NCBI RefSeq assembly: GCF_039529835.1
Contig: NZ_CP154262.1
Span: forward strand, 2,542,001-2,606,000
DNA from: Arthrobacter sp. TMP15
Lineage (GTDB): Bacteria > Actinomycetota > Actinomycetes > Actinomycetales > Micrococcaceae
Direction: 5' to 3'
DNA: 64,000 bases
Shown: positions 1-64,000 of the stretch, one piece after another
Numbering within the stretch: the stretch's first letter is position 1
Layout: each line of letters starts with the position of its first letter
Program-made: the position numbers and the translations under genes
The notes under the pieces: model-generated
The model's database searches: none
The model's input: only the letters and a program-made list of their open reading frames with translations
What the model was told of the DNA's origin: nothing

Positions 1-343
1 GTATCAGCATGGCCTGCAACTGCTGTGAGTCGATGCCCAGTTTGGTGGCTTCCCTAGCTAGTGGGCGGAGAAATTGTTCGTAAAAGTCGTCCTTGCGCCG
101 TTCAACAAGCACGGCACGCGCACCGGTGGCAACAAACATGCCGATTCCTCGTTTCTTGTAGAGAATTCCGTCGTCAACAAGCCGGTTCACGCCCTTGGCA
201 GCGGTGGCAGGGTTGATTCTGTGGAAAGCGGCAAACTCATTGGTAGAGGGCACTTGTGCTTCTTCGGCCACGAGACCGTCCACAATGTCGTTTTCAACCA
301 TCTGAGCAATCTGCACATAGATCGGTCTACTCTCATCTATCAC
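1..343 (-). CDS. GntR family regulator, YtrA type (3' end outside window)
   Basis: A GTG at 341-343 is preceded by a good ribosome binding site (GGAGGTG, 5 nt gap). The 114 visible codons begin ESRPIYVQIAQ and continue through a winged helix-turn-helix with PSTNEFAAFHRINPAT, the DNA-binding signature of GntR proteins. After the DNA-binding domain it has the short C-terminal region of the YtrA subfamily (ERRKDDFYEQFLRPL) rather than a large effector domain. YtrA proteins usually control the ABC transporter genes that follow them; here the downstream side lies beyond position 1, so the target is not visible. A promoter and a small inverted repeat precede it, which fits autorepression. The gene is divergent from the DedA protein. 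Family assignment is firm; function is inferred. Confidence 0.87.
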   Translation of the reverse strand, partial: MIDESRPIYVQIAQMVENDIVDGLVAEEAQVPSTNEFAAFHRINPATAAKGVNRLVDDGILYKKRGIGMFVATGARAVLVERRKDDFYEQFLRPLAREATKLGIDSQQLQAMLI

Positions 344-392
344 CAAGACACCTCCGTCAAACCGTCAATCAAGTAACTTTGCCGCCTCATTG

Positions 393-410
393 GTTCATTA
401 CTCATGCAAC
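393..410. promoter_or_regulatory. Possible GntR operator (inverted repeat)
   Basis: On the minus strand the sequence reads GTTGCAT-GAGTA-ATGAAC, an imperfect inverted repeat that covers the predicted transcription start of the GntR gene. YtrA-type regulators commonly bind a palindrome at their own promoter, so autorepression is a reasonable inference. No second copy was noticed. Confidence 0.35.
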
Positions 411-412
411 TA

Positions 413-440
413 ACCATATAACCTTGGATTGACTTGTCAA
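413..440 (-). promoter_or_regulatory. Probable promoter of the GntR regulator gene
   Basis: On the minus strand a perfect -35 box TTGACA (440-435) is followed after 16 nt by TATGGT (418-413). Transcription would start near 406 and give a leader of about 65 nt with the strong GGAGGTG site. Confidence 0.55.
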
Positions 441-487
441 CCCCCAACCTCATCCTTGGGGTGGAGGGATCATTCAGGGAAGTAACG

Positions 488-493
488 TAATCT
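488..493 (+). promoter_or_regulatory. -10 box of a leaderless dedA transcript
   Basis: TAATCT lies exactly 7 nt before the GTG at 501. No ribosome binding site is near that GTG, so a leaderless mRNA beginning with the start codon explains the start. No convincing -35 box is present. Confidence 0.5.
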
Positions 494-500
494 TGAGTGC

Positions 501-1217
501 GTGATGATAACCGCTTTGAGTGCCTCTGTCCTGCCCGCTCTCATGGGACACGGGGCTGTTCCAGCCTTAGGCCTGCTGCCCGACTGGCTCGATCCCATGA
601 CCATTCTCGGCAATGAGGCCATAGGCTCATGGGTGGTAGTGATTGCCTGTGCCATCATCTTCGCCGAAACAGGCCTCTTGGTGGGTTTCTTCCTTCCCGG
701 CGATTCATTGCTGTTCACGGCAGGTTTGCTTGTCAGCACCGGGACCATGCCCGTGAACATCTGGGCCCTGATGGCACTGCTGATTGTCTCCGGTTTTATT
801 GGCAACCAGCTGGGTTACTTCATTGGTTATAAGGCTGGACCGGCCATCTTCAACAAGCCAGAATCACGACTCTTCAAGAAACAGCATGTTGACAGCGCAC
901 ATGCCTTCTTTGAGAAGCATGGCGGCAAGGCCCTGATCCTGGCCCGTTTCGTACCTATTGTGCGCACCTTTGTGCCAGTCATTGTGGGCGTAGCTAAAAT
1001 GGATATGCGCAAATTTGTGTTCTTCAACGCCATCGGTGCCGTCCTGTGGGCCGGTGGCATCACACTTCTGGGCTACATTCTAGGCAACAAGGTGCCGTGG
1101 GTACGCGATAACTTGGACATCATTTTCATTGCCATCGTGGCCGTTTCAGTAATCCCCATCGGCATCGAGTTCATCCGGGCCATGGCTAACCGCCGCAAGA
1201 AGTCAAAGCAGATCTAA
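501..1217 (+). CDS. DedA family membrane protein
   Basis: The 238-residue protein carries the DedA/SNARE-associated core: an acidic residue in IIFAETGLLVGFFLPGDS (around 52-69) and the hallmark ILARFVPIVRTFVPVIVG (around 146-163) with the paired arginines. DedA proteins are polytopic inner-membrane proteins tied to lipid carrier (undecaprenyl phosphate, phospholipid) movement and proton-motive-force homeostasis. About five hydrophobic segments are visible and the tail is basic (RRKKSKQI). The GTG start at 501 is supported by a -10 box 7 nt upstream instead of a ribosome binding site. It stands alone and is followed by a strong terminator. Confidence 0.9.
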   Translation: MMITALSASVLPALMGHGAVPALGLLPDWLDPMTILGNEAIGSWVVVIACAIIFAETGLLVGFFLPGDSLLFTAGLLVSTGTMPVNIWALMALLIVSGFIGNQLGYFIGYKAGPAIFNKPESRLFKKQHVDSAHAFFEKHGGKALILARFVPIVRTFVPVIVGVAKMDMRKFVFFNAIGAVLWAGGITLLGYILGNKVPWVRDNLDIIFIAIVAVSVIPIGIEFIRAMANRRKKSKQI

Positions 1218-1250
1218 GTTCTTCCGGAAAAAACTCCCTCATTAAAGTAC

Positions 1251-1290
1251 GACGGCGACCCCCGGCTTATGTGCCTGGGGTCGCCGTCAT
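1251..1290 (+). terminator. Terminator-like hairpin downstream of dedA
   Basis: GACGGCGACCCC (1251-1262) pairs perfectly with GGGGTCGCCGTC (1277-1288) around a 14-nt loop. It lies between convergent dedA and rdgB. A long T-run is lacking. Confidence 0.6.
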
Positions 1291-1342
1291 TCTGTGCTCA
1301 ACTAACGCCGCGCAACTAACGCCTGAGTGAAGCAGGAGTGCC

Positions 1343-1395
1343 GTGCCTGTTGAGGGTGCCTGTTGAGGGTACTTGTTGAGAGTGCCCTGCTGAGA
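1343..1395. repeat. 13-bp short tandem repeat, four copies
   Basis: GTGCCTGTTGAGG (1343-1355) is repeated exactly at 1356-1368 and in degenerate form at 1369-1381 and 1382-1395. The run sits between the dedA terminator and the 3' end of rdgB and codes for nothing recognisable. Confidence 0.7.
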
Positions 1396-1405
1396 AGGAG
1401 CTTTG

Positions 1406-2026
1406 CTAAGAAAGTGCCTTAATAATGTGCGGCAGCAGTGCCCGGAACGCATTTCCCCGGTGACTGATGGCATTCTTTGCCTCACCTGTGAGCTCCGCAC
1501 ACGATTTATCCAGACCCGTGGGAACCAGAATGGGGTCATAGCCAAAGCCACCCTCTCCTCGTGGAGTGTGGAGCAGGACCCCTTCGAGGGTCCCTTCCTC
1601 AACTAGATCCAGCGTGCCATCCGGACTTGCTAGCGCGGCTGCACACACAAACCGGGCGCCACGATGCTCTTCGCCGATGTCGGAGAGCTGGGCCAGCAGC
1701 AGGTTCAGATTTGCTGTGTCATCGCCATGCCTGCCAGCCCACCGGGCCGAGAATATGCCGGGGGCGCCGCCCAGAACGTCAACGGCCAATCCGGAATCAT
1801 CGGCAATGGCTAGGACGCCGCTGAACTGTGCCACGGCGTGAGCCTTGAGCCGTGCATTTTCTGCGAAAGTGACACCCGTTTCGGCGACGTCTGGCGCGTG
1901 GATGGCTCCGGCGTCGAGCACGTGAGTATCAACGTCCAGACCCGGCACCTGGCCTCGGAGAAGTTCACGCAATTCCCGTAGCTTGCCTTGATTTTGTGTG
2001 GCCAGTACCAGTTTGGGCACGCTCAT
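1406..2026 (-). CDS. rdgB: RdgB/HAM1 family XTP/dITP diphosphatase
   Basis: This 206-residue enzyme hydrolyses non-canonical purine triphosphates (dITP, XTP) to monophosphates and so keeps them out of DNA and RNA. The family signature is complete: ATQNQGKLREL at 9-19 (substrate loop), ADDSGLAVD around 75-83 (metal-binding acidic residues), GEGGFGYDPI in the middle of the C-terminal half and SHRGNAF near the end. Length is normal. Its ATG overlaps the rph stop codon by one base (TGATG), so translation is probably coupled; rph-rdgB is a common gene pair in Actinobacteria. Confidence 0.95.
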   Translation of the reverse strand: MSVPKLVLATQNQGKLRELRELLRGQVPGLDVDTHVLDAGAIHAPDVAETGVTFAENARLKAHAVAQFSGVLAIADDSGLAVDVLGGAPGIFSARWAGRHGDDTANLNLLLAQLSDIGEEHRGARFVCAAALASPDGTLDLVEEGTLEGVLLHTPRGEGGFGYDPILVPTGLDKSCAELTGEAKNAISHRGNAFRALLPHIIKALS

Positions 2027-2766
2027 CAGCCAGCCAAGGCCTCGCGCTGGATCTGTGCGAGCTCGGTGGTTCCGATCAGGGCCAAATCTAAGAGTTGGTT
2101 TAGCTCTTCACGGTCAAAGGGGGCGGCTTCGGCCGTGCCTTGGACCTCGACGAATTTACCGGATCCGGTAACAACAACGTTCATATCAGTTTCAGCCCGA
2201 ACATCCTCCACATAGGGCAGGTCCAGCATGGGAACACCATCGATGATGCCCACGGAGATGGCGGAGACGGTGTCGATCAGCGGCTGCGCGTTCTTGGCAA
2301 TGAGTTTGTTTTCCTTAGCGAAGGCGATCGCATCGGCGAGTGCCACGTAAGCACCGGTGATCGCTGCGGTGCGGGTTCCGCCGTCGGCCTGGAGAACGTC
2401 GCAGTCAAGCACAATAGTGTTCTCTCCCAATGCCTTCGTGTCAATGATTGCGCGGAGCGAGCGTCCAATCAGACGTGAAATCTCGTGTGTACGGCCGCCA
2501 ATTTTTCCCTTGACGGATTCGCGGGAGTTGCGGGTATTCGTGGCACGCGGAAGCATGGCATACTCCGCTGTAACCCAGCCCGTCCCCTCGCCCTTGAGCC
2601 AACGCGGCACGCCGGGAGTCAGCGATGCGGTGCAGAGCACGCGCGTGTTGCCGAATTCAATCAGGGCCGAACCTTCGGCCTGTTTGGACCAGCCACGGGT
2701 GATGGTGATGTCGCGTAGTTGGTCATTGGTGCGCCCGTCGGCGCGGATCGTTTCACTGGATGTCAT
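2026..2766 (-). CDS. rph: Ribonuclease PH
   Basis: RNase PH is a phosphorolytic 3'-5' exoribonuclease that trims the 3' ends of tRNA precursors. The 246-residue sequence contains the diagnostic [11 protein letters not shown] at the N-terminus, [14 protein letters not shown] and the catalytic-core segment [19 protein letters not shown]. The length matches the family. The start ATG has no clear ribosome binding site, but TAGGCT stands 6 nt upstream, as in other leaderless genes of this window. A 55-bp repeat array ends 10 nt upstream. It is the third gene of the murI-MBL hydrolase-rph-rdgB run. Confidence 0.95.
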
Positions 2767-2772
2767 GGACTA

Positions 2773-2778
2773 AGCCTA
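2773..2778 (-). promoter_or_regulatory. Possible -10 box of a leaderless rph transcript at the repeat edge
   Basis: On the minus strand TAGGCT stands 6 nt before the rph ATG. Its first two bases (2777-2778) belong to the outermost repeat unit and the other four to the unique flank, so the promoter element spans the repeat junction. Confidence 0.4.
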
Positions 2779-3041
2779 CTGGCCGAGGGGCCACGAGCGA
2801 GCGAAGCGAGGTTGGGGAGGCCGGTAGGCGCTACTGGCCGAGGGGCCACGAGCGAGCGAAGCGAGGTTGGGGAGGCCGGTAGGCGCTACTGGCCGAGGGG
2901 CCACGAGCGAGCGAAGCGAGGTTGGGGAGGCCGGTAGGCGCTACTGGCCGAGGGGCCACGAGCGAGCGAAGCGAGGTTGGGGAGGCCGGTAGGCGCTACT
3001 GGCCGAGGGGCCACGAGCGAGCGAAGCGAGGTTGGGGAGGC
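2777..3041. repeat. Five-copy 55-bp tandem repeat array with palindromic junctions
   Basis: Identical 55-bp units begin at 2777, 2832, 2887 and 2942; a fifth from 2997 is cut off at about 3041. Each junction contains GGCCGGTAG-GCG-CTACTGGCC, a 9-bp stem (one mismatch) with a 3-nt loop, for example at 2819-2839. The units also contain GAGCGAGCGAAGCGAGG. The array fills the gap between the stop codon of the MBL hydrolase (3053) and the start of rph (2766), inside a same-strand gene run. The copies are identical to one another, which points to recent expansion. Confidence 0.95.
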
Positions 3042-3052
3042 GCTCACAGGGC

Positions 3053-3850
3053 CTAGATCGTGTAGTGCACGCCGGCTACTGCGGCTGCTACGTCTCCGGC
3101 GTAGACCTCACCGGCTTCAGCAACAACCTTGTTTGTGTCAGTCCAGACAGGAATATGGGTTAACAGCAACCGCTTTACATTGGCCCGGGCAGCAGCCTCA
3201 CCTGCCCGCTTGCCGCTCAGGTGGACGTCCTTTATATGGTCATCGCGGCCCTCTTCGAACGCAGCCTCGCACAGGAACAAATGTGCGTTTTTTGCCGCAT
3301 CTTCCAGACCTTGGCAGCTGTCAGTGTCCCCTGAGTAAGTCAACACTGTTGTCCGGTCAAGACCAGTACCGTCATATTCCTTCACCTCAACCCGGAGCGC
3401 GTACGCCTCCGGAACAGGATGGTTGACAGCATAAGGGGTTACCGTAAAAGGTCCCACTGTAACGGGGCTGCGCTCCTGCCAGTTACGGAAATCAAACTCT
3501 TCGCGCATGCCAGGATCGAGTTCAAGACCGTAGGCGGTTGCCAACCGATCGGCAGTCTCGGCGGGGCCCCAGACAGGAATCCTGCCCCTGTGCCAGCCAT
3601 GGGGATTCCACCGCACGGCCACATGCAGTCCGCACAAATCCATGCAGTGGTCAGGATGCAAATGGCTAAGGAAAATTGCGTCTATGTCTTCTAGATCCAT
3701 GTATTTTTGTGCTGCACCGAGAGCGCCGCTACCCAAATCCATGAGCACCCGCCAAGGCCGAACGCCGTCGTGCGCTGTCAATAAGTAACATGACGCGGGC
3801 GATGAGGGGCCTGGAAAAGACCCGCTGCATCCAACAATCGTCAACTTCAT
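3053..3850 (-). CDS. MBL-fold metallo-hydrolase (RNase Z-like)
   Basis: The 265-residue protein starts [15 protein letters not shown] and carries the metal-binding motif HLHPDH at 63-68, with further ligands expected in TYSGDTD and in LLTHIP near the C-terminus. This is the beta-CASP-less RNase Z/ElaC-like branch that actinobacterial genomes place between murI and rph. RNase Z processes tRNA 3' ends and RNase PH trims them, so a role in RNA maturation is plausible, but this lineage has also been annotated as cyclic-nucleotide phosphodiesterase-like; the substrate cannot be told. Its ATG overlaps the murI stop (ATGA), implying translational coupling. Confidence 0.85.
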
Positions 3851-4887
3851 GTTCGCTCCCCCGTGCCATTTCCCGGAGATGCCAGTCTGCCCATCGAATC
3901 GGCCAAAACAAAATTGGAGACGCGGCCGGTACCAGGCCCTGGTGTAGTTTCTCTTGCAGCGGCTAGCATGTCGTCCGTGATGCGGGCCAGTGATCCGGTT
4001 GGATAGTGAGCCGAGACATGATTAACCTGCTCAACCCCGTGCACCTCGGGTCCCAAGAATCGCCTAGCCAACACACCGAAACTTGCAGCATCTCCGGTGC
4101 ATAAAAATTGATGGGTGGGGGCTGCCGGTGATAACCGCTCAAGGTCATGATTGACCAGTGCCCGGTACACGTCTTTGGCCGTTTCCTCGGCACTTGAAAC
4201 AAGTGTGACGGAATCACCCATGACATATGAAATAACACCCGTCAACAGCGGGTAGTGAGTGCAGCCAAGCACAAGCGTGTCAACCGAAGCGGCTTTCAGG
4301 GGCGCCAAATACTGCACTGCCGTGGACAGCAGTTCTGCTCCTGAGGTGACTCCTGACTCCACGAACCGAACAAAGTCCGGGCATGCAACGGAGGTGATAT
4401 CCAGATTTGGGGCGGCCGCGAAGGTATCTTCATAAGCCCGGGAGCCCACTGTTGCAACAGTGCCAATCACGCCGATCTTCGCTGTCCGGGTGGCCGCAAC
4501 AGCGCGCCTGACAGCCGGCTGGATCACCTCGATAACAGGAATTCCATAGCGGGCCGTGTAGCGCTCACGGGCGTCACGAAGAACTGCCGCAGAGGCTGAG
4601 TTGCAGGCAATGACAAGCAGCTTCACCCCTGAACCCACAAGTTCATCCATGACACCCAACGCATTGGCGCGGACCTCGGCGATGGGAAGTGGACCGTAGG
4701 GACCGTTCGCCGTATCGCCAACATAGAGGATCGATTCGTTGGGCAGCTGGTCAATAACCGCGCGGGCGACCGTCAACCCGCCTACGCCGGAATCAAAAAT
4801 TCCGATCGGCCTCTCAGCGGCAGCATTCTGATGCGCACCGGCACGCGTTGCCGACGCAGGGGCTGAACTTCCTGATTTTTCGCTCAT
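3847..4887 (-). CDS. murI: Glutamate racemase
   Basis: MurI interconverts L- and D-glutamate and supplies D-Glu for peptidoglycan. Both catalytic cysteines are present, C95 in VIACNSAS and C209 in LGCTHYP, together with the N-terminal [11 protein letters not shown] (30-40) and [11 protein letters not shown]. At 346 residues it is longer than the usual 265-280: about 26 extra residues precede the conserved start, rich in Ala and Ser, and about 50 follow the core. A start further downstream is possible but none has a better initiation context. It heads the run murI-MBL-rph-rdgB. Confidence 0.94.
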
Positions 4888-4993
4888 GATCGTTTCAACA
4901 ATAGTTTGTTACCCCGTCCATCTGCCCCGTTTGCGCCCAAGAACACACTTTGCGCCCAAGTTCTTTGAGTTCTTTGAGTTCTCTAACTTTGAC

Positions 4994-5560
4994 TCACTTT
5001 TGGCGTTGCAGCGCCATCAACATGGCTTGAACAAGGCTCTCCTGCAGCCAGGACACAAAGTTGTAAACAAGGCTGAGGTAACTTTCAACGTCGTCCGCGT
5101 CAGCCCAGTCCTGGACTTCATGCACCCTCTCAGCGTCCTGTTCATCCCTGATGTCCAACCGCTCGGCCAGAACCAATCGGACATCATTCAAGGCCATGGC
5201 CCACAGTTTCGCAGCTTCCTCATTCAGAAGCAGCTTCTCGCTGTCCAAACCCAGTGCGGCTGCCCGCAAGGCACCTATTTTTGTTTCTCGTAGCGAGCGT
5301 TCGGTGAGCTGGCGGAACTCAAGGGCACCCTCGTCGTCGTCCATTACCGCGTTGGGAAGCAGACGCAATAGTGCCGGATCCGCCGGAACTCCAACATCCA
5401 TGTCCAGCCCGATCAGAGCCGCCAGCGGGTCCTCATGGGCAGGGGTCGCAGGTTCAAGCATGGTGATGATATCTGCGAAAAGTTTGCGTAGAAGCTCACG
5501 CTCAGCAGGCTCAAGGAAGCCGGTGATGCCGCGGCGCCCGGCAGTGAAGGCTTTAGCCAC
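4994..5560 (-). CDS. DUF2017 family protein
   Basis: The protein continues directly from clpS. The chosen GTG at 5560 gives [18 protein letters not shown], the usual beginning of DUF2017 proteins, and overlaps the clpS stop by 8 nt; a longer frame back to 5644 would only read through clpS in another phase. The remaining 188 residues are helical, with the conserved [12 protein letters not shown] and the tail [12 protein letters not shown]. The function is not known. The clpS-DUF2017-murI order is widespread in Actinobacteria, which suggests a link to ClpS-dependent proteolysis, but nothing in the sequence proves it. Confidence 0.88.
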
Positions 5561-5858
5561 GGGGGCCGCCCTTCTGGACGGTGGCCCACAAACCAAATCC
5601 GTGCATCGCCACAGCGTGCGCTTCCATTTTTTCCTTTGCTCCATGGGCCACCGCCGATTTTCCCTCGGTGTGTACCTGCAGCATTAATTCCGCTGCCTTT
5701 GCCTCTGAATAGCCAAAATAACTTTGGAAGACGTAACTGACGTAGCTCATCAAATTAACCGGGTCATTCCACACGATTAATTCCCAGGGAATATCCGGGG
5801 AGATGAGTTCGCTGGTTGAGACTTCCCGGTCTGTTTCCGGGGCTGTGCTGACACTCAT
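5553..5858 (-). CDS. clpS: ATP-dependent Clp protease adaptor ClpS
   Basis: ClpS delivers N-end rule substrates to the ClpAP/ClpCP protease. The 101-residue protein has the core [16 protein letters not shown], with the DPVN segment of the N-degron pocket, then the [16 protein letters not shown] helix and the [19 protein letters not shown]-terminal strand. The first 20 residues are a disordered tail. A TAGAAT box stands 6 nt before the ATG and no ribosome binding site is present, so it is probably translated from a leaderless mRNA. It is divergent from pncB with only 37 bp between start codons. Confidence 0.95.
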
Positions 5859-5864
5859 GTGTCT

Positions 5865-5870
5865 ATTCTA
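5865..5870 (-). promoter_or_regulatory. -10 box of a leaderless clpS transcript
   Basis: TAGAAT on the minus strand, 6 nt before the clpS ATG (5858). It lies 12 bp from the -10 box of the divergent pncB. Confidence 0.55.
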
Positions 5871-5882
5871 GTGTTGGACTAC

Positions 5883-5888
5883 TAAACT
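5883..5888 (+). promoter_or_regulatory. -10 box of a leaderless pncB transcript
   Basis: TAAACT ends 7 nt before the pncB GTG (5896). There is no ribosome binding site, so transcription probably begins at the start codon. Confidence 0.55.
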
Positions 5889-5895
5889 AAGTGCC

Positions 5896-7239
5896 GTGAC
5901 TACGCCATCAAGCTGGGCCCACCCCCGCACATCATTGTTTACGGATCACTACGAGCTGACAATGCTCCAGGCAGCGCTGCACTCGGGTGCGGCGCACCGC
6001 CGCAGCGTGTTTGAGGCCTTCGCCAGGCGGCTGCCAGAAGGCCGCAGATACGGTGTTGTAGGCGGAACTGGACGGCTGCTTGAAGGATTGGAACATTTTC
6101 GTTTTGGCGCAGAAGAACTAAATTTTCTGGCCCAAAACGAGGTCGTCAACGATGAAACTTTGGCGTGGTTAGCCGATTTTAAGTTCTCCGGGGACGTCTA
6201 CGGTTATGCAGAGGGCGAACTTTACTTCCCGAATTCCCCCATTTTGTCCATCGAATCATCGTTTGCCGAGGCTTGTATCTTGGAAACCTACGTGCTCTCG
6301 ATCCTGAACCACGACTCCGCGATCGCCTCCGCCGCCTCACGCATGATTGGTGCTGCCGGCTCACGGCCCTGCATTGAAATGGGTTCGCGACGCACGCATG
6401 AAGAGTCTGCCGTAGCCGCCTCGCGGGCCGCCGTCATTGCCGGCTTTCATAGCACCTCAAACCTAGAAGCCGGCCTGCGCTACGGCGTCCTGACCCAGGG
6501 CACGGCCGCACATTCCTTCACTCTTCTGCACGATTCCGAGGAAGAGGCCTTCCGCGCCCAACTTGGCTCCATGGGTTCTGGCACCACGCTGCTAGTTGAC
6601 ACCTACGACGTCGAAGCCGCCGTCCGTAAAGCTGTCTCCATTGCCGGTCCCGCCTTGGGAGGAGTGCGCTTGGACTCCGGCGATCTCTTGGCCCAGGCCA
6701 GGGACGTGCGGGCTCTGTTGGATTCGCTGGGGAACACAAACACGCGCATCACCGTCACCAGTGATCTTGACGAATATGCCATTGCAGCCCTGGCCGCAGC
6801 CCCTGTTGATTCGTACGGGGTTGGGACCTCGCTGGTGACGGGCTCGGGTGCGCCGACAGCCTCAATGGTGTATAAATTGGTATCCCGCGAGGGTGACGAC
6901 GGAGAGTTCGTTTCAGTAGCGAAGGCAGCAAAGAACAAGTCAAGCGTGGGCGGACGGAAGTACGCTTTACGGCGCCTCAATGGCGCCGGAATCGCCGCCA
7001 GCGAAGTTGTTGGCATTGGGCACGTGCCTGAAGGTGACAGCAATGATCGGTTGTTGTTGGAGAAGTTCATGCACCACGGTGAGCTGGTGCCAGGCTGGAC
7101 CGGGGCCGACGGCGTAGTGCGCGCCACCGCTAGACATAAAGCATCAATGGCAGAAATGCCCGGAGCAGCACGGCGGCTCCAGCGTGGGGAGCCACTGATC
7201 CCCACCGAATACGAACAAGACTTGCCCGCACCAAACTAA
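5896..7239 (+). CDS. pncB: Nicotinate phosphoribosyltransferase
   Basis: The enzyme makes nicotinate mononucleotide from nicotinate and PRPP, the second step of the salvage branch begun by nicotinamidase. The 447-residue sequence shows LFTDHYELTMLQAAL near the N-terminus, SRRTHEESAVAASRAA in the substrate region, GVRLDSGDL and the phosphate-binding YGVGTSLVTG. It starts with GTG directly behind a -10 box. pncA follows after 12 nt, with AAGGAG in the gap, so the two form a two-gene salvage operon. Confidence 0.95.
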   Translation: MTTPSSWAHPRTSLFTDHYELTMLQAALHSGAAHRRSVFEAFARRLPEGRRYGVVGGTGRLLEGLEHFRFGAEELNFLAQNEVVNDETLAWLADFKFSGDVYGYAEGELYFPNSPILSIESSFAEACILETYVLSILNHDSAIASAASRMIGAAGSRPCIEMGSRRTHEESAVAASRAAVIAGFHSTSNLEAGLRYGVLTQGTAAHSFTLLHDSEEEAFRAQLGSMGSGTTLLVDTYDVEAAVRKAVSIAGPALGGVRLDSGDLLAQARDVRALLDSLGNTNTRITVTSDLDEYAIAALAAAPVDSYGVGTSLVTGSGAPTASMVYKLVSREGDDGEFVSVAKAAKNKSSVGGRKYALRRLNGAGIAASEVVGIGHVPEGDSNDRLLLEKFMHHGELVPGWTGADGVVRATARHKASMAEMPGAARRLQRGEPLIPTEYEQDLPAPN

Positions 7240-7251
7240 AAGGAGTACCCC

Positions 7252-7869
7252 ATGGCCAAGGCCCTAATCATTGTTGACGTACAGAACGACTTCTGCGAGG
7301 GCGGTTCATTAGCCGTTCCCGGGGGCGCCGATCTTGCCACTGAGATCAGCGAGCTGCTAGAAAACGCCACGGACTTTGACTTCGTTGTAGCCACACAGGA
7401 CTGGCATATAGACCCGGGCACACACTTCTCTGACACCCCGGATTTTGTGGACAGCTGGCCGGTGCACTGCACTGCCGGTTCACAAGGAGCGGGACTGCAC
7501 CGCAACCTGGACACAGAAGACATCGATGCCTATTTCCGCAAGGGCAAGTTTGATGCCGCATACTCCGGCTTCGACGGGCTCCTGGCTCCCGAGGACGAAG
7601 TTGCGGTGGGAGAACGTGAGGCGCACGAATCCGCTGGGGAGGACACCGAGGCACCCGTGAGTCTGGATGATTGGCTGCGCGAGAACGACGTCGATGACGT
7701 TGTGATCGTTGGCATCGCCACCGAACACTGTGTCCGTGCCACAGCAATCGACGCCGTCAATGCCGGCTACAACACCACAGTCCTGCGCGATTACGTCAAA
7801 GGTATTTCCGACGAGGCCATCGAAGAAGCATTTGAAGAACTCGAAGACGCTGGTGTTGAGGTCAACTAG
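7252..7869 (+). CDS. pncA: Nicotinamidase
   Basis: PncA converts nicotinamide to nicotinate for the neighbouring pncB. Asp in LIIVDVQNDF (D9), the lysine in YFRKGKFDAAYSGF and the cysteine in IATEHCVRA form the catalytic triad; the metal ligands are in TQDWHIDPGTHF and WPVHC. The segment before the cysteine reads EHC where most PncA proteins have DYC. An acidic insertion (about residues 121-143, EREAHESAGEDTE) separates the second and third catalytic regions. AAGGAG with an 8-nt gap precedes the ATG. Length 205 residues is at the upper end for bacteria. Confidence 0.94.
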   Translation: MAKALIIVDVQNDFCEGGSLAVPGGADLATEISELLENATDFDFVVATQDWHIDPGTHFSDTPDFVDSWPVHCTAGSQGAGLHRNLDTEDIDAYFRKGKFDAAYSGFDGLLAPEDEVAVGEREAHESAGEDTEAPVSLDDWLRENDVDDVVIVGIATEHCVRATAIDAVNAGYNTTVLRDYVKGISDEAIEEAFEELEDAGVEVN

Positions 7870-7919
7870 CCGCTCCAGGAGCTCAGTAGTCTTCCGCTAA
7901 CGGCGACGGCGCTGCTGGC

Positions 7920-7958
7920 GACGGCCCCGGCACTGCTGGCACGGGGGCCGTCATTTTT
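7920..7958 (+). terminator. Rho-independent terminator of pncB-pncA
   Basis: GACGGCCCC (7920-7928) pairs with GGGGCCGTC (7944-7952), followed by ATTTTT. The T-run is on the plus strand only, so it serves pncBA rather than the convergent helicase gene. Confidence 0.8.
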
Positions 7959-7965
7959 CCGGCGA

Positions 7966-9732
7966 CTATTTTCGGCCGATAAACCAGTCTTGGAGCTTCT
8001 TCAAGCGTGTTTGCAGCTGGGATTCATTGGCTTGGGCCACGGCCGGTCCGCCACAGATGCGCCGCAGTTCGCTGTGCACCATGCCATGTGGCATCCCTGA
8101 GCGGGCGCTCCAGGCGGAGACATTCTTAGCTAATTCACCACGCAGGTCCATGAGCATCCGGTGGTCAACCATCGGCGGAGCTTCCGGCTCGGGTACGGTT
8201 TTTTTGCTACGGCGTGTTTGTTGGTCGGCTTGGTGTTGTCGCAGCAGGACGCCCATTTGTTCAGCATCAAGTAGGCCAGGGATACCAAGGAAGTCCAGCT
8301 CATCCTCACTGCCGATGGCACCGCCTGTGCCGAATTCACCGCCGTCGAACAAGACCCTGTCAAAAGATGCTTGGGATTCTAGTGCCTCAAACTTGAACTT
8401 TTCCAAGGTGTCCGAGGCTTTTTCCTCACGGTTGGCCTCGTCCATCTCGGAGTCTTCCTCGATGAATCCGTCCGGATCCTTGTCAGGCCGGTCAAGGGCG
8501 TGATCACGCTCAAGCTCCAGTTGGTTGGCCAATGCCATCAAGTTGGGCACAGAGGGCAGGAAGATGGACGCAGTTTCGCCTCTTTTACGCGCACGCACAA
8601 AACGGCCCACGGCCTGGGCGAAGAACAGGGGCGTTGCCGTTGATGTCGCATAGACGCCGACGGCCAAACGTGGCACGTCAACACCTTCGGATACCATCCG
8701 CACGGCCACCATCCACCGATTCTCTCCCGCTGAGAAAGCGTCGATCTTATCCGATGCCTTGCCATCGTCAGACAAAATCACTGTGGGCGCTTCCCCGGTG
8801 ATCTTTTTTAGTTGCGTCGCATAAGCGCGGGCGTCCTCATGGTCGGTGGCAATAACCATTCCACCGGCGTCGGGAACGGCCCGGCGAACCTCAGTGAGTC
8901 GCTTGTCTGCGGCAGCCAACACCGAGGGTATCCACTCCCCTACCGGGTTCAGCGCAGTACGCCACGCTTGCGAGGTGACATCCTTGGTCACTGCATCGCC
9001 AAGAGTGGCAGCCATTTCCTCGCCGGCACTGGTGCGCCAGCGCATCTGTCCGGAATAGGCCATGAACATCACTGGACGGACCACATGGTCCTTGAGCGCT
9101 TCGCCATAACCGTACGTGTAATCTGCCTTGGAACGGCGAATCCCATCCCGGTCCTCGGCATATTCCACGAACGGGATGGCGGCTGTATCGGAGCGGAAAG
9201 GTGTTCCTGTCAGCGCCAGGCGCCGCATGGCAGGATCAAATGCCTCCCGGATGCCATCACCCCAGGAGAGTGCGTCGCCGCCATGGTGAATTTCATCCAA
9301 GATGACAAGGGTTTTAGCGGCCTCGGTTTTGGCCCTGTGCAGAAGGGGTTTACTAGCAACCTGCGCGTACGTGACGGCTACGCCAATAAAACCCTTGCCG
9401 TGGCGACCGTCTGCGTTTTTGAAGTTGGGGTCGATGGCGATGCCAACCTTCGCAGCCGCATCGGCCCACTGACGTTTCAGGTGGTCTGTGGGCGTGACGA
9501 TGGTGACCCTATTAATGGTTCCCCGGGCGATCAGCTGAGTGGCAATATGCAGGGCGAAGGTGGTTTTTCCTGCCCCAGGGGTTGCTACCGCCAGGAAGTC
9601 TCTAGGGCTTTCTTGGAAGTATTTTTCCATGGCCTCGGACTGCCAGGCTCTTAGCTTTTGGGCCGTTCCCCACGCAGCACGCTCGGGGTACGCCGGAGGC
9701 AGCGACGGGCCACCAAACAAAGTCTCCGTCAC
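7966..9732 (-). CDS. Superfamily 2 DEAD/DEAH-box helicase
   Basis: The protein shows the ordered SF2 motifs: Walker A ATPGAGKTTFA, motif II as LDEIHH, motif III-like ALTGTPF, and motif VI QAVGRFVRAR, with a C-terminal domain of about 150 residues unlike known modules. It resembles the ResIII-type helicases that actinobacteria keep next to a DUF3039 gene. The start is uncertain: the GTG at 9732 (VTETLFGGP) is chosen; a TTG at 9750 in frame would add MDGGTF and has AGAGAAG just before it. The DUF3039 gene lies about 100 nt upstream on the same strand. Nucleic-acid substrate and process are unknown; no nuclease or methylase partner is present, so a restriction role is unlikely. Confidence 0.87.
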   Translation of the reverse strand: MTETLFGGPSLPPAYPERAAWGTAQKLRAWQSEAMEKYFQESPRDFLAVATPGAGKTTFALHIATQLIARGTINRVTIVTPTDHLKRQWADAAAKVGIAIDPNFKNADGRHGKGFIGVAVTYAQVASKPLLHRAKTEAAKTLVILDEIHHGGDALSWGDGIREAFDPAMRRLALTGTPFRSDTAAIPFVEYAEDRDGIRRSKADYTYGYGEALKDHVVRPVMFMAYSGQMRWRTSAGEEMAATLGDAVTKDVTSQAWRTALNPVGEWIPSVLAAADKRLTEVRRAVPDAGGMVIATDHEDARAYATQLKKITGEAPTVILSDDGKASDKIDAFSAGENRWMVAVRMVSEGVDVPRLAVGVYATSTATPLFFAQAVGRFVRARKRGETASIFLPSVPNLMALANQLELERDHALDRPDKDPDGFIEEDSEMDEANREEKASDTLEKFKFEALESQASFDRVLFDGGEFGTGGAIGSEDELDFLGIPGLLDAEQMGVLLRQHQADQQTRRSKKTVPEPEAPPMVDHRMLMDLRGELAKNVSAWSARSGMPHGMVHSELRRICGGPAVAQANESQLQTRLKKLQDWFIGRK

Positions 9733-9836
9733 GAAAGTTCCGCCATCCAATCACTTCTCTCATACGCACGCACCCCTATCCGGGCACGGTAAATCAACGG
9801 CTAATGTGCCGTTACAAGCAAGATTATTGCCCCAAA

Positions 9837-10166
9837 CTATTTCTTGGGGTTCTTCGGGCCCTTGCCCTTACCTTTGCCACCTTCTGGCATCAATCCCTCA
9901 TAGATGGCCTTGCAGTCAGGGCACACGGGGAACTTTTCGGGATCACGCCCAGGAGTCCAGACCTTGCCGCACAGTGCCACAACCGGGTCACCTGTCAGTG
10001 CGGATTCCATGATTTTTTCTTTGCGCACATAGTGCGAGAACCGTTCACTATCTCCTGGTTCAACTTCTTGGCGCAATTCCTCGCGCTCAATGACGGCTGT
10101 TGAACCGCCGCTGCGCTCAGGATTTCCCAGCGGGTCATTTTCAAAGGGGTCTGGAGGCAAACTCAT
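9837..10166 (-). CDS. DUF3039 family protein
   Basis: The 109-residue protein contains the DUF3039 core HYVRKEKIMESALTGDPVVA followed by LCGKVWTPGRDPEKFPVCPDC, where the three cysteines look like metal ligands, and ends in a Gly/Lys-rich tail (GGKGKGKGPKNPKK). The family is nearly confined to Actinobacteria and has no assigned function; the metal-binding cluster and basic tail would suit a nucleic-acid contact, but that is inference. TAGAAT stands 6 nt before the ATG with no ribosome binding site. It precedes the helicase gene on the same strand. Confidence 0.88.
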   Translation of the reverse strand: MSLPPDPFENDPLGNPERSGGSTAVIEREELRQEVEPGDSERFSHYVRKEKIMESALTGDPVVALCGKVWTPGRDPEKFPVCPDCKAIYEGLMPEGGKGKGKGPKNPKK

Positions 10167-10172
10167 AAAACT

Positions 10173-10178
10173 ATTCTA
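10173..10178 (-). promoter_or_regulatory. -10 box of a leaderless DUF3039 transcript
   Basis: TAGAAT on the minus strand, 6 nt before the ATG at 10166. Confidence 0.55.
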
Positions 10179-10274
10179 GCGTCATCGCGTTCACGACTCA
10201 CCGAGGTTCCGATCCTCGGAGCTGTCATTATCTCCAATCTCACGGGGGTTGCGCACAAGGGTTCGCAGAAAGTA

Positions 10275-10320
10275 CGACGCCGGGAGGAGAGTTAAGTGAT
10301 TAACTCCCCTCCCGGCGTCG
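10275..10320. terminator. Long hairpin (21-bp arms), probable nagB terminator
   Basis: The arm at 10275-10295 (CGACGCCGGGAGG... to GTTAA) pairs with 10300-10320 at 20 of 21 positions around a 4-nt loop (GTGA). It is the only strong hairpin downstream of nagB but is separated from the nagB stop by the 57-bp repeat array. No long T-run follows on either strand. Confidence 0.65.
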
Positions 10321-10329
10321 TTCCCCAAG

Positions 10330-10497
10330 TTCTCCCAAACCTCGCAAGCTCAGCCCGGGACCCTCGAACCCGTGGGCCCACCCGGGTTCTCCCAAACCTC
10401 GCAAGCTCAGCCCTGGACCCTCGAACCCGTGGGCCCACCCAAGTTCTCCCAAACCTCGCAAGCTCAGCCCGGGACCCTCGAACCCGTGGGCCTAGAC
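10330..10497. repeat. Three-copy 57-bp tandem repeat array
   Basis: Units begin at 10330, 10387 and 10444, each with TTCTCCCAAACCTCGCAAGC and the palindrome GTGGGCCCAC. The last unit ends at the nagB stop codon (10492-10494). Differences between copies are few (for example CCCGGG against CCCTGG). The minus-strand reading contains GGTTTGGGAGAA followed by TGGGTGGGCCCACG, nearly the same as the repeats inside prmC at 42.45-42.59 kb. Together with the hairpin and the DUF3039 promoter, this fills the gene-free stretch 10167-10491. Confidence 0.93.
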
Positions 10498-11274
10498 GCT
10501 CTGCCAGTCTGGCTTATTTTCGTAGGCGTTGCGGTAGCTGGGGGCATCTGCCAACTTAGATGCGGCGGCCTCATCAATAATGACTGTCGCGCGCGGGTGA
10601 AACTGCAAAATCGAGGCCGGGCAGGAAGCGGATACGGGGCCCTCAACGAAGTTCCTTACAGCGTCGGCCTTGCCTTCCCCAAAAGCAACAAGAACCAGGT
10701 GCCGGGCATCCATAATGGTGCCTAGACCTTGGGTCACCACGTGATGCGGGACTTGGTCGATGTTCTCAAAAAACCGTGCATTGTCCTGGCGAGTCTGTTC
10801 TGCCAAGGTTTTGATGCGGGTGCGCGAAGCCAGCGAAGACCCAGGCTCGTTAAAACCGATGTGACCGTTGGTGCCAACGCCCAGAATCTGCAGGTCAATC
10901 CCGCCAGCCGCAGCAATGGCATCTTCGTATTGCTTACACGCACTATCAATATCTGCCCCAGCACCATCAGGGCCATGGACGTTAATCGCCGCAACGTCCA
11001 CACGGTTGGTGAACTCACGCCTGATCACCTCTCGGTAAGACTCAAAGTGTCCCACGGGCAGGCCCACATACTCATCTAGGGCAAAGCCCCGCGTTTGAGT
11101 GAAGTTTAGACCCTCTTCATCGTGACGTCGGGCCAGCTCGTCGTAGATCGGCAGCGGAGAGGAACCGGTGGCCAGGCCAATGACGGCATTGGGCTTAGTG
11201 CGCACCAGTGACTCGATGGCGTCAGCCGCCAAGGCCCCAATTTCTTTCCTGCTTGGGAGGATAATGACCTCCAT
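10492..11274 (-). CDS. nagB: Glucosamine-6-phosphate deaminase
   Basis: NagB deaminates and isomerises glucosamine-6-phosphate to fructose-6-phosphate, following NagA in amino-sugar catabolism. The 260-residue protein shows GLATGSSPLPIYDEL (phosphate loop), FALDEYVGL (catalytic Asp region) and GVGTNGHIGFNEPGSSL. The ATG at 11274 (MEVIILPS) is chosen because GGAAG stands 8 nt upstream; an in-frame GTG at 11298 has no such site. nagA lies 9.5 kb away on the other strand, so the two are not an operon. Confidence 0.95.
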   Translation of the reverse strand: MEVIILPSRKEIGALAADAIESLVRTKPNAVIGLATGSSPLPIYDELARRHDEEGLNFTQTRGFALDEYVGLPVGHFESYREVIRREFTNRVDVAAINVHGPDGAGADIDSACKQYEDAIAAAGGIDLQILGVGTNGHIGFNEPGSSLASRTRIKTLAEQTRQDNARFFENIDQVPHHVVTQGLGTIMDARHLVLVAFGEGKADAVRNFVEGPVSASCPASILQFHPRATVIIDEAAASKLADAPSYRNAYENKPDWQSV

Positions 11275-11370
11275 GAAACACGCTTCCCTTCGCGGCACAC
11301 CTGTGCCTGTGCAGTTCTCAAGTATCGCTCATTAATTGCTTCAATCTTAGCTTTTACCCAGCGTCTTCCA

Positions 11371-12954
11371 CTAACGGTCGAGAGAAACAGCAAGTAACAA
11401 CTCCGGTGCACGCCTGTTGTAGATACCGGCGCCTTGGCGAATCCCGAGAATAAGGAGGATGGCGCCCAGCACGATTCCGACCAGCAACGTCACCCAGGCC
11501 AGGAACACCTGACCCGTTACAACTGCCACGATGGCGAGTATCAGTTCAGGCAGTACCAACAAGCCCAGGCCGCCAAATCCGGCCAGTTGTATCAACGCGG
11601 TGGATAAGCCGTTACCAGGTCGGCTCTTCAAGGGGCTCTCCCCAGGCAGTGGTGCATTCATGGTGAAACGAGCCGAAAAAACACTTGACAGTCCCAACCC
11701 TGATCCCACAACACCGATCACTAACCCAAGAGTTGCCAGCAACTGAACAAAGTCCTGGACCACAATGGCTCCAACAACTGCATACAAAACGCCCAACGGA
11801 AGCGCCAACACGGCAGCTGCAATGACGCGTCCAGTGCGGTCCGTTCGGCCGTCCACACCTGCCGCTATGTGAAGGGCGAATGCTGTGTTGTCATAGGAGA
11901 TGTCCGAGCTGATGGACCAAACCACCAAAAATGCCGCTAACGCTCCACCGAACCCTAGAGCCACCCCAATAGTGTTTCCTGCCCCTGTCTGCGAACCGGC
12001 AAAAACGAAAACCAACGGCACCAGCGGGGCAATAAGCAAGCCGGCGCTATAACGGGGATCCCGGAACCAGTAAGTAAGGCAGCGGGCGGCAACCGCCCCT
12101 GTAGGAGTAGCCGGGAACCAACCAAAAAAGCCCAACTTGCCGTTCCCGCGTCGCGTTCCACCAGAGTAAGCCGGAGTCACCAGGGCTCGCGCGAGGCAGA
12201 CTTTCCACACCCAGATAAGAACGGCAATGGTTGCCATGGCTATCAAGAACTTCAGTGCAGCCGGACCAAAGTGACCCTGAGCCGCTTCCGCTGGTACCGC
12301 CCAAATAGCACCCAGCGGCGTCCAAGAAACACTGTTGGCCAGTGCCGGCAGATACTCACGAAGGTCACTGATGCCTATGGCCATGTTAGAAATGATGGGG
12401 CCAAGGAACATCAAGGGGACAAGGACCACGATCCCGCTGATGTCCTTGAAACGCCGGCTTGAGGCCAAGCTAGCGCTAGCAGCCGTAATGGCGCGTGAGG
12501 CTGCAATGCACGTAATTGCGCCAAGCACACCGCATAGCAGCGCAAGCGGCACAACGGCCGGGTGACCCCACCAGGACGCTGCGGTGCCAATAGAGGCAAG
12601 CAAAGTGATCAGCCCCGGCACGCCAATAAAACTCGAGACCAGCAATCCGGCCAGCATGGACTTCATCGGGATGGCATAGGTGGTGAAACGTGCTGGATCG
12701 AGGGTCATATCCAAACCAGCAGCTACCACAGGGATAATCAGCCAACCAAGAATCAACGCAGCGCCGGCCAAAACAATCACCGTGCCGATGGCCTCTGGTG
12801 AGTTCGAGCCCAGAGCTGCCAGCCCAACGATTACCAAGCCCAGGACGCCGAGCCCGTACAAACCGCCCAGAATCAAGCCCACCAATTGCCATGGGCTGCG
12901 CTTGAGAGAGTTGCGCAAAAGTGCCAGTTTAAGTTTTACGAGCTGCGCAACCAT
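11371..12954 (-). CDS. ABC exporter permease
   Basis: The 527-residue protein is almost entirely hydrophobic, with about twelve membrane segments, and follows an ABC ATPase gene with a 19-nt overlap. The layout (MVAQLVKLKLALLRNSLKRSP then repeated helices) is that of large ABC-2-like permeases encoded in single-ATPase operons of Actinobacteria. The substrate is unknown; lipid-linked or antimicrobial compounds are typical for such exporters, but there is no regulator or resistance gene nearby to say more. Confidence 0.85.
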   Translation of the reverse strand: MVAQLVKLKLALLRNSLKRSPWQLVGLILGGLYGLGVLGLVIVGLAALGSNSPEAIGTVIVLAGAALILGWLIIPVVAAGLDMTLDPARFTTYAIPMKSMLAGLLVSSFIGVPGLITLLASIGTAASWWGHPAVVPLALLCGVLGAITCIAASRAITAASASLASSRRFKDISGIVVLVPLMFLGPIISNMAIGISDLREYLPALANSVSWTPLGAIWAVPAEAAQGHFGPAALKFLIAMATIAVLIWVWKVCLARALVTPAYSGGTRRGNGKLGFFGWFPATPTGAVAARCLTYWFRDPRYSAGLLIAPLVPLVFVFAGSQTGAGNTIGVALGFGGALAAFLVVWSISSDISYDNTAFALHIAAGVDGRTDRTGRVIAAAVLALPLGVLYAVVGAIVVQDFVQLLATLGLVIGVVGSGLGLSSVFSARFTMNAPLPGESPLKSRPGNGLSTALIQLAGFGGLGLLVLPELILAIVAVVTGQVFLAWVTLLVGIVLGAILLILGIRQGAGIYNRRAPELLLAVSLDR

Positions 12955-13727
12955 GACAACCCTGCACTCTCATGACGTCCGCCAACCAGCTCAACAAACT
13001 TCTCTTCCAGACTTTGACTGCCGCGAACGGCGTCCACTGTGCCGGCAGCCAAAACTCTACCGTTTGCAATAACTGCAACGTGATCGCACATACGCTGGAC
13101 CAGGTCCATGACGTGGCTGGAGACAATGACCGTACCGCCGGAGGTGACGTAGTCATGCAAAAGATCGCGAATGTTCGCGGCGGAAACCGGGTCCACAGAT
13201 TCAAACGGTTCATCCAAAACGAGCAGTCTCGGCGCATGGATTAGCGCTGCCGCGAGAGCAATTTTTTTGGTCATACCGGCTGAATAGTCAACCACTAAGG
13301 TTCCCGCGTCCTTGCTCAGGTCCAGTGCCGCTAAAAGGTCCTTCACACGCGAAGCAACAGTGTCTTTATCCATGCCACGTAGCAAACCCGCGTAGCTCAC
13401 CAGCTGCTCGCCGCTCAGGCGGTCAAAAAGACGCACCCCATCGGGCAGCAGACCCATGAGTCGCTTGGCATCCAGCGGATGCTGCCACACATCCACCCCG
13501 TGGACACACACTTGCCCGGAGTCGGGGCGCAACAAGCCTGTGGCCATAGATAGTGCCGTTGTCTTGCCTGCACCGTTGGGTCCCACAAGTCCGTAGAAGG
13601 AACCTGCCGGAACATCCAGGTCAATGTTATCCACGGCGATTTTAGGACCAAATCGTTTAGTTAGTCCACGGATAGACAGGGCTGGCGGGCGTCCCTCAGT
13701 TGGCGTTTGTGCAAAAGAGTTGTTCAT
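12936..13727 (-). CDS. ABC transporter ATP-binding protein
   Basis: The 263-residue ATPase has Walker A GPNGAGKTTALS, a signature that reads YSAGMTKKIALAAA (SAGMT in place of LSGGQ), Walker B LLVLDEPF, and the switch histidine in VIVSSHV. This is the pattern of the ABC-2 exporter class that works with a separate permease, which is the next gene (19-nt overlap). A TAGGGT box 7 nt before the ATG marks a leaderless transcript. A missing second permease gene suggests a homodimeric membrane part. Confidence 0.94.
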   Translation of the reverse strand: MNNSFAQTPTEGRPPALSIRGLTKRFGPKIAVDNIDLDVPAGSFYGLVGPNGAGKTTALSMATGLLRPDSGQVCVHGVDVWQHPLDAKRLMGLLPDGVRLFDRLSGEQLVSYAGLLRGMDKDTVASRVKDLLAALDLSKDAGTLVVDYSAGMTKKIALAAALIHAPRLLVLDEPFESVDPVSAANIRDLLHDYVTSGGTVIVSSHVMDLVQRMCDHVAVIANGRVLAAGTVDAVRGSQSLEEKFVELVGGRHESAGLSWLRSS

Positions 13728-13734
13728 GGTTCAA

Positions 13735-13740
13735 ACCCTA
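13735..13740 (-). promoter_or_regulatory. -10 box of a leaderless ABC exporter transcript
   Basis: TAGGGT on the minus strand, 7 nt before the ATG at 13727. Confidence 0.5.
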
Positions 13741-13813
13741 GCAACCGGGGTTGGTCTTACGACTCATCTAAAAGGACGAGATTGCCAGGCCCGGTGCGCT
13801 AAAGCGCTGTGCC

Positions 13814-14761
13814 CTAGAACAAGGCGCGCGCCAAAGCCTGGCGGGATACGGAAACCCGAGGGTCGCTGACACCAACAATTTCGTACAGCTCCAGTAAGCG
13901 GACTCTGACAGTGTCACGTTCGGGACCAAAATGCGTACTAATATACTTCACCAAACGAGCCAGCGCATCTTCAACATGCCCACCTATAACATCTAGATCG
14001 GCCACGGTCAGGAGGGCCTCAAGGTCGTCCTGATCAGCTGCTGCCCGAGTTCGGAATTCTTCGGCTTGGACAACGTTGATTTCAGCGGTACGAGTCATCA
14101 GGTGAACCTGGGCAAGCCCAATCTTGGCAGCCGAGTCATTGGGCATTTCCGCGAGGGCCTTCTCGTAGCTCGACTGTGCCAGCGCCAAATCACCGGCATC
14201 AATAGCATCCCGGGCAGCCTGATGTAGTGGAGGTAGCGGCGGTTCTTCCTCCTCGGCGGCTGGTTCCGCAGGGGCACCCAGCGTGCCTGTGACACCGTTG
14301 CTGGCAGCCACCTTCAGTAATTCGGTGAAGAACTCACGAATTTGTTCCTCTGGCAGCTCGCCCTCGAACATCGGGACAGGCTGGCCATTAATCAGTGCAA
14401 TGACAGTAGGTACGGCCGTGATGCCGAATGCTTGGGCGATCTGAGGGCTGGAATCCACATCCACCCGCCCCAGAGCAAGCTTGCCGCCGTACTCAGTGAT
14501 GAGTGGTTCAAGCAGCGAATTAACCTGAGCCGACTGCTGGGACCGCCCTGAACCCAATGAGACAACCACGGGGACTTTCTGGGACAACTGAACAAACTCC
14601 TGAAAACTTTGTTCGTTGACATCAACAGCGTAGGGCGAGCCACCAGTACGCGCTCCCGCTTGGGTGGCTGTGGCCCGGTTCTTCAAGGCTGAAAGATCGA
14701 CGGCACCGCGAAGATTGATCCCTGGCGCGGCGTTGGACGGCATGGGGCTGTTTTGACTCAT
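13814..14761 (-). CDS. Thioredoxin-like TPR protein, YbbN/CnoX type
   Basis: About residues 45-155 are a thioredoxin fold (VPVVVSLGSGRSQQS, then VDVDSSPQIAQAFGITAVPT with the cis-proline), but the active-site CxxC is replaced by SGRSQQ, so it cannot be an oxidoreductase. An acidic linker leads to a C-terminal helical region with TPR-like repeats (residues 180-315). This is the architecture of YbbN co-chaperones, which deliver clients to GroEL or DnaK. TAGAGT lies 6 nt before the ATG. It is a single-gene unit. Confidence 0.85.
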   Translation of the reverse strand: MSQNSPMPSNAAPGINLRGAVDLSALKNRATATQAGARTGGSPYAVDVNEQSFQEFVQLSQKVPVVVSLGSGRSQQSAQVNSLLEPLITEYGGKLALGRVDVDSSPQIAQAFGITAVPTVIALINGQPVPMFEGELPEEQIREFFTELLKVAASNGVTGTLGAPAEPAAEEEEPPLPPLHQAARDAIDAGDLALAQSSYEKALAEMPNDSAAKIGLAQVHLMTRTAEINVVQAEEFRTRAAADQDDLEALLTVADLDVIGGHVEDALARLVKYISTHFGPERDTVRVRLLELYEIVGVSDPRVSVSRQALARALF

Positions 14762-14767
14762 GAACTC

Positions 14768-14773
14768 ACTCTA
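14768..14773 (-). promoter_or_regulatory. -10 box of a leaderless transcript for the YbbN-like gene
   Basis: TAGAGT on the minus strand, 6 nt before the ATG at 14761. Confidence 0.5.
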
Positions 14774-14857
14774 ACTGTGCCAGCCCACGACGTTTCGATT
14801 TCTCGCCGCGGGTGAAACTTTAGGATGTCGGTTTCGGTAGGACTTATATCCGGGAGA

Positions 14858-17164
14858 CTATTTGAACGCTCCGCTGACAAGGTTGCGGGTGGCAGAAAGA
14901 ACTGTGATCTTTCCATCCCCGGCGGCGGGCGGGATGTACATAACAACGGGTTCGGCGTAGTTGAGGTTGAATCCCTTAGTGGTTTCCCTACCACCGGTAA
15001 ATACCGCAGCATCCTCCCCCACTGTCAGTGTGGCTTCAGCCTTGCTCGTTGCATCAATACCAAAGGTGTAACCAACCACCACCATGGCACCGCCGTCGGC
15101 AGTTCGCATGGAAACAACTGTGTCCTTGTTTGCCTTGTGGCTAAACACGTAGCTGGCATCCTTGGCGTCCGCAGCTACCTTCTTCTGCAGATCAAAGACG
15201 TTGGTGAGGTAGACATTCTCGGTGAAAGAATCCTTGAATTTACTGTCTTCGTTTGTCAACCGGTCGCTCAAGGCCGTGATGGCAGCCTCAGGACTCATCT
15301 TCAAACCTTCAGAGGAGTCAAGCGTTACTACCTTGGTTCCTTCTTTATCAACGGTGGGGAAAGTCTGGCCAGGCAGCAATGGCGTGGCCTTGGTCAGCTT
15401 GTAGTTTTCCCGCGGGCTTTCTTGAACCAGTGTCAACAACTGCGGCAGGGTATTATTTTCGCCCTGTGTGACAAACATTGCTGATCTGGGCCACGTTTCA
15501 GTGGTGGTGACCACCTTGGCTAACAGCTTCGTTGCGTTGACCGGTTCAACAGCAGGTTGCTTCTCAACTGAGGCGCGAATCTTGTAGTTGGCGGTGCGGA
15601 CTTCCAACGCCATCCCTGCCACACGAGATTGAAGCTCCTGTGCATTCTTAGCGTTGTCCCCGGAGGCAACTACAGTAGCCACCGACTCGGCGATGCGCTG
15701 AACCTGGCTGTCAACTAAGTTGGGGAACCCCGCAGTGGAAGATTCCTCCGTGGCTGTGGGGCTAGGTGACGGCGACGGAGTGCTGGCGTCATCAGCCACG
15801 GCTGGGCTAACGCTTCCCGCTAGCAGAACGGTTGCCACCATGGCCCCCCAACGCGCTTTCATAGTGAGGGGTTTCTTCACGCGCTGGAGCTCCCGCGCTG
15901 GTGTATCAGCACGGATTTTAGCAGGAGGCAGAACCTGGAACTCAGATTTGTCTCCTTCTTCAACCGTGTCATTGGCAGGGCTTTGTTTATTGGCCTGTTT
16001 TTTACCCGGCTTCTTGGCTGCTTTTGCGTTCCGCCCAGAGGCAGATTTGGGCGCTGGGCCTACTCCTCCTGAGCCGGAAGGAGAGTCTGAATCATTCTTC
16101 GAACCGGAGTTGGAGTCTGAATCCGATTCCGTGATGTGGGTTATGTCAGATATTTCAGTAGTGCCTGTTTCAACACTGCCCTCGTCTGTAGATGCGTATG
16201 AGTTTGAATCATCCGAGCTCACGGATGGCTCAGAGTTGGAGCTGTCCTCGGGTGCTGGATTCACGGTATTTTCCGTATCCTGGTTTGCAGGATCGGCCTC
16301 CACGCCTCGCAATGATGCGGGCAGCGACGCTGTTGCGTCCCCAGCGGCAGCTGCTTTCGCCGCAGTCTCTGAATCAGCTGAGCTATCTGAAACTAAGGGC
16401 CCTGATTCGGCCCGCTGGGCTTGCGCAATAGTGGTCTTGGCTTGAGCGGCACTGCGAGCCGCTACAATTTTGTCAACTTCCAGCGCACCAGTGGCGGGGT
16501 CCGTTGCGGCTCGCCCGGCCGAGCGGCGTCCGACGCCAACTTCGGCGGCCCTGGGCTTTCGGGGGGCCACAAGGAACAGCAGAGCTGCCAACGCAAGCAG
16601 GATAGATCCAAGGATGATCAGCGGAATCGCCCACGGGGTTCCGGTCTCGTTATCAGCGGTTATTGAAATATCTGTCGGCGCAGGTGCTGTTCCGTCAGTT
16701 GAGAGCAACAACGCCCAATCACCACGGCCCGGCGACTGCCACGTGTAGTTCAACTCACCAGTAGCCTTTTCCTCAGTGACCCACATGTCCGAACCACTTG
16801 GATTGGGCACTTTCTCAACACCTCCGGTGCTCTCAGCGGTCAACGAGGTGAAGTCCTCGTTGGCAGCACCAATGCTGGTGTGTGCGGCGTCGCCAAGCCA
16901 ACCGGCGATGTCATCTACGCGACCAACGGCCAGCTGGATGGGGCCGTCGTTTTTCACGGTCAAGGTGAACCGGCCATCCCGGGTCTTGAGTAACTCGGGT
17001 CCAATAACTGTCAAAGGCGCTGCCTTCACATCGGAGGAAACCGAGGCCGTAAGAGTGGCAGGCGGGAGCCAAATGGTGCGCTGACCTATGCCAGTACCCA
17101 ACACCAAAAGGCCAAGAATAGCCATGACGATTGCAATTTTAAAACGCAAGAACTTACCTATCAT
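14858..17164 (-). CDS. Three-helix envelope protein of unknown function
   Basis: I do not recognise this 768-residue protein. It has a membrane helix at about 10-26, an extracytoplasmic domain to about 176, a second helix at about 178-200 (PLIILGSILLALAALLFLVA), a long Ser/Asp/Glu-rich and then Ala/Lys-rich cytoplasmic linker (about 205-430), a third helix at about 437-456 ending in a signal-peptidase-like SPAVADD, a proline/serine spacer and a second extracytoplasmic domain of about 290 residues. The third segment looks like an internal signal peptide, as if two envelope proteins had been joined. It is divergent from the AI-2E family permease gene with about 190 bp between starts. No enzyme motif is seen. 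Confidence 0.8.
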   Translation of the reverse strand: MIGKFLRFKIAIVMAILGLLVLGTGIGQRTIWLPPATLTASVSSDVKAAPLTVIGPELLKTRDGRFTLTVKNDGPIQLAVGRVDDIAGWLGDAAHTSIGAANEDFTSLTAESTGGVEKVPNPSGSDMWVTEEKATGELNYTWQSPGRGDWALLLSTDGTAPAPTDISITADNETGTPWAIPLIILGSILLALAALLFLVAPRKPRAAEVGVGRRSAGRAATDPATGALEVDKIVAARSAAQAKTTIAQAQRAESGPLVSDSSADSETAAKAAAAGDATASLPASLRGVEADPANQDTENTVNPAPEDSSNSEPSVSSDDSNSYASTDEGSVETGTTEISDITHITESDSDSNSGSKNDSDSPSGSGGVGPAPKSASGRNAKAAKKPGKKQANKQSPANDTVEEGDKSEFQVLPPAKIRADTPARELQRVKKPLTMKARWGAMVATVLLAGSVSPAVADDASTPSPSPSPTATEESSTAGFPNLVDSQVQRIAESVATVVASGDNAKNAQELQSRVAGMALEVRTANYKIRASVEKQPAVEPVNATKLLAKVVTTTETWPRSAMFVTQGENNTLPQLLTLVQESPRENYKLTKATPLLPGQTFPTVDKEGTKVVTLDSSEGLKMSPEAAITALSDRLTNEDSKFKDSFTENVYLTNVFDLQKKVAADAKDASYVFSHKANKDTVVSMRTADGGAMVVVGYTFGIDATSKAEATLTVGEDAAVFTGGRETTKGFNLNYAEPVVMYIPPAAGDGKITVLSATRNLVSGAFK

Positions 17165-17355
17165 CGACGGATCACTGCTGCGGTCGTTATTTCAAGGGTA
17201 ACCGAACCGTTATACATAGAGCATTTTCCTTTGATATTTATCACGTTCCACAACCCGTGGCTCTCCTCCTCTGAGCCTCTGCGCTGATAATGTCTACTGA
17301 CAATTGAGCATTGCAGGCAGCTATCCTCATCTCCCCTGAACCGAAGGCAATAACA

Positions 17356-18774
17356 GTGAGTACCACCCCTGATCCGAGCGCCGCAGATTCCGCCCCGGAG
17401 AGCACCCCCGTTCCACCCGCAGCCCAGACTGGATCCGCGGAGAAACAGGATGCCCAGGCCGACGGCGGTAACTCCTCCTCGACCTTTACCCTCGAGAATT
17501 CTGGCAGAGAACACCCTAAGTCTGCCCGTGCCACCGCCGAGCCTGTAGCTGCGGCAGCCGCATCCGAACAGGACTTCCGGGTGGCTGAGCCCAAGGGCTG
17601 GCGAGCATGGGTGCTCAAGAAAGTTACCCAACCATTGCCGGGCGCACATCCACGGGTCCGCTTTGACTTACCGGTTGATCCCACCGGAAGCGCTAAAGAT
17701 GCAGCTGAAACAACTGCTGATGCGGCCTCAACGGCAAGCATGTTCCGTCACCCCATCTATTTTGGTTTCATGGGCACTGTAGGTGTTGGAATCGCCCTGT
17801 TCTTGAGCTACATGCTCGCCAACACGGAGTCTTTGTTGCTATGGATCGTGACGGCCTTGTTCATTGCGTTGGGGTTGGATCCTGTGGTTCGCTGGCTGGA
17901 GAGACGCAAGGTACCGCGGCCGCTGGGAATAGTCTTGGTGCTCCTGGCTCTGTTGGGATTGGTGGCTACTTTCTTCGCCACACTCATCCCGACGATTGTT
18001 GAGCAAACCACCCAGATTGTTACTAAGGCACCAACGTGGATCAAGGACTTCCTTGACTCTGATTTTTTCAAGCAAATTGATGGTCAATACCGTGTAATTG
18101 ACACAGTCAATGAGCAAGTAGCCAAGTTCTTTCAGGATGCCCAGGCAGTTGGCGGTATCTTTGGCGGTGTACTAGGAGTTGGCAGCACCATTGCAAACGG
18201 CCTTTTTGGCACCCTAATTGTCCTGGTGCTGAGTCTGTACTTCCTGGCTTCACTGCCTGCCATCAAAAAATGGGGCTACCGTCTTGCACCGCGTTCACGT
18301 CGGGTCCGTGTTGAAGAGCTCAGCGAACAAATCACCCGAGGCGTGGGCAACTACGTCATTGGTCAGGTCTGCGTAGCGGCACTGAATGCAACAGTAGCTT
18401 TTATTCTCATGACTATTTTGGATGTCCCGTTCAGTGTGCTTTTGACATTTCTTGTGGCTTTATTGGCGTTCATCCCGTTGGTTGGTGGCATGCTTGCTGC
18501 GGTTGTTGTCATTGCTGTGAGCCTGACTGCCGGCTGGCAGACGGCCCTGATCTACGCGATCGCTTACTTGGCGTACCTGCAGTTTGAGGCTTACTTTGTT
18601 TCGCCTCGCATCATGCAAAAGGCTGTCGCCGTCCCTGGCGCAGTCGCCGTGATTTCCGTGATCGCAGGTGGCAGCCTCTTGGGCGTTCTTGGTGCACTCA
18701 TTGCCATCCCAACCGCAGCAGCAGTCATGCTTTTGGTGAAGGAAGTGTTCATCTCAAGGCAAGATAAAAATTAG
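17356..18774 (+). CDS. AI-2E family transporter
   Basis: The C-terminal 350 residues are the eight-helix AI-2E/PerM permease fold, with FIPLVGGMLAAVVVIAVSLT and the late AYLQFEAYFVSPRIMQKAV characteristic of the family. Members export small molecules or act as sodium/proton antiporters; AI-2 export is proven for only a few. A disordered, acidic N-terminal extension of about 120 residues precedes the first helix. The GTG at 17356 (VSTTPDPSAADS) is preferred because GAAGG stands about 10 nt upstream; a TTG at 17311 is less likely. The stop codon overlaps that of the convergent hydrolase gene by 4 bp. Confidence 0.88.
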   Translation: MSTTPDPSAADSAPESTPVPPAAQTGSAEKQDAQADGGNSSSTFTLENSGREHPKSARATAEPVAAAAASEQDFRVAEPKGWRAWVLKKVTQPLPGAHPRVRFDLPVDPTGSAKDAAETTADAASTASMFRHPIYFGFMGTVGVGIALFLSYMLANTESLLLWIVTALFIALGLDPVVRWLERRKVPRPLGIVLVLLALLGLVATFFATLIPTIVEQTTQIVTKAPTWIKDFLDSDFFKQIDGQYRVIDTVNEQVAKFFQDAQAVGGIFGGVLGVGSTIANGLFGTLIVLVLSLYFLASLPAIKKWGYRLAPRSRRVRVEELSEQITRGVGNYVIGQVCVAALNATVAFILMTILDVPFSVLLTFLVALLAFIPLVGGMLAAVVVIAVSLTAGWQTALIYAIAYLAYLQFEAYFVSPRIMQKAVAVPGAVAVISVIAGGSLLGVLGALIAIPTAAAVMLLVKEVFISRQDKN

Positions 18775-19562
18775 GCAGGCAGCGTTGCTACGGGGCCATT
18801 CCATTCCACAGGTAGCTCAACTGTCGCTCCCAACACGGTGGAGCAAATCTCGTTGAGAGCCCGTGCAGCATACTTCTCCCCCACCCAAAGATGCTTGGCG
18901 CCTGCTACTGCAACTAGGTGTGCCTGTGGCACAAGGGAGAAACGCTCAGTGGCCGCCTCCGGTTGCAGGTAATCATCAAATTCGGGTACTAGGACACTCA
19001 ATGGTTTGCCGCTGGCAGCCCACGCGTGGAGGTCCACTTCCCCAGCCCTGTGCAACGGCGGTGAGAGCAAAACGGCGCCTTCTATGTGCTCCGCTACCGA
19101 CGGTAAAACTCCATATTTAAGCACCAGTTCGGTGCCGAAGGACCAGCCCACTAGCCAGCGGTTGGGCAGGCCTTGATCAATGGCAAATTGTACGGCTGCT
19201 TCCAGATCCATACGCTCGCCAATACCCTCGTCAAAGGAGCCTTCGCTGGTGCCCCGAGGCGAGGATGTGCCACGGGTGTTGAACCGTAGCACTGCTATTC
19301 CCGCCAACGCCGGCAGCCTGTAAGAGGCTTTCTTGTATACGTGTGAGTCCATGAAACCGCCGTGTGTGGGCAGCGGGTGGAGGGTGATCAATGTCGCCAT
19401 CACTACGCCGTCGGCTGGTATCGCCAGTTCACCCACCAGCAAGAGGCCGTCCTCGGTCCTGAGCTCAATGTTCTCCCGAGTGGCGGGCAAGATGGTGGAA
19501 GCGCGGACTGCAACGGGCGAGCCGGAGTCAACGTAATCAAAAGTTGCGGGATCAAAAACCAT
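18771..19562 (-). CDS. Alpha/beta hydrolase
   Basis: The 263-residue protein has the hydrolase core: LHPLPTHGGFMDSHV (oxyanion region), LRFNTRGTSSPRGTSEG, the nucleophile elbow GWSFGTEL and a late AGAKHLWVG with the catalytic histidine. It resembles the bacterial dienelactone-hydrolase/serine-hydrolase group with no specified substrate. The ATG at 19562 (MVFDPATFDYVD) is used, since TAGGGT stands 7 nt before it; the open frame extends further upstream without any conserved sequence. It is followed tail-to-tail by the AI-2E permease gene. Confidence 0.85.
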   Translation of the reverse strand: MVFDPATFDYVDSGSPVAVRASTILPATRENIELRTEDGLLLVGELAIPADGVVMATLITLHPLPTHGGFMDSHVYKKASYRLPALAGIAVLRFNTRGTSSPRGTSEGSFDEGIGERMDLEAAVQFAIDQGLPNRWLVGWSFGTELVLKYGVLPSVAEHIEGAVLLSPPLHRAGEVDLHAWAASGKPLSVLVPEFDDYLQPEAATERFSLVPQAHLVAVAGAKHLWVGEKYAARALNEICSTVLGATVELPVEWNGPVATLPA

Positions 19563-19569
19563 GACTTCT

Positions 19570-19575
19570 ACCCTA
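19570..19575 (-). promoter_or_regulatory. -10 box of a leaderless hydrolase transcript
   Basis: TAGGGT on the minus strand, 7 nt before the ATG at 19562. It supports the short start for the hydrolase. Confidence 0.45.
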
Positions 19576-19608
19576 CCGGCCTGGGGCCTCGAGCTCCGCG
19601 AAGCTAAG

Positions 19609-19953
19609 TTATCTGTACCTATAGCTTCGTCCACGCCAGCAATTAGTGTGCCAGTGCCTGCGGTCTCGCAAGCCTGCCTCCGCCCCAAACATGGCGTCCT
19701 CCTGCCACACAACCAAATGTGCAACACCCGGTAAAACTTGGTGGTGGCAGCCGGGGCACGTATAGGCCTTCTGCGCGTTCCCCACACTGATGGCGCGCAC
19801 AGCCCAGACACCGTCAGGGGCCGTTTCAGTGGCCGGTATACCCATTCTGACCCGGTTCAGATCAAATTCTTCCTCTTCATTGGGACTCAACGCCGGGTTG
19901 GTGCTCCGTCGTGAAGATGTACGACGGCGGCGGGGCTGGTTCGAGCGGGGCAT
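19609..19953 (-). CDS. Small zinc-ribbon-like protein of Actinobacteria
   Basis: About 114 residues. The N-terminus is very basic ([14 protein letters not shown]) and the C-terminal half carries [20 protein letters not shown] and RRHWHTNCW: two Cys, a further Cys and several His that could bind zinc. Database entries for this family are often labelled ATP/GTP-binding protein, but no nucleotide-binding motif is visible. The start is ambiguous: the ATG at 19953 is chosen, a GTG at 19971 is in frame. It is divergent from nucS and lies 47 nt upstream of the hydrolase start on the same strand. A nucleic-acid role is a guess from its charge. Confidence 0.75.
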
Positions 19954-20074
19954 GTTTCCATTGTGCCGCACGGGGGCCGGCTTCGCGTTTGCTTTCTATG
20001 GTGCGGCGAGGTGCGCCGCATACGTGGTTTCCGTCCACCACTGGCCGTGACACCACTGTCACCCTCCCAACGGC

Positions 20075-20080
20075 TAGAGT
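20075..20080 (+). promoter_or_regulatory. -10 box of a leaderless nucS transcript
   Basis: TAGAGT, then 7 nt, then the GTG at 20088. The purine-rich GGAGGG between them is only 1-2 nt from the GTG and too close to act as a ribosome binding site. Confidence 0.5.
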
Positions 20081-20087
20081 GGAGGGC

Positions 20088-20783
20088 GTGCGTTTAGTGA
20101 TTGCAAAGTGCTCCGTCGACTACGTCGGACGCCTCAAAGCCCATCTTCCCCTCGCCGTCCGGCTTCTAGTGCTCAAAGCCGACGGTTCAGTTCTTGTGCA
20201 TTCAGACGGCGGCTCATACAAGCCGTTGAACTGGATGAGCCCACCTGCCACGCTGCGCACAGTCAGTCCGGAGGACACCGATCTTGAAGAAGGCGTCCTT
20301 GATCAGTGGATAGTGCAGTCAAGCAAGACTGACGACCGCTTGATCATCAACATTTATGAGCACATCAGCGATTCAAGCCACGATTTGGGGACCGACCCGG
20401 GTTTGATCAAGGACGGCGTAGAAGCGGATCTGCAGCGTCTGCTGGCCGAACAGATCGAGCTCCTGGGCGCGGGTTTTACGCTCATTCGACGCGAATATTT
20501 CACTGCCATCGGCCCGGTGGACATACTTGCTCGCGACGCTACTGGCGGAACTGTCGCCATCGAGCTCAAGCGGCGCGGTGACATTGACGGCGTCGAACAA
20601 CTCACACGCTATCTGGAACTGCTCAACAGGAACCCACTGTTAGCACCTGTGCGTGGAATATTCGCCGCCCAACAAATCAAACCTCAGGCTAAAACGCTGG
20701 CCACTGACAGAGGTATAGAGTGTAAAACCCTCGATTACGACGCAATGCGCGGCGTGGATGACAGCGCCTCACGGCTGTTCTAA
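20088..20783 (+). CDS. nucS: Mismatch-specific endonuclease NucS (EndoMS)
   Basis: NucS carries out the non-canonical mismatch repair of Actinobacteria, which lack MutS/MutL; it cuts both strands at mismatches and works with the beta clamp. The 231-residue protein begins [16 protein letters not shown] and ends in a PD-(D/E)XK nuclease domain with [13 protein letters not shown] and [20 protein letters not shown], supplying the D, E and K residues. The GTG at 20088 is the conserved start; the frame is open for 59 more codons upstream, but these run antisense to the neighbouring gene. nagA follows after 33 nt with its own promoter box. Confidence 0.95.
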
Positions 20784-20804
20784 CCAACCTGGCCCCAGCT
20801 TGAC

Positions 20805-20810
20805 TAGACT
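20805..20810 (+). promoter_or_regulatory. -10 box of a leaderless nagA transcript
   Basis: TAGACT, then 6 nt, then the ATG at 20817. It lies just behind the nucS stop. Confidence 0.5.
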
Positions 20811-20816
20811 TGAGGC

Positions 20817-22061
20817 ATGACTGCTCCGAACCCTGCACCAGTATCCACAAAATACATGATCCAAGGCGCTGTCGTCACCGACGACGGCATCGTTGAAGGC
20901 GGCTTGGTGGCCGTCGAAGGTGACAGGATTGTGTATGCCGGACGTGCCGACCATTTTGATGAGCCTGGCTTTGGCCAAACCGATATGGACGCGGCGAACA
21001 TTGTCTCGTTGCCTGCCGGTCAGCTAGTCCTGCCTGGTCTGATCGATGTCCATAACCATGGCGGCAATGGCGGAGACTTCCCCAGTGCGGACGAGGCCTC
21101 AGCCCGTAAAGCAGTGGATTTCCTGCACCGCGCAGGAACCACCACATTGCTTGCAAGCATGGTCACGGCAGCCCCCGAAAATCTTCTCAAAGGGATTGGC
21201 ATCTACGCCAAAATGACGGCTGAAGGTCTGCTGGCCGGCATCCACCTCGAGGGCCCCTTCCTCTCTCATGCACGTTGCGGGGCGCAGAATCCGGCTTTCC
21301 TTCTTGATCCTGACATGGCACTGATGTCCACACTGATCGAGGCCGGCCGTGGTGCCATCACCACCATGACGTACGCTCCGGAGTTGGCCGGTGCTGCCGA
21401 CCTGGTGGACCTGCTGACACGGCATGGCATCACCCCTTCAGTGGGTCACACAAACGCCGACACGGCCACCACCACCGAATCCTTGGAGCAGGCCCTTGAA
21501 GGGCTGGATTCCACTGGTTTCGATAGCGTTTCCGGACGGCCCACAGTCACCCACCTCTTCAACGGCATGCCGCCCATGCACCACCGTTCACCTGGCCCCG
21601 TGGCCGCGTGCTTGGGCGCCGCCAGTGCCGGGAACGCCGCCGTCGAACTCGTTGCTGATAACACCCACCTGCACCCGGACACAGTGAAAATGGTCTTTGG
21701 CGTTGTGGGCGCGGCCAATATTTTACTTGTCACGGACTCCATGGCCGCGGCAGGACTTGCCGATGGCCAATACATGCTGGGGCCCTCCCCCGTCACAGTC
21801 TCCAACGGTGTGGCAACACTTGATGCCACGGGCTCCATCGCCGGCGGCACAGCAACATTACTTGACGTTGTTAGACGCACCACAGCATCCGGTGTGGCGT
21901 TCACAGATGCCCTGATGTCCGCCACAACTGTTCCGGCAGCAGTGTTGGGCCTGACCGATGAGGTGGGTGCGCTGCGGCGTGGACTGCGTGCCGATGTGCT
22001 TATTGTTGATGCTGAGTTGGAACTCCAGCACGTCATGCGTGCTGGAGAGTGGCTGAGCTAA
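20817..22061 (+). CDS. nagA: N-acetylglucosamine-6-phosphate deacetylase
   Basis: NagA removes the acetyl group from GlcNAc-6-P, the step before NagB. The 414-residue amidohydrolase shows the metal site in GLIDVHNHGGNGGDF, the catalytic-region HLEGPFLS, SVGHTNAD and THLFNGMPPMHHR, and the late VTDSMAAAGL. Length and order are normal for the family. It may recycle both chitin-derived GlcNAc and peptidoglycan sugar. No DasR-type operator was found at its start. Downstream lies a long hairpin shared with the convergent DUF2156 gene. Confidence 0.95.
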   Translation: MTAPNPAPVSTKYMIQGAVVTDDGIVEGGLVAVEGDRIVYAGRADHFDEPGFGQTDMDAANIVSLPAGQLVLPGLIDVHNHGGNGGDFPSADEASARKAVDFLHRAGTTTLLASMVTAAPENLLKGIGIYAKMTAEGLLAGIHLEGPFLSHARCGAQNPAFLLDPDMALMSTLIEAGRGAITTMTYAPELAGAADLVDLLTRHGITPSVGHTNADTATTTESLEQALEGLDSTGFDSVSGRPTVTHLFNGMPPMHHRSPGPVAACLGAASAGNAAVELVADNTHLHPDTVKMVFGVVGAANILLVTDSMAAAGLADGQYMLGPSPVTVSNGVATLDATGSIAGGTATLLDVVRRTTASGVAFTDALMSATTVPAAVLGLTDEVGALRRGLRADVLIVDAELELQHVMRAGEWLS

Positions 22062-22082
22062 CCCGGCTCTGATGGTACCGCG

Positions 22083-22135
22083 AGTTGCCACATATGGTGC
22101 CCAAAAATACGTTTTGGACACCATATGTGGCAACT
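22083..22135. terminator. Long hairpin between convergent nagA and DUF2156 gene
   Basis: A 17-bp perfect arm (AGTTGCCACATATGGTG, 22083-22099) pairs with 22119-22135; after one mismatch six more pairs (CCAAAA/TTTTGG) follow, with a 5-nt loop. It can form on both strands. A T-run is absent. Its ends carry ATGGTG(C)CC...GGACACCAT, as does the hairpin after the tRNA gene. Confidence 0.6.
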
Positions 22136-22176
22136 GGCGGGTTCCAAGCGCGCAAGATCGGGACGCCCGTGGAGGA

Positions 22177-24684
22177 TTATGACTTCCGCAGCAACTTTGC
22201 CAACGACCGCACAGACATATTGGGCATATAGGCCTCCCCCACAGCCCGGCCAATGCTCGGCAGTGACAACGGGTCCTGATACATCAAGTACAGGGGTCTG
22301 TGGCGTGGTTTGAAGCGCTGCTTGAAGTTTGCCAGTGAAGAAAAACCGTAAACAGGTTCCAAAGTGCGGGCAAGCAGAACCAGTATCCGGGCCAAATTGC
22401 CGTTTTCTTCCCCTTCGCCCGCCACGTTGCTTGCCAGCGGTGAGCCAGAGAGCGAAATGTACTCCACGGTCGCGGCAAAATGACGCACAGCTTGGGCAAT
22501 CAGATATTCCATCACGCCGTTGAAAGCTCCGGAATTCCGACGCATGAAATCAAGGGTCCAGCTCACCACTTCTCCCTGATCAAACACAGGGAGCCAGCTC
22601 GTCACGGCATGGATCCGTCCTGAGTCATCGATGGCAAGACAAAGCTGGACGTTTTCATTCTTCAGTTCTTCAAGTCCGCCCAAAGTGAAGCCAAGTTCTG
22701 GCAGGGCTTGGCCGCTGACCCAGTCCTCCGAGATTTCATGGACCTGGGTACGTTGTCCCGTGGAGAGCTCTGCATAGTTACACCATTGTGCCGTGACGCC
22801 CAGCTTTGTTGCTTTATTCAAGGCGGTGCGGACGTTTTGCCAATCTTTGCCTTTGAAGTCCATACTCCGCACATCAAGAAGTGTCTCGGCAGCCACCTGA
22901 ATCCGCCGGAATCCGCGCTGACCCAGCAGTTCAACGGCCGCGCCCGTCACCGAATAAAAGCAGGGTGTCAGTGACTCCTCGGCACAAAATTCAAGGAAAT
23001 CATCCACTGCCTCTGAATACTGATCGGCGGCTCCCACTGGCCCGCCCACTGTAACGGCGACGCCACTGTGCGGCTGGTAAGCCACACAGGCTGTCCCTGC
23101 GTCATTGAACCAATATTGATTGTTCGGCCACAGCGTCATCCAAGACAGCGAATCTCCTCCCCTGCGCACAAGCTCCTGCGCGCGCTGAGCATCATCAGCA
23201 CCGCTGCGCAAGCGCCGGCTAAGAAACAAAACAAAGATGCTCACAGCGCTCAGCAGCCACAGCACTGGCCCACCAAAACTGAATAGAAGCTCAGAGAAGA
23301 ATCCATGCGGATAAACGTTGGCCGCGTAGCTAAAAGGAAACGGATAGGGCAGTATTATGCGCGGAATCCCAGCCACCAAGGCCGCAATCCCCATACGGTT
23401 GCCCAGATTTCCTTCGGCCAACCACGCAACGCTGTAGAGCACAATCACGGCTAGCAGCAGCAGGGGCAGGAAAATCAATGACCGTCTGCGCAGTGCAGGA
23501 TCGGGATCCACCCGGAAATACCTCCGGAAAACTACCAAGGCTAGGGCTATAAGCACCGGCACCAGCACCACCGGCAAGAGCTCCCACACCGATTCATTGA
23601 TGCTCAGGCTGCGGTGCCCGCGCCGCAACGGCAGGCCTAGCCCGGCAAAGACCTGGAAATAGATGGCTGAGACTAGTCCAATTACCAGGTGCAGATACAC
23701 TGCTGCCCATAATGCCAAACGGTTCCCGCGTCGCAGGCCTTCGGCACACACAAGCAACAACAGCATCGGCATCAACGCCAGAATATGGCCACCGGATCCC
23801 AGCAGACCCATGTTACGAACCATCCCATGGCAGCTGCCTTGCCATTGTGCCAGCGTAGGATCCTGATTGGTGATCCAGGTGCGCATCACAGCGAGAGGCC
23901 CCACGGCTACATGCGCCACAGCAGCCGCGATGGGACCGATTGCGAACACCGCAACCACCATTGCCAAGATTGTTCGCACTTCTTGGCTTGTTGATCGTCT
24001 GGCGAATCCGTGACTTGTTGCCTTGACAAACAGCAGCCCCAGAGCAAGCCCAGTCAAGGATGCAAGTAAAATATATACGTGCTGGGCATGGCCCACATAC
24101 ACACTGAGCATCAGCGCCGTTGCCACAGTTAGTACTCGCACACGGCGTCTCCACAGCAGACTGATGGCCTGGCTGGCTGCCATCAGGGTCCCTGCTGAGG
24201 CTGCAAACGGCCCCAAGAGTGTTGCTTGTTCCATCCCTGCAGGCAGGTCCACCGCATCCATGCTGCCCAGCGCAATAATGAGTGTATAGAGCACGACGGC
24301 GGCAATTTGCGTTGCGCTGAACAGCACTGCTGTGCGCAGGGTGCCTAAGGTAGCTTCTGCCAGTCCCAAGACCGTGCCTAGAACAGCCACGCTAAGGAGC
24401 ATCGCGGCCGTGCTGGAGCTAAGAAACAAGGTAGTGAACATGTTCCACCAGTGGCTGCTGAAAAGATCAGCGGACTGGTAACCCCAGGTACCGGCCACAG
24501 GGCTGGGCAGACGGTGCAGGAATGCACCTGAAACGAAGTGGGCAAACACTACTGCAACGATTAAACCTGAGCTAAAGGGCGTGCCTCCGATCCAGGTCGC
24601 CGTTGCTCTGGCTAGAGAGGCGATGGCTCCCGGGGCCACAGCAGCGGCGGTGCTGCTAGCACTCGATGGGTCCCGAATGGTCAC
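22177..24684 (-). CDS. Multi-pass membrane protein with DUF2156 (MprF-like aminoacyl-lipid synthase) domain
   Basis: The 835-residue protein has about 12-14 membrane segments in residues 40-490, then a soluble C-terminal domain (about 505-830) with the DUF2156 signature: SWMTLWPNNQYWFND, GRIHAVTSWLPV and SWTLDFMRRNSGAFNGVMEYLI. This domain takes an amino acid from aminoacyl-tRNA and puts it on a membrane lipid (MprF, LysX). The N-terminal half is not the usual MprF flippase fold; it looks rhomboid-like (FSSHWWNMFTTLFLSS) but lacks a clear catalytic pair. It overlaps the esterase gene by 4 bp (ATGA). Which amino acid and lipid are used cannot be read from the sequence. Confidence 0.82.
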   Translation of the reverse strand: MTIRDPSSASSTAAAVAPGAIASLARATATWIGGTPFSSGLIVAVVFAHFVSGAFLHRLPSPVAGTWGYQSADLFSSHWWNMFTTLFLSSSTAAMLLSVAVLGTVLGLAEATLGTLRTAVLFSATQIAAVVLYTLIIALGSMDAVDLPAGMEQATLLGPFAASAGTLMAASQAISLLWRRRVRVLTVATALMLSVYVGHAQHVYILLASLTGLALGLLFVKATSHGFARRSTSQEVRTILAMVVAVFAIGPIAAAVAHVAVGPLAVMRTWITNQDPTLAQWQGSCHGMVRNMGLLGSGGHILALMPMLLLLVCAEGLRRGNRLALWAAVYLHLVIGLVSAIYFQVFAGLGLPLRRGHRSLSINESVWELLPVVLVPVLIALALVVFRRYFRVDPDPALRRRSLIFLPLLLLAVIVLYSVAWLAEGNLGNRMGIAALVAGIPRIILPYPFPFSYAANVYPHGFFSELLFSFGGPVLWLLSAVSIFVLFLSRRLRSGADDAQRAQELVRRGGDSLSWMTLWPNNQYWFNDAGTACVAYQPHSGVAVTVGGPVGAADQYSEAVDDFLEFCAEESLTPCFYSVTGAAVELLGQRGFRRIQVAAETLLDVRSMDFKGKDWQNVRTALNKATKLGVTAQWCNYAELSTGQRTQVHEISEDWVSGQALPELGFTLGGLEELKNENVQLCLAIDDSGRIHAVTSWLPVFDQGEVVSWTLDFMRRNSGAFNGVMEYLIAQAVRHFAATVEYISLSGSPLASNVAGEGEENGNLARILVLLARTLEPVYGFSSLANFKQRFKPRHRPLYLMYQDPLSLPSIGRAVGEAYMPNMSVRSLAKLLRKS

Positions 24685-26054
24685 GGCAGGCCCATTCTTT
24701 CAAAAATAAACGCCAGTCCCTCAGGTAAGCCCTCGTTGACCACAGTCCATGAGTGCCCACCAGGAAAGAGCGCACTGTCAGTTCGCATCCCTGCTTTGCG
24801 GGTGGCGTTTAGAAGTACCAACACATTCGCAGAATACACAGCATCCTGGCTTCCAGAAGCAAACCAGCCGGCAATCTCTGGATACTTTTTTATAGAGAGC
24901 AGGGTCAGCGGCACCAAAGCATCAAAAGCCGCAGTGTCACCATGAAAGGCACGGTTGATTGTCACCGAACGGTTCACGGCCAGAGCGGGCTCACGTTCTG
25001 GGGAGAAGGCCATGAAAGAACGGAAAATATCCGGATGCCGGGTCACCATCTGCATGGCACACGTGCCACCGAAAGAGAAACCCCCCACAGCCCAATGGGC
25101 AGGGTTGGTGTCGGCATCCAGATGGGTCTTAATCCACTCAGGGACATCTTTGGACATGTAAGTATCGGCTTGGCCAAGCGTTGAATCCATACACATGGTG
25201 TTTGCCTGTTCCCCGCCATTGGGGTCAGGGATCACCACCAAGGGAGTCAATCCTTCATGTGCCATGGCATAGACGTCCAGCTCACGAATTAGCTCGGAGG
25301 ACTGCAGCCACGATTCCGGCGAGCCCGGCTGCCCGCTGACAAGAACCAGCACTGGCAGAACAGGCCTGTTCGCGGATGCGTAAGCCGGCGGCAAATACAC
25401 AAGAGCGTTGCGAGCCTTGAAACCGGAGATGGTGCCGGGAATAGCTGTTGAAAGCACAGTCCCTGAAGTTGCCAACCCTGCAGGAGCCCTCCACCGCTGG
25501 GACACCGCGTTGTCCATAAAACGCGAACTGAGAATATGTTGCAAAGCAGGCGCAGGTGCCGCCGATAACTGCGTATGAACACCCAATAGTCTGCCAACTG
25601 TAGGGTACTGGCCAAAGATGGCATTGACCTGTAAGCCGCTAGAGGCAAGGACAACCACAGTGGCAAGAATGGCCACCCCTCGACGCCAGGGCGAGATCCG
25701 CTGACGGGAAACTGGTGCGGTGGAAGCGTCACGGGCGGGGGATTTCTGTCCTCTTCGACGACGACGCAGGCCGCCGAACGCCGTCGCACTCCCCAATGCC
25801 ACGGCCCAGATCATCAACGCAACAGTGTTAACAACGGCCGAGGGCAAGTCCTCCGGCCACCAGTAAAAGGCGTGGATCACGGCCCAGCAGGCGAGCGTAC
25901 TGATGAGGAAAGCGCCAATGGCAGATGCCACCGCAAACAGCCACCAGCGAACGGAACGTCGTAGGAGCAGGAAGACTAAAGAAGCCACACACATTATCCC
26001 AAAAATGCTGGGCAGGGGGCCATTGATCAGGCTAAGGTTTTGGATCCAGTTCAC
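24681..26054 (-). CDS. Membrane-anchored esterase (alpha/beta hydrolase)
   Basis: The 457-residue protein has four membrane segments in residues 15-142, then a C-terminal esterase D/PHB depolymerase-like domain: nucleophile elbow GFSFGG (325-330, Ser327), FASGSQD (about 398-404, possible Asp) and PGGHSW (431-436, catalytic His434). Its stop overlaps the DUF2156 gene start, so the two are made together. Similar hydrolases paired with MprF-type synthases remove amino acids from aminoacyl-lipids in other Gram-positives; that is an attractive but unproven role. It starts with GTG and has no ribosome binding site or evident -10 box. Confidence 0.82.
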   Translation of the reverse strand: MNWIQNLSLINGPLPSIFGIMCVASLVFLLLRRSVRWWLFAVASAIGAFLISTLACWAVIHAFYWWPEDLPSAVVNTVALMIWAVALGSATAFGGLRRRRRGQKSPARDASTAPVSRQRISPWRRGVAILATVVVLASSGLQVNAIFGQYPTVGRLLGVHTQLSAAPAPALQHILSSRFMDNAVSQRWRAPAGLATSGTVLSTAIPGTISGFKARNALVYLPPAYASANRPVLPVLVLVSGQPGSPESWLQSSELIRELDVYAMAHEGLTPLVVIPDPNGGEQANTMCMDSTLGQADTYMSKDVPEWIKTHLDADTNPAHWAVGGFSFGGTCAMQMVTRHPDIFRSFMAFSPEREPALAVNRSVTINRAFHGDTAAFDALVPLTLLSIKKYPEIAGWFASGSQDAVYSANVLVLLNATRKAGMRTDSALFPGGHSWTVVNEGLPEGLAFIFERMGLP

Positions 26055-26082
26055 TTCGTTGCCGCACTTTTAGGAGGGATAT

Positions 26083-26102
26083 CTGCCGAAAGAAAGCGGC
26101 AG
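26083..26102 (-). terminator. Small hairpin behind the atp operon
   Basis: CTGCCG pairs with CGGCAG around an 8-nt loop, about 40 nt downstream of the DUF2550 stop. No T-run follows, so it is a weak terminator candidate. Confidence 0.35.
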
Positions 26103-26143
26103 CAAAGTGATGCTAACGGCATTTGCTGGCAATCAGCTGAGCG

Positions 26144-26575
26144 TTATCGCCATGTGCCCACGCCAGTGTGCGGACCAGCCTCAAGCCAGGAAGATAAGCC
26201 GGCGTAGGCGCCGAATTTCATCGCTAACAGCACTTCTTTTCCCTCATAAGAAAGCACCACGATGACAACTTCGGGAGGCACACGCGTTAGTTCACTCTCG
26301 CTGGGCTCGCGGCGCCCAATCAACACAATCTTGCTGCGTTGCATGGTTCGGGCAGGTATAGGGCTTAACGAAAGGAGCCGGACCCATTCAAGGACCGACT
26401 CCTGATAACGACAAACCCCCATCGCCCAGCGATTACTCGCAGTGGAAATGGAGGCGTCTACTGTGCCCAGGGCACGCCGCAACATGAGGCGGCGCACCCC
26501 GAACAGGCACAGCATTAGAACAACTAGCAGGAATGCTCCAGCCAGTATGATGAACGGAATACCAAGTTCGTTCAT
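26144..26575 (-). CDS. DUF2550 family membrane-anchored protein
   Basis: A 143-residue protein with one N-terminal membrane helix (IPFIILAGAFLLVVLMLCLFG) followed by a basic segment and a small domain containing NRWAMGVCRYQE and RSKIVLIGRREPSESE. DUF2550 genes follow atpC in most Actinobacteria and are taken to be part of the atp transcription unit. The function is unknown. The ATG at 26575 is chosen over a TTG one codon upstream. It begins 10 nt after the atpC stop without a clear ribosome binding site. Confidence 0.85.
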   Translation of the reverse strand: MNELGIPFIILAGAFLLVVLMLCLFGVRRLMLRRALGTVDASISTASNRWAMGVCRYQESVLEWVRLLSLSPIPARTMQRSKIVLIGRREPSESELTRVPPEVVIVVLSYEGKEVLLAMKFGAYAGLSSWLEAGPHTGVGTWR

Positions 26576-26585
26576 CAATGGATAG

Positions 26586-26876
26586 CTAGCGAATACCAGA
26601 GCCAGAAGTTGCGCTGTCTTTCAACTGCGCATTGTCGGCCACAATCACTACCCGGTTCTCATCAACCGAGAAGAATCCGCCGTCCACTTCAACGAAGAAG
26701 CGGGGGCCTTCCACGGGTGCGATCTCCAGCAAGCCCGGCGCCAAAACCGCGAGCAAAGGGGTGTGACCGGGCAAAATGCCGATCTCGCCCTCGCTGGTAA
26801 AACCCTTGACCAGGGTCGCCGCACCCGAGAACACAGCGTGGTCGGCCGCTACGATTTCAACTTCGAGGTTAGCCAT
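26586..26876 (-). CDS. atpC: ATP synthase F1 epsilon subunit (short form)
   Basis: Epsilon links the rotating gamma shaft to the c-ring and can inhibit ATP hydrolysis. The 96 residues cover only the N-terminal beta-sandwich (VEIVAADHAVFSGAA, GEIGILPGHTPLLAVL, VDGGFFSVDENRVVIVAD); the C-terminal two-helix hairpin that causes inhibition in E. coli and Bacillus is absent, and the end is a disordered ATSGSGIR. Short epsilons occur in several Actinobacteria. The ATG follows the atpD stop by 2 nt. Confidence 0.95.
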   Translation of the reverse strand: MANLEVEIVAADHAVFSGAATLVKGFTSEGEIGILPGHTPLLAVLAPGLLEIAPVEGPRFFVEVDGGFFSVDENRVVIVADNAQLKDSATSGSGIR

Positions 26877-26878
26877 GT

Positions 26879-29280
<2,402 letters not shown>

Positions 29281-29305
29281 GTTTGTCCTTTCCTTATCCT
29301 TGTTT

Positions 29306-29335
29306 GGGCTGCTGGCACCAAGGTGCCAGCAGCCC
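29306..29335. other. Perfect 14-bp hairpin between atpA and atpG
   Basis: GGGCTGCTGGCACC pairs with GGTGCCAGCAGCCC with only two bases between the arms. It sits inside the atp operon, 16 nt after the atpA stop and 25 nt before the atpG start. No T-run follows, so full termination is unlikely; it could stabilise or mark a processing point of the mRNA, or attenuate. Confidence 0.8.
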
Positions 29336-29350
29336 TAGTCAGGGATGGTG

Positions 29351-30988
29351 TCAGCGTTTCTGCTTGACGATCTTTTCCTGGTCAACGTCCTCGGCGGCAA
29401 GAGCACCGAACTCCTCATGGCCGGCGCCAACCAACTGGTCGTCACCCTGCCCGAAGAAGCCCTTCTTGAAGGCGTCAATATTGGACTTGAGCGCATCTAC
29501 GGTCGAAGGTTCCAGCAGGTTGGTTTCAGCCAACGTGGTCAGAATCGACGTGTTGTGACGCAGGTGCTCGAGGAACTCGGTTTCAAAGCGGAGAACATCC
29601 TCCACCGGGACCGTGTCCAAGTAGCCATTGGTGCCCATCCAGATCGAGACGACCTGGTTCTCAACCGGGAACGGTGCGTATTGTCCCTGTTTGAGCAGTT
29701 CCATCAAACGCGCTCCGCGAGTCAGCTGCTGCTTTGTAGCGGCATCCAAATCGGAGGCGAACATGGCGAACGCCTGCATGTCACGGTACTGAGCCAGTTC
29801 CAGCTTCAAAGTACCGGCAACCTTCTTCATGGCCTTTACCTGTGCCGCGCCACCAACACGCGATACAGATACACCCACGTCAACAGCGGGACGCTGGTTG
29901 GCGTTGAAGAGGTCTGACTGCAAGAAGATCTGACCATCGGTAATGGAGATAACGTTGGTGGGAATGTACGCCGAAACGTCATTCGCCTTGGTTTCAATGA
30001 TCGGCAGACCGGTCATTGAACCTGCGCCGAGCTCGTCAGAGAGCTTGGCACAACGTTCCAGAAGGCGGGAGTGCAAGTAGAACACGTCACCGGGGTAAGC
30101 CTCGCGGCCCGGCGGGCGACGCAGCAGCAGTGAGACTGCGCGGTAAGCTTCCGCCTGCTTGGACAAGTCATCAAACACGATCAGAACGTGCTTGCCGCTG
30201 TACATCCAGTGCTGGCCAATGGCCGAACCGGCGTACGGTGCCAAGTACTTGAAACCAGCCGGGTCAGAAGCCGGAGAAGCCACGATGGTGGTGTACTCGA
30301 GAGCTCCGTGATCGGCCAAGGTCTGGCGAACTGCTGCGATCGTCGATGCTTTCTGCCCGATCGCTACGTAAACGCAACGAACCTGCTTCTTCACGTCCCC
30401 TGAAGCCCAGTTGGCCTTCTGGTTGATGATGGCGTCAACGGCCAGTGCGGTCTTACCCGTCTGGCGGTCACCAATGATCAGCTGACGCTGGCCACGGCCG
30501 ATCGGAATCATGGCGTCGATGGCCTTCATACCGGTCTGCAGCGGCTCGTGAACCGACTTGCGCTCGGTAACGCCGGGTGCCTGAAGTTCCAGAGCTCGAC
30601 GGCCTTCGGATTCGATCTCGCCCAGGTCATCAATCGGCTGACCCAAGGGATCAACGACGCGGCCTAGGAAGTTATCGCCAACCGGTACGGAGAGAATCTC
30701 CCCTGTGCGGTGGACTTGCTGGCCCTCGGCGATGCCAGTGAAGTCGCCAAGAACAACCACACCAATCTCGCGAGTGTCCAAGTTCTGGGCCAAGCCCAGT
30801 GTGCCGTCTTCGAATCGAAGCAGCTCGTTGGCCATGACAGAGGGAAGACCCTCTACCTTGGCAATGCCGTCACTTGCCGTGGTGACCCGGCCAACCTCGA
30901 CGCGTTCCGCGTTGCCCGGTTCATAGGACGCTGCGAACTCATTCAAGGCATTGCGGACGTCGTCGGCATTGATGGTCAAGTCGGCCAT
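29351..30988 (-). CDS. atpA: ATP synthase F1 alpha subunit
   Basis: Non-catalytic nucleotide-binding subunit of the F1 hexamer, 545 residues. Walker A is GDRQTGKT (173-180), followed by [22 protein letters not shown] and the arginine-finger region [10 protein letters not shown] are also present. The C-terminus has the extra 30-40 residues ([17 protein letters not shown]) common in Actinobacteria. It lies third from the end of the F1 gene set. Confidence 0.98.
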
Positions 30989-31100
30989 CTGCAGTCCCTG
31001 CTCTCCTAAGTTGTGGATACCGCCGCGTAAATAGTTGCTGCGGTAGCCTAAATGTTTGATTCAGTCTGTTGTGGACTGGCAGCTAAGAAACGTAAGTTAC

Positions 31101-31916
31101 TTAGACTGCCAACCGGCGGCGAAGATCAGCCAGTCGCGTGGCTGAGGTTGCGTCAACAACCTCGTCCCCCACAACAACCTTGATTCCGCCGACCAACGTC
31201 GGGTCAATATTGACATTGATCTTCAAATCGCGACCGTAGAGATTGTTCAATCCGGCCTGCAAACGGCTCAACTGCTCTGCGCTCAGGTCACGGGTGACAC
31301 TGACGTAGGCAATCCAGCGTTGCTGGCGTTTGGCAACCAATTCCACGAAACGTTGCACCAAGGCCGTTGACTTGAGCCCCCGAGGGGAAGTTGCGGCCTG
31401 GTGGATCAACAGCGTGGAGACGTCGCTGGCCCCAGGAACAACCTTGTGCGCCAAAACGCCCTTGGCAGAGTTCGAGGCCTGTGCATCGTCAAAGGCACGC
31501 TGCAGTTCATGACTGGATTCAACAACTCGGATAAACGAGAAGAGTTCCTCTTCAAGCCTGTCCAGGTTGGCAGAACCGCCACCTTGACCTTCGGCAACCG
31601 CGATCGCCGATGTTGCAGCCAAGACTTCCAGTGCATCGCCCAGGTCACGTGCAGTGCTCCACCGCGCGGCAACCAGTTCCAGAAACACAACCTGTGCCTC
31701 TGCACTGACTTTGCCCGCAATGAGCTTGGTGGCCAAAACTGCTTTGTCCGCACTCTTTCGAGTGGGATCGGTCAAAGCGCGACGCAGGCCGGCGTTGCTG
31801 TCCAGAAGCTCCAATATTGAAAAGAGATCCTGAGCCAACACGATCGACGCAGTGGCGAGCTTAGGTTCCAACGACTCCAAAGCCGCTGCCAATGACTTGC
31901 TTGATACACCTGCCAT
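31101..31916 (-). CDS. atpH: ATP synthase F1 delta subunit
   Basis: Delta joins the F1 head to the peripheral stalk. The 271-residue form is the long actinobacterial type, starting VSSKSLAAALESLEP, with the C-terminal VTRDLSAEQLSRLQAGLNNL and DPTLVGGIKVVVGDEVVDAT that define the family. Its ATG overlaps the last base of the atpF stop (TAATG), so it is translationally coupled to atpF. A 112-nt gap with weak hairpins separates it from atpA. Confidence 0.95.
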   Translation of the reverse strand: MAGVSSKSLAAALESLEPKLATASIVLAQDLFSILELLDSNAGLRRALTDPTRKSADKAVLATKLIAGKVSAEAQVVFLELVAARWSTARDLGDALEVLAATSAIAVAEGQGGGSANLDRLEEELFSFIRVVESSHELQRAFDDAQASNSAKGVLAHKVVPGASDVSTLLIHQAATSPRGLKSTALVQRFVELVAKRQQRWIAYVSVTRDLSAEQLSRLQAGLNNLYGRDLKINVNIDPTLVGGIKVVVGDEVVDATSATRLADLRRRLAV

Positions 31917-32467
31917 TACTTCGATGCACCCGCGTTCGACTGATTTTCCAGATCGGCCAGGAAGCGCTCAACCACACGGTTGGAACGCGCATCATCGTTA
32001 AGGGCTTCCCCAACGATTTTGCTGGCAAGCGATGTAGCCAATGTGCCAACCTCATTGCGGAGGGAGTTCACTGCGGCAACGCGCTCGGCTTCGATCTGAA
32101 CTTGAGCCTGGGCGGTGATGCGTGCAGATTCCTCTGCAGCTTTCGCCTTCAGGTCTGCCAAAATCTGGGCGCCTTCTGAACGGGCGGTCTCACGGATGCC
32201 ATTGGCTTCCGTACGAGCATCCATCAGCTGAGCTTTGTACTGCTCCAAGAGGGCGTTAGCTTCAGCCTGAGCCTCTTCTGCCTTCTCGATCCCACCTTCA
32301 ATGGCCTCTACACGATCCGTGTATGACTTCTCGAAGCTGGGTGCAATGAATTTCTTCACCACAAAGAGCAGGACAGCGAAGGCTACAGCCGTGACTAGAA
32401 CTTCCCACCAGTTTGGCAGGAGCGGGTTAGCACCCTCACTAGCGAGGATTACTGCTGCGGTAACCAT
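31916..32467 (-). CDS. atpF: ATP synthase F0 b subunit
   Basis: One N-terminal membrane helix (VLVTAVAFAVLLFVVKKFIA) is followed by a long Ala/Glu/Lys-rich helix (TDRVEAIEGGIEKAEEAQAE onward) that forms the peripheral stalk with delta. The 183-residue length is normal. AAGGATAAG stands before the ATG. Confidence 0.96.
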   Translation of the reverse strand: MVTAAVILASEGANPLLPNWWEVLVTAVAFAVLLFVVKKFIAPSFEKSYTDRVEAIEGGIEKAEEAQAEANALLEQYKAQLMDARTEANGIRETARSEGAQILADLKAKAAEESARITAQAQVQIEAERVAAVNSLRNEVGTLATSLASKIVGEALNDDARSNRVVERFLADLENQSNAGASK

Positions 32468-32542
32468 TTCTCACTTATCCTTTATCTGATATACGTCCAT
32501 GAAAATTTCAGTCCTGGAAAGAAAGGACAAAAAGTCTTTGAA

Positions 32543-32752
32543 CTAGACGCCAACGACGAAGGCGAAGACCAGACCAAGGATAGCCAATGCTTCTGCAAGG
32601 GCGAAGCCAAGCAGGGCGATGGGCTGCAGGATGCGCTGAGCTTCCGGCTGGCGGGCTACACCGTTGATGTAGGCAGCGAAGATCATGCCCACGCCAATAG
32701 CCGAGCCGATAGCCGCTAGGCCGTAACCAATCATATTAAGGGAGCCGTGCAT
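32543..32752 (-). CDS. atpE: ATP synthase F0 c subunit
   Basis: The 69-residue proteolipid has two membrane helices linked by the polar loop with RQP (34-36). The proton-binding carboxylate is E54 in [11 protein letters not shown]. The first helix has the GxGxG-like [11 protein letters not shown] packing motif. The sodium-binding set of residues is not evident, so a proton-driven ring is expected. AAAGGAAC stands before the ATG. Confidence 0.98.
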
Positions 32753-32846
32753 TATTTGTTCCTTTCAAGATACCGACGTTGTGCCGGCAGTTTGGGAAGT
32801 GATTCTTGATTTCGGGAAAAGCTTTGGTTGTTGCTGGGGAAAACGT

Positions 32847-33659
32847 TTAGTGTGTGTCAGCTTCCAGGCTGCCCTGGATATAGATCGCTGTCAGCAAGGT
32901 AAAGACGAATGCTTGCAGAACCATGATCAACAGTTCCAGGCCATACATGGCCACAGAACCGGCGATCACTGCAACGCCGGTGGCGTTGAGCAAGATGTTG
33001 TCTTGTTCCATGATCAAGTACTGTGCGCCGCTACCGGCAAGAATCACAATCATGTGCCCAGCGAGCATTGTTGCCATCAAACGCAAGGAGTGCGTCAGGG
33101 GACGAACAATGAAGTTGGAAATGATTTCCAGCGGCACCAGCAACGGCAGAATCCAGCCGGGAACCCCGGACGGAACAACTGCCAGCTTGAAGAATCGGAT
33201 ACCGTTCTTCTGCACTCCAACACCAATCCACGTGAAGTAGATGATCAGGGCAATTGCGTAAGCACTGCCGGCATGGGAGAAGGAGGGCAGTTGCAAGAAT
33301 GGAATGGCGCCGAAGATGTTATTCAGCAGCACAAACAAGAACACGGAGAATAGCAGCGGTACCCAGGGGCGGAAGTTTTTCTCACCCATGATGTCGCGGC
33401 CAACTGTATTGCGCGCGAAGCTGTAGAAGCCTTCGGCGAAGAATTGGACTCGGCCCGGAACCAGTTTCGGGTTTCGGATCGCGACCTTAAAGAACACTGC
33501 GATCAAAACCACCGACAAGACGACCAAGATCATCTGCTTGCCAATCCCGGTGCCATATTCGGCCATCCAGGGAAGGATGTCTGGGAGGTGGGTGTCGCTA
33601 ATCGTCGGTGGGATAAAACCACCGTCATTCGAGGCCATCGGAAGCGCAAACGCGGTCAA
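32847..33659 (-). CDS. atpB: ATP synthase F0 a subunit
   Basis: The 270-residue stator channel subunit shows FAEGFYSFARNTVG, FVLLNNIFGAIPF, the essential arginine in THSLRLMATMLAGH and LELLIMVLQAFVFTLLTAIY. A TTG at 33659 is chosen as start (TAFALPMASNDGG) because GAGAGGA stands 8 nt upstream; the frame is open to 33695 but without conserved sequence or site. It follows the AtpZ-like gene by about 90 nt. Confidence 0.95.
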   Translation of the reverse strand: MTAFALPMASNDGGFIPPTISDTHLPDILPWMAEYGTGIGKQMILVVLSVVLIAVFFKVAIRNPKLVPGRVQFFAEGFYSFARNTVGRDIMGEKNFRPWVPLLFSVFLFVLLNNIFGAIPFLQLPSFSHAGSAYAIALIIYFTWIGVGVQKNGIRFFKLAVVPSGVPGWILPLLVPLEIISNFIVRPLTHSLRLMATMLAGHMIVILAGSGAQYLIMEQDNILLNATGVAVIAGSVAMYGLELLIMVLQAFVFTLLTAIYIQGSLEADTH

Positions 33660-33750
33660 CGCGCTGTCCTCTCTGCAGTTTCGGTCATAGGGCAAGTGTG
33701 GTGGTCCATCAAAAGATGGTCAGCACCGTGAAAAAGTCTGATGGTGGGCT

Positions 33751-34005
33751 TCATTGCTGCTTGCCATCATCTTGGCGACCATGCCTTTGATGATGCCGGG
33801 CTAGGTAATATCCGCAGACAGCCCCGATGGGGATGGCAGCGAACAAAATCCAAGCAGTGTCCAACAAAAAGTCCAGTCCCCACCCTATCAAACCCCAGAG
33901 CAGGATTCCGCCAATAATGTAGGTGTAGTCCAGCTTTCCCGTATTGGACTGGGGTGGAACCACAACATGCTGTGGTTCCTGTCCATCCGGTAACTTATTT
34001 GTCAT
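33751..34005 (-). CDS. AtpZ/AtpI-like small membrane protein
   Basis: An 84-residue protein with two membrane helices (YIIGGILLWGLIGWGLDFLL and WILFAAIPIGAVCGYYLARH) of the AtpZ/AtpI family, which helps assembly or magnesium supply of the ATP synthase. Its ATG at 34005 (MTNKLPDGQ) has AAAGGACG upstream and overlaps the 3' end of the preceding atpI gene by 11 nt. A longer frame to 34092 reads through atpI in another phase and is not used. Confidence 0.85.
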   Translation of the reverse strand: MTNKLPDGQEPQHVVVPPQSNTGKLDYTYIIGGILLWGLIGWGLDFLLDTAWILFAAIPIGAVCGYYLARHHQRHGRQDDGKQQ

Positions 34006-34534
34006 GCGTTGCGTCCTTTGTGTCGCCCTCGAGTGATGAAGCCACTTCCGGGGGAAATTCCGCTGGCGTAACTTTCTGCTCCGGAGCGCCAAAGATCAGG
34101 AAGCGCTGTTTGCTGAAAATAATGACCTCTGTGGCCTGCCACAGTAGGACACAAACCACCGCTGCGCCAGCAAACCAAGGTTTGTTCAGCCATGTGGGGG
34201 TGCCAAGAGCAAATAGCACGGCGGCAAATCCAACCACCTTGACGAAATAGGTCATCACAAAGATACCCATCACCGCTTCCGGCATCCTTTTGCTGAAGAG
34301 GTGCCCAACAAGCTGACTTAAGCCGAAGAAAGCAATCACAAGAAATGAACCAAACAACACGCTAAGCACGCCGTCTGGGTCGGTAAGAATGAATGCTAAA
34401 ACCACCATGATGACAACAGCAATGCCGTCAACGAAGACGCACTTTTTTAAAATGTTCCAGCTGGGACTCGCAGATGGACCCGACGCCGTCAACGGAGCCC
34501 TCACAGCACCGTTGCGGGCACTTTTGTCCTTCAT
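33995..34534 (-). CDS. atpI: ATP synthase protein I (AtpI)
   Basis: A 179-residue protein with four membrane segments (for example VDGIAVVIMVVLAFIL and GIFVMTYFVKVVGFAAVLFA) in the position of atpI at the head of the operon. AtpI proteins assist c-ring assembly. The ATG at 34534 (MKDKSARN) has GGAG 5 nt upstream. Sequence conservation in the family is low, so the name rests on topology and place. It overlaps the AtpZ-like gene. Confidence 0.85.
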   Translation of the reverse strand: MKDKSARNGAVRAPLTASGPSASPSWNILKKCVFVDGIAVVIMVVLAFILTDPDGVLSVLFGSFLVIAFFGLSQLVGHLFSKRMPEAVMGIFVMTYFVKVVGFAAVLFALGTPTWLNKPWFAGAAVVCVLLWQATEVIIFSKQRFLIFGAPEQKVTPAEFPPEVASSLEGDTKDATHDK

Positions 34535-34630
34535 GAGATCTCCATCATTGGGGCGGCCTGCCGTATTCCAGCGGCACACAAGAGGTTAAACAGTTTGGCC
34601 GGGTAGACCAGGTGAATGTCACCACAGGGA

Positions 34631-34636
34631 ATTCTA
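34631..34636 (-). promoter_or_regulatory. Possible -10 box of the ATP synthase operon
   Basis: TAGAAT on the minus strand, in the 163-nt gap between the sugar-transferase gene and atpI. It would give a leader of about 90 nt. The -35 region is weak. Confidence 0.4.
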
Positions 34637-34697
34637 CACGAGATAGAACTTGAAGTTGACTCATAACATCGACAGGTCCCATGCCCCGAGTTTAGTC

Positions 34698-35765
34698 CTA
34701 CAGATTTTCATCTGTCCCGTGGATGAACCCAGTCTTTTGCTCGCGCTTACGCAAGAGCTTCTGAAAGAAGGTTGGCGTGCGCAGATACGCCAGAACAACA
34801 ATAAAACCGGCGGCTGTGGCGAGAATCTGAGCTACCTCCCCGCCTTGGGCTGCTGTAACACCGAGCAGGCTCACAAGAATGGTGGCGAGAGAGACAACAG
34901 CAGTTGCCTGTACGTGGCTGAGCCCAACAATTGTTAGGCGCTGGTAGACATGCTGGCGGTGGGCAACGTACCAACGCTCACCGGCAAGGAGCCGGCGCAA
35001 GAATGTTACAAAGGTGTCAGTGAGGTAGATCAGAACTGGCGAGAAGATGTACTCAACCGGCACTCCCACCAAAAATGCGCACATGGCAGTAACAGCAATT
35101 GACGCGCCGAGCAGGTAGCTTCCAACATCCCCAAGAAAAACTTTGTTGCGGCTCAGGTTCCAGGGCAGGAACCCCGCAAACGACATGGCGATGGCAATGC
35201 CAACATAAACCAGCCAGGCGTGAGCCGTAGTAAGTCCGGCATAAGCGTAAAACCCTCCCACGAGCAAGCCATGTGTCCCGGAAATTCCGTTAATTCCGTC
35301 CATAAAGTTGGTGACGTTGACGTAGGCGGCAACCGCTATTGCCCCTGCAGGAATCAACCACAACTGCTGCTGACCCGGATCGATTAGCGCTACGGCAGCT
35401 GTGGCCAATCCGCCCACTGACAGCTGAAGACCCGCCCGAACCTTCACAGACAGACCACGGATGTCTTCTAACCAGCCGATTGTTGAGGCAGCGAGCACGA
35501 CGGCGAATATCACCAACAATGTCGCCACACCCTGGTTGGTTGCACCGGTCTGGGGCAAAAAGACCGCCACAATGATCGCCACAGACAGGGCTACGGCGGT
35601 GGTAATACCCATACCCCGGATTGTCGGCATTGTGTGGGAGGAGCGGGCATTGGGAACATCAAGTACCCCGGCCCGCGCCAACAATGGCCGGGCTACCAGC
35701 GGAAGCAGAAGTGCCAGAACAAGCGCCAAAGCGCCGACGGTGATTTGAGCCCACAATTCCATCAT
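34698..35765 (-). CDS. MraY/WecA family polyprenyl-phosphate sugar-1-phosphate transferase
   Basis: A 355-residue protein with about 11 membrane segments and the family motifs: PNARSSHTMPTIRGMGI near the start, IGWLEDIRGLSVKVR, the nucleophile region NVTNFMDGINGI, KVFLGDVGSYLLG and the late YVAHRQHVYQRL (RxHxxQR type). It loads a sugar-1-phosphate onto undecaprenyl phosphate, the first step of a surface glycan. In related Actinobacteria a gene of this type (rfe/wecA) occupies the place between sua5 and atpI. It overlaps the CapD-type gene by 4 bp (ATGA). Confidence 0.92.
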   Translation of the reverse strand: MMELWAQITVGALALVLALLLPLVARPLLARAGVLDVPNARSSHTMPTIRGMGITTAVALSVAIIVAVFLPQTGATNQGVATLLVIFAVVLAASTIGWLEDIRGLSVKVRAGLQLSVGGLATAAVALIDPGQQQLWLIPAGAIAVAAYVNVTNFMDGINGISGTHGLLVGGFYAYAGLTTAHAWLVYVGIAIAMSFAGFLPWNLSRNKVFLGDVGSYLLGASIAVTAMCAFLVGVPVEYIFSPVLIYLTDTFVTFLRRLLAGERWYVAHRQHVYQRLTIVGLSHVQATAVVSLATILVSLLGVTAAQGGEVAQILATAAGFIVVLAYLRTPTFFQKLLRKREQKTGFIHGTDENL

Positions 35766-37645
35766 GCACCCGCCGCAACGTCGCCGTCGGACTCATCAAT
35801 GCTGGGGGCCTGCGCCCCGGCCTCGTCACGGCAGCGCTGCAACCATAGTGCAAGATCGAGACTCTCCGGGCTGAGCGGTCGAGCATGCGTGTGCGAAATT
35901 TTGGCGTGCCCATCGGGGTCCTTAACCTCGTCATCTCCTGTCAGCTGTTCGTGCAGCTTCTCTGAAGGGCGCAGGCCAGTGATCTTGATCTTGATATCGC
36001 GTCCTGACATGGCAATCATGCGTTCTGCCACGTCCATGATGCGCACTGGCTCCCCCATGTCCAAGATCAGAACGTCCCCACCGTGGCCGATCGCTCCTGC
36101 CTGAATGACAAGTTGGCAAGCCTCCGGAATGGTCATAAAAAAACGGGTCACATCGGGGTGCGTGACAGTGACGGGACCGCCGTTATTGATCTGGTCGGTG
36201 AATAAGGGAAGCATGGAGCCTCGGCTGCCTATGACGTTGCCAAACCGGACTGACACGTAGCGCATGCCCGTCTCCCCCGCCATCCACGATGTGAGCTTTT
36301 CGGCGGCCCGTTTCGAGTGGCCCAACGCCGTTGTGGGACTAGCCGCCTTATCGGTGGAAACGTTAACAAAGGTTTCCACGTCCACACTGCGAGCAGCTTG
36401 AAGCACGTTCAAGGAACCAATGACGTTAGTTTTCCAACCCTCTTCGGGGTACATCTGTAGCAGTGGTGCATGCTTGAGCGCGGCCGCATGGAACACTACT
36501 TCTGGACGGCGTCTGGCGAAGATGTCATTCAAGAAGTCCGCATCCCGGATGTCTGCCAACACAATATTCTTATCATCCAGCAGGCCGTGGCCTTCAATAG
36601 AGAGCTGAGTATGCTGCAATCCGGATTCATCACGGTCAAGCATGATCAGTTCCGCAGGGTCAAAGTTGTGTAACTGGCGGCACAACTCGGAACCAATCGA
36701 GCCTCCGGCACCGGTCACCAGAACACGTTTTCCTCTGACATAGCCGGCGATCTGTTCCACTTGTGTTTCTACAGGGGTGCGGCCAATAAGGTCAGCAACG
36801 TCAATCTCTCGGAAATCTGTGAGGCCACCTTTGCTGTCCCGGTTGGTATCCGGACTTAGCATTTCCTGCAGCGGCGGCAGCACAAGGACTTTCACGCCAA
36901 GACCTGAGACACTGTCGGAGATTTCGCGGATCCGCTTTGCGCTGATGTGGGCAACTGCAAGGACCACAACAGTTGATCGGGTGCGTTTGATGATCTCAGG
37001 GAGGTCGTCTCCACCGCCGAGAACGCCAACCGAGCTCAGACGCAGATGCTTTTTAGAGGCGTCATCATCAATTAGTCCAACGGGGACGTAAGGCGATTCA
37101 GGGTCCTGAACCATACGGGTGACAAGTGAATTACCAAGGAAACCGGCACCATAGATCAAAGTTTTTTGGGCTTCTTCCCCAAAAATTGGTTTGCCTTCAA
37201 CGTAGAGTCGCTTTGCATAACGCACAGCCGCCATGGAAAGCGCGGCGAAGGGGAACGCAATAACTGCCACCGAACGGGCAATATGGAGCTCATTGATGAA
37301 AACTGACAATAAAATACTTGTCACAACGCCGACTATTAATGTCACAGCAATCAGCACGCGGGCCTCATGAATACTGCCGAACACATGGCGGCCGCGGTAC
37401 AAGGCCATGTACCAGCCGGCAATCAGCTGAGTGGCAACGGCTATAGCAATCAGCAACGCCATGCCGGGGAAGTTAATAAGGTTGACGTCCAGCTCGTAAC
37501 GCAGCAATACGGCTAGCATCAAGGCGATCGCCCAACACAACGAATCAAGAATTCCTTGCGACCAAAGCCACAGCCTCGGTTTACGTTCGCCGTCGGTGGA
37601 AGTGACAGCGACTTTTGCGTTTGGCTGGGTGCTTGAGGTATTCAA
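35762..37645 (-). CDS. CapD/WbpM-type nucleotide-sugar dehydratase or epimerase
   Basis: Four N-terminal membrane helices (about 30-150) are followed by two Rossmann-like parts. The first contains IYGAGFLGNSLVTRM, the second VTGAGGSIGSELCRQL, LDRDESGLQH, STDKAASPTTALGHSKRAAE and SVRFGNVIGSRGS. This is the layout of inverting UDP-GlcNAc 4,6-dehydratases/4-epimerases (FlaA1, WbpM, PglF, CapD) that supply UDP-QuiNAc or bacillosamine-type sugars. It starts with TTG and has no clear ribosome binding site. It and the transferase behind it diverge from three plus-strand glycan genes. Confidence 0.92.
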   Translation of the reverse strand: MNTSSTQPNAKVAVTSTDGERKPRLWLWSQGILDSLCWAIALMLAVLLRYELDVNLINFPGMALLIAIAVATQLIAGWYMALYRGRHVFGSIHEARVLIAVTLIVGVVTSILLSVFINELHIARSVAVIAFPFAALSMAAVRYAKRLYVEGKPIFGEEAQKTLIYGAGFLGNSLVTRMVQDPESPYVPVGLIDDDASKKHLRLSSVGVLGGGDDLPEIIKRTRSTVVVLAVAHISAKRIREISDSVSGLGVKVLVLPPLQEMLSPDTNRDSKGGLTDFREIDVADLIGRTPVETQVEQIAGYVRGKRVLVTGAGGSIGSELCRQLHNFDPAELIMLDRDESGLQHTQLSIEGHGLLDDKNIVLADIRDADFLNDIFARRRPEVVFHAAALKHAPLLQMYPEEGWKTNVIGSLNVLQAARSVDVETFVNVSTDKAASPTTALGHSKRAAEKLTSWMAGETGMRYVSVRFGNVIGSRGSMLPLFTDQINNGGPVTVTHPDVTRFFMTIPEACQLVIQAGAIGHGGDVLILDMGEPVRIMDVAERMIAMSGRDIKIKITGLRPSEKLHEQLTGDDEVKDPDGHAKISHTHARPLSPESLDLALWLQRCRDEAGAQAPSIDESDGDVAAGA

Positions 37646-37840
37646 CGTGATTCTTATATCCGTATTCTGCCAAGGTGGTGATTGCTATGGAGCTGTTGTT
37701 CACGGCGCAATAGTCCACCGGTCGGCGGCTGTACTAAAGTAGAAGCTACACAAGAATAGTAATCCCTCCAGATGCTTACTCACGGTTTAGCCGTGCCGGA
37801 TGCCGGGCAACGCCGCGAGCACCACCCGAAAGGACTACCC

Positions 37841-38740
37841 TTGATAGACACAGTAGCCGTCGCTGCGCTCACTTTTGATCGGCCGGAGGACGTGCGAACG
37901 TTGTTGGGGGCCTTATCAGCTCAAACCCACACCCCACATGCCATCGCACTTGTCGATTCAGGTACACAGTCGGTGGAGTCGATTGCGGCACAAGCACCCT
38001 CGCCTGTTACCTACGTTCGGTCTTTGGCGAACTTGGGCGGTGCCGGCGGATTCTCCCTCGCCATCCTAAACGCCATGGCCTCTGGCGCCGACTGGGTCTG
38101 GATCATGGACGACGACGCCCACCCGGAAGACCCCGCCTGCCTGGCCACCCTGTTGGAGGCCGCCAAAAGCCGCAATTTGGATGTTGTTGTGCCATTGATC
38201 GTGGCACCCGGTGAGCCAACCAAGTTATCTTTTCCATTCCGTATTGACGGTCATCTAACCCACGATCGTTCAGTAGTGGAGCCCTTGGGTTTCATTGACA
38301 ATGTTGGGCAGTTCTTTAACGGCGCTCTGATCCGCACAGACGTTTTCTTCAAGGTTGGGCTTCCGGATCTGCGCCTGTTTATCCGTGGTGATGAAACTGA
38401 CTTCATGCTTCGACTGCGCCAAGCCAAGGTGAAGTTTGGCACTGTCACCTCCGTGGCTCTGACCCATCCGGCGGGCTGGGGCGAGGTTCAGGAAGTTCTT
38501 GGGGACAGGCTCCATGTGCTTGTTCCGGAAACCCCGTTCAAGCGCTTTTATTACTACCGCAACCGCGGATTTCTCACCCGCAAGCACCGCCGCGTGCGCT
38601 CCCTGGTGGCCGACGCCGCCGGGTACCCCCTGTATTTCCTTAAAAAGGGTGACCTTAAAGGTCTGGCCAAATGGGCGCGAACCTACGGCGCCGGCCTGCG
38701 GGGACCAAACTTCGGCCCCATGAAGGACCAACAGTTTTGA
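37841..38740 (+). CDS. GT2 family glycosyltransferase (first of pair)
   Basis: A 299-residue enzyme with the GT-A fold: AALTFDRPEDVRTLLGAL, then WIMDDDAHPED (DxD metal site) and RGDETDFMLRLR (catalytic-base region). It is related to the rhamnosyl-/galactofuranosyl-transferase group (GlfT-like). A TTG at 37841 is chosen because AAAGGA lies 7 nt upstream; a start at 37772 would lack both a site and conservation. The stop overlaps the start of the second transferase (TTGA). A 195-bp gap to the divergent capD-type gene holds the promoters of both sides; no clear boxes could be picked. Confidence 0.88.
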   Translation: MIDTVAVAALTFDRPEDVRTLLGALSAQTHTPHAIALVDSGTQSVESIAAQAPSPVTYVRSLANLGGAGGFSLAILNAMASGADWVWIMDDDAHPEDPACLATLLEAAKSRNLDVVVPLIVAPGEPTKLSFPFRIDGHLTHDRSVVEPLGFIDNVGQFFNGALIRTDVFFKVGLPDLRLFIRGDETDFMLRLRQAKVKFGTVTSVALTHPAGWGEVQEVLGDRLHVLVPETPFKRFYYYRNRGFLTRKHRRVRSLVADAAGYPLYFLKKGDLKGLAKWARTYGAGLRGPNFGPMKDQQF

Positions 38741-39708
38741 GTTTTGACCGGCGAGATCGCTTTTTCATCGTCATCACCACTTTCAACCGTGTTGACTATT
38801 TGAAGGACCTCTTGGCCTCAATTGCTGAGCTGACCCCGGCCCCGGATGGCGTCATTGTTGTCAATAATGCCAGCACCGACTCGACCAGTTCGGTTGTTGA
38901 CGCCGCCGTCGAAGAATTTGCGGGGCTCCCCTCGCCTATTGTGTTGGTCAATCATCAGCTTCCTGAGAACGTTGGTGGGGCTGGAGGATTCTCAGCGGGG
39001 GTGGAGCAGGCTTTGGCCCATGGCGCCCAATGGATGTGGCTGATGGACGACGACGTCACGTGCGTTCCCGGGGCTATCGGCGCTTTTGGTCCGTGGATGG
39101 ATAAATACGATGCGCTTGTAGGGCGCCGTTACGATGCCGCAGGGGAACCTTTTTACTGGCAAAACAATTTCAGCACCTTCCTTGGTTTTCCGCTGCCGGT
39201 GCGCGGGGATGTTTTTGAAACCTCCAACGAATTCGCCACCAACGTTGGTTGCTTCGAGGGAATGCTGTTGCACTCGGACGCCGTTCAAGGCGTAGGTTTG
39301 CCGGATCCACGGTTCTTTTTAAACTGGGACGACACCATCTACGGGTGGCAAATATCACTTCAGCGCCCAGTTATGTATGTCAATGAGTTTGTGCTGCACA
39401 AGGCGCGTACGCAGCGAACCATTGATTTGGGCATTAGACACCTCAATGACTCCTCTAATCTGAGCCGTTATTATGTGATGCGCAATCGCGGTTTGGTAGG
39501 GCAGTACTTGCGTGCCCACGGAAAGTTCAGTCCAGTCGGATTCGCACTGGGCACAGCCCTGACCGCTGCCAAAGAACTGTTACGTCTGGTGGGGGTTGAA
39601 AGGACGCTGCGTGGCAGCGGGAAGCTTCTTGCTGGCTGGCGTGGATCCCGCAAGATTTTAGCTGACACCGATTTTGAAATCATGGCGCCACTAGCGGAGG
39701 AAAAATAG
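38737..39708 (+). CDS. GT2 family glycosyltransferase (second of pair)
   Basis: A 323-residue enzyme with FIVITTFNRVDYLKDLLAS, VVNNASTDST, the DxD site in WLMDDDVTC and NWDDTIYGWQ as catalytic-base region, the pattern of galactofuranosyl-/rhamnosyl-transferases. The TTG at 38737 overlaps the preceding stop by 4 bp and has AAGGA 8 nt upstream. The pair probably adds successive sugars to one glycan. It is followed at once by a sugar epimerase gene. Confidence 0.9.
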   Translation: MSFDRRDRFFIVITTFNRVDYLKDLLASIAELTPAPDGVIVVNNASTDSTSSVVDAAVEEFAGLPSPIVLVNHQLPENVGGAGGFSAGVEQALAHGAQWMWLMDDDVTCVPGAIGAFGPWMDKYDALVGRRYDAAGEPFYWQNNFSTFLGFPLPVRGDVFETSNEFATNVGCFEGMLLHSDAVQGVGLPDPRFFLNWDDTIYGWQISLQRPVMYVNEFVLHKARTQRTIDLGIRHLNDSSNLSRYYVMRNRGLVGQYLRAHGKFSPVGFALGTALTAAKELLRLVGVERTLRGSGKLLAGWRGSRKILADTDFEIMAPLAEEK

Positions 39709-39709
39709 C

Positions 39710-40723
39710 ATGTCTGGTGATTCCTCCGCGTTGCGCTGGTTAGTCGTTGGCTCTTCAGGCTTTGTTGGCACTGCCATTGTTGCGCAACTGCGAGAACGTG
39801 GTCTGGTTGTTGACACGCTTTCTGCGCCCAGACTTTCCAGTGAAGCCACAACGGCTCAAGCCCTTATCGATGAAGCTCATGCCATCTGTGATTCTGCGTC
39901 AGCGTCAGCTTTTCGCTTACTGTGCAGCGCATTTGCCAACGTTGACGTGGTGGTCAATGCCGCCGGGCTGGCCACGCCAGGGGATAGCGAATCCCCCGCT
40001 TTGACAGGTGCCAATGCCCTGCTTCCATCCGTCATAGCACTGGCCGCAAAGACTGCTGGTGTACGGCGTTTTGTGCACGTCAGTAGCGCATCGGTGCAGG
40101 GCCACCGGAAATTTATTGATGAAACCACCAGCCGTGCGCCGTTTTCCGCTTATTCGCGCTCGAAGGCGCTCGGAGAAGAAGCACTGGAGGAGTTGGCCAG
40201 GGATTCCTCCATCGTGGATGGCGCTTCGGGGCCCGGAAAAACCTCTTGGGTGAGTGTGCGGGCAACATCTGTGCAAGGGCCCTCCCGCCCCACAACATTG
40301 TCTCTGGTGAAGGTCGCCAGCTCGCCGCTGTCATCCGTTGCCGCACCGGGCACGGCACCCACGCCAGTGAGCTCAATCAACGCCCTCGCATGGTTTGTGG
40401 TGGAAGCCGGTCAGTACCCAGGGACTGTTCCACCATTGGTCTTGCAACCGTGGGAAGGCTTATCCGTCACGGACGTTTTAGCTGCTGCAGGAGTTCGTAG
40501 TCCCCTACGCCTGCCCCCATGGCTGTGCCATACGGTCTTGCGCTGTGGATACTTAGCCTCTGGGCTCATCAAGGAACGCCTACACGGCCCCATCAGAAGA
40601 GTCGAGTTGATGTGGTTTGGCCAAGCCCAAGCCCCCGGCTGGGCGGAGACGGTAGGGCTCAGTGCCGAACAGTCCGTGCGCACAGTGCTTGAGCAAGCCC
40701 GGACACCTCGCCCCTCGGCTTAG
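39710..40723 (+). CDS. NAD-dependent epimerase/dehydratase
   Basis: An extended short-chain dehydrogenase of 337 residues: LVVGSSGFVGTAIVAQL (NAD-binding), VVNAAGLATPGD, VHVSSASVQGH and the catalytic YSRSKALGE (Tyr and Lys). GGAGG precedes the ATG, which begins one nt after the stop of the second transferase. It most likely makes or modifies the sugar used by the two transferases. The product could also be an unrelated NAD-dependent oxidoreductase; the sugar cannot be named. It ends 15 bp from the convergent sua5. Confidence 0.85.
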   Translation: MSGDSSALRWLVVGSSGFVGTAIVAQLRERGLVVDTLSAPRLSSEATTAQALIDEAHAICDSASASAFRLLCSAFANVDVVVNAAGLATPGDSESPALTGANALLPSVIALAAKTAGVRRFVHVSSASVQGHRKFIDETTSRAPFSAYSRSKALGEEALEELARDSSIVDGASGPGKTSWVSVRATSVQGPSRPTTLSLVKVASSPLSSVAAPGTAPTPVSSINALAWFVVEAGQYPGTVPPLVLQPWEGLSVTDVLAAAGVRSPLRLPPWLCHTVLRCGYLASGLIKERLHGPIRRVELMWFGQAQAPGWAETVGLSAEQSVRTVLEQARTPRPSA

Positions 40724-40738
40724 CTCCATCAGTCCGGT

Positions 40739-41515
40739 TTACTCGGCAGGGTCCTTTATTTCTTCAACTTCATCGACGGCAGGAACAGTGGTTTCGGCGG
40801 CCTCCGCAGGCTGGCTCTTGGTGAGATTTACCGGAGACCACATTTGCGGCTCTGCCTCGGCTCCAAGCGCACTGGGGATCATACGCTGGATTTCCGCCAG
40901 TGAAATGGCACCCTCACGGACCACTCGCAGGCGTAGGCCCGTGGCGTCGACAATAGTGGAGGGAATCCCAGTAGTGCCTTCCTCTGGCCGGAAGCCACCT
41001 TCCAAATACACCTCAACGGCTTCGGAAAGTTGCGCACGCGCCTCAGATCCGGTCTGCGCGGCGGGCTGGCCGGTCCTATTGGCACTGGAAACGGCCAAGG
41101 GCCCGGTAATGGTGAGCAGGTCAAGGGCCAGCTGGTCATCCGGGACACGCAGTGCAACCGTTCCCACTGTGTCACCAAGATCCCAAGTCAGTGTTGGTTG
41201 AGCGTGAAAGATCAGGGTCAGCGGCCCTGGCCAGTACTTCTCAGCGAGCTTGCGTGCATCGTCGGAGATTTCAACGGCCAGACCGTCCATGGTGCCGATG
41301 CGAGGTATAAGCACAGGCGGTGGCATGTTCCGTCCACGGCCTTTGGCTGCAAGCAGGGTCGCCACTGCCTGTGGCGAGAAAGCATCCGCGGCAATGCCGT
41401 AGACGGTGTCCGTGGGCATGACGATGACCTGTTTGGCAGCTATTGCCTTCGCCGCATGGGCCAGACCTTCAGCGCGCTGGGCTTCATTGGTGCAGTTATA
41501 AGAAGTGGTACTCAC
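40739..41515 (-). CDS. sua5: L-threonylcarbamoyladenylate synthase
   Basis: The enzyme makes threonylcarbamoyl-AMP from threonine, bicarbonate and ATP for the t6A37 modification of tRNAs that read ANN codons. The 258-residue protein shows VIVMPTDTVYGIAADAF, LLAAKGRGRNMPPPVLIP (K and R that hold nucleotide), VSSANRTGQPA and TGIPSTIVDA. It has the catalytic YrdC domain plus a C-terminal tail of about 50 residues, shorter than in full Sua5. It starts with GTG without a visible ribosome binding site. Position after prmC is usual for Actinobacteria. Confidence 0.93.
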   Translation of the reverse strand: MSTTSYNCTNEAQRAEGLAHAAKAIAAKQVIVMPTDTVYGIAADAFSPQAVATLLAAKGRGRNMPPPVLIPRIGTMDGLAVEISDDARKLAEKYWPGPLTLIFHAQPTLTWDLGDTVGTVALRVPDDQLALDLLTITGPLAVSSANRTGQPAAQTGSEARAQLSEAVEVYLEGGFRPEEGTTGIPSTIVDATGLRLRVVREGAISLAEIQRMIPSALGAEAEPQMWSPVNLTKSQPAEAAETTVPAVDEVEEIKDPAE

Positions 41516-41587
41516 AGACTCATTCTTTCATCACGGCGTCCATGGAATTGAACGCGTCCAGCCAATCACAAATTGGTACTTGGGAAT

Positions 41588-42658
41588 CTAACAGCGGTAT
41601 CCGCTGGTTGCTCTGTCCCGCCCGGTCAGATCTTGGTGGGAACGAACATTCTCCCAGTGTCCGCTTTGCTTTAGCAGCTGGGAGATTTGTTCGCCCTGCA
41701 CTTCAGCGTGCTCCATAACAAAGTATCCTCCCGGACGTAAAAGACGTGCTGCCGTTTCGGCGGCTGCCGCGGGAATTTCCATACCGTCTTCTCCGCCACC
41801 ATAAAGTGCCATATGGGGATCGTGTAAGCGCACTTCAATATCCCGCGGGATCGCATCAGCAGGGATGTAGGGCGGGTTTGAAACAACCACGTCCACTAAG
41901 GCGTTCAGCTCTACAAAAGCGTCGCGCATATCCCCGCGAATCAGGACTGCTCCGGTGCCAGCAAGATTTCGCTGCGCCCATGGATAAGCCTCATCGCTGA
42001 GCTCTACAGCATAGACCCGGGTACCGGCTACCTCAGTGGCCATAGCAGCGGCGATTGCCCCCGAACCTGTGCCGAGGTCGACGGCGAGCAGTTCAGACTT
42101 GTACGTACTTTCCTGAGACATGTGTGTTAAAACGTCGATGGCCAGCTGAACCACTGACTCGGTTTCAGGCCTGGGCACAAAAACACCCTTCCCCACCGCC
42201 AACTCCAGGTGCCTAAAATAGGCAACTCCCGTGATGTGCTGCAACGGTTCCCGCGCTTCACGGCGAGCAATGAGAGCGTCGTAACCAGCAGGTACTACAG
42301 CTGTACCAAATAACATTGCAGCTACTTCACCAGGGCTTACCCCCAGCAAGTGAGCGGCCAGAAGTTGCGCGTCCACGGCTGGAGAAGGGACGCCCGCAGC
42401 ACCGAGAATCTGCGTTGCCGCGTTCACGGCATCTGCCAGCCGAGTTTCAGGGAGGGCGTGAGTGGGCCCACGTTCGCCCGGTACCGAAGACCCTAGGCCC
42501 CCGCGCCCGAGGGCCCCGGGCACTGACGCGCCAGCGTCAGGGTTTGGGAGAGCGTGGGTGGGCCCACGTTCGCCCGGTTCCGAAGAAATCGCGCCAGCGG
42601 TTTCTTCGGCCGGCGAATGGGGACTAGTCGCCAAGGGCGTCCAATCGGGACTGCTCAT
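41588..42658 (-). CDS. prmC: Release-factor glutamine methyltransferase with repeat-derived N-terminus
   Basis: PrmC methylates the glutamine of the GGQ motif in release factors, here the PrfA encoded just upstream. The core is standard: [36 protein letters not shown] and the catalytic [10 protein letters not shown]. Residues about 24-70 are extra: they contain two copies of [12 protein letters not shown] or the near-identical [12 protein letters not shown], encoded by two 41-bp repeats. A usual PrmC begins close to residue 71. The start ATG at 42658 overlaps prfA by 35 nt, and no acceptable start codon lies between the repeats and the core, so the extra part is probably translated. Confidence 0.92.
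42450..42586. repeat. Palindromic repeats inside prmC
   Basis: Two 41-bp copies (42450-42490 and 42546-42586) share GTGGGCCCACGTTCGCCCGG with three differences in all. Between them lie GC-rich palindromes, among them CTGACGC-GCCA-GCGTCAG. The second copy is preceded by GGTTTGGGAGA, which links it to the 57-bp array at 10.33-10.50 kb. The length keeps the prmC frame open. Confidence 0.9.
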
Positions 42659-43697
42659 CCATGGAGATGGCTGACTGCACCACTGGCTCCAAATCGCCGT
42701 TCATGACGGCATCAAGATTGTACGCTTTGTAGCCAGTACGGTGGTCAGCGATCCTATTTTCCGGGTAGTTATAGGTACGGATACGCTCCGAGCGGTCCAT
42801 GGTCCGAATCTGTGACTTACGGGTAGCCGAATTCTCCGCATCAATGATGGCCTGCTGGTGGGCCAGGATACGTGCCCGAAGCACGCGCATACCTGCCTCA
42901 CGGTTTTGCAGCTGCGACTTCTCATTCTGCATGGCAACAACAATGCCTGTTGGAAGGTGGGTGATGCGAACAGCGGAGTCCGTAGTGTTCACCGACTGGC
43001 CACCAGGACCGGAAGAACGGTAAACATCAATCTTGAGATCATTCTGGCTGATATCCACTTCCTCAGGCTCATCAACTTCCGGAAGCACCAAAACCCCGGC
43101 TGCCGAAGTGTGGATACGTCCCTGAGACTCTGTTGCTGGCACACGCTGCACTCGGTGGACGCCACCTTCAAACTTCAGGCGAGCAAAAACACCCTCGGCG
43201 GGATCGTTTGAGCGGCCTTTTACGGCGATGGAAATATCCTTGTACCCGCCAAGATCCGACTCTGTGGCTGAGATAACTTCAGTCTTCCAGCCGCGGGAAT
43301 CTGCATACCGCGTGTACATGCGCACCAAGTCTGCGGCAAACAGCGCAGCCTCGTCGCCACCTTCACCGGCCTTGACTTCAAGAATCACATCCCGGGCGTC
43401 GTCAGGATCACGAGGAATCAGCAGGCGGCGTAGCTTCTCCTGCGCGGCTGCCAGCTGTTCTGCCAAGATGGGAACCTCGGCAGCAAAATCTGCATCCTCA
43501 GCAGCCATCTCCTTGGCGGCACCTAGGTCATCTCCCAGTGATTCAACTTGATGGTATCCCTGAACCACATTGCTCAACTCCGCGTAACGGCGGCCTAGTT
43601 TGCGCGCCAACGACTGATCGGCATGCACTTCAGGCTCGCTGAGGCGCATCTGAAGCTCGGCATGCTCATCAAGGAGCCCGTGGATGGATTCAAACAT
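42624..43697 (-). CDS. prfA: Peptide chain release factor 1
   Basis: RF1 reads UAA and UAG. The 357-residue protein has the tripeptide PAT in [14 protein letters not shown] (RF1 type) and the catalytic [20 protein letters not shown] with GGQ. The N-terminal helical domain starts [21 protein letters not shown] lies before the ATG. Its last 35 nt overlap prmC, its modifying enzyme. In related genomes rpmE often stands between rho and prfA; here the 163-bp gap is too short for it. Confidence 0.97.
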
Positions 43698-43724
43698 TTC
43701 AAAAACCTCTCTCGACGTACGTCA

Positions 43725-43730
43725 AGTCTA
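43725..43730 (-). promoter_or_regulatory. Possible -10 box of prfA
   Basis: TAGACT on the minus strand gives a leader of about 20 nt with AGAGAGG as ribosome binding site. The -35 region is poor. It would allow prfA-prmC-sua5 to be transcribed apart from rho. Confidence 0.4.
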
Positions 43731-43785
43731 ATTACTTCTGCATGGCGGGATCTATAACTGCAGTTAACGCACAAAACCGCCGTCG

Positions 43786-43837
43786 TTGTAAAGGGGCCCG
43801 GCAGCTAAATGAACACTGCCGGTGTGCCCCTTTACAA
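43786..43837 (-). terminator. Terminator-like hairpin downstream of rho
   Basis: TTGTAAAGGGGC pairs with GCCCCTTTACAA and CCGGCAG with CTGCCGG, with a 3-nt bulge and an 11-nt loop. It lies 24 nt after the rho stop. Confidence 0.65.
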
Positions 43838-43860
43838 ATGAGGCGGTCTCGTTACTTGCG

Positions 43861-46203
43861 CTATTTATCGTGTTCGGCCTTGGCACCCAGGGTTGTCTTC
43901 TGGATTTGCATGAGGAACTCGACGTTTGACTGCGTTTCACGGATCTTGGAGGTGAGCAGTTCAAGGGACTGCTGCATTTCCAACCCGGAGAGCACCCGGC
44001 GCAAACGCCACATGATCTTGACTTCTTCAGGGGAAAGCAGGTTCTCTTCGCGGCGTGTACCCGAGCCGTTGACGTCAACAGCGGGGAAGATCCGCTTGTC
44101 GGCGAGCTGGCGTGAGAGACGCAGCTCCATGTTGCCTGTGCCCTTGAACTCTTCGAAGATAACCTCGTCAGCCTTGGAACCGGTTTCTACCAGTGCCGTT
44201 GCCAAAATGGTTAGCGAGCCACCGTTTTCAATATTCCGTGCCGCACCAAAGAAGCGCTTCGGCGGATAAAGCGCCGCAGAGTCCACGCCACCTGAGAGGA
44301 TTCGCCCTGAGGATGGTGCCGAGTTGTTGTAGGCACGGCCCAAGCGGGTCATGGAATCCAAGAGCACAACTACGTCCATGCCCATTTCAACCAAACGCTT
44401 TGCGCGCTCAATGGAAAGTTCGGCCACCTGAGTGTGATCATCTGCAGGACGGTCGAAGGTTGAGGCGATGACCTCACCCTTGACGGTACGCTGCATATCC
44501 GTCACTTCTTCAGGGCGTTCGTCAACAAGAACCATCATGAGGTGAACCTCGGGGTTGTTGATCGTGATCGCATTGGCGATCGACTGCAGGATCAAAGTCT
44601 TACCGGCCTTGGGCGGCGAGACGATCAGGCCACGCTGGCCCTTGCCGATGGGGGCCACCAGATCGATCACACGGGTGCCGATGATCTTAGGATCGGTTTC
44701 CAGGCGCAGACGCTCTGACGGGTACAGCGGCACGAGCTTGGCGAACTCCACCCGATCCTTGAGCTCGTCAGGGTTCTTACCGTTTACGCTTGTGACGCGC
44801 ACTAGGGCGTTGAACTTCTGGCGGGCGCTCTGCGCCTGGCTGCGGTCTTCGCCTTCACGCGGTGCTCGGATGGCACCGACGACGGCGTCACCCTTGCGCA
44901 GGTTGTACTTTTTGACCTGGTTAAGAGAAACGTAGACGTCGTTGGAGCCCGGCAGGTACCCGGAAGTGCGCACGAATGCGTAGTTTTCCAGGATGTCCAA
45001 AATACCGGCCACTGGCAACAGAACGTCGTCCTCAGTTACTTCAGTATCATCGAAGTCAGGACCCTGGCTGCGACCGCGGCGGCGTTCGTTCCTGTCACGG
45101 AAACGATCGTTGCGATCATTACGGTCGTTACGGCTGTTGCGATCGTTGCGGTCGTTGGAATCGTTGGAATTCCGGTCACGGCGGTTACGACGGTTGCGGT
45201 TATTGCGCGATCCGTCATCGTCGTCGTTGTTATTGCTGTTGTTGTTGCTGTTGTTATTGGAGGTGTTGCGGTCATTATTTGAACGCTCACCACCTGAACG
45301 ATCATTGGAAGAACGATCGCCACCGTTGCGCTGGCCGCGCTGGTTGCCGCGCTGGTTACGTGAATTACGATCGGCGTTCTCGCCGCTCTCGCCCTGGCCG
45401 GAATCAGTCTGGCCACTCTGAGCACTCTGGCCGGTATTGGTCGTTTCGGCGGACTCGGCATGAGTTGCCTCATTGTCCCCGTGGGCTTCGGAAGCCGCAT
45501 CCTGCTGGCGTGTGTTGCTTTGTGAACGGCGGTTACGTGTACGTGGCTGCCGACGGTTTTCACCGTCATTCTCACCTGAACGGTTACCCGCATTGGTGGA
45601 ATCTGCGGCCTGGGCGTTGGACTCTGCCGGCTCCTGAACAGCGGCCGCTACCGGTGCGCTGTTCTCTTGAGTTGGCGCCGAAGTTCCGGAGCCATTTCCT
45701 GCGCTGGTGGTGATGATGCCATCGCTGCTGGCAGCACGGCGGCTTCGGCCGCGACCGCGGGCTGGTCGTTCAGCGGCTGAGCTGGAATCTGTTGCAGCTA
45801 CTTCCGGAGCCTTGGCACCCGAGGCAGTTCCGTTGCTGGAGCCACCATTGCTGGTCTCCGAGGAATCAGCAGCTGGTTGCCCCGGTGCCTGAGACGTCTT
45901 CTTCGAGGCTGCTCCGCGCCGACTAGGGGCAGAAGCCGCCGGAGCTTGCGTGTCAGCAGTCTTAGCAGCTGAGCGTGCCGGACGGTCAGTTACAGAAGAC
46001 CCACGCTGGTGTGCGGAAATTGATTCAACAAGGTCGCCCTTGCGCATCCTCGATCCGCCAGTGATGCCCAACTGGCCTGCCAGAATTTGCAGCTGAGCCA
46101 ATTTCAGGCCAGCTAAACCTGCAGACTTGGCAGGTGCGCTCGTAGCAGTGGTGTCCAAATCAGCAGCTTTGGAAGCAGCGGCTGAAGTTACGGTTTCGGT
46201 CAC
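43861..46203 (-). CDS. rho: Transcription termination factor Rho
   Basis: The hexameric RNA translocase, 780 residues. The N-terminal LKLAQLQILAGQLGITGGSR helix-turn-helix is followed by about 300 residues of low complexity: first Ala/Ser/Thr-rich, then Asn/Arg/Asp-rich with runs such as NDRNDRNSRND. The OSB-fold RNA-binding domain (GILDILENYAFVRTSGYLPG) and the ATPase (VSPPKAGKTLILQ, LVDERPEEVTDM, LLDSMTRLGRAYN) come after. Such inserts are typical of actinobacterial Rho, though this one is on the long side. The GTG at 46203 is used because GGAAGGA lies 6 nt upstream; the open frame to 46332 is non-conserved. Confidence 0.96.
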   Translation of the reverse strand: MTETVTSAAASKAADLDTTATSAPAKSAGLAGLKLAQLQILAGQLGITGGSRMRKGDLVESISAHQRGSSVTDRPARSAAKTADTQAPAASAPSRRGAASKKTSQAPGQPAADSSETSNGGSSNGTASGAKAPEVAATDSSSAAERPARGRGRSRRAASSDGIITTSAGNGSGTSAPTQENSAPVAAAVQEPAESNAQAADSTNAGNRSGENDGENRRQPRTRNRRSQSNTRQQDAASEAHGDNEATHAESAETTNTGQSAQSGQTDSGQGESGENADRNSRNQRGNQRGQRNGGDRSSNDRSGGERSNNDRNTSNNNSNNNSNNNDDDDGSRNNRNRRNRRDRNSNDSNDRNDRNSRNDRNDRNDRFRDRNERRRGRSQGPDFDDTEVTEDDVLLPVAGILDILENYAFVRTSGYLPGSNDVYVSLNQVKKYNLRKGDAVVGAIRAPREGEDRSQAQSARQKFNALVRVTSVNGKNPDELKDRVEFAKLVPLYPSERLRLETDPKIIGTRVIDLVAPIGKGQRGLIVSPPKAGKTLILQSIANAITINNPEVHLMMVLVDERPEEVTDMQRTVKGEVIASTFDRPADDHTQVAELSIERAKRLVEMGMDVVVLLDSMTRLGRAYNNSAPSSGRILSGGVDSAALYPPKRFFGAARNIENGGSLTILATALVETGSKADEVIFEEFKGTGNMELRLSRQLADKRIFPAVDVNGSGTRREENLLSPEEVKIMWRLRRVLSGLEMQQSLELLTSKIRETQSNVEFLMQIQKTTLGAKAEHDK

Positions 46204-46542
46204 GAAGGATCCTTCCCCCTCGATGGCGGGCCCAATTATTGAGGCCGCGATGATTAGTGTCAGACTCCCCAAGTGCAACCGCACTGGCTGGCAAGGGGAA
46301 AAATCTGAGGTTCCATTTCTGTTCCTGAACAACGTCAGGGATCCAGGAAATGGTGTGGTTCACTCTATGAATCAAATCTGAAATGGGAGTGATCCTAGGA
46401 GCAATGCGGCGGCTGCCATGCGTTGATCCAGCGGCCACCGTGCAAGAACGCACAGACCGTTAGAGTGGCATCAAGTGTCCTATAAACAAAGTTTATTTCC
46501 GCACTGGCCAGATGGCAGCCATTCAGGGAAAGCATTTATGGG
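46204..46542 (-). promoter_or_regulatory. rho upstream region and leader (no gene)
   Basis: This 339-bp gap between thrB and rho holds no credible gene. A TAGAGT box at 46362-46367 would give a leader of about 150 nt. In that leader two hairpins compete for one left arm: CCTGA (46324-46328) with TCAGG (46335-46339), or TTCCTG (46322-46327) with CAGGAA (46344-46349). Rho often limits its own expression by attenuation, so the leader may be regulatory. Nearer thrB, ATAAAC-TTT-GTTTAT forms a small AT-rich hairpin. Confidence 0.4.
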
Positions 46543-47526
46543 CTACGGATGTACTTCCACTTTAGCACCTTCAAGGTCAATCTGAAGCCGCGATACTCGC
46601 CAGGACACGCCGTGTTCGGACGAATTCAGGAAATTCCCGCCCTTTTTTGTGATGTAGCCCACAATACGCTCCGCTTCGGCACCGCCATTGGCCAGCACCA
46701 TAACGGTTGGACCCGCTCCCGAAATAAAAGCTGCGAAACCCTCCGCCCGCAATTGCCGAACAAGAGCGGCACTCTCCGGCATCGCCGCAGCCCGGTAGTC
46801 CTGGTGCAGGTAGTCCCGCGTGCCAGCAAAGAGCAAAGACGGATCCTTCGTCAACGCATGCATCAGCACCGCGGCCCGGCCTGAATTAGCCGCCGCGTCA
46901 GCGTGAGAGACCATAGCCGGCAGCATTCCGCGGGCCTGTTCAGTTTTCAGTTCAACGTTCGGGATTGCCACCACAGGAATAACCATGGACGACGGCGTGA
47001 CCTTGGCACTGGCGTATCCCGAGCCTTCCTGCCAGGAGACGGCGACGGCACCATATATTGCCGGGGCAACATTATCCGGGTGACCTTCAAGCTCTGAGGC
47101 CAACTGCAGAATCCAGGCTTTGTCTTGCCGATCCTCCGGTTCCACCAAAGCATTGGCGGCCATAATGGCCGCCACTATGGCCGAGGCCGAGGAGCCTAGA
47201 CCACGGCCGTGTGGGAGCACATTGGCTGCTGTGACCCGCAGTCCGTGACGGCTGTAGCCCAGGCGTGCCCACACCAGATCAATAGTCTTAACAACCAGGT
47301 GGCTGGCATCTCGTGGAAGGTCCGCAATCCCTTCTCCGCTGAGTTCAAACTCCAGCTCATTGGCGGCCAGGGTTTCGATGTTCAGGGTGTCATACAGCGA
47401 TACTGCCAAGCCTAAAGAATCGAAGCCCGGCCCAAGGTTTGCGCTTGTGCCTGGAACACGCACCGTCACGCTAGCCCCAATGGCGGGCGTTTTTAGAATC
47501 GAGGAAGTCATGGAGGTGCCTGTCAT
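46543..47526 (-). CDS. thrB: Homoserine kinase
   Basis: ThrB phosphorylates homoserine for threonine synthase. The GHMP-kinase signature LPHGRGLGSSASAIVAAIMA is present, with VRVPGTSANLGPGFDSLGLA at the N-terminus and FISGAGPTVMVLA near the C-terminus. 327 residues is normal. Two ATG codons (47526 and 47511) are possible starts; neither has a strong ribosome binding site. It follows thrC by 12 nt and ends the threonine run. Confidence 0.96.
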   Translation of the reverse strand: MTGTSMTSSILKTPAIGASVTVRVPGTSANLGPGFDSLGLAVSLYDTLNIETLAANELEFELSGEGIADLPRDASHLVVKTIDLVWARLGYSRHGLRVTAANVLPHGRGLGSSASAIVAAIMAANALVEPEDRQDKAWILQLASELEGHPDNVAPAIYGAVAVSWQEGSGYASAKVTPSSMVIPVVAIPNVELKTEQARGMLPAMVSHADAAANSGRAAVLMHALTKDPSLLFAGTRDYLHQDYRAAAMPESAALVRQLRAEGFAAFISGAGPTVMVLANGGAEAERIVGYITKKGGNFLNSSEHGVSWRVSRLQIDLEGAKVEVHP

Positions 47527-47538
47527 GATGGTGTGCGG

Positions 47539-48642
47539 CTAGTCTGTCAGGCCCAGAGCATCGGCGACTGTAACCACGTCAAAGGCAACCGACTGTGGAG
47601 CCGCTGAGCTGCCGTCTGCGTTTTTCAGCGCCCAATCAGGGTCCTTGAGTCCGTGCCCAGTGACTGTGATGACGAATGTCTTGCCTGTGGGAACCTCTCC
47701 GGCCGCGTGCTTCTTGATAAGTCCCGCAACGCCTGCTGCCGAACCGGGCTCAACGAACACGCCTTCCTTAGCTGAAAGCCAGCGGTGCGCGGCAAGAATT
47801 TCCTCATCGGTGACCGCTTCGATGAGCCCGCCGGACTCATCCCTTGCAGCAATCGCCATGTCCCATGATGCCGGGTTGCCAATTCGAATGGCCGTGGCAA
47901 TGGTGTCGGGTTCGGTGATGGGGTGACCGGCCACGAAGGGTGCCGCACCAGCTGCTTGGAAGCCCCACATGATGGGTGTGTGGGTGGACACTGCTGGCAG
48001 TGTTCCCGCAGTTGCGCTCTCATACGGGGCAGCGTACTCGCGGTAGCCCCTCCAGTAGGCGCTGATGTTCCCGGCGTTGCCCACGGGCAGCACATGGTAA
48101 TCCGGCGCATCCCCTAGTGCGTCCACCACTTCAAAGGCACCAGTCTTCTGGCCCTCAATGCGGGCGGGATTAACCGAGTTAACTAAAAAGACCGGGTAGG
48201 AATCCGCAAGCTTACGGGCTACATCGAGGCAGTTATCGAAGTTACCGTCCACCTGCAAAATGGTGGCCCCATGGGCCACTGCTTGGCTGAGTTTACCCAT
48301 GGAGATCTTACCCTCGGGAACCAGCACGGCACAGGTCAGCCCTGCAGCTTTGGCATAGGCAGCCGCTGAAGCAGAGGTGTTGCCCGTGGAGGCGCACACA
48401 ACAGCTTTGGCTCCGGATGCAACGGCGGCTGTCATGGCCATTGTCATGCCGCGATCCTTGAATGAACCTGTGGGGTTCATTCCTTCCACCTTCAAATACA
48501 CCTTGGAACCGGTTAGTTCAGAAAGATGCCGCGCAAACACCAACGGTGTTCCGCCCTCACCCAAGGTGATGATCTTAGTTTCTGCCGTGACAGGCAAACG
48601 CTCTGCATATTCGCGGACAACCCCGCGCCACTGGTGAGCCAT
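47539..48642 (-). CDS. thrC: Threonine synthase
   Basis: PLP enzyme that turns O-phosphohomoserine into threonine. The PLP lysine is in [34 protein letters not shown] holds the phosphate-binding loop and [17 protein letters not shown] the cofactor pocket. 367 residues fits the class found in Actinobacteria and Bacillus. GGAGGGAG precedes the ATG, which overlaps the hom stop. Confidence 0.97.
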
Positions 48643-50009
48643 TAGACTCCCTCCACCCTCAAGACACTAGTAACTGAATTTATGACGTCTAGGCCATTGA
48701 TGGCTGCAACGGTTGCTGCCAAGGCAGCCTCGCTTGCTCGGTGAGTGACAATACGCAGCTCGGCTGCGCCGTCTCCATCGCGTTCACCACTTTCCCGGTG
48801 AACTGTTTGGCGCATCGATTCAATTGATACACCGTTCTCGGCGAAGAGTGCGGAAATCTTTGAGAGAACCCCCGGCTGATCTGCTGCATCTAAATCAATG
48901 TAGTAGCGCGTGGATACGGCCTCCAGGGGAAGCACCGGCAGGACCTCAATGGTTGAATCTGTCCGGCCGGGCCCACCCAGCACTAGGCGGCGGGCCGCTG
49001 ATACAACATCGCCCATGATGGCCGAGGCAGTGGGGGAACCGCCGGCGCCTGGTCCGTAGAACATGAGCTCTCCGGCTGATTCCGCTTCCACAAATACCGC
49101 ATTGAACGCCCCACGCACAGCAGCCAACGGGTGTTCACGGGGAAGAAGTGTGGGATGCACGCGGACGCATACGCCGGAGGTGAGCTCACCGGCGTCGTTA
49201 GTTTCCGTGATCTTCTCGGCAATGGCCAGCAACTTGATAACATAACCGGCATCTTTTGCTGCAGCAATGTCGGTGGCTGTTACGGAGGTGATGCCCTGAC
49301 AATGCACATCCTCAAGTGCAAAGCGGGTGTGGAATGCCAGCGAGGCCAAAATCGCGCCTTTGGCTGCTGCGTCCAGGCCCTGCACATCGGCGGTAGGATC
49401 CGCTTCCGCATAGCCCAGCCGGGTAGCCTCAGCCAAGGCATCGGAGAATTCGGCGCCCGTGGAATCCATGGCGTCCAAAATGAAATTAGTAGTGCCATTG
49501 ACTATGCCCATGACGCGGGTGATCTTATCCCCGGCCAGGCTGTCAGTGATGGGGCGCAAAATCGGGATGGCACCAGCTACGGCAGCCTCGTAGGAGAGCT
49601 GGACACCAGCGGCGTCGGCCTTCTCGTACAAGGTGGGTCCGTCAACTGCCAGCAGCGCCTTGTTCCCTGTCACAACAGCGGCACCATGTTCAATAGCTTC
49701 CAGGATCAACGTGCGGGCCGGCTCCAGGCCGCCCATGAGCTCAATGACGATGTCCGCTTCACGAACCAGTGCCGAGGCATCCGTTGTGTAAAGCTCCTGG
49801 GGCGCGGCATAATCTCGGACAGTTCCAAGGTTGCGCACGGCAATGCCGACAAGCTCAAGCCGGGCTCCTGTCCGAGCGGCCAAAGTGTTGCTGTCCTCAA
49901 GTAGAATGCGGGCAACTTGCGAGCCCACATTTCCTGCGCCAAGGAGCGCCACCTTCAGGGTTTTGATGTGGGTGGATACTGAATTCTCCACGGTATTGCG
50001 CTCTGTCAA
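48642..50009 (-). CDS. hom: Homoserine dehydrogenase with ACT domain
   Basis: Reduces aspartate semialdehyde to homoserine. N-terminal NAD(P)-binding [17 protein letters not shown], central [12 protein letters not shown], and catalytic [14 protein letters not shown], followed by a C-terminal ACT domain (about residues 355-455, with [20 protein letters not shown]) for feedback control by threonine. It begins with a TTG at 50009; a GTG at 49991 is the alternative, and neither has a clear ribosome binding site. It lies 6 nt after lysA. Confidence 0.96.
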
Positions 50010-50015
50010 AGGTCT

Positions 50016-51467
50016 CTAGGCCCCTAAATCGCGTGCCAGTAAATCGTCTTCTGTTTCGCCCCGCACAATCAAGCGTGCGGTGCCGTTTCTTACGGCTACT
50101 ACGGGCGGCCGGGGCACGTAGTTGTAGTTGCTGGCAAGTGCCCAGCAATACGCGCCCGTTCCCGGAACTGCCAGCAGATCCCCGGCCGCCACGTCATTGG
50201 GCAGATATACATCTCTAACAACAATGTCACCGCTCTCGCAATGTTTGCCCACCACTCGGGACAGCGCAGGGGTGGCGCCGGAGGCACGGTTAGCCAGAAT
50301 TGCTGAATAATCGGCGTCGTAAAGCACCGGACGAGCGTTATCGCTCATGCCACCGTCCACCGACACATAACGGCGCGGGGCCGTCACATCAGGCTGGCCA
50401 GCGACCTCAACCTGCACGGTTTTCAGCGTCCCGGTCTCATACAGGGTGAACGTTGTGCTGCCAACAATGGCGCGGCCCGGTTCAATGGATATCCGCGGAG
50501 CGTTCATGTTCAGTTCAGCACAGGTGTCTCGGACGACGGCGGCCATCGCCACTGCGATTTCCCCAGCTGGGCGCGGGGTATCCACCGCAGTATAGGCAAT
50601 GCCGTAGCCGCCACCCAGGTCAAGCTCGGGCAGCGTGATGCCGTACTTGTTTTGGATTTCGCTGGTGAAGTGCAGCAGTTTGCGGGCTGCAATTTCAAAG
50701 CCTTCCGGCTCAAAAATCTGTGAGCCAATGTGGGCGTGGAAGCCAAGGAAATTGATGCTCTTTGCTTCCACTGCCAGCTTGGAGGCTGCCTCTGCTGCGC
50801 TCATTCCGTGCGCTTCGGGGTCTTCGGCAATGAAGGAGAGCCCAAATTTTTGGTCCTCGTGCGCCGTGGCGATGGATTCGTGGGTGTGGGCGTGCACTCC
50901 CGGGGTGAGCCGGAGCATGACGTTGGCCGTGGTGTTCGCAGCAGTTGCCAACTCTGCAACGCGTTTGAGCTCATGGAGGCTATCCACCACGATGCGGCCC
51001 AGCTCCATATCCAGCGCCCGCCTAATCTCAGCGTCGGATTTGTTATTGCCGTGCAGCCCTAAGTTGGCACCTTGCAGCCCGGCCCTGCGAGCCAGTGCCA
51101 GTTCGCCGCCGGAACAGGTGTCAAGGCGCAGACCTTCCGCGTCAACCCAACGAGCCACCTCGATGGACAGGAACGCCTTGCCAGCGTAGTAAACGTCCAC
51201 ACCGCCACAGATGTCCTTGAAGGCGTCATCGAATGCCGTCTTGAACATGCGTGCACGGGCCCTGAAATCATCTTCACTCATGACAAACAATGGTGTGCCA
51301 AACTCTGCCTTCAACTCGCTAACGGGCACACCGCTGATGGTGACTTCGCCACTTTGGCCGCGTTCGACGTCGTGCGACCACATGACGGGCAATAAGGTGT
51401 TCAGGTCTCCAGCGGCCGGTAGCCACTTCGGTGCCAGCTCGGCGCCGGCAATCTTTGTTTGGCTCAT
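50016..51467 (-). CDS. lysA: Diaminopimelate decarboxylase
   Basis: Last step of lysine synthesis, PLP-dependent. The Schiff-base lysine is in VDVYYAGKAFLSIEVARW; FHAHIGSQI, LDLGGGYGIAY, SIEPGRAIVG and CESGDIVVRDVYLP mark the family. The ATG at 51467 (MSQTKIAG) is chosen, 4 nt after the argS stop; an upstream frame to 51521 would overlap argS by 50 nt. The protein has 483 residues, with about 45 before the family core. Confidence 0.96.
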   Translation of the reverse strand: MSQTKIAGAELAPKWLPAAGDLNTLLPVMWSHDVERGQSGEVTISGVPVSELKAEFGTPLFVMSEDDFRARARMFKTAFDDAFKDICGGVDVYYAGKAFLSIEVARWVDAEGLRLDTCSGGELALARRAGLQGANLGLHGNNKSDAEIRRALDMELGRIVVDSLHELKRVAELATAANTTANVMLRLTPGVHAHTHESIATAHEDQKFGLSFIAEDPEAHGMSAAEAASKLAVEAKSINFLGFHAHIGSQIFEPEGFEIAARKLLHFTSEIQNKYGITLPELDLGGGYGIAYTAVDTPRPAGEIAVAMAAVVRDTCAELNMNAPRISIEPGRAIVGSTTFTLYETGTLKTVQVEVAGQPDVTAPRRYVSVDGGMSDNARPVLYDADYSAILANRASGATPALSRVVGKHCESGDIVVRDVYLPNDVAAGDLLAVPGTGAYCWALASNYNYVPRPPVVAVRNGTARLIVRGETEDDLLARDLGA

Positions 51468-51471
51468 AGTC

Positions 51472-53124
51472 CTACATCCGTTCCGGGGCGTGGACGCCCA
51501 GCAGTGAGAGCCCGTTGGCAAGAACCTGGCCCACGGCGTCGTTGAGCCACAGACGGGTGCGGTTCACATCGGTGATGGTTTCTTCGCCCATGGGGGTCAC
51601 CCGGCAGGCGTCGTACCAGCGGTGGTAGGCGCCGGCAATGACTTCCAGGTGGCGGGCCACACGGTGCGGTTCGCGGAACGTGGCAGCCTGGGTCAACACC
51701 CCGGGGTATTGACCCAGAACAGCAAGCAGCTCGGATTCGGTGGCATGGTTCAACGCCGCCGCGTCAAAACTGCTGCGCTCAATGCCGGCCGCAGCCGCGT
51801 TGCGCCCCACAGCACAGGTGCGAGCGTGAGCGTACTGCACGTAGAACACGGGGTTTTCGTTGGATTTTTTAGTCAGCACGTCCAAGTCAATATCGATGTT
51901 GGAATCACTGGAGAAGCGGGCCAAAGAATAGCGGGCTGCGTCATTACCCACAGCATCAACCAGGTCCTCCATGGTGACCACTGTGCCCGCCCGTTTGGAC
52001 ATGCGTACGGGCTTGCCGTCCTGGACCAGATTCACCATCTGGCCAATGAGCACCTCAACACGGTTGGCGTCATCGCCCATGGCTGCAGCGGCCGCCTTGA
52101 GCCGGGCTACGTAGCCGTGGTGGTCGGCGCCAAGCATGTAGATGCACAGGTCGAAGTCGCGCTCGCGCTTGTTCCTGAAGTAGGCAATGTCACCAGCTAT
52201 GTAGGCGGCGTTGCCGTCACTCTTAATGACAACCCGGTCCTTGTCATCGCCGTAGTCGGTGGAGTTCAGCCACCAGGCGCCGTCCTTGAGGTACATATTC
52301 CCGGACCCCTTGAGCTGGTCAAGGAGCTCCTCCACCGCACCATCCTGGAACAAGGAATTTTCGTGGAAGTACACGTCAAAGTCAACGCCAAAATCATGCA
52401 GTGAGGAGCGGATAGCCGCAAACATCAGTTCCACGCCCTGGGCGCGGAACTCTTCCTGCGGGTCCGCTGATTCCAGAATGCCAGGATTCTTGGCCATGAC
52501 ATCTTTGGCAATATCCTCTATGTACGCTCCACCGTAGCCATCTTCGGGAGCAGGAGCCCCCTGCGCACTGGCGAGCAATGAGCGGGCAAATTTATCGATC
52601 TGATTACCGTGATCGTTGAAGTAGTACTCACGGGTTACATCCGCACCTTGGGAGATGAAGATACGTGCCAAGGAATCACCTACGGCTGCCCAGCGGGTGC
52701 CACCTAGGTGGATGGGTCCGGTGGGGTTGGCCGAGACAAACTCCAAATTGATCTTGGTTCCTGCCATGGCAGTGTTGGTACCAAAGTTCTCTCCGGACTC
52801 CACGATCGCCTTGGCTAGTTCGCCAGCGGCCGCAGCGTCAACGGTGATGTTTAAGAAGCCTGGTCCGGCAATATCCACCTTGGACACACCCGGAATATCG
52901 CCCAGTCGCGTTTGCAGGATCGCCGCAATGTTCCGTGGCGGAACACCGGCTGGTTTGGCCAGCTGCAAAGCAATATTCGTTGCCCAGTCGCCGTGCTCGC
53001 GGCTTTTAGGCCGCTCAACGCGCACTTCCGTGGGTAGGGCCGAGGCAGGAACACTGAGTTCACCGGCGTCGACGGCTTCTTTGAGGCAGGAGGTAATGGC
53101 GGTGGAAAGTTCTTCAGGAGTCAC
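51472..53124 (-). CDS. argS: Arginyl-tRNA synthetase
   Basis: Class I synthetase of 550 residues. The HIGH motif is [18 protein letters not shown] and the KMSKS motif [18 protein letters not shown]. The N-terminal arginyl-tRNA recognition domain and the C-terminal anticodon domain (DALR type) are both present. TACACT stands 7 nt before the GTG at 53124, so the transcript is probably leaderless and begins the argS-lysA-hom-thrC-thrB operon. Confidence 0.97.
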
Positions 53125-53131
53125 GGTCCTA

Positions 53132-53137
53132 AGTGTA
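53132..53137 (-). promoter_or_regulatory. -10 box of a leaderless argS operon transcript
   Basis: TACACT on the minus strand, 7 nt before the GTG at 53124. Confidence 0.5.
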
Positions 53138-53239
53138 CGGTTCCGCCCGCATCCTCCCCCAATCCGCCGATGTTTTGTTCAGTTTGTGGCACAACTTTTT
53201 ATGGCGGACACTTCCGCTGCGCACGGAGTTGCCGCCGTG

Positions 53240-54523
53240 TTAGGAAGTAGCCGCCCGCGGTTCGAAGTCGTCTTCAAGCATTCTGGGCCGGCAAATAATC
53301 CATGCCCCGGTGCCCAGGAGAAACAAGGTAGCAAAAAGGAACACAAAGGGACCCGTCCATGAGCCCGTCCATTGACGTAGCAAGCCAAAGAACAACGGGC
53401 CTGTGCAAGCAAGGGTGTAGCCCATGCCTTGGCCGAAGCCGGACAACGCACCGGCGCCTTCATGAGTTCTGGTTCGGTGATTAATCAGCAGCAAGGCCAG
53501 CGGGAACGTCCCCGGCCCCAAACCAGTGAACACCACCCAGATCCAGGTTCCGGTGGCTGGAGAAAGCAACAAACCCAGGTAGCCAATAACGAAGCAGCCA
53601 AGCATCACCACTACGGCCGGAAATGGGTTACGCATCTTGGCCGCAATAATCGGTATGCACAGGCTCAAAGGCAGGCCCAGCGCGCCAAAGAGCGCAAGCA
53701 TTGACCCTGCATGGGCTCTATCGAGTCCTGCTTGGGAGAGAATTTCCGGCAACCACGCAAACATCGCATATGTATTCAGTGACGTGCAGCCAAACATGAA
53801 CGTCAAGCCCCACGCCGTAGGTGAGCGCCACAAGTTCATCTTTGGCGCCGGGGCAATAACGGCTGAGTACACTTCCAGCTCCGGACCCTGCACGGGCGCG
53901 TCCGGCTGATCCCCGGCGGCCGGCGGTTGACCCACGTAAGGTGGCACCGGAGTATTGCGTTGAGAAAAGAGGGCCATAAGCCAAGGAATAAGGGCAATGG
54001 TGCTGATGCCCGCCCATGAGGCCAACGAGAACTGCCAGTTGGTGGCATCAGCCATTGGCACGGCGAGCTGCGCGGGCAGTGCTGTGCCGATGGAAATTGC
54101 CGTGACGTAAACGGCTGTCATGAGGCCGATCTTGGTGGGGAAGTGCTTCTTTACCAGAGGTGGCAGGAGCACATTTCCGGCGCCGAGGCCACCGAAAGCC
54201 ACAACCGAAAAGACCAGAAAAAGTGGCGTGCCGGGGACCATGACACGGGCCACTTGGCCAACGATTCCCAGCAATATGGAGGCCACGATGAGCTTTTCCA
54301 ATGATGCAAGCCGGATGACATAGGGCGTGAGGAAACCGAAAAGCCCAAACGCCGCGGTGGGGAGCATGCCCAGGATGCCGATCGTTGCCGGGCTCAGCGG
54401 TAAATCGGTGTCAATGGTTGAGATCAGCGGCGGCACCACCGTGACGGCACCGCGCAGGGTCAAAGCTGTGAGAATAATGCCGGCTGCGAAAAGCCACATT
54501 TTTTGCTGTTTTTTCGCGTTCAT
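53240..54523 (-). CDS. MFS transporter, CynX/NimT type
   Basis: A 427-residue major facilitator with 12 membrane segments. Features include LTLRGAVTVVPPLISTIDTD in the first helix region and AYVTAISIGTALPAQLAVPM, the pattern of the CynX/NimT (cyanate or 2-nitroimidazole) group. The central loop (about residues 195-225) is long and Pro-rich. The substrate is unknown. AGGGTAACG and GGTGAG lie upstream of the ATG; TAACGT could be its -10 box. It is transcribed alone. Confidence 0.88.
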   Translation of the reverse strand: MNAKKQQKMWLFAAGIILTALTLRGAVTVVPPLISTIDTDLPLSPATIGILGMLPTAAFGLFGFLTPYVIRLASLEKLIVASILLGIVGQVARVMVPGTPLFLVFSVVAFGGLGAGNVLLPPLVKKHFPTKIGLMTAVYVTAISIGTALPAQLAVPMADATNWQFSLASWAGISTIALIPWLMALFSQRNTPVPPYVGQPPAAGDQPDAPVQGPELEVYSAVIAPAPKMNLWRSPTAWGLTFMFGCTSLNTYAMFAWLPEILSQAGLDRAHAGSMLALFGALGLPLSLCIPIIAAKMRNPFPAVVVMLGCFVIGYLGLLLSPATGTWIWVVFTGLGPGTFPLALLLINHRTRTHEGAGALSGFGQGMGYTLACTGPLFFGLLRQWTGSWTGPFVFLFATLFLLGTGAWIICRPRMLEDDFEPRAATS

Positions 54524-54653
54524 ATTCTCACCATTGCCCCAACGTTACCCTTAGTTGCCGGGCTCAAGCCGGGAAATCGGGGTGCCCTGGCTCACCCGTC
54601 GGATTCGAAGAAAGCACTCGCCTTCCCGGTTTACCTCCAACCCCTCACACCTG

Positions 54654-54659
54654 CTAAGC
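54654..54659 (+). promoter_or_regulatory. Possible -10 box of tRNA-Arg
   Basis: TAAGCT, about 35 nt before the tRNA, with TTTACC 19 nt upstream as a weak -35. Confidence 0.35.
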
Positions 54660-54694
54660 TCTTTCTCGTTCCCTTTGGCAGCCACGGTTGCCGC

Positions 54695-54767
54695 GCCTTC
54701 GTAGCTCAGGGGATAGAGCGTCCGCCTCCGGAGCGGAAGGTCGTAGGTTCGAATCCTATCGAGGGCA
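54695..54767 (+). tRNA. tRNA-Arg (anticodon CCG)
   Basis: The acceptor arm GCCTTCG pairs with CGAGGGC (one G-U pair). The D arm is GCTC...GAGC, the anticodon stem TCCGC/GCGGA encloses the loop CTCCGGA with anticodon CCG (reads CGG), and the T arm is GTAGG-TTCGAAT-CCTAT. The 3' CCA is not encoded. No integrase or attachment repeat is seen around it. Confidence 0.96.
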
Positions 54768-54773
54768 CATTTT

Positions 54774-54824
54774 AATGGTGTCCGGTCCTGTGAAATATTT
54801 CACAGGACCGGACACCATTTTTTT
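54774..54824 (+). terminator. Terminator of tRNA-Arg, perfect palindrome with T-run
   Basis: The arm at 54774-54796 (AATGGTGTCCGG... to GAAAT) is the exact reverse complement of 54797-54819: 23-bp arms and no spacer. TTTTTTT follows (54818-54824). This is a strong intrinsic terminator for the tRNA gene. Confidence 0.93.
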
Positions 54825-54906
54825 CATCTTTGAACGTGCGCTCACCCTTGACTTCCGGCCCGGTATCCGGGAGGCTCATCCGCATCGACGACGCTGAAGG
54901 GTTAAC

Positions 54907-56286
54907 ATGAGCCAGCAGGAATTTCCCACGTTTCCGAGCGACTTTCTCTGGGGCGTTTCCACCGCCTCATACCAAATCGAGGGTGCCACCAGGGAGGACG
55001 GGCGAGGACCTTCCAGTTGGGATGCATTCGTGGCCCAGCCGGGCAGGATCTCAAATGGCGACACGGGTGAGGTTGCCTGCGATCACTACCACCGGTACCC
55101 CGAGGACATCAAGATCATGAAGGGGCTAGGTGTTGACGCCTACCGTTTCAGTTTCTCCTGGTCCCGCATTCAGCCAGAAGGCAAAGGCGCATCGAACCCA
55201 TTGGGGTTGGAATTTTATGACAGGTTGGTTGATGGACTCCTAGAAGCAGGTATTGAGCCAAGCCCCACTCTTTTCCACTGGGATACCCCACTGGAGCTGG
55301 AACAGGACGGCGGCTGGATGAACCGAGACACGGCAGAGCGATTCGCTGATTATGCACAAATAGTTGGTGAGCGTTTTTCTGACCGGGTCTCCCGCTGGAT
55401 CACCATCAATGAGCCCGCAGCCTTGACACTTATGGGCTATGGGGCAGGTATTCATGCACCAGGGCTCGCGCTAGGCTTCGATGCCTTGCCTGCAGCTCAT
55501 CATCTGCTGCTGGCCCACGGACTCGGGGTGGCGGCATTGCGTTCTGCCGGGGCCGGGAACATTGGCATCGCCAACAATCACGGCGTCACCTGGCCAGCGA
55601 GCATGGCGGAGGAGGACGTTCAGGCAGCTGGCCTGTATGACAACATTGCCAACTGGATCTTTGCCGATCCCATTCTCGCAGGAGCCTATCCGGAGGTTTT
55701 GGCGCCATTCCTGCCGGCCATTCCCGATGGCGATTTGGCCATCATCTGCGCACCCCTAGATTGGTATGGCATCAATTCCTACAATCCCACCCTGGTGGGC
55801 GCACCCACTTCAGGTCAATCCGCGCTGGTTGACGGGCACAGGATCGATCAGTCACTGCCATTCTCACTCAGGGAATTGGAGGGTTACCCTCGGACAGATT
55901 TTGACTGGCCCGTGGTGCCGGCGGCATTCACCGAATTACTACTCGGGTTCAAAGCCCGATATGGCGAGAAACTACCACCAATTTACATAACGGAGAACGG
56001 GGCTGCCATCAACGACGGTCCAGATCGACAGGGCCGGGTAGCGGATCAACGCAGGATCGATTACACAGACGCCCACCTACAGGCATTGGCAGCCGCAATG
56101 GAGGCAGGAGTTGATGTGCGTGGATACTTCCACTGGTCACTTATGGACAACTTCGAATGGGCTGCGGGTTTTTCCCAACGGTTTGGGCTTGTTCACATCG
56201 ACTACCAAACACAGCGACGCACACCAAAAGACTCCTACTACTGGTATCAGCAGTTAATCCGGCATTCCAAAGCCAACGGCATCTAG
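54907..56286 (+). CDS. GH1 family beta-glucosidase
   Basis: A 459-residue glycoside hydrolase. The acid/base Glu is in WITINEPAALTLMGY and the nucleophile Glu in IYITENGAAINDG; FLWGVSTASYQIEGA and YFHWSLMDNFEWAAGFSQRF are the other GH1 marks. No signal peptide, so it acts on imported cellobiose or other beta-glucosides. GAAGG lies 8 nt before the ATG. No sugar transporter or LacI regulator is adjacent, so its induction is not explained here. Confidence 0.95.
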   Translation: MSQQEFPTFPSDFLWGVSTASYQIEGATREDGRGPSSWDAFVAQPGRISNGDTGEVACDHYHRYPEDIKIMKGLGVDAYRFSFSWSRIQPEGKGASNPLGLEFYDRLVDGLLEAGIEPSPTLFHWDTPLELEQDGGWMNRDTAERFADYAQIVGERFSDRVSRWITINEPAALTLMGYGAGIHAPGLALGFDALPAAHHLLLAHGLGVAALRSAGAGNIGIANNHGVTWPASMAEEDVQAAGLYDNIANWIFADPILAGAYPEVLAPFLPAIPDGDLAIICAPLDWYGINSYNPTLVGAPTSGQSALVDGHRIDQSLPFSLRELEGYPRTDFDWPVVPAAFTELLLGFKARYGEKLPPIYITENGAAINDGPDRQGRVADQRRIDYTDAHLQALAAAMEAGVDVRGYFHWSLMDNFEWAAGFSQRFGLVHIDYQTQRRTPKDSYYWYQQLIRHSKANGI

Positions 56287-56292
56287 TTTTGC

Positions 56293-56339
56293 GCCAGCTA
56301 CTTCCCGCAGTTGATCCCGGATTCCGGGAAGCAGCTGGC
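56293..56339. terminator. Bidirectional hairpin between bgl and hydrolase
   Basis: GCCAGCTACTTCCCG (56293-56307) pairs with CGGGAAGCAGCTGGC (56325-56339), one mismatch, loop of 17 nt. It separates the convergent beta-glucosidase and hydrolase genes. Confidence 0.65.
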
Positions 56340-56343
56340 TGTA

Positions 56344-57258
<915 letters not shown>

Positions 57259-57343
57259 CTAGAGAACGTACGTTTCACTGTCAATGATGTTCCCTGCATG
57301 ATCCATGGCGGCCCGTCGCCAAAGCCCGTACTTGCGATGCCAT

Positions 57344-57835
57344 CTAGTTCAGAAACATTTTGAAACCCGCGTGGGATTGAGTGAAACCCAGCCGCTCGTA
57401 AAAGCGGTGCGCTTCGGTACGGGAATGATCGCTCGTTAGTTGCACCAAAGTGGCGCCTCTATGGCTTGCTTCGGCCACGGCCCAGCGAATCATGGCGCTG
57501 CCCAGACCCGCTCCACGAAGCCCTTGATCCACCCGAACTGCTTCAATCTGCAGCCGGGTTGCCCCACCTCGAGCCAGCCCTGGCAAAAAGGTCAGCTGCA
57601 TAGTCGCCACCACGTGAGAGTTGGCATCATCCACCACGCACAGCACATGGGCCGGATCGGCATCTATGGCGTGAAAAGCCGCCACATATGAAGCTCGCCG
57701 CTCCGGTTCGGCTGAATCAACAGCTGCCCGCAGCGAGTCTTGGGCCAACAGCTCAACGATCGGACCGACGTCGTCCTCTACCGCCCTGCGCAGCCGAAAA
57801 TTCCTGTCTGCGAGCGCGAAACTTGCTAGTGACAT
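57344..57835 (-). CDS. GNAT family N-acetyltransferase
   Basis: A 163-residue acetyltransferase. RLRRAVEDDVGPIVELLA begins the fold; VRVDQGLRGAGLGSAMIRWA holds the acetyl-CoA loop (RGAGLG), and HRFYERLGFTQSHAGFKMFL closes the domain. The ATG at 57835 has AAAGGA 8 nt upstream. Its first 83 nt overlap the 3' end of the EamA gene, so the two are co-transcribed. The substrate is unknown; a role in modifying the compound handled by the exporter is a guess. Confidence 0.9.
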   Translation of the reverse strand: MSLASFALADRNFRLRRAVEDDVGPIVELLAQDSLRAAVDSAEPERRASYVAAFHAIDADPAHVLCVVDDANSHVVATMQLTFLPGLARGGATRLQIEAVRVDQGLRGAGLGSAMIRWAVAEASHRGATLVQLTSDHSRTEAHRFYERLGFTQSHAGFKMFLN

Positions 57836-58715
57836 GCTGTGATCCTTTCCGGCTGATGCCAGCAACAATGGACACCAACACCACGAGGATACCTAGGATC
57901 TGCCACAGATTCAGACTTTGACCAACTAGCAGCCAGCCCAGCACAATTGCTACCACCGGGCTGAGCAGACCCAAGAACGCAGCCGATCCGGCTGGAAGTT
58001 TAGATAATCCCCGGAACCAACAAAAGTAGGCCAACGCCGTGCCCATAAGTGTCAGGTAAAGGTAGCCAATCATATTTGGCACGCTTAACGGTTGGGTAGG
58101 CAAGCCCTCGTAGGCGAGCATCAGCAAAGTCAACGAGATTCCCCCGGCAAGTAGTTGCCAAGCCGTGGTGGTGAGCGCAGATTCCGGTTGACCCGAGCGT
58201 GAGCTGGGTTGGCCCCACTTCTTGGCAAGTACAGTTCCGGCAGCCATGGACGCTGTGCCCCCAACTGCTGCTGCCAGTCCGAGCCCATCCAGGCGCACCT
58301 GAGATTGCAGGACGATCAATGCCACGCCAAAAACTCCTGTGGCACCCGCTACAAGGCGTCTAGGCGTGAGCTTCTCGTGGAGCACCCTGCTGGCAAGCAA
58401 TGCAACGAGCAACGGCTGAATGCCACCAACAATGGCAGCCACTCCCCCGGGAAGACGATACGCGGCAACAAACAACAGCGCGAAGAACATACCAATGTTA
58501 AGCATTCCCAGAATCCACGATTTCCACCACCAGGAGCCCTGTGGCAACCGGCGAGCCAGCGCAAGGAGCAACAGTCCCGCGGGCAAGGCACGTAAGACGC
58601 CCGCCAGCAACGGTCGGCTCTCGGGTAGTAGCAGCGTGGTGGTCAGGTAGGTGGTCCCCCAAAGGATCGGAGCCAGTGAAGTGACGATGACAAGTCCCAA
58701 ATTTTTACTAAGCAC
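57753..58715 (-). CDS. EamA family exporter (DMT superfamily)
   Basis: A 320-residue protein with ten membrane segments in two EamA repeats: LAPILWGTTYLTTTLLLP at the start, a second repeat from about residue 150. The last 35 residues (KFRARRQEFSAAQ and on) are basic and run across the start of the GNAT gene in another frame; they are longer than usual. The GTG at 58715 lies within the first of two MarR-type operators. Exporters of this group move amino acids, dyes or drugs; RarD/YddG-like function is possible. It is divergent from the MarR gene, its probable regulator. Confidence 0.9.
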   Translation of the reverse strand: MLSKNLGLVIVTSLAPILWGTTYLTTTLLLPESRPLLAGVLRALPAGLLLLALARRLPQGSWWWKSWILGMLNIGMFFALLFVAAYRLPGGVAAIVGGIQPLLVALLASRVLHEKLTPRRLVAGATGVFGVALIVLQSQVRLDGLGLAAAVGGTASMAAGTVLAKKWGQPSSRSGQPESALTTTAWQLLAGGISLTLLMLAYEGLPTQPLSVPNMIGYLYLTLMGTALAYFCWFRGLSKLPAGSAAFLGLLSPVVAIVLGWLLVGQSLNLWQILGILVVLVSIVAGISRKGSQHVTSKFRARRQEFSAAQGGRGRRRSDR

Positions 58716-58740
58716 TTAGCTCTCTTAGCTAAGTGCTTAG
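58708..58740. promoter_or_regulatory. Two MarR-type operators between the EamA and marR genes
   Basis: CTAAGCACTTAG (58708-58719) and CTAAGTGCTTAG (58729-58740) are near-palindromes spaced 21 bp from centre to centre (two helical turns) and together form a 13-bp inverted repeat with a 7-nt loop. One covers the EamA start codon, the other overlaps the spacer of the marR promoter. A half site GCTAAG follows at 58747-58752. Confidence 0.75.
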
Positions 58741-58748
58741 CGAATTGC

Positions 58749-58754
58749 TAAGGT
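58749..58754 (+). promoter_or_regulatory. -10 box of a leaderless marR transcript
   Basis: TAAGGT, 6 nt before the ATG at 58761, overlapping an operator half site. Confidence 0.5.
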
Positions 58755-58760
58755 GGGTCT

Positions 58761-59297
58761 ATGCCAGAGCAACTAGACCGCATCCTCGCCCAATGGCGTG
58801 CAGAGAAACCGCATTTGGACGTTTCGCCCATGGCTGTCATTGGCAGGCTTGGCCGCGCCTCGGCTGCCGTAGATGCCCGTCTTGGCGCCACGTTCGCCGA
58901 GCATGACATGGACGCTTCAACGTTTGACGTACTTGCCACGCTCCTGCGCAGCGGACCGCCATACAGCCTGGCACCTGGGGCACTTTCACAAGATGCCATG
59001 ATTTCCTCCAGCGCCGTTGCCCAACGGCTCAATAAGCTGGAAACCCGAGGACTTCTCACCAGAGCCGCCAACCCTGACGATGGGCGCGGCACACTGGTGA
59101 CGCTGACTGCCGCCGGACACACCCTCATCGAAGCAAGCTTGCCGGATCATCTGGCTACTGAACACGCCATCATGGGCTCACTGACAAAGTCCGAGCAGGC
59201 ACAGCTTGCTGCGCTGCTGCAGCTCCTGGAAGAAGGAGCGTGCTCCACAACACAACGTGGAGTGAGCGAGCGTGCGCCACAACACAACGTGGAGTGA
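58761..59297 (+). CDS. MarR family transcriptional regulator with repeat-derived C-terminus
   Basis: A 178-residue regulator with a winged helix: STFDVLATLLRSGPPYSLAP, then SQDAMISSSAVAQRLNKLET (recognition helix), the wing GLLTRAANPDDGRGTLVTLT and a dimerisation helix ending LAALLQLLEEGA. Residues 159-178, including the stop, are encoded by a 32-bp repeat (STTQRGVSERA and on) and have no counterpart in other MarR proteins. It is divergent from the EamA exporter gene and faces two palindromic operators, so it probably represses the exporter and itself. Confidence 0.93.
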   Translation: MPEQLDRILAQWRAEKPHLDVSPMAVIGRLGRASAAVDARLGATFAEHDMDASTFDVLATLLRSGPPYSLAPGALSQDAMISSSAVAQRLNKLETRGLLTRAANPDDGRGTLVTLTAAGHTLIEASLPDHLATEHAIMGSLTKSEQAQLAALLQLLEEGACSTTQRGVSERAPQHNVE

Positions 59298-59308
59298 GCG
59301 AGCGTGCC
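59236..59308. repeat. 32-bp tandem repeat at the marR 3' end
   Basis: Units at 59236-59267 and 59268-59299 (GAGCGTGC...GTGGAGTGAGC, two differences) and the first nine bases of a third. The first unit holds CTCCAC-AACACAAC-GTGGAG, a perfect 6-bp hairpin. The marR stop codon TGA is inside the second unit. Confidence 0.9.
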
Positions 59309-59342
59309 TGGGGGCGGGAAATATTCGTGAAAGACTTTCGCC

Positions 59343-60173
59343 ATGACCAAATTGATCGCGGCGCTGGCCATTCTCGCTGTGTTGGCATGGGCAGTCACTG
59401 CCACCGCCTCGTGGATTTCCACAAAGAAGGCCCCCTTAGCCATCGCCGCAGGCCGGGCAGCAACACCCGTTTCGGCTGTACAGCTAAATAAGGCCATGCA
59501 GCGTGCACAATTGCGTGCTGTAGCCGCCATCATCTTTGCCTTGGTCATGTTTGCAGCCCTGGTCCGTGTCTCTGTCGGTTTGAGTGGCCAAGCGGGTTTA
59601 ACAATCGCCCTCACTGCCGGATTGTCTGCCAGCGGCGGGCTCCTGATGTATTCCGCCTTACCTGCCGGAAAGCTCCCGGAAACTCCTGGACAACCATTAG
59701 CCGCCGGGCACATACTGCTCTTGCCTATCGCGGCACTTATTCTCTTCATCGCGTACCTGGTGCTCCATCCTCTTGCCTCATCCACGTTTCCCACGTGGAG
59801 CAACAGCATTGCGCTGGGGCTGGCCGGGTTGGCGTTGCTGGGCTCAATGCTCTTGGCGCTACGCAGGCTCTCCACCACCCTTTCGCTGCCAGATCCCCGG
59901 ATGGCTGCCTTCGACCTTCGCTGGCGGGCAATATCCGCTACGATCACGGCCAGATTCACCAGCGGCTCACTGCTTGCCTACTTAGGTGGAACGTTAATCT
60001 TCTCCGGTCCAGACCTGTTCACACCCACCTCCACCTGGTGGGGAATCGCCTGCGTTGGTGGCGGCGGGGCCTTCGCACTTGCGGGGGCTGTGCAACTGGG
60101 GTTGGCGGCCAAGGACGGGTTGAGTATCCGTGCCAAAACCCTGGAAGCGGCTCCGGGAACACAATCGGCATAA
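59343..60173 (+). CDS. Membrane protein of unknown function
   Basis: A 276-residue protein with six to seven hydrophobic segments, beginning TKLIAALAILAVLAWAVTAT and including LRAVAAIIFALVMFAALVRV and GHILLLPIAALILFIAYLVL. Some charged residues in loops (SLPDPRMAAFDLRWR) but no catalytic or transport motif that I recognise. GAAAG lies about 9 nt before the ATG. It stands between marR and hrpA on the same strand; the TAA stop overlaps a TAAACT box that may serve hrpA. Confidence 0.7.
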   Translation: MTKLIAALAILAVLAWAVTATASWISTKKAPLAIAAGRAATPVSAVQLNKAMQRAQLRAVAAIIFALVMFAALVRVSVGLSGQAGLTIALTAGLSASGGLLMYSALPAGKLPETPGQPLAAGHILLLPIAALILFIAYLVLHPLASSTFPTWSNSIALGLAGLALLGSMLLALRRLSTTLSLPDPRMAAFDLRWRAISATITARFTSGSLLAYLGGTLIFSGPDLFTPTSTWWGIACVGGGGAFALAGAVQLGLAAKDGLSIRAKTLEAAPGTQSA

Positions 60174-60176
60174 ACT
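60171..60176 (+). promoter_or_regulatory. Possible -10 box of hrpA
   Basis: TAAACT, overlapping the stop of the preceding gene and 10 nt before the hrpA ATG. It would give a leader of about three nt. Confidence 0.35.
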
Positions 60177-60186
60177 GGATGGCACC

Positions 60187-63100
60187 ATGACTTTCACTAT
60201 TACCTATCATCCCGCGCTGCCTGTCTCTGAGCGCCGCGAGGACATCATGGCTGCCATCGCCGCCAACCAGGTCACCATCATCGCCGGGGAAACGGGTTCC
60301 GGAAAGACCACCCAGATCCCCAAAATGTGTGTGGAACTAGGGCTCGCGGAGCAGGGCTTGATTGGCCATACGCAGCCTCGCCGTCTCGCCGCCCGCACGG
60401 TGGCGGAACGCATTGCCAGCGAACTTGGCGTCGAGATCGGCGAGGAAGTGGGCTTCCAGGTTCGTTTCACCGGCCATGTTGGCCCCAAAACCAAAATCAA
60501 ACTCATGACCGACGGCATTTTGTTGGCAGAGATCCAGCGCGACCGCCTTCTGCGCAAATACTCCGTCATCATCATTGACGAAGCTCATGAGCGCTCACTT
60601 AACATTGACTTCATTCTTGGCTATTTACGCCAGATTCTGCCCAAGCGCCCGGATTTGAAAATTATTATCACCTCCGCCACGATTGACCCGGAGCGCTTCG
60701 CCACCCACTTCGCCTCCCCCACAGCTCCGGCACCCATCATCGAGGTCTCCGGGCGCACTTTCCCGGTTGACATCCGCTACCGGCCGTTGAGTGGCCCTGC
60801 CACCGGGGAGGACCTCGACGGGGAGGACTCGCGTACCGACCCCCAGTTGGACGGCGGCAACAGTGAGGAAGACCGGGATCCGTTGGATGCCGTCTGCGAT
60901 GCGGTGGATGAATTAGCCAAAGAGGCGCCCGGGGATGTTTTGATCTTCTTCTCCGGCGAGCGCGAAATCCGTGATGCCGCAGATGCGCTCTCGGCACGGG
61001 TGAAAACCAACCCAAGGCTACGCAACACTGAAATTCTGCCACTTTTTGCACGCCTGTCACTGGCCGAACAGCATGCTGTGTTCACCCCGGGCAGCCGTCG
61101 GCGAATTGTGTTGGCCACCAACGTTGCCGAGACCTCACTGACCGTGCCTGGAATCAAATACGTCATTGACACGGGTACGGCCCGCATCTCCAGATATTCG
61201 CACAGAACAAAGGTTCAGCGCCTTCCTATTGAACGCGTATCGCAGGCCTCCGCCAACCAGCGCTCAGGGCGTTGCGGCCGCGTCTCGGATGGTATCTGCA
61301 TCCGCCTGTATTCCGAAGAAGATTACAACGCGCGCAGTGAGTTTACGGATCCTGAAATCCTGCGCACCAACTTGGCTGCCGTGATCTTACAAATGACGGC
61401 CATGGGTGTGGCGCAAGGACCCAAGGATGTGGCAAAGTTCCCGTTCGTACAACCGCCAGACTCCCGTGCCATCACTGACGGTGTAACGTTGCTGCGCGAA
61501 CTCGGTGCCGTCAACGCGCAAGGTTCCATCACCGCCGTGGGCCGGCAACTCTCCCAACTGCCGGTGGATCCACGGTTGGGCAGGATGATTGTTGAAGCCG
61601 CCAAACGGGGCGTGGCTGCCGAGGTCATGGTCCTTGCAGCAGCCCTCACCATCCAGGACCCCCGCGAGCGTCCCACAGACAAACAGCAACTGGCCACCGA
61701 GAAACACAAACGCTTCCAGGATGAGAATTCTGATTTCACCGGTTTCCTGAACCTGTGGCGCTACATCAAGGAAAAGCAGAAAGAGCTTTCCTCAAGCGCG
61801 TTCCGGCGCCTGTGCAAGGCCGAATTTATTAACTACTTGCGGGTTCGTGAGTGGCAAGATTTGTTCACACAGCTTAAGCAAATGGCGAAGTCGTTGGAGA
61901 TCAAAGTATCAGGCAATGACATTGACCCGGTGGCCAACCATGACGCTATCCATATGAGTCTGCTGACAGGTTTACTGAGCCATATTGGTCTTTATGATCA
62001 GCGTAAACGCGAATATGCCGGCGCTCGCGGGACAAAGTTCGTGGTGTTTCCGGGCTCTGCCCTGTTCAAGAAATCCCCAGACTGGGTCATGGCTGCAGAA
62101 CTGGTGGAAACTTCCCGACTCTGGGCTCGTGTAGCAGCCAAATTTGATCCGCTGTGGGCTGAGCAGGTAGCTCCGGATCTGGTCAAGCATACGTACAGTG
62201 AGCCACATTGGTCCAAGAAAATGGGCTCTGTCATGGCGCATGAAAAGGTCACGCTATATGGGGTGCCCATTGTCCCCGACCGGCGCATTCACTATGGCCG
62301 GATCGATCCCGAACTCAGCCGTGAACTGTTCATCCGGCATGCACTGGTGGAGGGCGATTGGCACACCAATCATAAGTTCTTCCACCGCAACCAGGCTGTG
62401 CTGGCTGAGGTTGAAGAAATGGAAACCCGCATGCGCCGGCGTGATCTACGTGTGGATGATGAGACGCTCTTTGATTTCTATGACGAGCGTGTGGGTTCGG
62501 AGGTGGTTTCCGAGCGGCACTTTGACAAGTGGTGGAAAGGGGCCCGGCATGAGTCCCCCGCGCTATTAGACCTTGACTCCCATTTGGTCATGGCGGAGGA
62601 ACCCGAACTTGATGAAGCGGCATTCCCCAAGTTATGGAACCAGGACGGGTTTGAGCTGCCGCTGTCCTATGAATTTCACCCTACGGCGCCAGGCTCAGCC
62701 CCGAATCCGTCCGACGGCGTGACCGTCCAGGTACCGTTGTTGTTCCTTAACCAACTCCCTGAGGCGCCGTTTAGGTGGCAGATTCCGGGGTTGCGCGCCG
62801 AACTTGTGACGGCGTTAATCAAATCCTTACCCAAGGCGGTTCGGAAGAACTTCATCCCCGCCCCTGATGTGGCCCGGCAGGCAGCGGCCGCTCTGGCAGC
62901 TGACTTCGATCCGTCGGTGGACGCTCTTGAGCCCTCGCTGGAATTAGCACTGCGGCGCATCAAGGGTCATGTTATTCCGCCGGGGTCGTGGAACTGGGAT
63001 GCCGTGCCCACGCACTTGCGCATGACCTTTTCCGTGGTGGATAAAAATAATCGAATCTTGGAGGAGGGCCAGGACCTCTCAGCATTGGCGTCAACCCTGG

Positions 63101-64000
63101 CAGGAGCCACACGTCGGGCCATCGCCGAATCATTGGGTGCCACGCCCAAGACCACGCAGGCTGGGCGGGCTCCGCTGAACACTCCGGCCAGCGCTGCCAG
63201 CGCCGGAAAGAACGGTGCAGCTAATCTGCCAACGGTGCCAGCGGGCACGGTACCAGGTGGCTCTGGGTCAGATAAACCTGGGTCAGAAAGCACGGGTATC
63301 CAGGAACGTTCCGGGCTCACCGAGTGGAGTGTTGGAAGCTTGCCACGCGAAGTCAGGCGTTTGGTGGCCGGGCATACCGTGACGGGTTATCCAGCTTTGG
63401 TAGACGAGGGGGCAACAGCGGGACTGCGCGTTTTCCAGCGTCAGGACGTGCAGGAATCTGCCATGCGCGGCGGCGTCATCAGACTGTTGGCACTGCGTGT
63501 GACTTCTCCTGACCGCTATGTGCTGGACCACCTTAGCAACACGGAAAAACTCACCTTCAGCCAAAATCCACACGGCTCCGTCACAGAGCTGATTGCCGAT
63601 TGCACGTTGGCCACCATAGATAAGCTCACCCCTGCACAGCTACCGTGGACGGACAAGGAATTCAACGCCCTGTATGAAGTGATCCGGGCGGAGCTTTTCG
63701 ACTCGGTGTTCTCGGTGACTGCCGTGGTGGAAAGGGTTTTGGCGGCCAATCTACGCATTCGCAAGGCGCTCCGGGATTCCACCAGTTTGCCCCTCATCAG
63801 CGCCCTGAATGACATCAACGAACAGCTTGATCTGCTGGTTTATCCCGGCTTTGTGGCAAAGACAGGTTTTTCCCAACTCAGCCAGCTGCCGCGTTATCTG
63901 ACAGCGATTGAGCGCCGATTGGAGCGACTACCCAGCAACGTTCCTCGCGACACGGCCTCAATGGCTGCCGTGCAACGTCTTGAAGACGAGTACGACGACG
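60187..64000 (+). CDS. hrpA: ATP-dependent RNA helicase HrpA (3' end outside window)
   Basis: The frame is open from the ATG at 60187 to the window end, 1271 codons. Motifs: Walker A GETGSGKTT (34-42), TQPRRLAARTVAERIA, DEAH at about 131-134 (IIIDEAHERSLNIDF), ITSATIDPERF and motif VI QRSGRCGR (about 358-365). After the helicase core come the ratchet, OB-like and long C-terminal HrpA-specific regions. HrpA of other bacteria acts on mRNA and on stalled ribosomes. Family length is about 1300, so only the last part is missing. About 80 linker residues rich in Ala, Gly and Ser near codons 985-1045 are unusual. Confidence 0.94.
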   Translation, partial: MTFTITYHPALPVSERREDIMAAIAANQVTIIAGETGSGKTTQIPKMCVELGLAEQGLIGHTQPRRLAARTVAERIASELGVEIGEEVGFQVRFTGHVGPKTKIKLMTDGILLAEIQRDRLLRKYSVIIIDEAHERSLNIDFILGYLRQILPKRPDLKIIITSATIDPERFATHFASPTAPAPIIEVSGRTFPVDIRYRPLSGPATGEDLDGEDSRTDPQLDGGNSEEDRDPLDAVCDAVDELAKEAPGDVLIFFSGEREIRDAADALSARVKTNPRLRNTEILPLFARLSLAEQHAVFTPGSRRRIVLATNVAETSLTVPGIKYVIDTGTARISRYSHRTKVQRLPIERVSQASANQRSGRCGRVSDGICIRLYSEEDYNARSEFTDPEILRTNLAAVILQMTAMGVAQGPKDVAKFPFVQPPDSRAITDGVTLLRELGAVNAQGSITAVGRQLSQLPVDPRLGRMIVEAAKRGVAAEVMVLAAALTIQDPRERPTDKQQLATEKHKRFQDENSDFTGFLNLWRYIKEKQKELSSSAFRRLCKAEFINYLRVREWQDLFTQLKQMAKSLEIKVSGNDIDPVANHDAIHMSLLTGLLSHIGLYDQRKREYAGARGTKFVVFPGSALFKKSPDWVMAAELVETSRLWARVAAKFDPLWAEQVAPDLVKHTYSEPHWSKKMGSVMAHEKVTLYGVPIVPDRRIHYGRIDPELSRELFIRHALVEGDWHTNHKFFHRNQAVLAEVEEMETRMRRRDLRVDDETLFDFYDERVGSEVVSERHFDKWWKGARHESPALLDLDSHLVMAEEPELDEAAFPKLWNQDGFELPLSYEFHPTAPGSAPNPSDGVTVQVPLLFLNQLPEAPFRWQIPGLRAELVTALIKSLPKAVRKNFIPAPDVARQAAAALAADFDPSVDALEPSLELALRRIKGHVIPPGSWNWDAVPTHLRMTFSVVDKNNRILEEGQDLSALASTLAGATRRAIAESLGATPKTTQAGRAPLNTPASAASAGKNGAANLPTVPAGTVPGGSGSDKPGSESTGIQERSGLTEWSVGSLPREVRRLVAGHTVTGYPALVDEGATAGLRVFQRQDVQESAMRGGVIRLLALRVTSPDRYVLDHLSNTEKLTFSQNPHGSVTELIADCTLATIDKLTPAQLPWTDKEFNALYEVIRAELFDSVFSVTAVVERVLAANLRIRKALRDSTSLPLISALNDINEQLDLLVYPGFVAKTGFSQLSQLPRYLTAIERRLERLPSNVPRDTASMAAVQRLEDEYDD

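Follow-up and report, generated by a model that had tools for sequence, protein, structure and literature searches.

The N-terminal extension of PrmC in Arthrobacter sp. TMP15 is probably made of copies of a dispersed hairpin element of conserved structure, whose usual place is directly behind stop codons and which becomes coding sequence at this site through the overlap of prfA and prmC. An earlier note on this DNA had proposed a palindromic repeat lying in the prmC frame upstream of the conserved core; this is supported. The repeat has relatives elsewhere, and its presence among related genomes is patchy.

The prmC gene and the repeat array ahead of its core

In the window (the whole stretch of 64,000 nucleotides that was analysed) prmC lies on the minus strand, follows prfA and overlaps it. 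The identity of PrmC was established by the TIGR03534 equivalog model (219.1 bits against a cut-off of 199.1, E 6.6e-65). The match to the PrmC_N domain starts at residue 76, numbering from the furthest upstream ATG. The features of the junction are the following:

42624..43697, minus strand: prfA, by open reading frame and sequence
42624-42626, minus strand: TAG stop of prfA, which doubles as the 5' end (TAG) of the first hairpin element
42632..42634, minus strand: TTG, the likely start of prmC by our choice, with the prfA stop ending 11 nt further on
41588..42658, minus strand: prmC open frame from the furthest upstream ATG, 356 aa, by open reading frame and TIGR03534 above cut-off
42227..42433, minus strand: PrmC_N domain, residues 76-144, where the conserved core begins (PF17827, E 2.4e-14)

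The position of the TTG is occupied by GTG or TTG in most relatives, and in this genome GTGs at codons 46 and 78 are possible later starts. The closest named prmC locus among those returned was that of Arthrobacter sp. H35-MC1, with a core 98% identical.

The two 41-nt copies reported in the earlier note were confirmed at 42450-42490 and 42546-42586, 93% identical and 96 nt apart; both share the frame of prmC, precede its core and encode twice the protein motif led by E or V. As single-stranded DNA the repeat region folds better than shuffled sequence (z -3.93), which equalled it in 0 of 200 cases. The 20-mer GTGGGCCCACGTTCGCCCGG, with up to 3 mismatches allowed, occurs twice in the window against 0.03 expected; the whole genome holds two occurrences, both in prmC, and the wider pattern with at most 3 mismatches leads to the same two places. 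The 41-bp unit is not the element itself, since it spans a junction between the right half of one subtype, type A, and the left end of another, type I (minus strand), nor is it dispersed in this genome, as the whole-genome search returned the two prmC copies only. The array was instead read as follows, together with a second array found in the window:

42559..42626, minus strand: complete type A hairpin element, TAGTCCCC ... GTGGGCCCA, 68 nt (97.4 bits with model R1, which includes this copy)
42463..42558, minus strand: mosaic of 96 nt or 32 codons, in which the left and middle of type I continue into the right half of type A, read from the sequence
42450..42462, minus strand: fragment from the left end of one more type I unit (CTCACGCCCTCCC), read from the sequence
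10322..10493, plus strand: second array, with three copies of type I spaced about 66 nt, from model matches and sequence

The mosaic unit gave a weak R1 match at 42459-42546 (E 0.16). Regarding the second array, its right end meets the stop of a minus-strand gene at 10492-11298, which from its sequence we take to be nagB, so that a stop can also adjoin the other side of the element.

The extension is longer than the 45 or so added residues that had been estimated. From the prfA stop to the core motif there are 250 nt in the genome of the window against 67 nt in G013, the shortest element-free relative, and the extra sequence is thus 183 nt, or 61 codons. It had also been stated that no good start codon separates the repeats from the core; in-frame ATG and TTG are indeed absent from this interval, but codon 78, two residues into the PrmC_N match, is a GTG, and another in-frame GTG lies between the two 41-nt copies.

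The hairpin element family

The element measures 61-73 nt and has the ends TAGTCCCC and GTGGGCCCA, with an interior that is variable but base-paired. With the exact-end pattern TAGTCCCC-N32-62-GTGGGCCCA we obtained 263 matches (one G010 site being counted twice), distributed over 23/23 genomes of the genus, while the reversed control gave 1; ten of the 263 are in the genome of the window. A covariance model of ten copies, the prmC ones included, detected 1 to 37 matches per genome at E <= 0.01 in 23/23 genomes, the best 150 candidates per genome being scored with rough E-values. The weaker of these matches in the genome of the window form the second subtype, type I, which shares both ends, TAGTCCCC and GTGGGCCCA. 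The repeat core with at most 1 mismatch was found in 7/23 genomes of the genus, in prmC in G000, G019, G006 and G008; in G003, G012 and G015 it stands next to other genes. In the rest of the Micrococcaceae 25/272 genomes have a match (39 matches, at least 3 of which do not resemble the element by eye); as the reversed pattern itself matches in 14/272, the count outside the genus is by itself weak evidence.

The pairing of the element is conserved. In an alignment of 43 elements 84.1% of the cells were paired, against 61.6% when shuffled and at most 47.6% when slid, and the covariation score was 0.524 against 0.133 in the control. In alignment A2 type A is out of register in the inner stem, so the inner-stem counts are lower bounds. 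The outer stem, located at a fixed distance from both ends, behaves as an inverted repeat: of 133 distinct elements, carrying 38 different left-arm words, 115 have it perfectly Watson-Crick. Among its 665 pairs there were 640 Watson-Crick, 4 G-U, 10 A-C and 11 other. Considering that G-U is not favoured over A-C, these figures suggest that pairing is kept in the DNA, or through a copying process in which the arms are matched anew, instead of through selection acting on this RNA strand.

No Rfam 15 family scored above its gathering score at the element in the window or at the elements of 15 loci. The region scanned for intrinsic terminators, 42300-42800, had 0 terminator-like sites, and the element has no U-tract. 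As for carriers, no phage record matched, the plasmid records gave one match, on a 754,192-bp Arthrobacter replicon, and five viral contigs contain the loose element pattern.

Position of the elements relative to stop codons

Most of the elements stand at the ends of genes. In a set of 82 elements with a stop in front, a set for which the search pattern itself required the stop trinucleotide, the frame of the stop was the longest upstream in 79/82 and reached at least 80 codons in 78/82. Among the model matches a stop was present at the expected spacing in 80/89 and missing in 9/89, the model itself containing the TAG. A stop-free pattern gave 138 matches, with 0 in its control; 30 of these loci were fetched, and 23/30 had a stop at the exact spacing, whose frame was the longest in 17/23 and had 60 codons or more in 15. 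Among the 7/30 loci with no stop at that spacing, three follow a preceding copy. TAA or TGA is also found in front of the element, and the base preceding TAG varies.

A simple gene call by codon usage placed the end of a same-strand gene within 12 nt of the element in 82/96 sites, and at the exact distance in 76/96. The gene after the element is co-directional in 52 of the 96 sites and convergent in 38; in 6 it was not found. In the genome of the window the genes upstream of elements include those which, from their sequences, we take to be grpE, groEL, acnA, map, aroE and purU.

We searched 117 element sites for genes that read through the element, and prmC was the sole clear case. Seven open frames cross elements: two are prmC, and of the other five, at L193, L199, L250, L195 and L264, the first three were read and judged by eye to be due to chance. 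Upstream genes reading into the element were found at 0/117 sites, three model matches in G004, described below, being possible exceptions. The earlier note had seen a mobile or self-copying palindrome inside an essential gene. Mobility is indicated by patchy presence only, and the usual place of the family is behind stops and not within genes.

Two groups of sites differ from the rest. Type A elements at L211, L214 and L218 (G004) have a sense codon where a stop is usual, which may correspond to lost stops and C-terminal tails. At L247 (G006), L264 (G022) and L269 (G006) there is a common upstream flank, CGAGATAATC, and the frame of the stop has no long open frame; these are perhaps a different kind of host site.

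The prfA/prmC junction across the genus

In 22/23 genomes of the genus, all but G007, prmC has an in-frame GTG or TTG no more than 12 nt away from where the prfA stop ends. In other genera ATG, GTG or TTG was present there in 0/63 readable loci (67 tried), and the 12 of these that were looked at in detail have a start further downstream. The element is present at prmC in 9/23 genomes (G000, G019, G011, G017, G008, G006, G003, G018 and G004), as remnants in 2/23 (G015 and G007) and absent from 12/23. Comparison of the homologues at the DNA level indicated that those with the extension share its DNA, rather than an equivalent protein stretch encoded by unrelated sequence, the latter being an outcome that the earlier note had named as overturning its reading.

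Between the prfA stop and the core the spacing is 1 mod 3 in 9/9 element-bearing genomes, in the remnant G015 and in 11/12 element-free genomes; it is 0 mod 3 in the remnant G007 and 2 mod 3 in the element-free G010. Tandem type A copies say little on the frame, because their 63-nt period is already a multiple of three. It is noted that in the G007 junction (L027) one base is missing after the TAG, leaving prmC out of frame with the usual start, and that an N is nearby; a sequencing error is possible. The in-frame TAA that is frequent in type A is missing in prmC, with 8/8 species open against 33/59 other sites (one-sided p 0.015), a comparison in which the script counted 5/5 against 33/59 (p 0.066), the other three species were entered manually, and related species do not count as independent.

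By these data it seems unlikely that translation of PrmC begins downstream of the repeats, which would leave the element as an untranslated prfA-prmC hairpin tuning the expression of prmC. Such a start could be provided by the GTG at codon 78 in the genome of the window, which would bypass the tail and counts against the explanation we prefer, and by the ATG just before the core in G006; moreover, many REPs at the N-termini of ORFs may be extragenic according to the available portion of PMC3733652. In G017, however, which carries a single element and whose site is 66 nt longer than the empty site of G013, no ATG, GTG or TTG occurs from the element to the core. Added to this, 9/9 inserts keep the frame, and the GTG or TTG at the prfA stop, kept in 22/23 genomes, is absent in 63/63 other loci. 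A downstream start, which the earlier note had named as what would overturn its reading, is excluded by the start codons in G017 only, since the genome of the window keeps its GTG at codon 78. Taking together the start codons, the frame and G017, translation of the tail appears well supported.

The tail could also be a functional domain that selection maintains in the PrmC of these species, and the fact that it is kept open and in frame would agree with this, but we regard it as very improbable. It is absent in 12/23 genomes and reduced to remnants in 2, and on the tree of prfA and prmC its presence shows no fewer than 5 changes on branches with good support, and 7 by parsimony. Besides, the order of its modules varies inside one species: G000 and G019, with cores 98% identical, differ by 111 nt (37 codons), the number and order of the modules being rearranged.

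The grpE-dnaJ spacer as a comparison site

Directly behind the grpE stop the element is present in 8/23 genomes (G000, G019, G002, G003, G005, G006, G007 and G008), in some of them with ends that are changed or shorter; it is also found at an additional, partial grpE locus of G020. In G022 the grpE-dnaJ element is nested in another hairpin. Eleven spacers carry other hairpins, unlike the element in sequence; this sorting of spacers was done by eye. All 21 main spacers that extend to the ribosome-binding motif of dnaJ, among them the garbled spacer of G017, fold with a paired run of at least 11 bases.

The nested copy of G022 (L292) is not at a stop, and its ends TCCCCA ... TGGGGA may show the longer inverted ends of the full element. 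The spacers L276 (G017), L281 (G020) and L286 (G016) are garbled, with long stretches of G and C in place of the hairpins of relatives, probably by sequencing or assembly damage at strong hairpins.

It is quite possible, even if on balance not probable, that the element is a transposed or copied palindrome of no benefit to gene ends, found behind stops as the place where insertion is harmless. This would account for the patchy presence at prmC and grpE, the tandem expansion and module shuffling within a species, and the copy nested in another hairpin in G022. Against it, the distance to the stop is exact in 76/96 sites, instead of scattered through intergenic DNA, and at grpE other hairpins occupy the same place. 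A RAYT-type transposase is absent from 21/23 genomes.

Proposed origin of the PrmC tail

We return to the hairpin at the gene end as the preferred reading. An element behind a stop would likely work as a hairpin that ends or protects the 3' end of the mRNA. This normal role is favoured by the orientation of the next gene, convergent in 38/96 and co-directional in 52/96 sites, and by the unlike hairpins at grpE, a gene end which exchanges hairpins of different origin. As prmC would start on a GTG or TTG overlapping or adjoining the prfA stop, an element placed behind that stop falls between the prmC start and the core. Ribosomes would then read it as a tail of PrmC rich in Pro, Gly, Glu and Ala, presumably disordered. 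Copies of frame-breaking length, like those having the common TAA in frame, would cut PrmC short and disappear, and the remaining ones would drift, duplicate and swap modules. Mobility of the element is something we infer from its patchy presence.

More doubtful, in our estimation, is that the element is a stop-homing, mobile or copied DNA palindrome that brings its own TAG, whose arms evolve in concert and which swaps with other hairpins of gene ends, prmC thereby gaining a new, variable N-terminus.

The case of prmC offers a concrete route from non-coding hairpin DNA to protein sequence by way of a gene overlap. A dispersed family of hairpins at stop codons in Arthrobacter-type bacteria could give a handle on why hairpins sit exactly at stops, and could help to study how palindromes keep their arms matched. 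In addition, automatic annotation may place prmC starts wrongly in these genomes.

Comparison with known systems

The MIRUs of Mycobacterium are tandem units, in one orientation, at overlapping stop and start sites of operon genes. The site at prfA/prmC resembles them in this, unlike most other element sites, which are not gene overlaps; MIRUs are set apart here by description and not by sequence, and to our knowledge they are not known as covarying palindromes. A MITE would have terminal inverted repeats and a target-site duplication matching a transposase; the outer stem of the element would provide such an inverted repeat.

The REPs tagged with GTAG or CGTC, as far as PMC3733652 is available, are likewise short dispersed hairpins near gene ends. 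The element differs in its size of 61-73 nt, its nested stems and the GTGGGCCCA at its far end. A RAYT-driven REP was considered and rejected, the Y1 tyrosine transposase (PF01797) occurring in 2/23 genomes, with that of the window not among them; no GTAG or CGTC tag is found as such, the conserved end being TAGTCCCC. In the available portion of that source, the TAG stop of a flanking ORF is often part of a GTAG REP, and other REPs are located inside ORFs, where many are close to the N-terminus and may not be translated. Its main text has neither the word Arthrobacter nor the word Actinobacteria. A count of computed REPs includes Arthrobacter livingstonensis, with this hairpin family not described in the accessible part of PMC12306157. 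Our search of the open-licence literature found no description of the element family or of the PrmC tail.

The RPEs of Rickettsia (PMC3767692, in the part accessible) are palindromes in frame inside protein genes, as the element at prmC appears to be, judging by frame and start codons; the two were compared by description. They measure 100-150 bp and belong to unrelated bacteria, while the element is usually behind stops and its coding use was clear at the prfA/prmC overlap only. Precedents for stop-supplying and for coding palindromes exist, in the REPs giving TAG stops and in the RPEs. The word rare, applied earlier to a palindrome within a gene, needs this caveat, given the published REPs inside ORFs (PMC3733652) and RPEs (PMC3767692).

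Single or clustered hairpins close behind stops act as terminators, according to the portion of PMC8355165 at hand. These transcript-ending hairpins are a functional class found by folding, whereas the element is one family with conserved ends and tandem copies. Finally, in the mitochondria of Nematomorpha inverted repeats are kept in coding sequence, as at prmC, and template switching is discussed as keeping their arms matched (PMC6649704, in the sections available). Those palindromes are mitochondrial, long and perfect, while the element described here is dispersed and has fixed ends.
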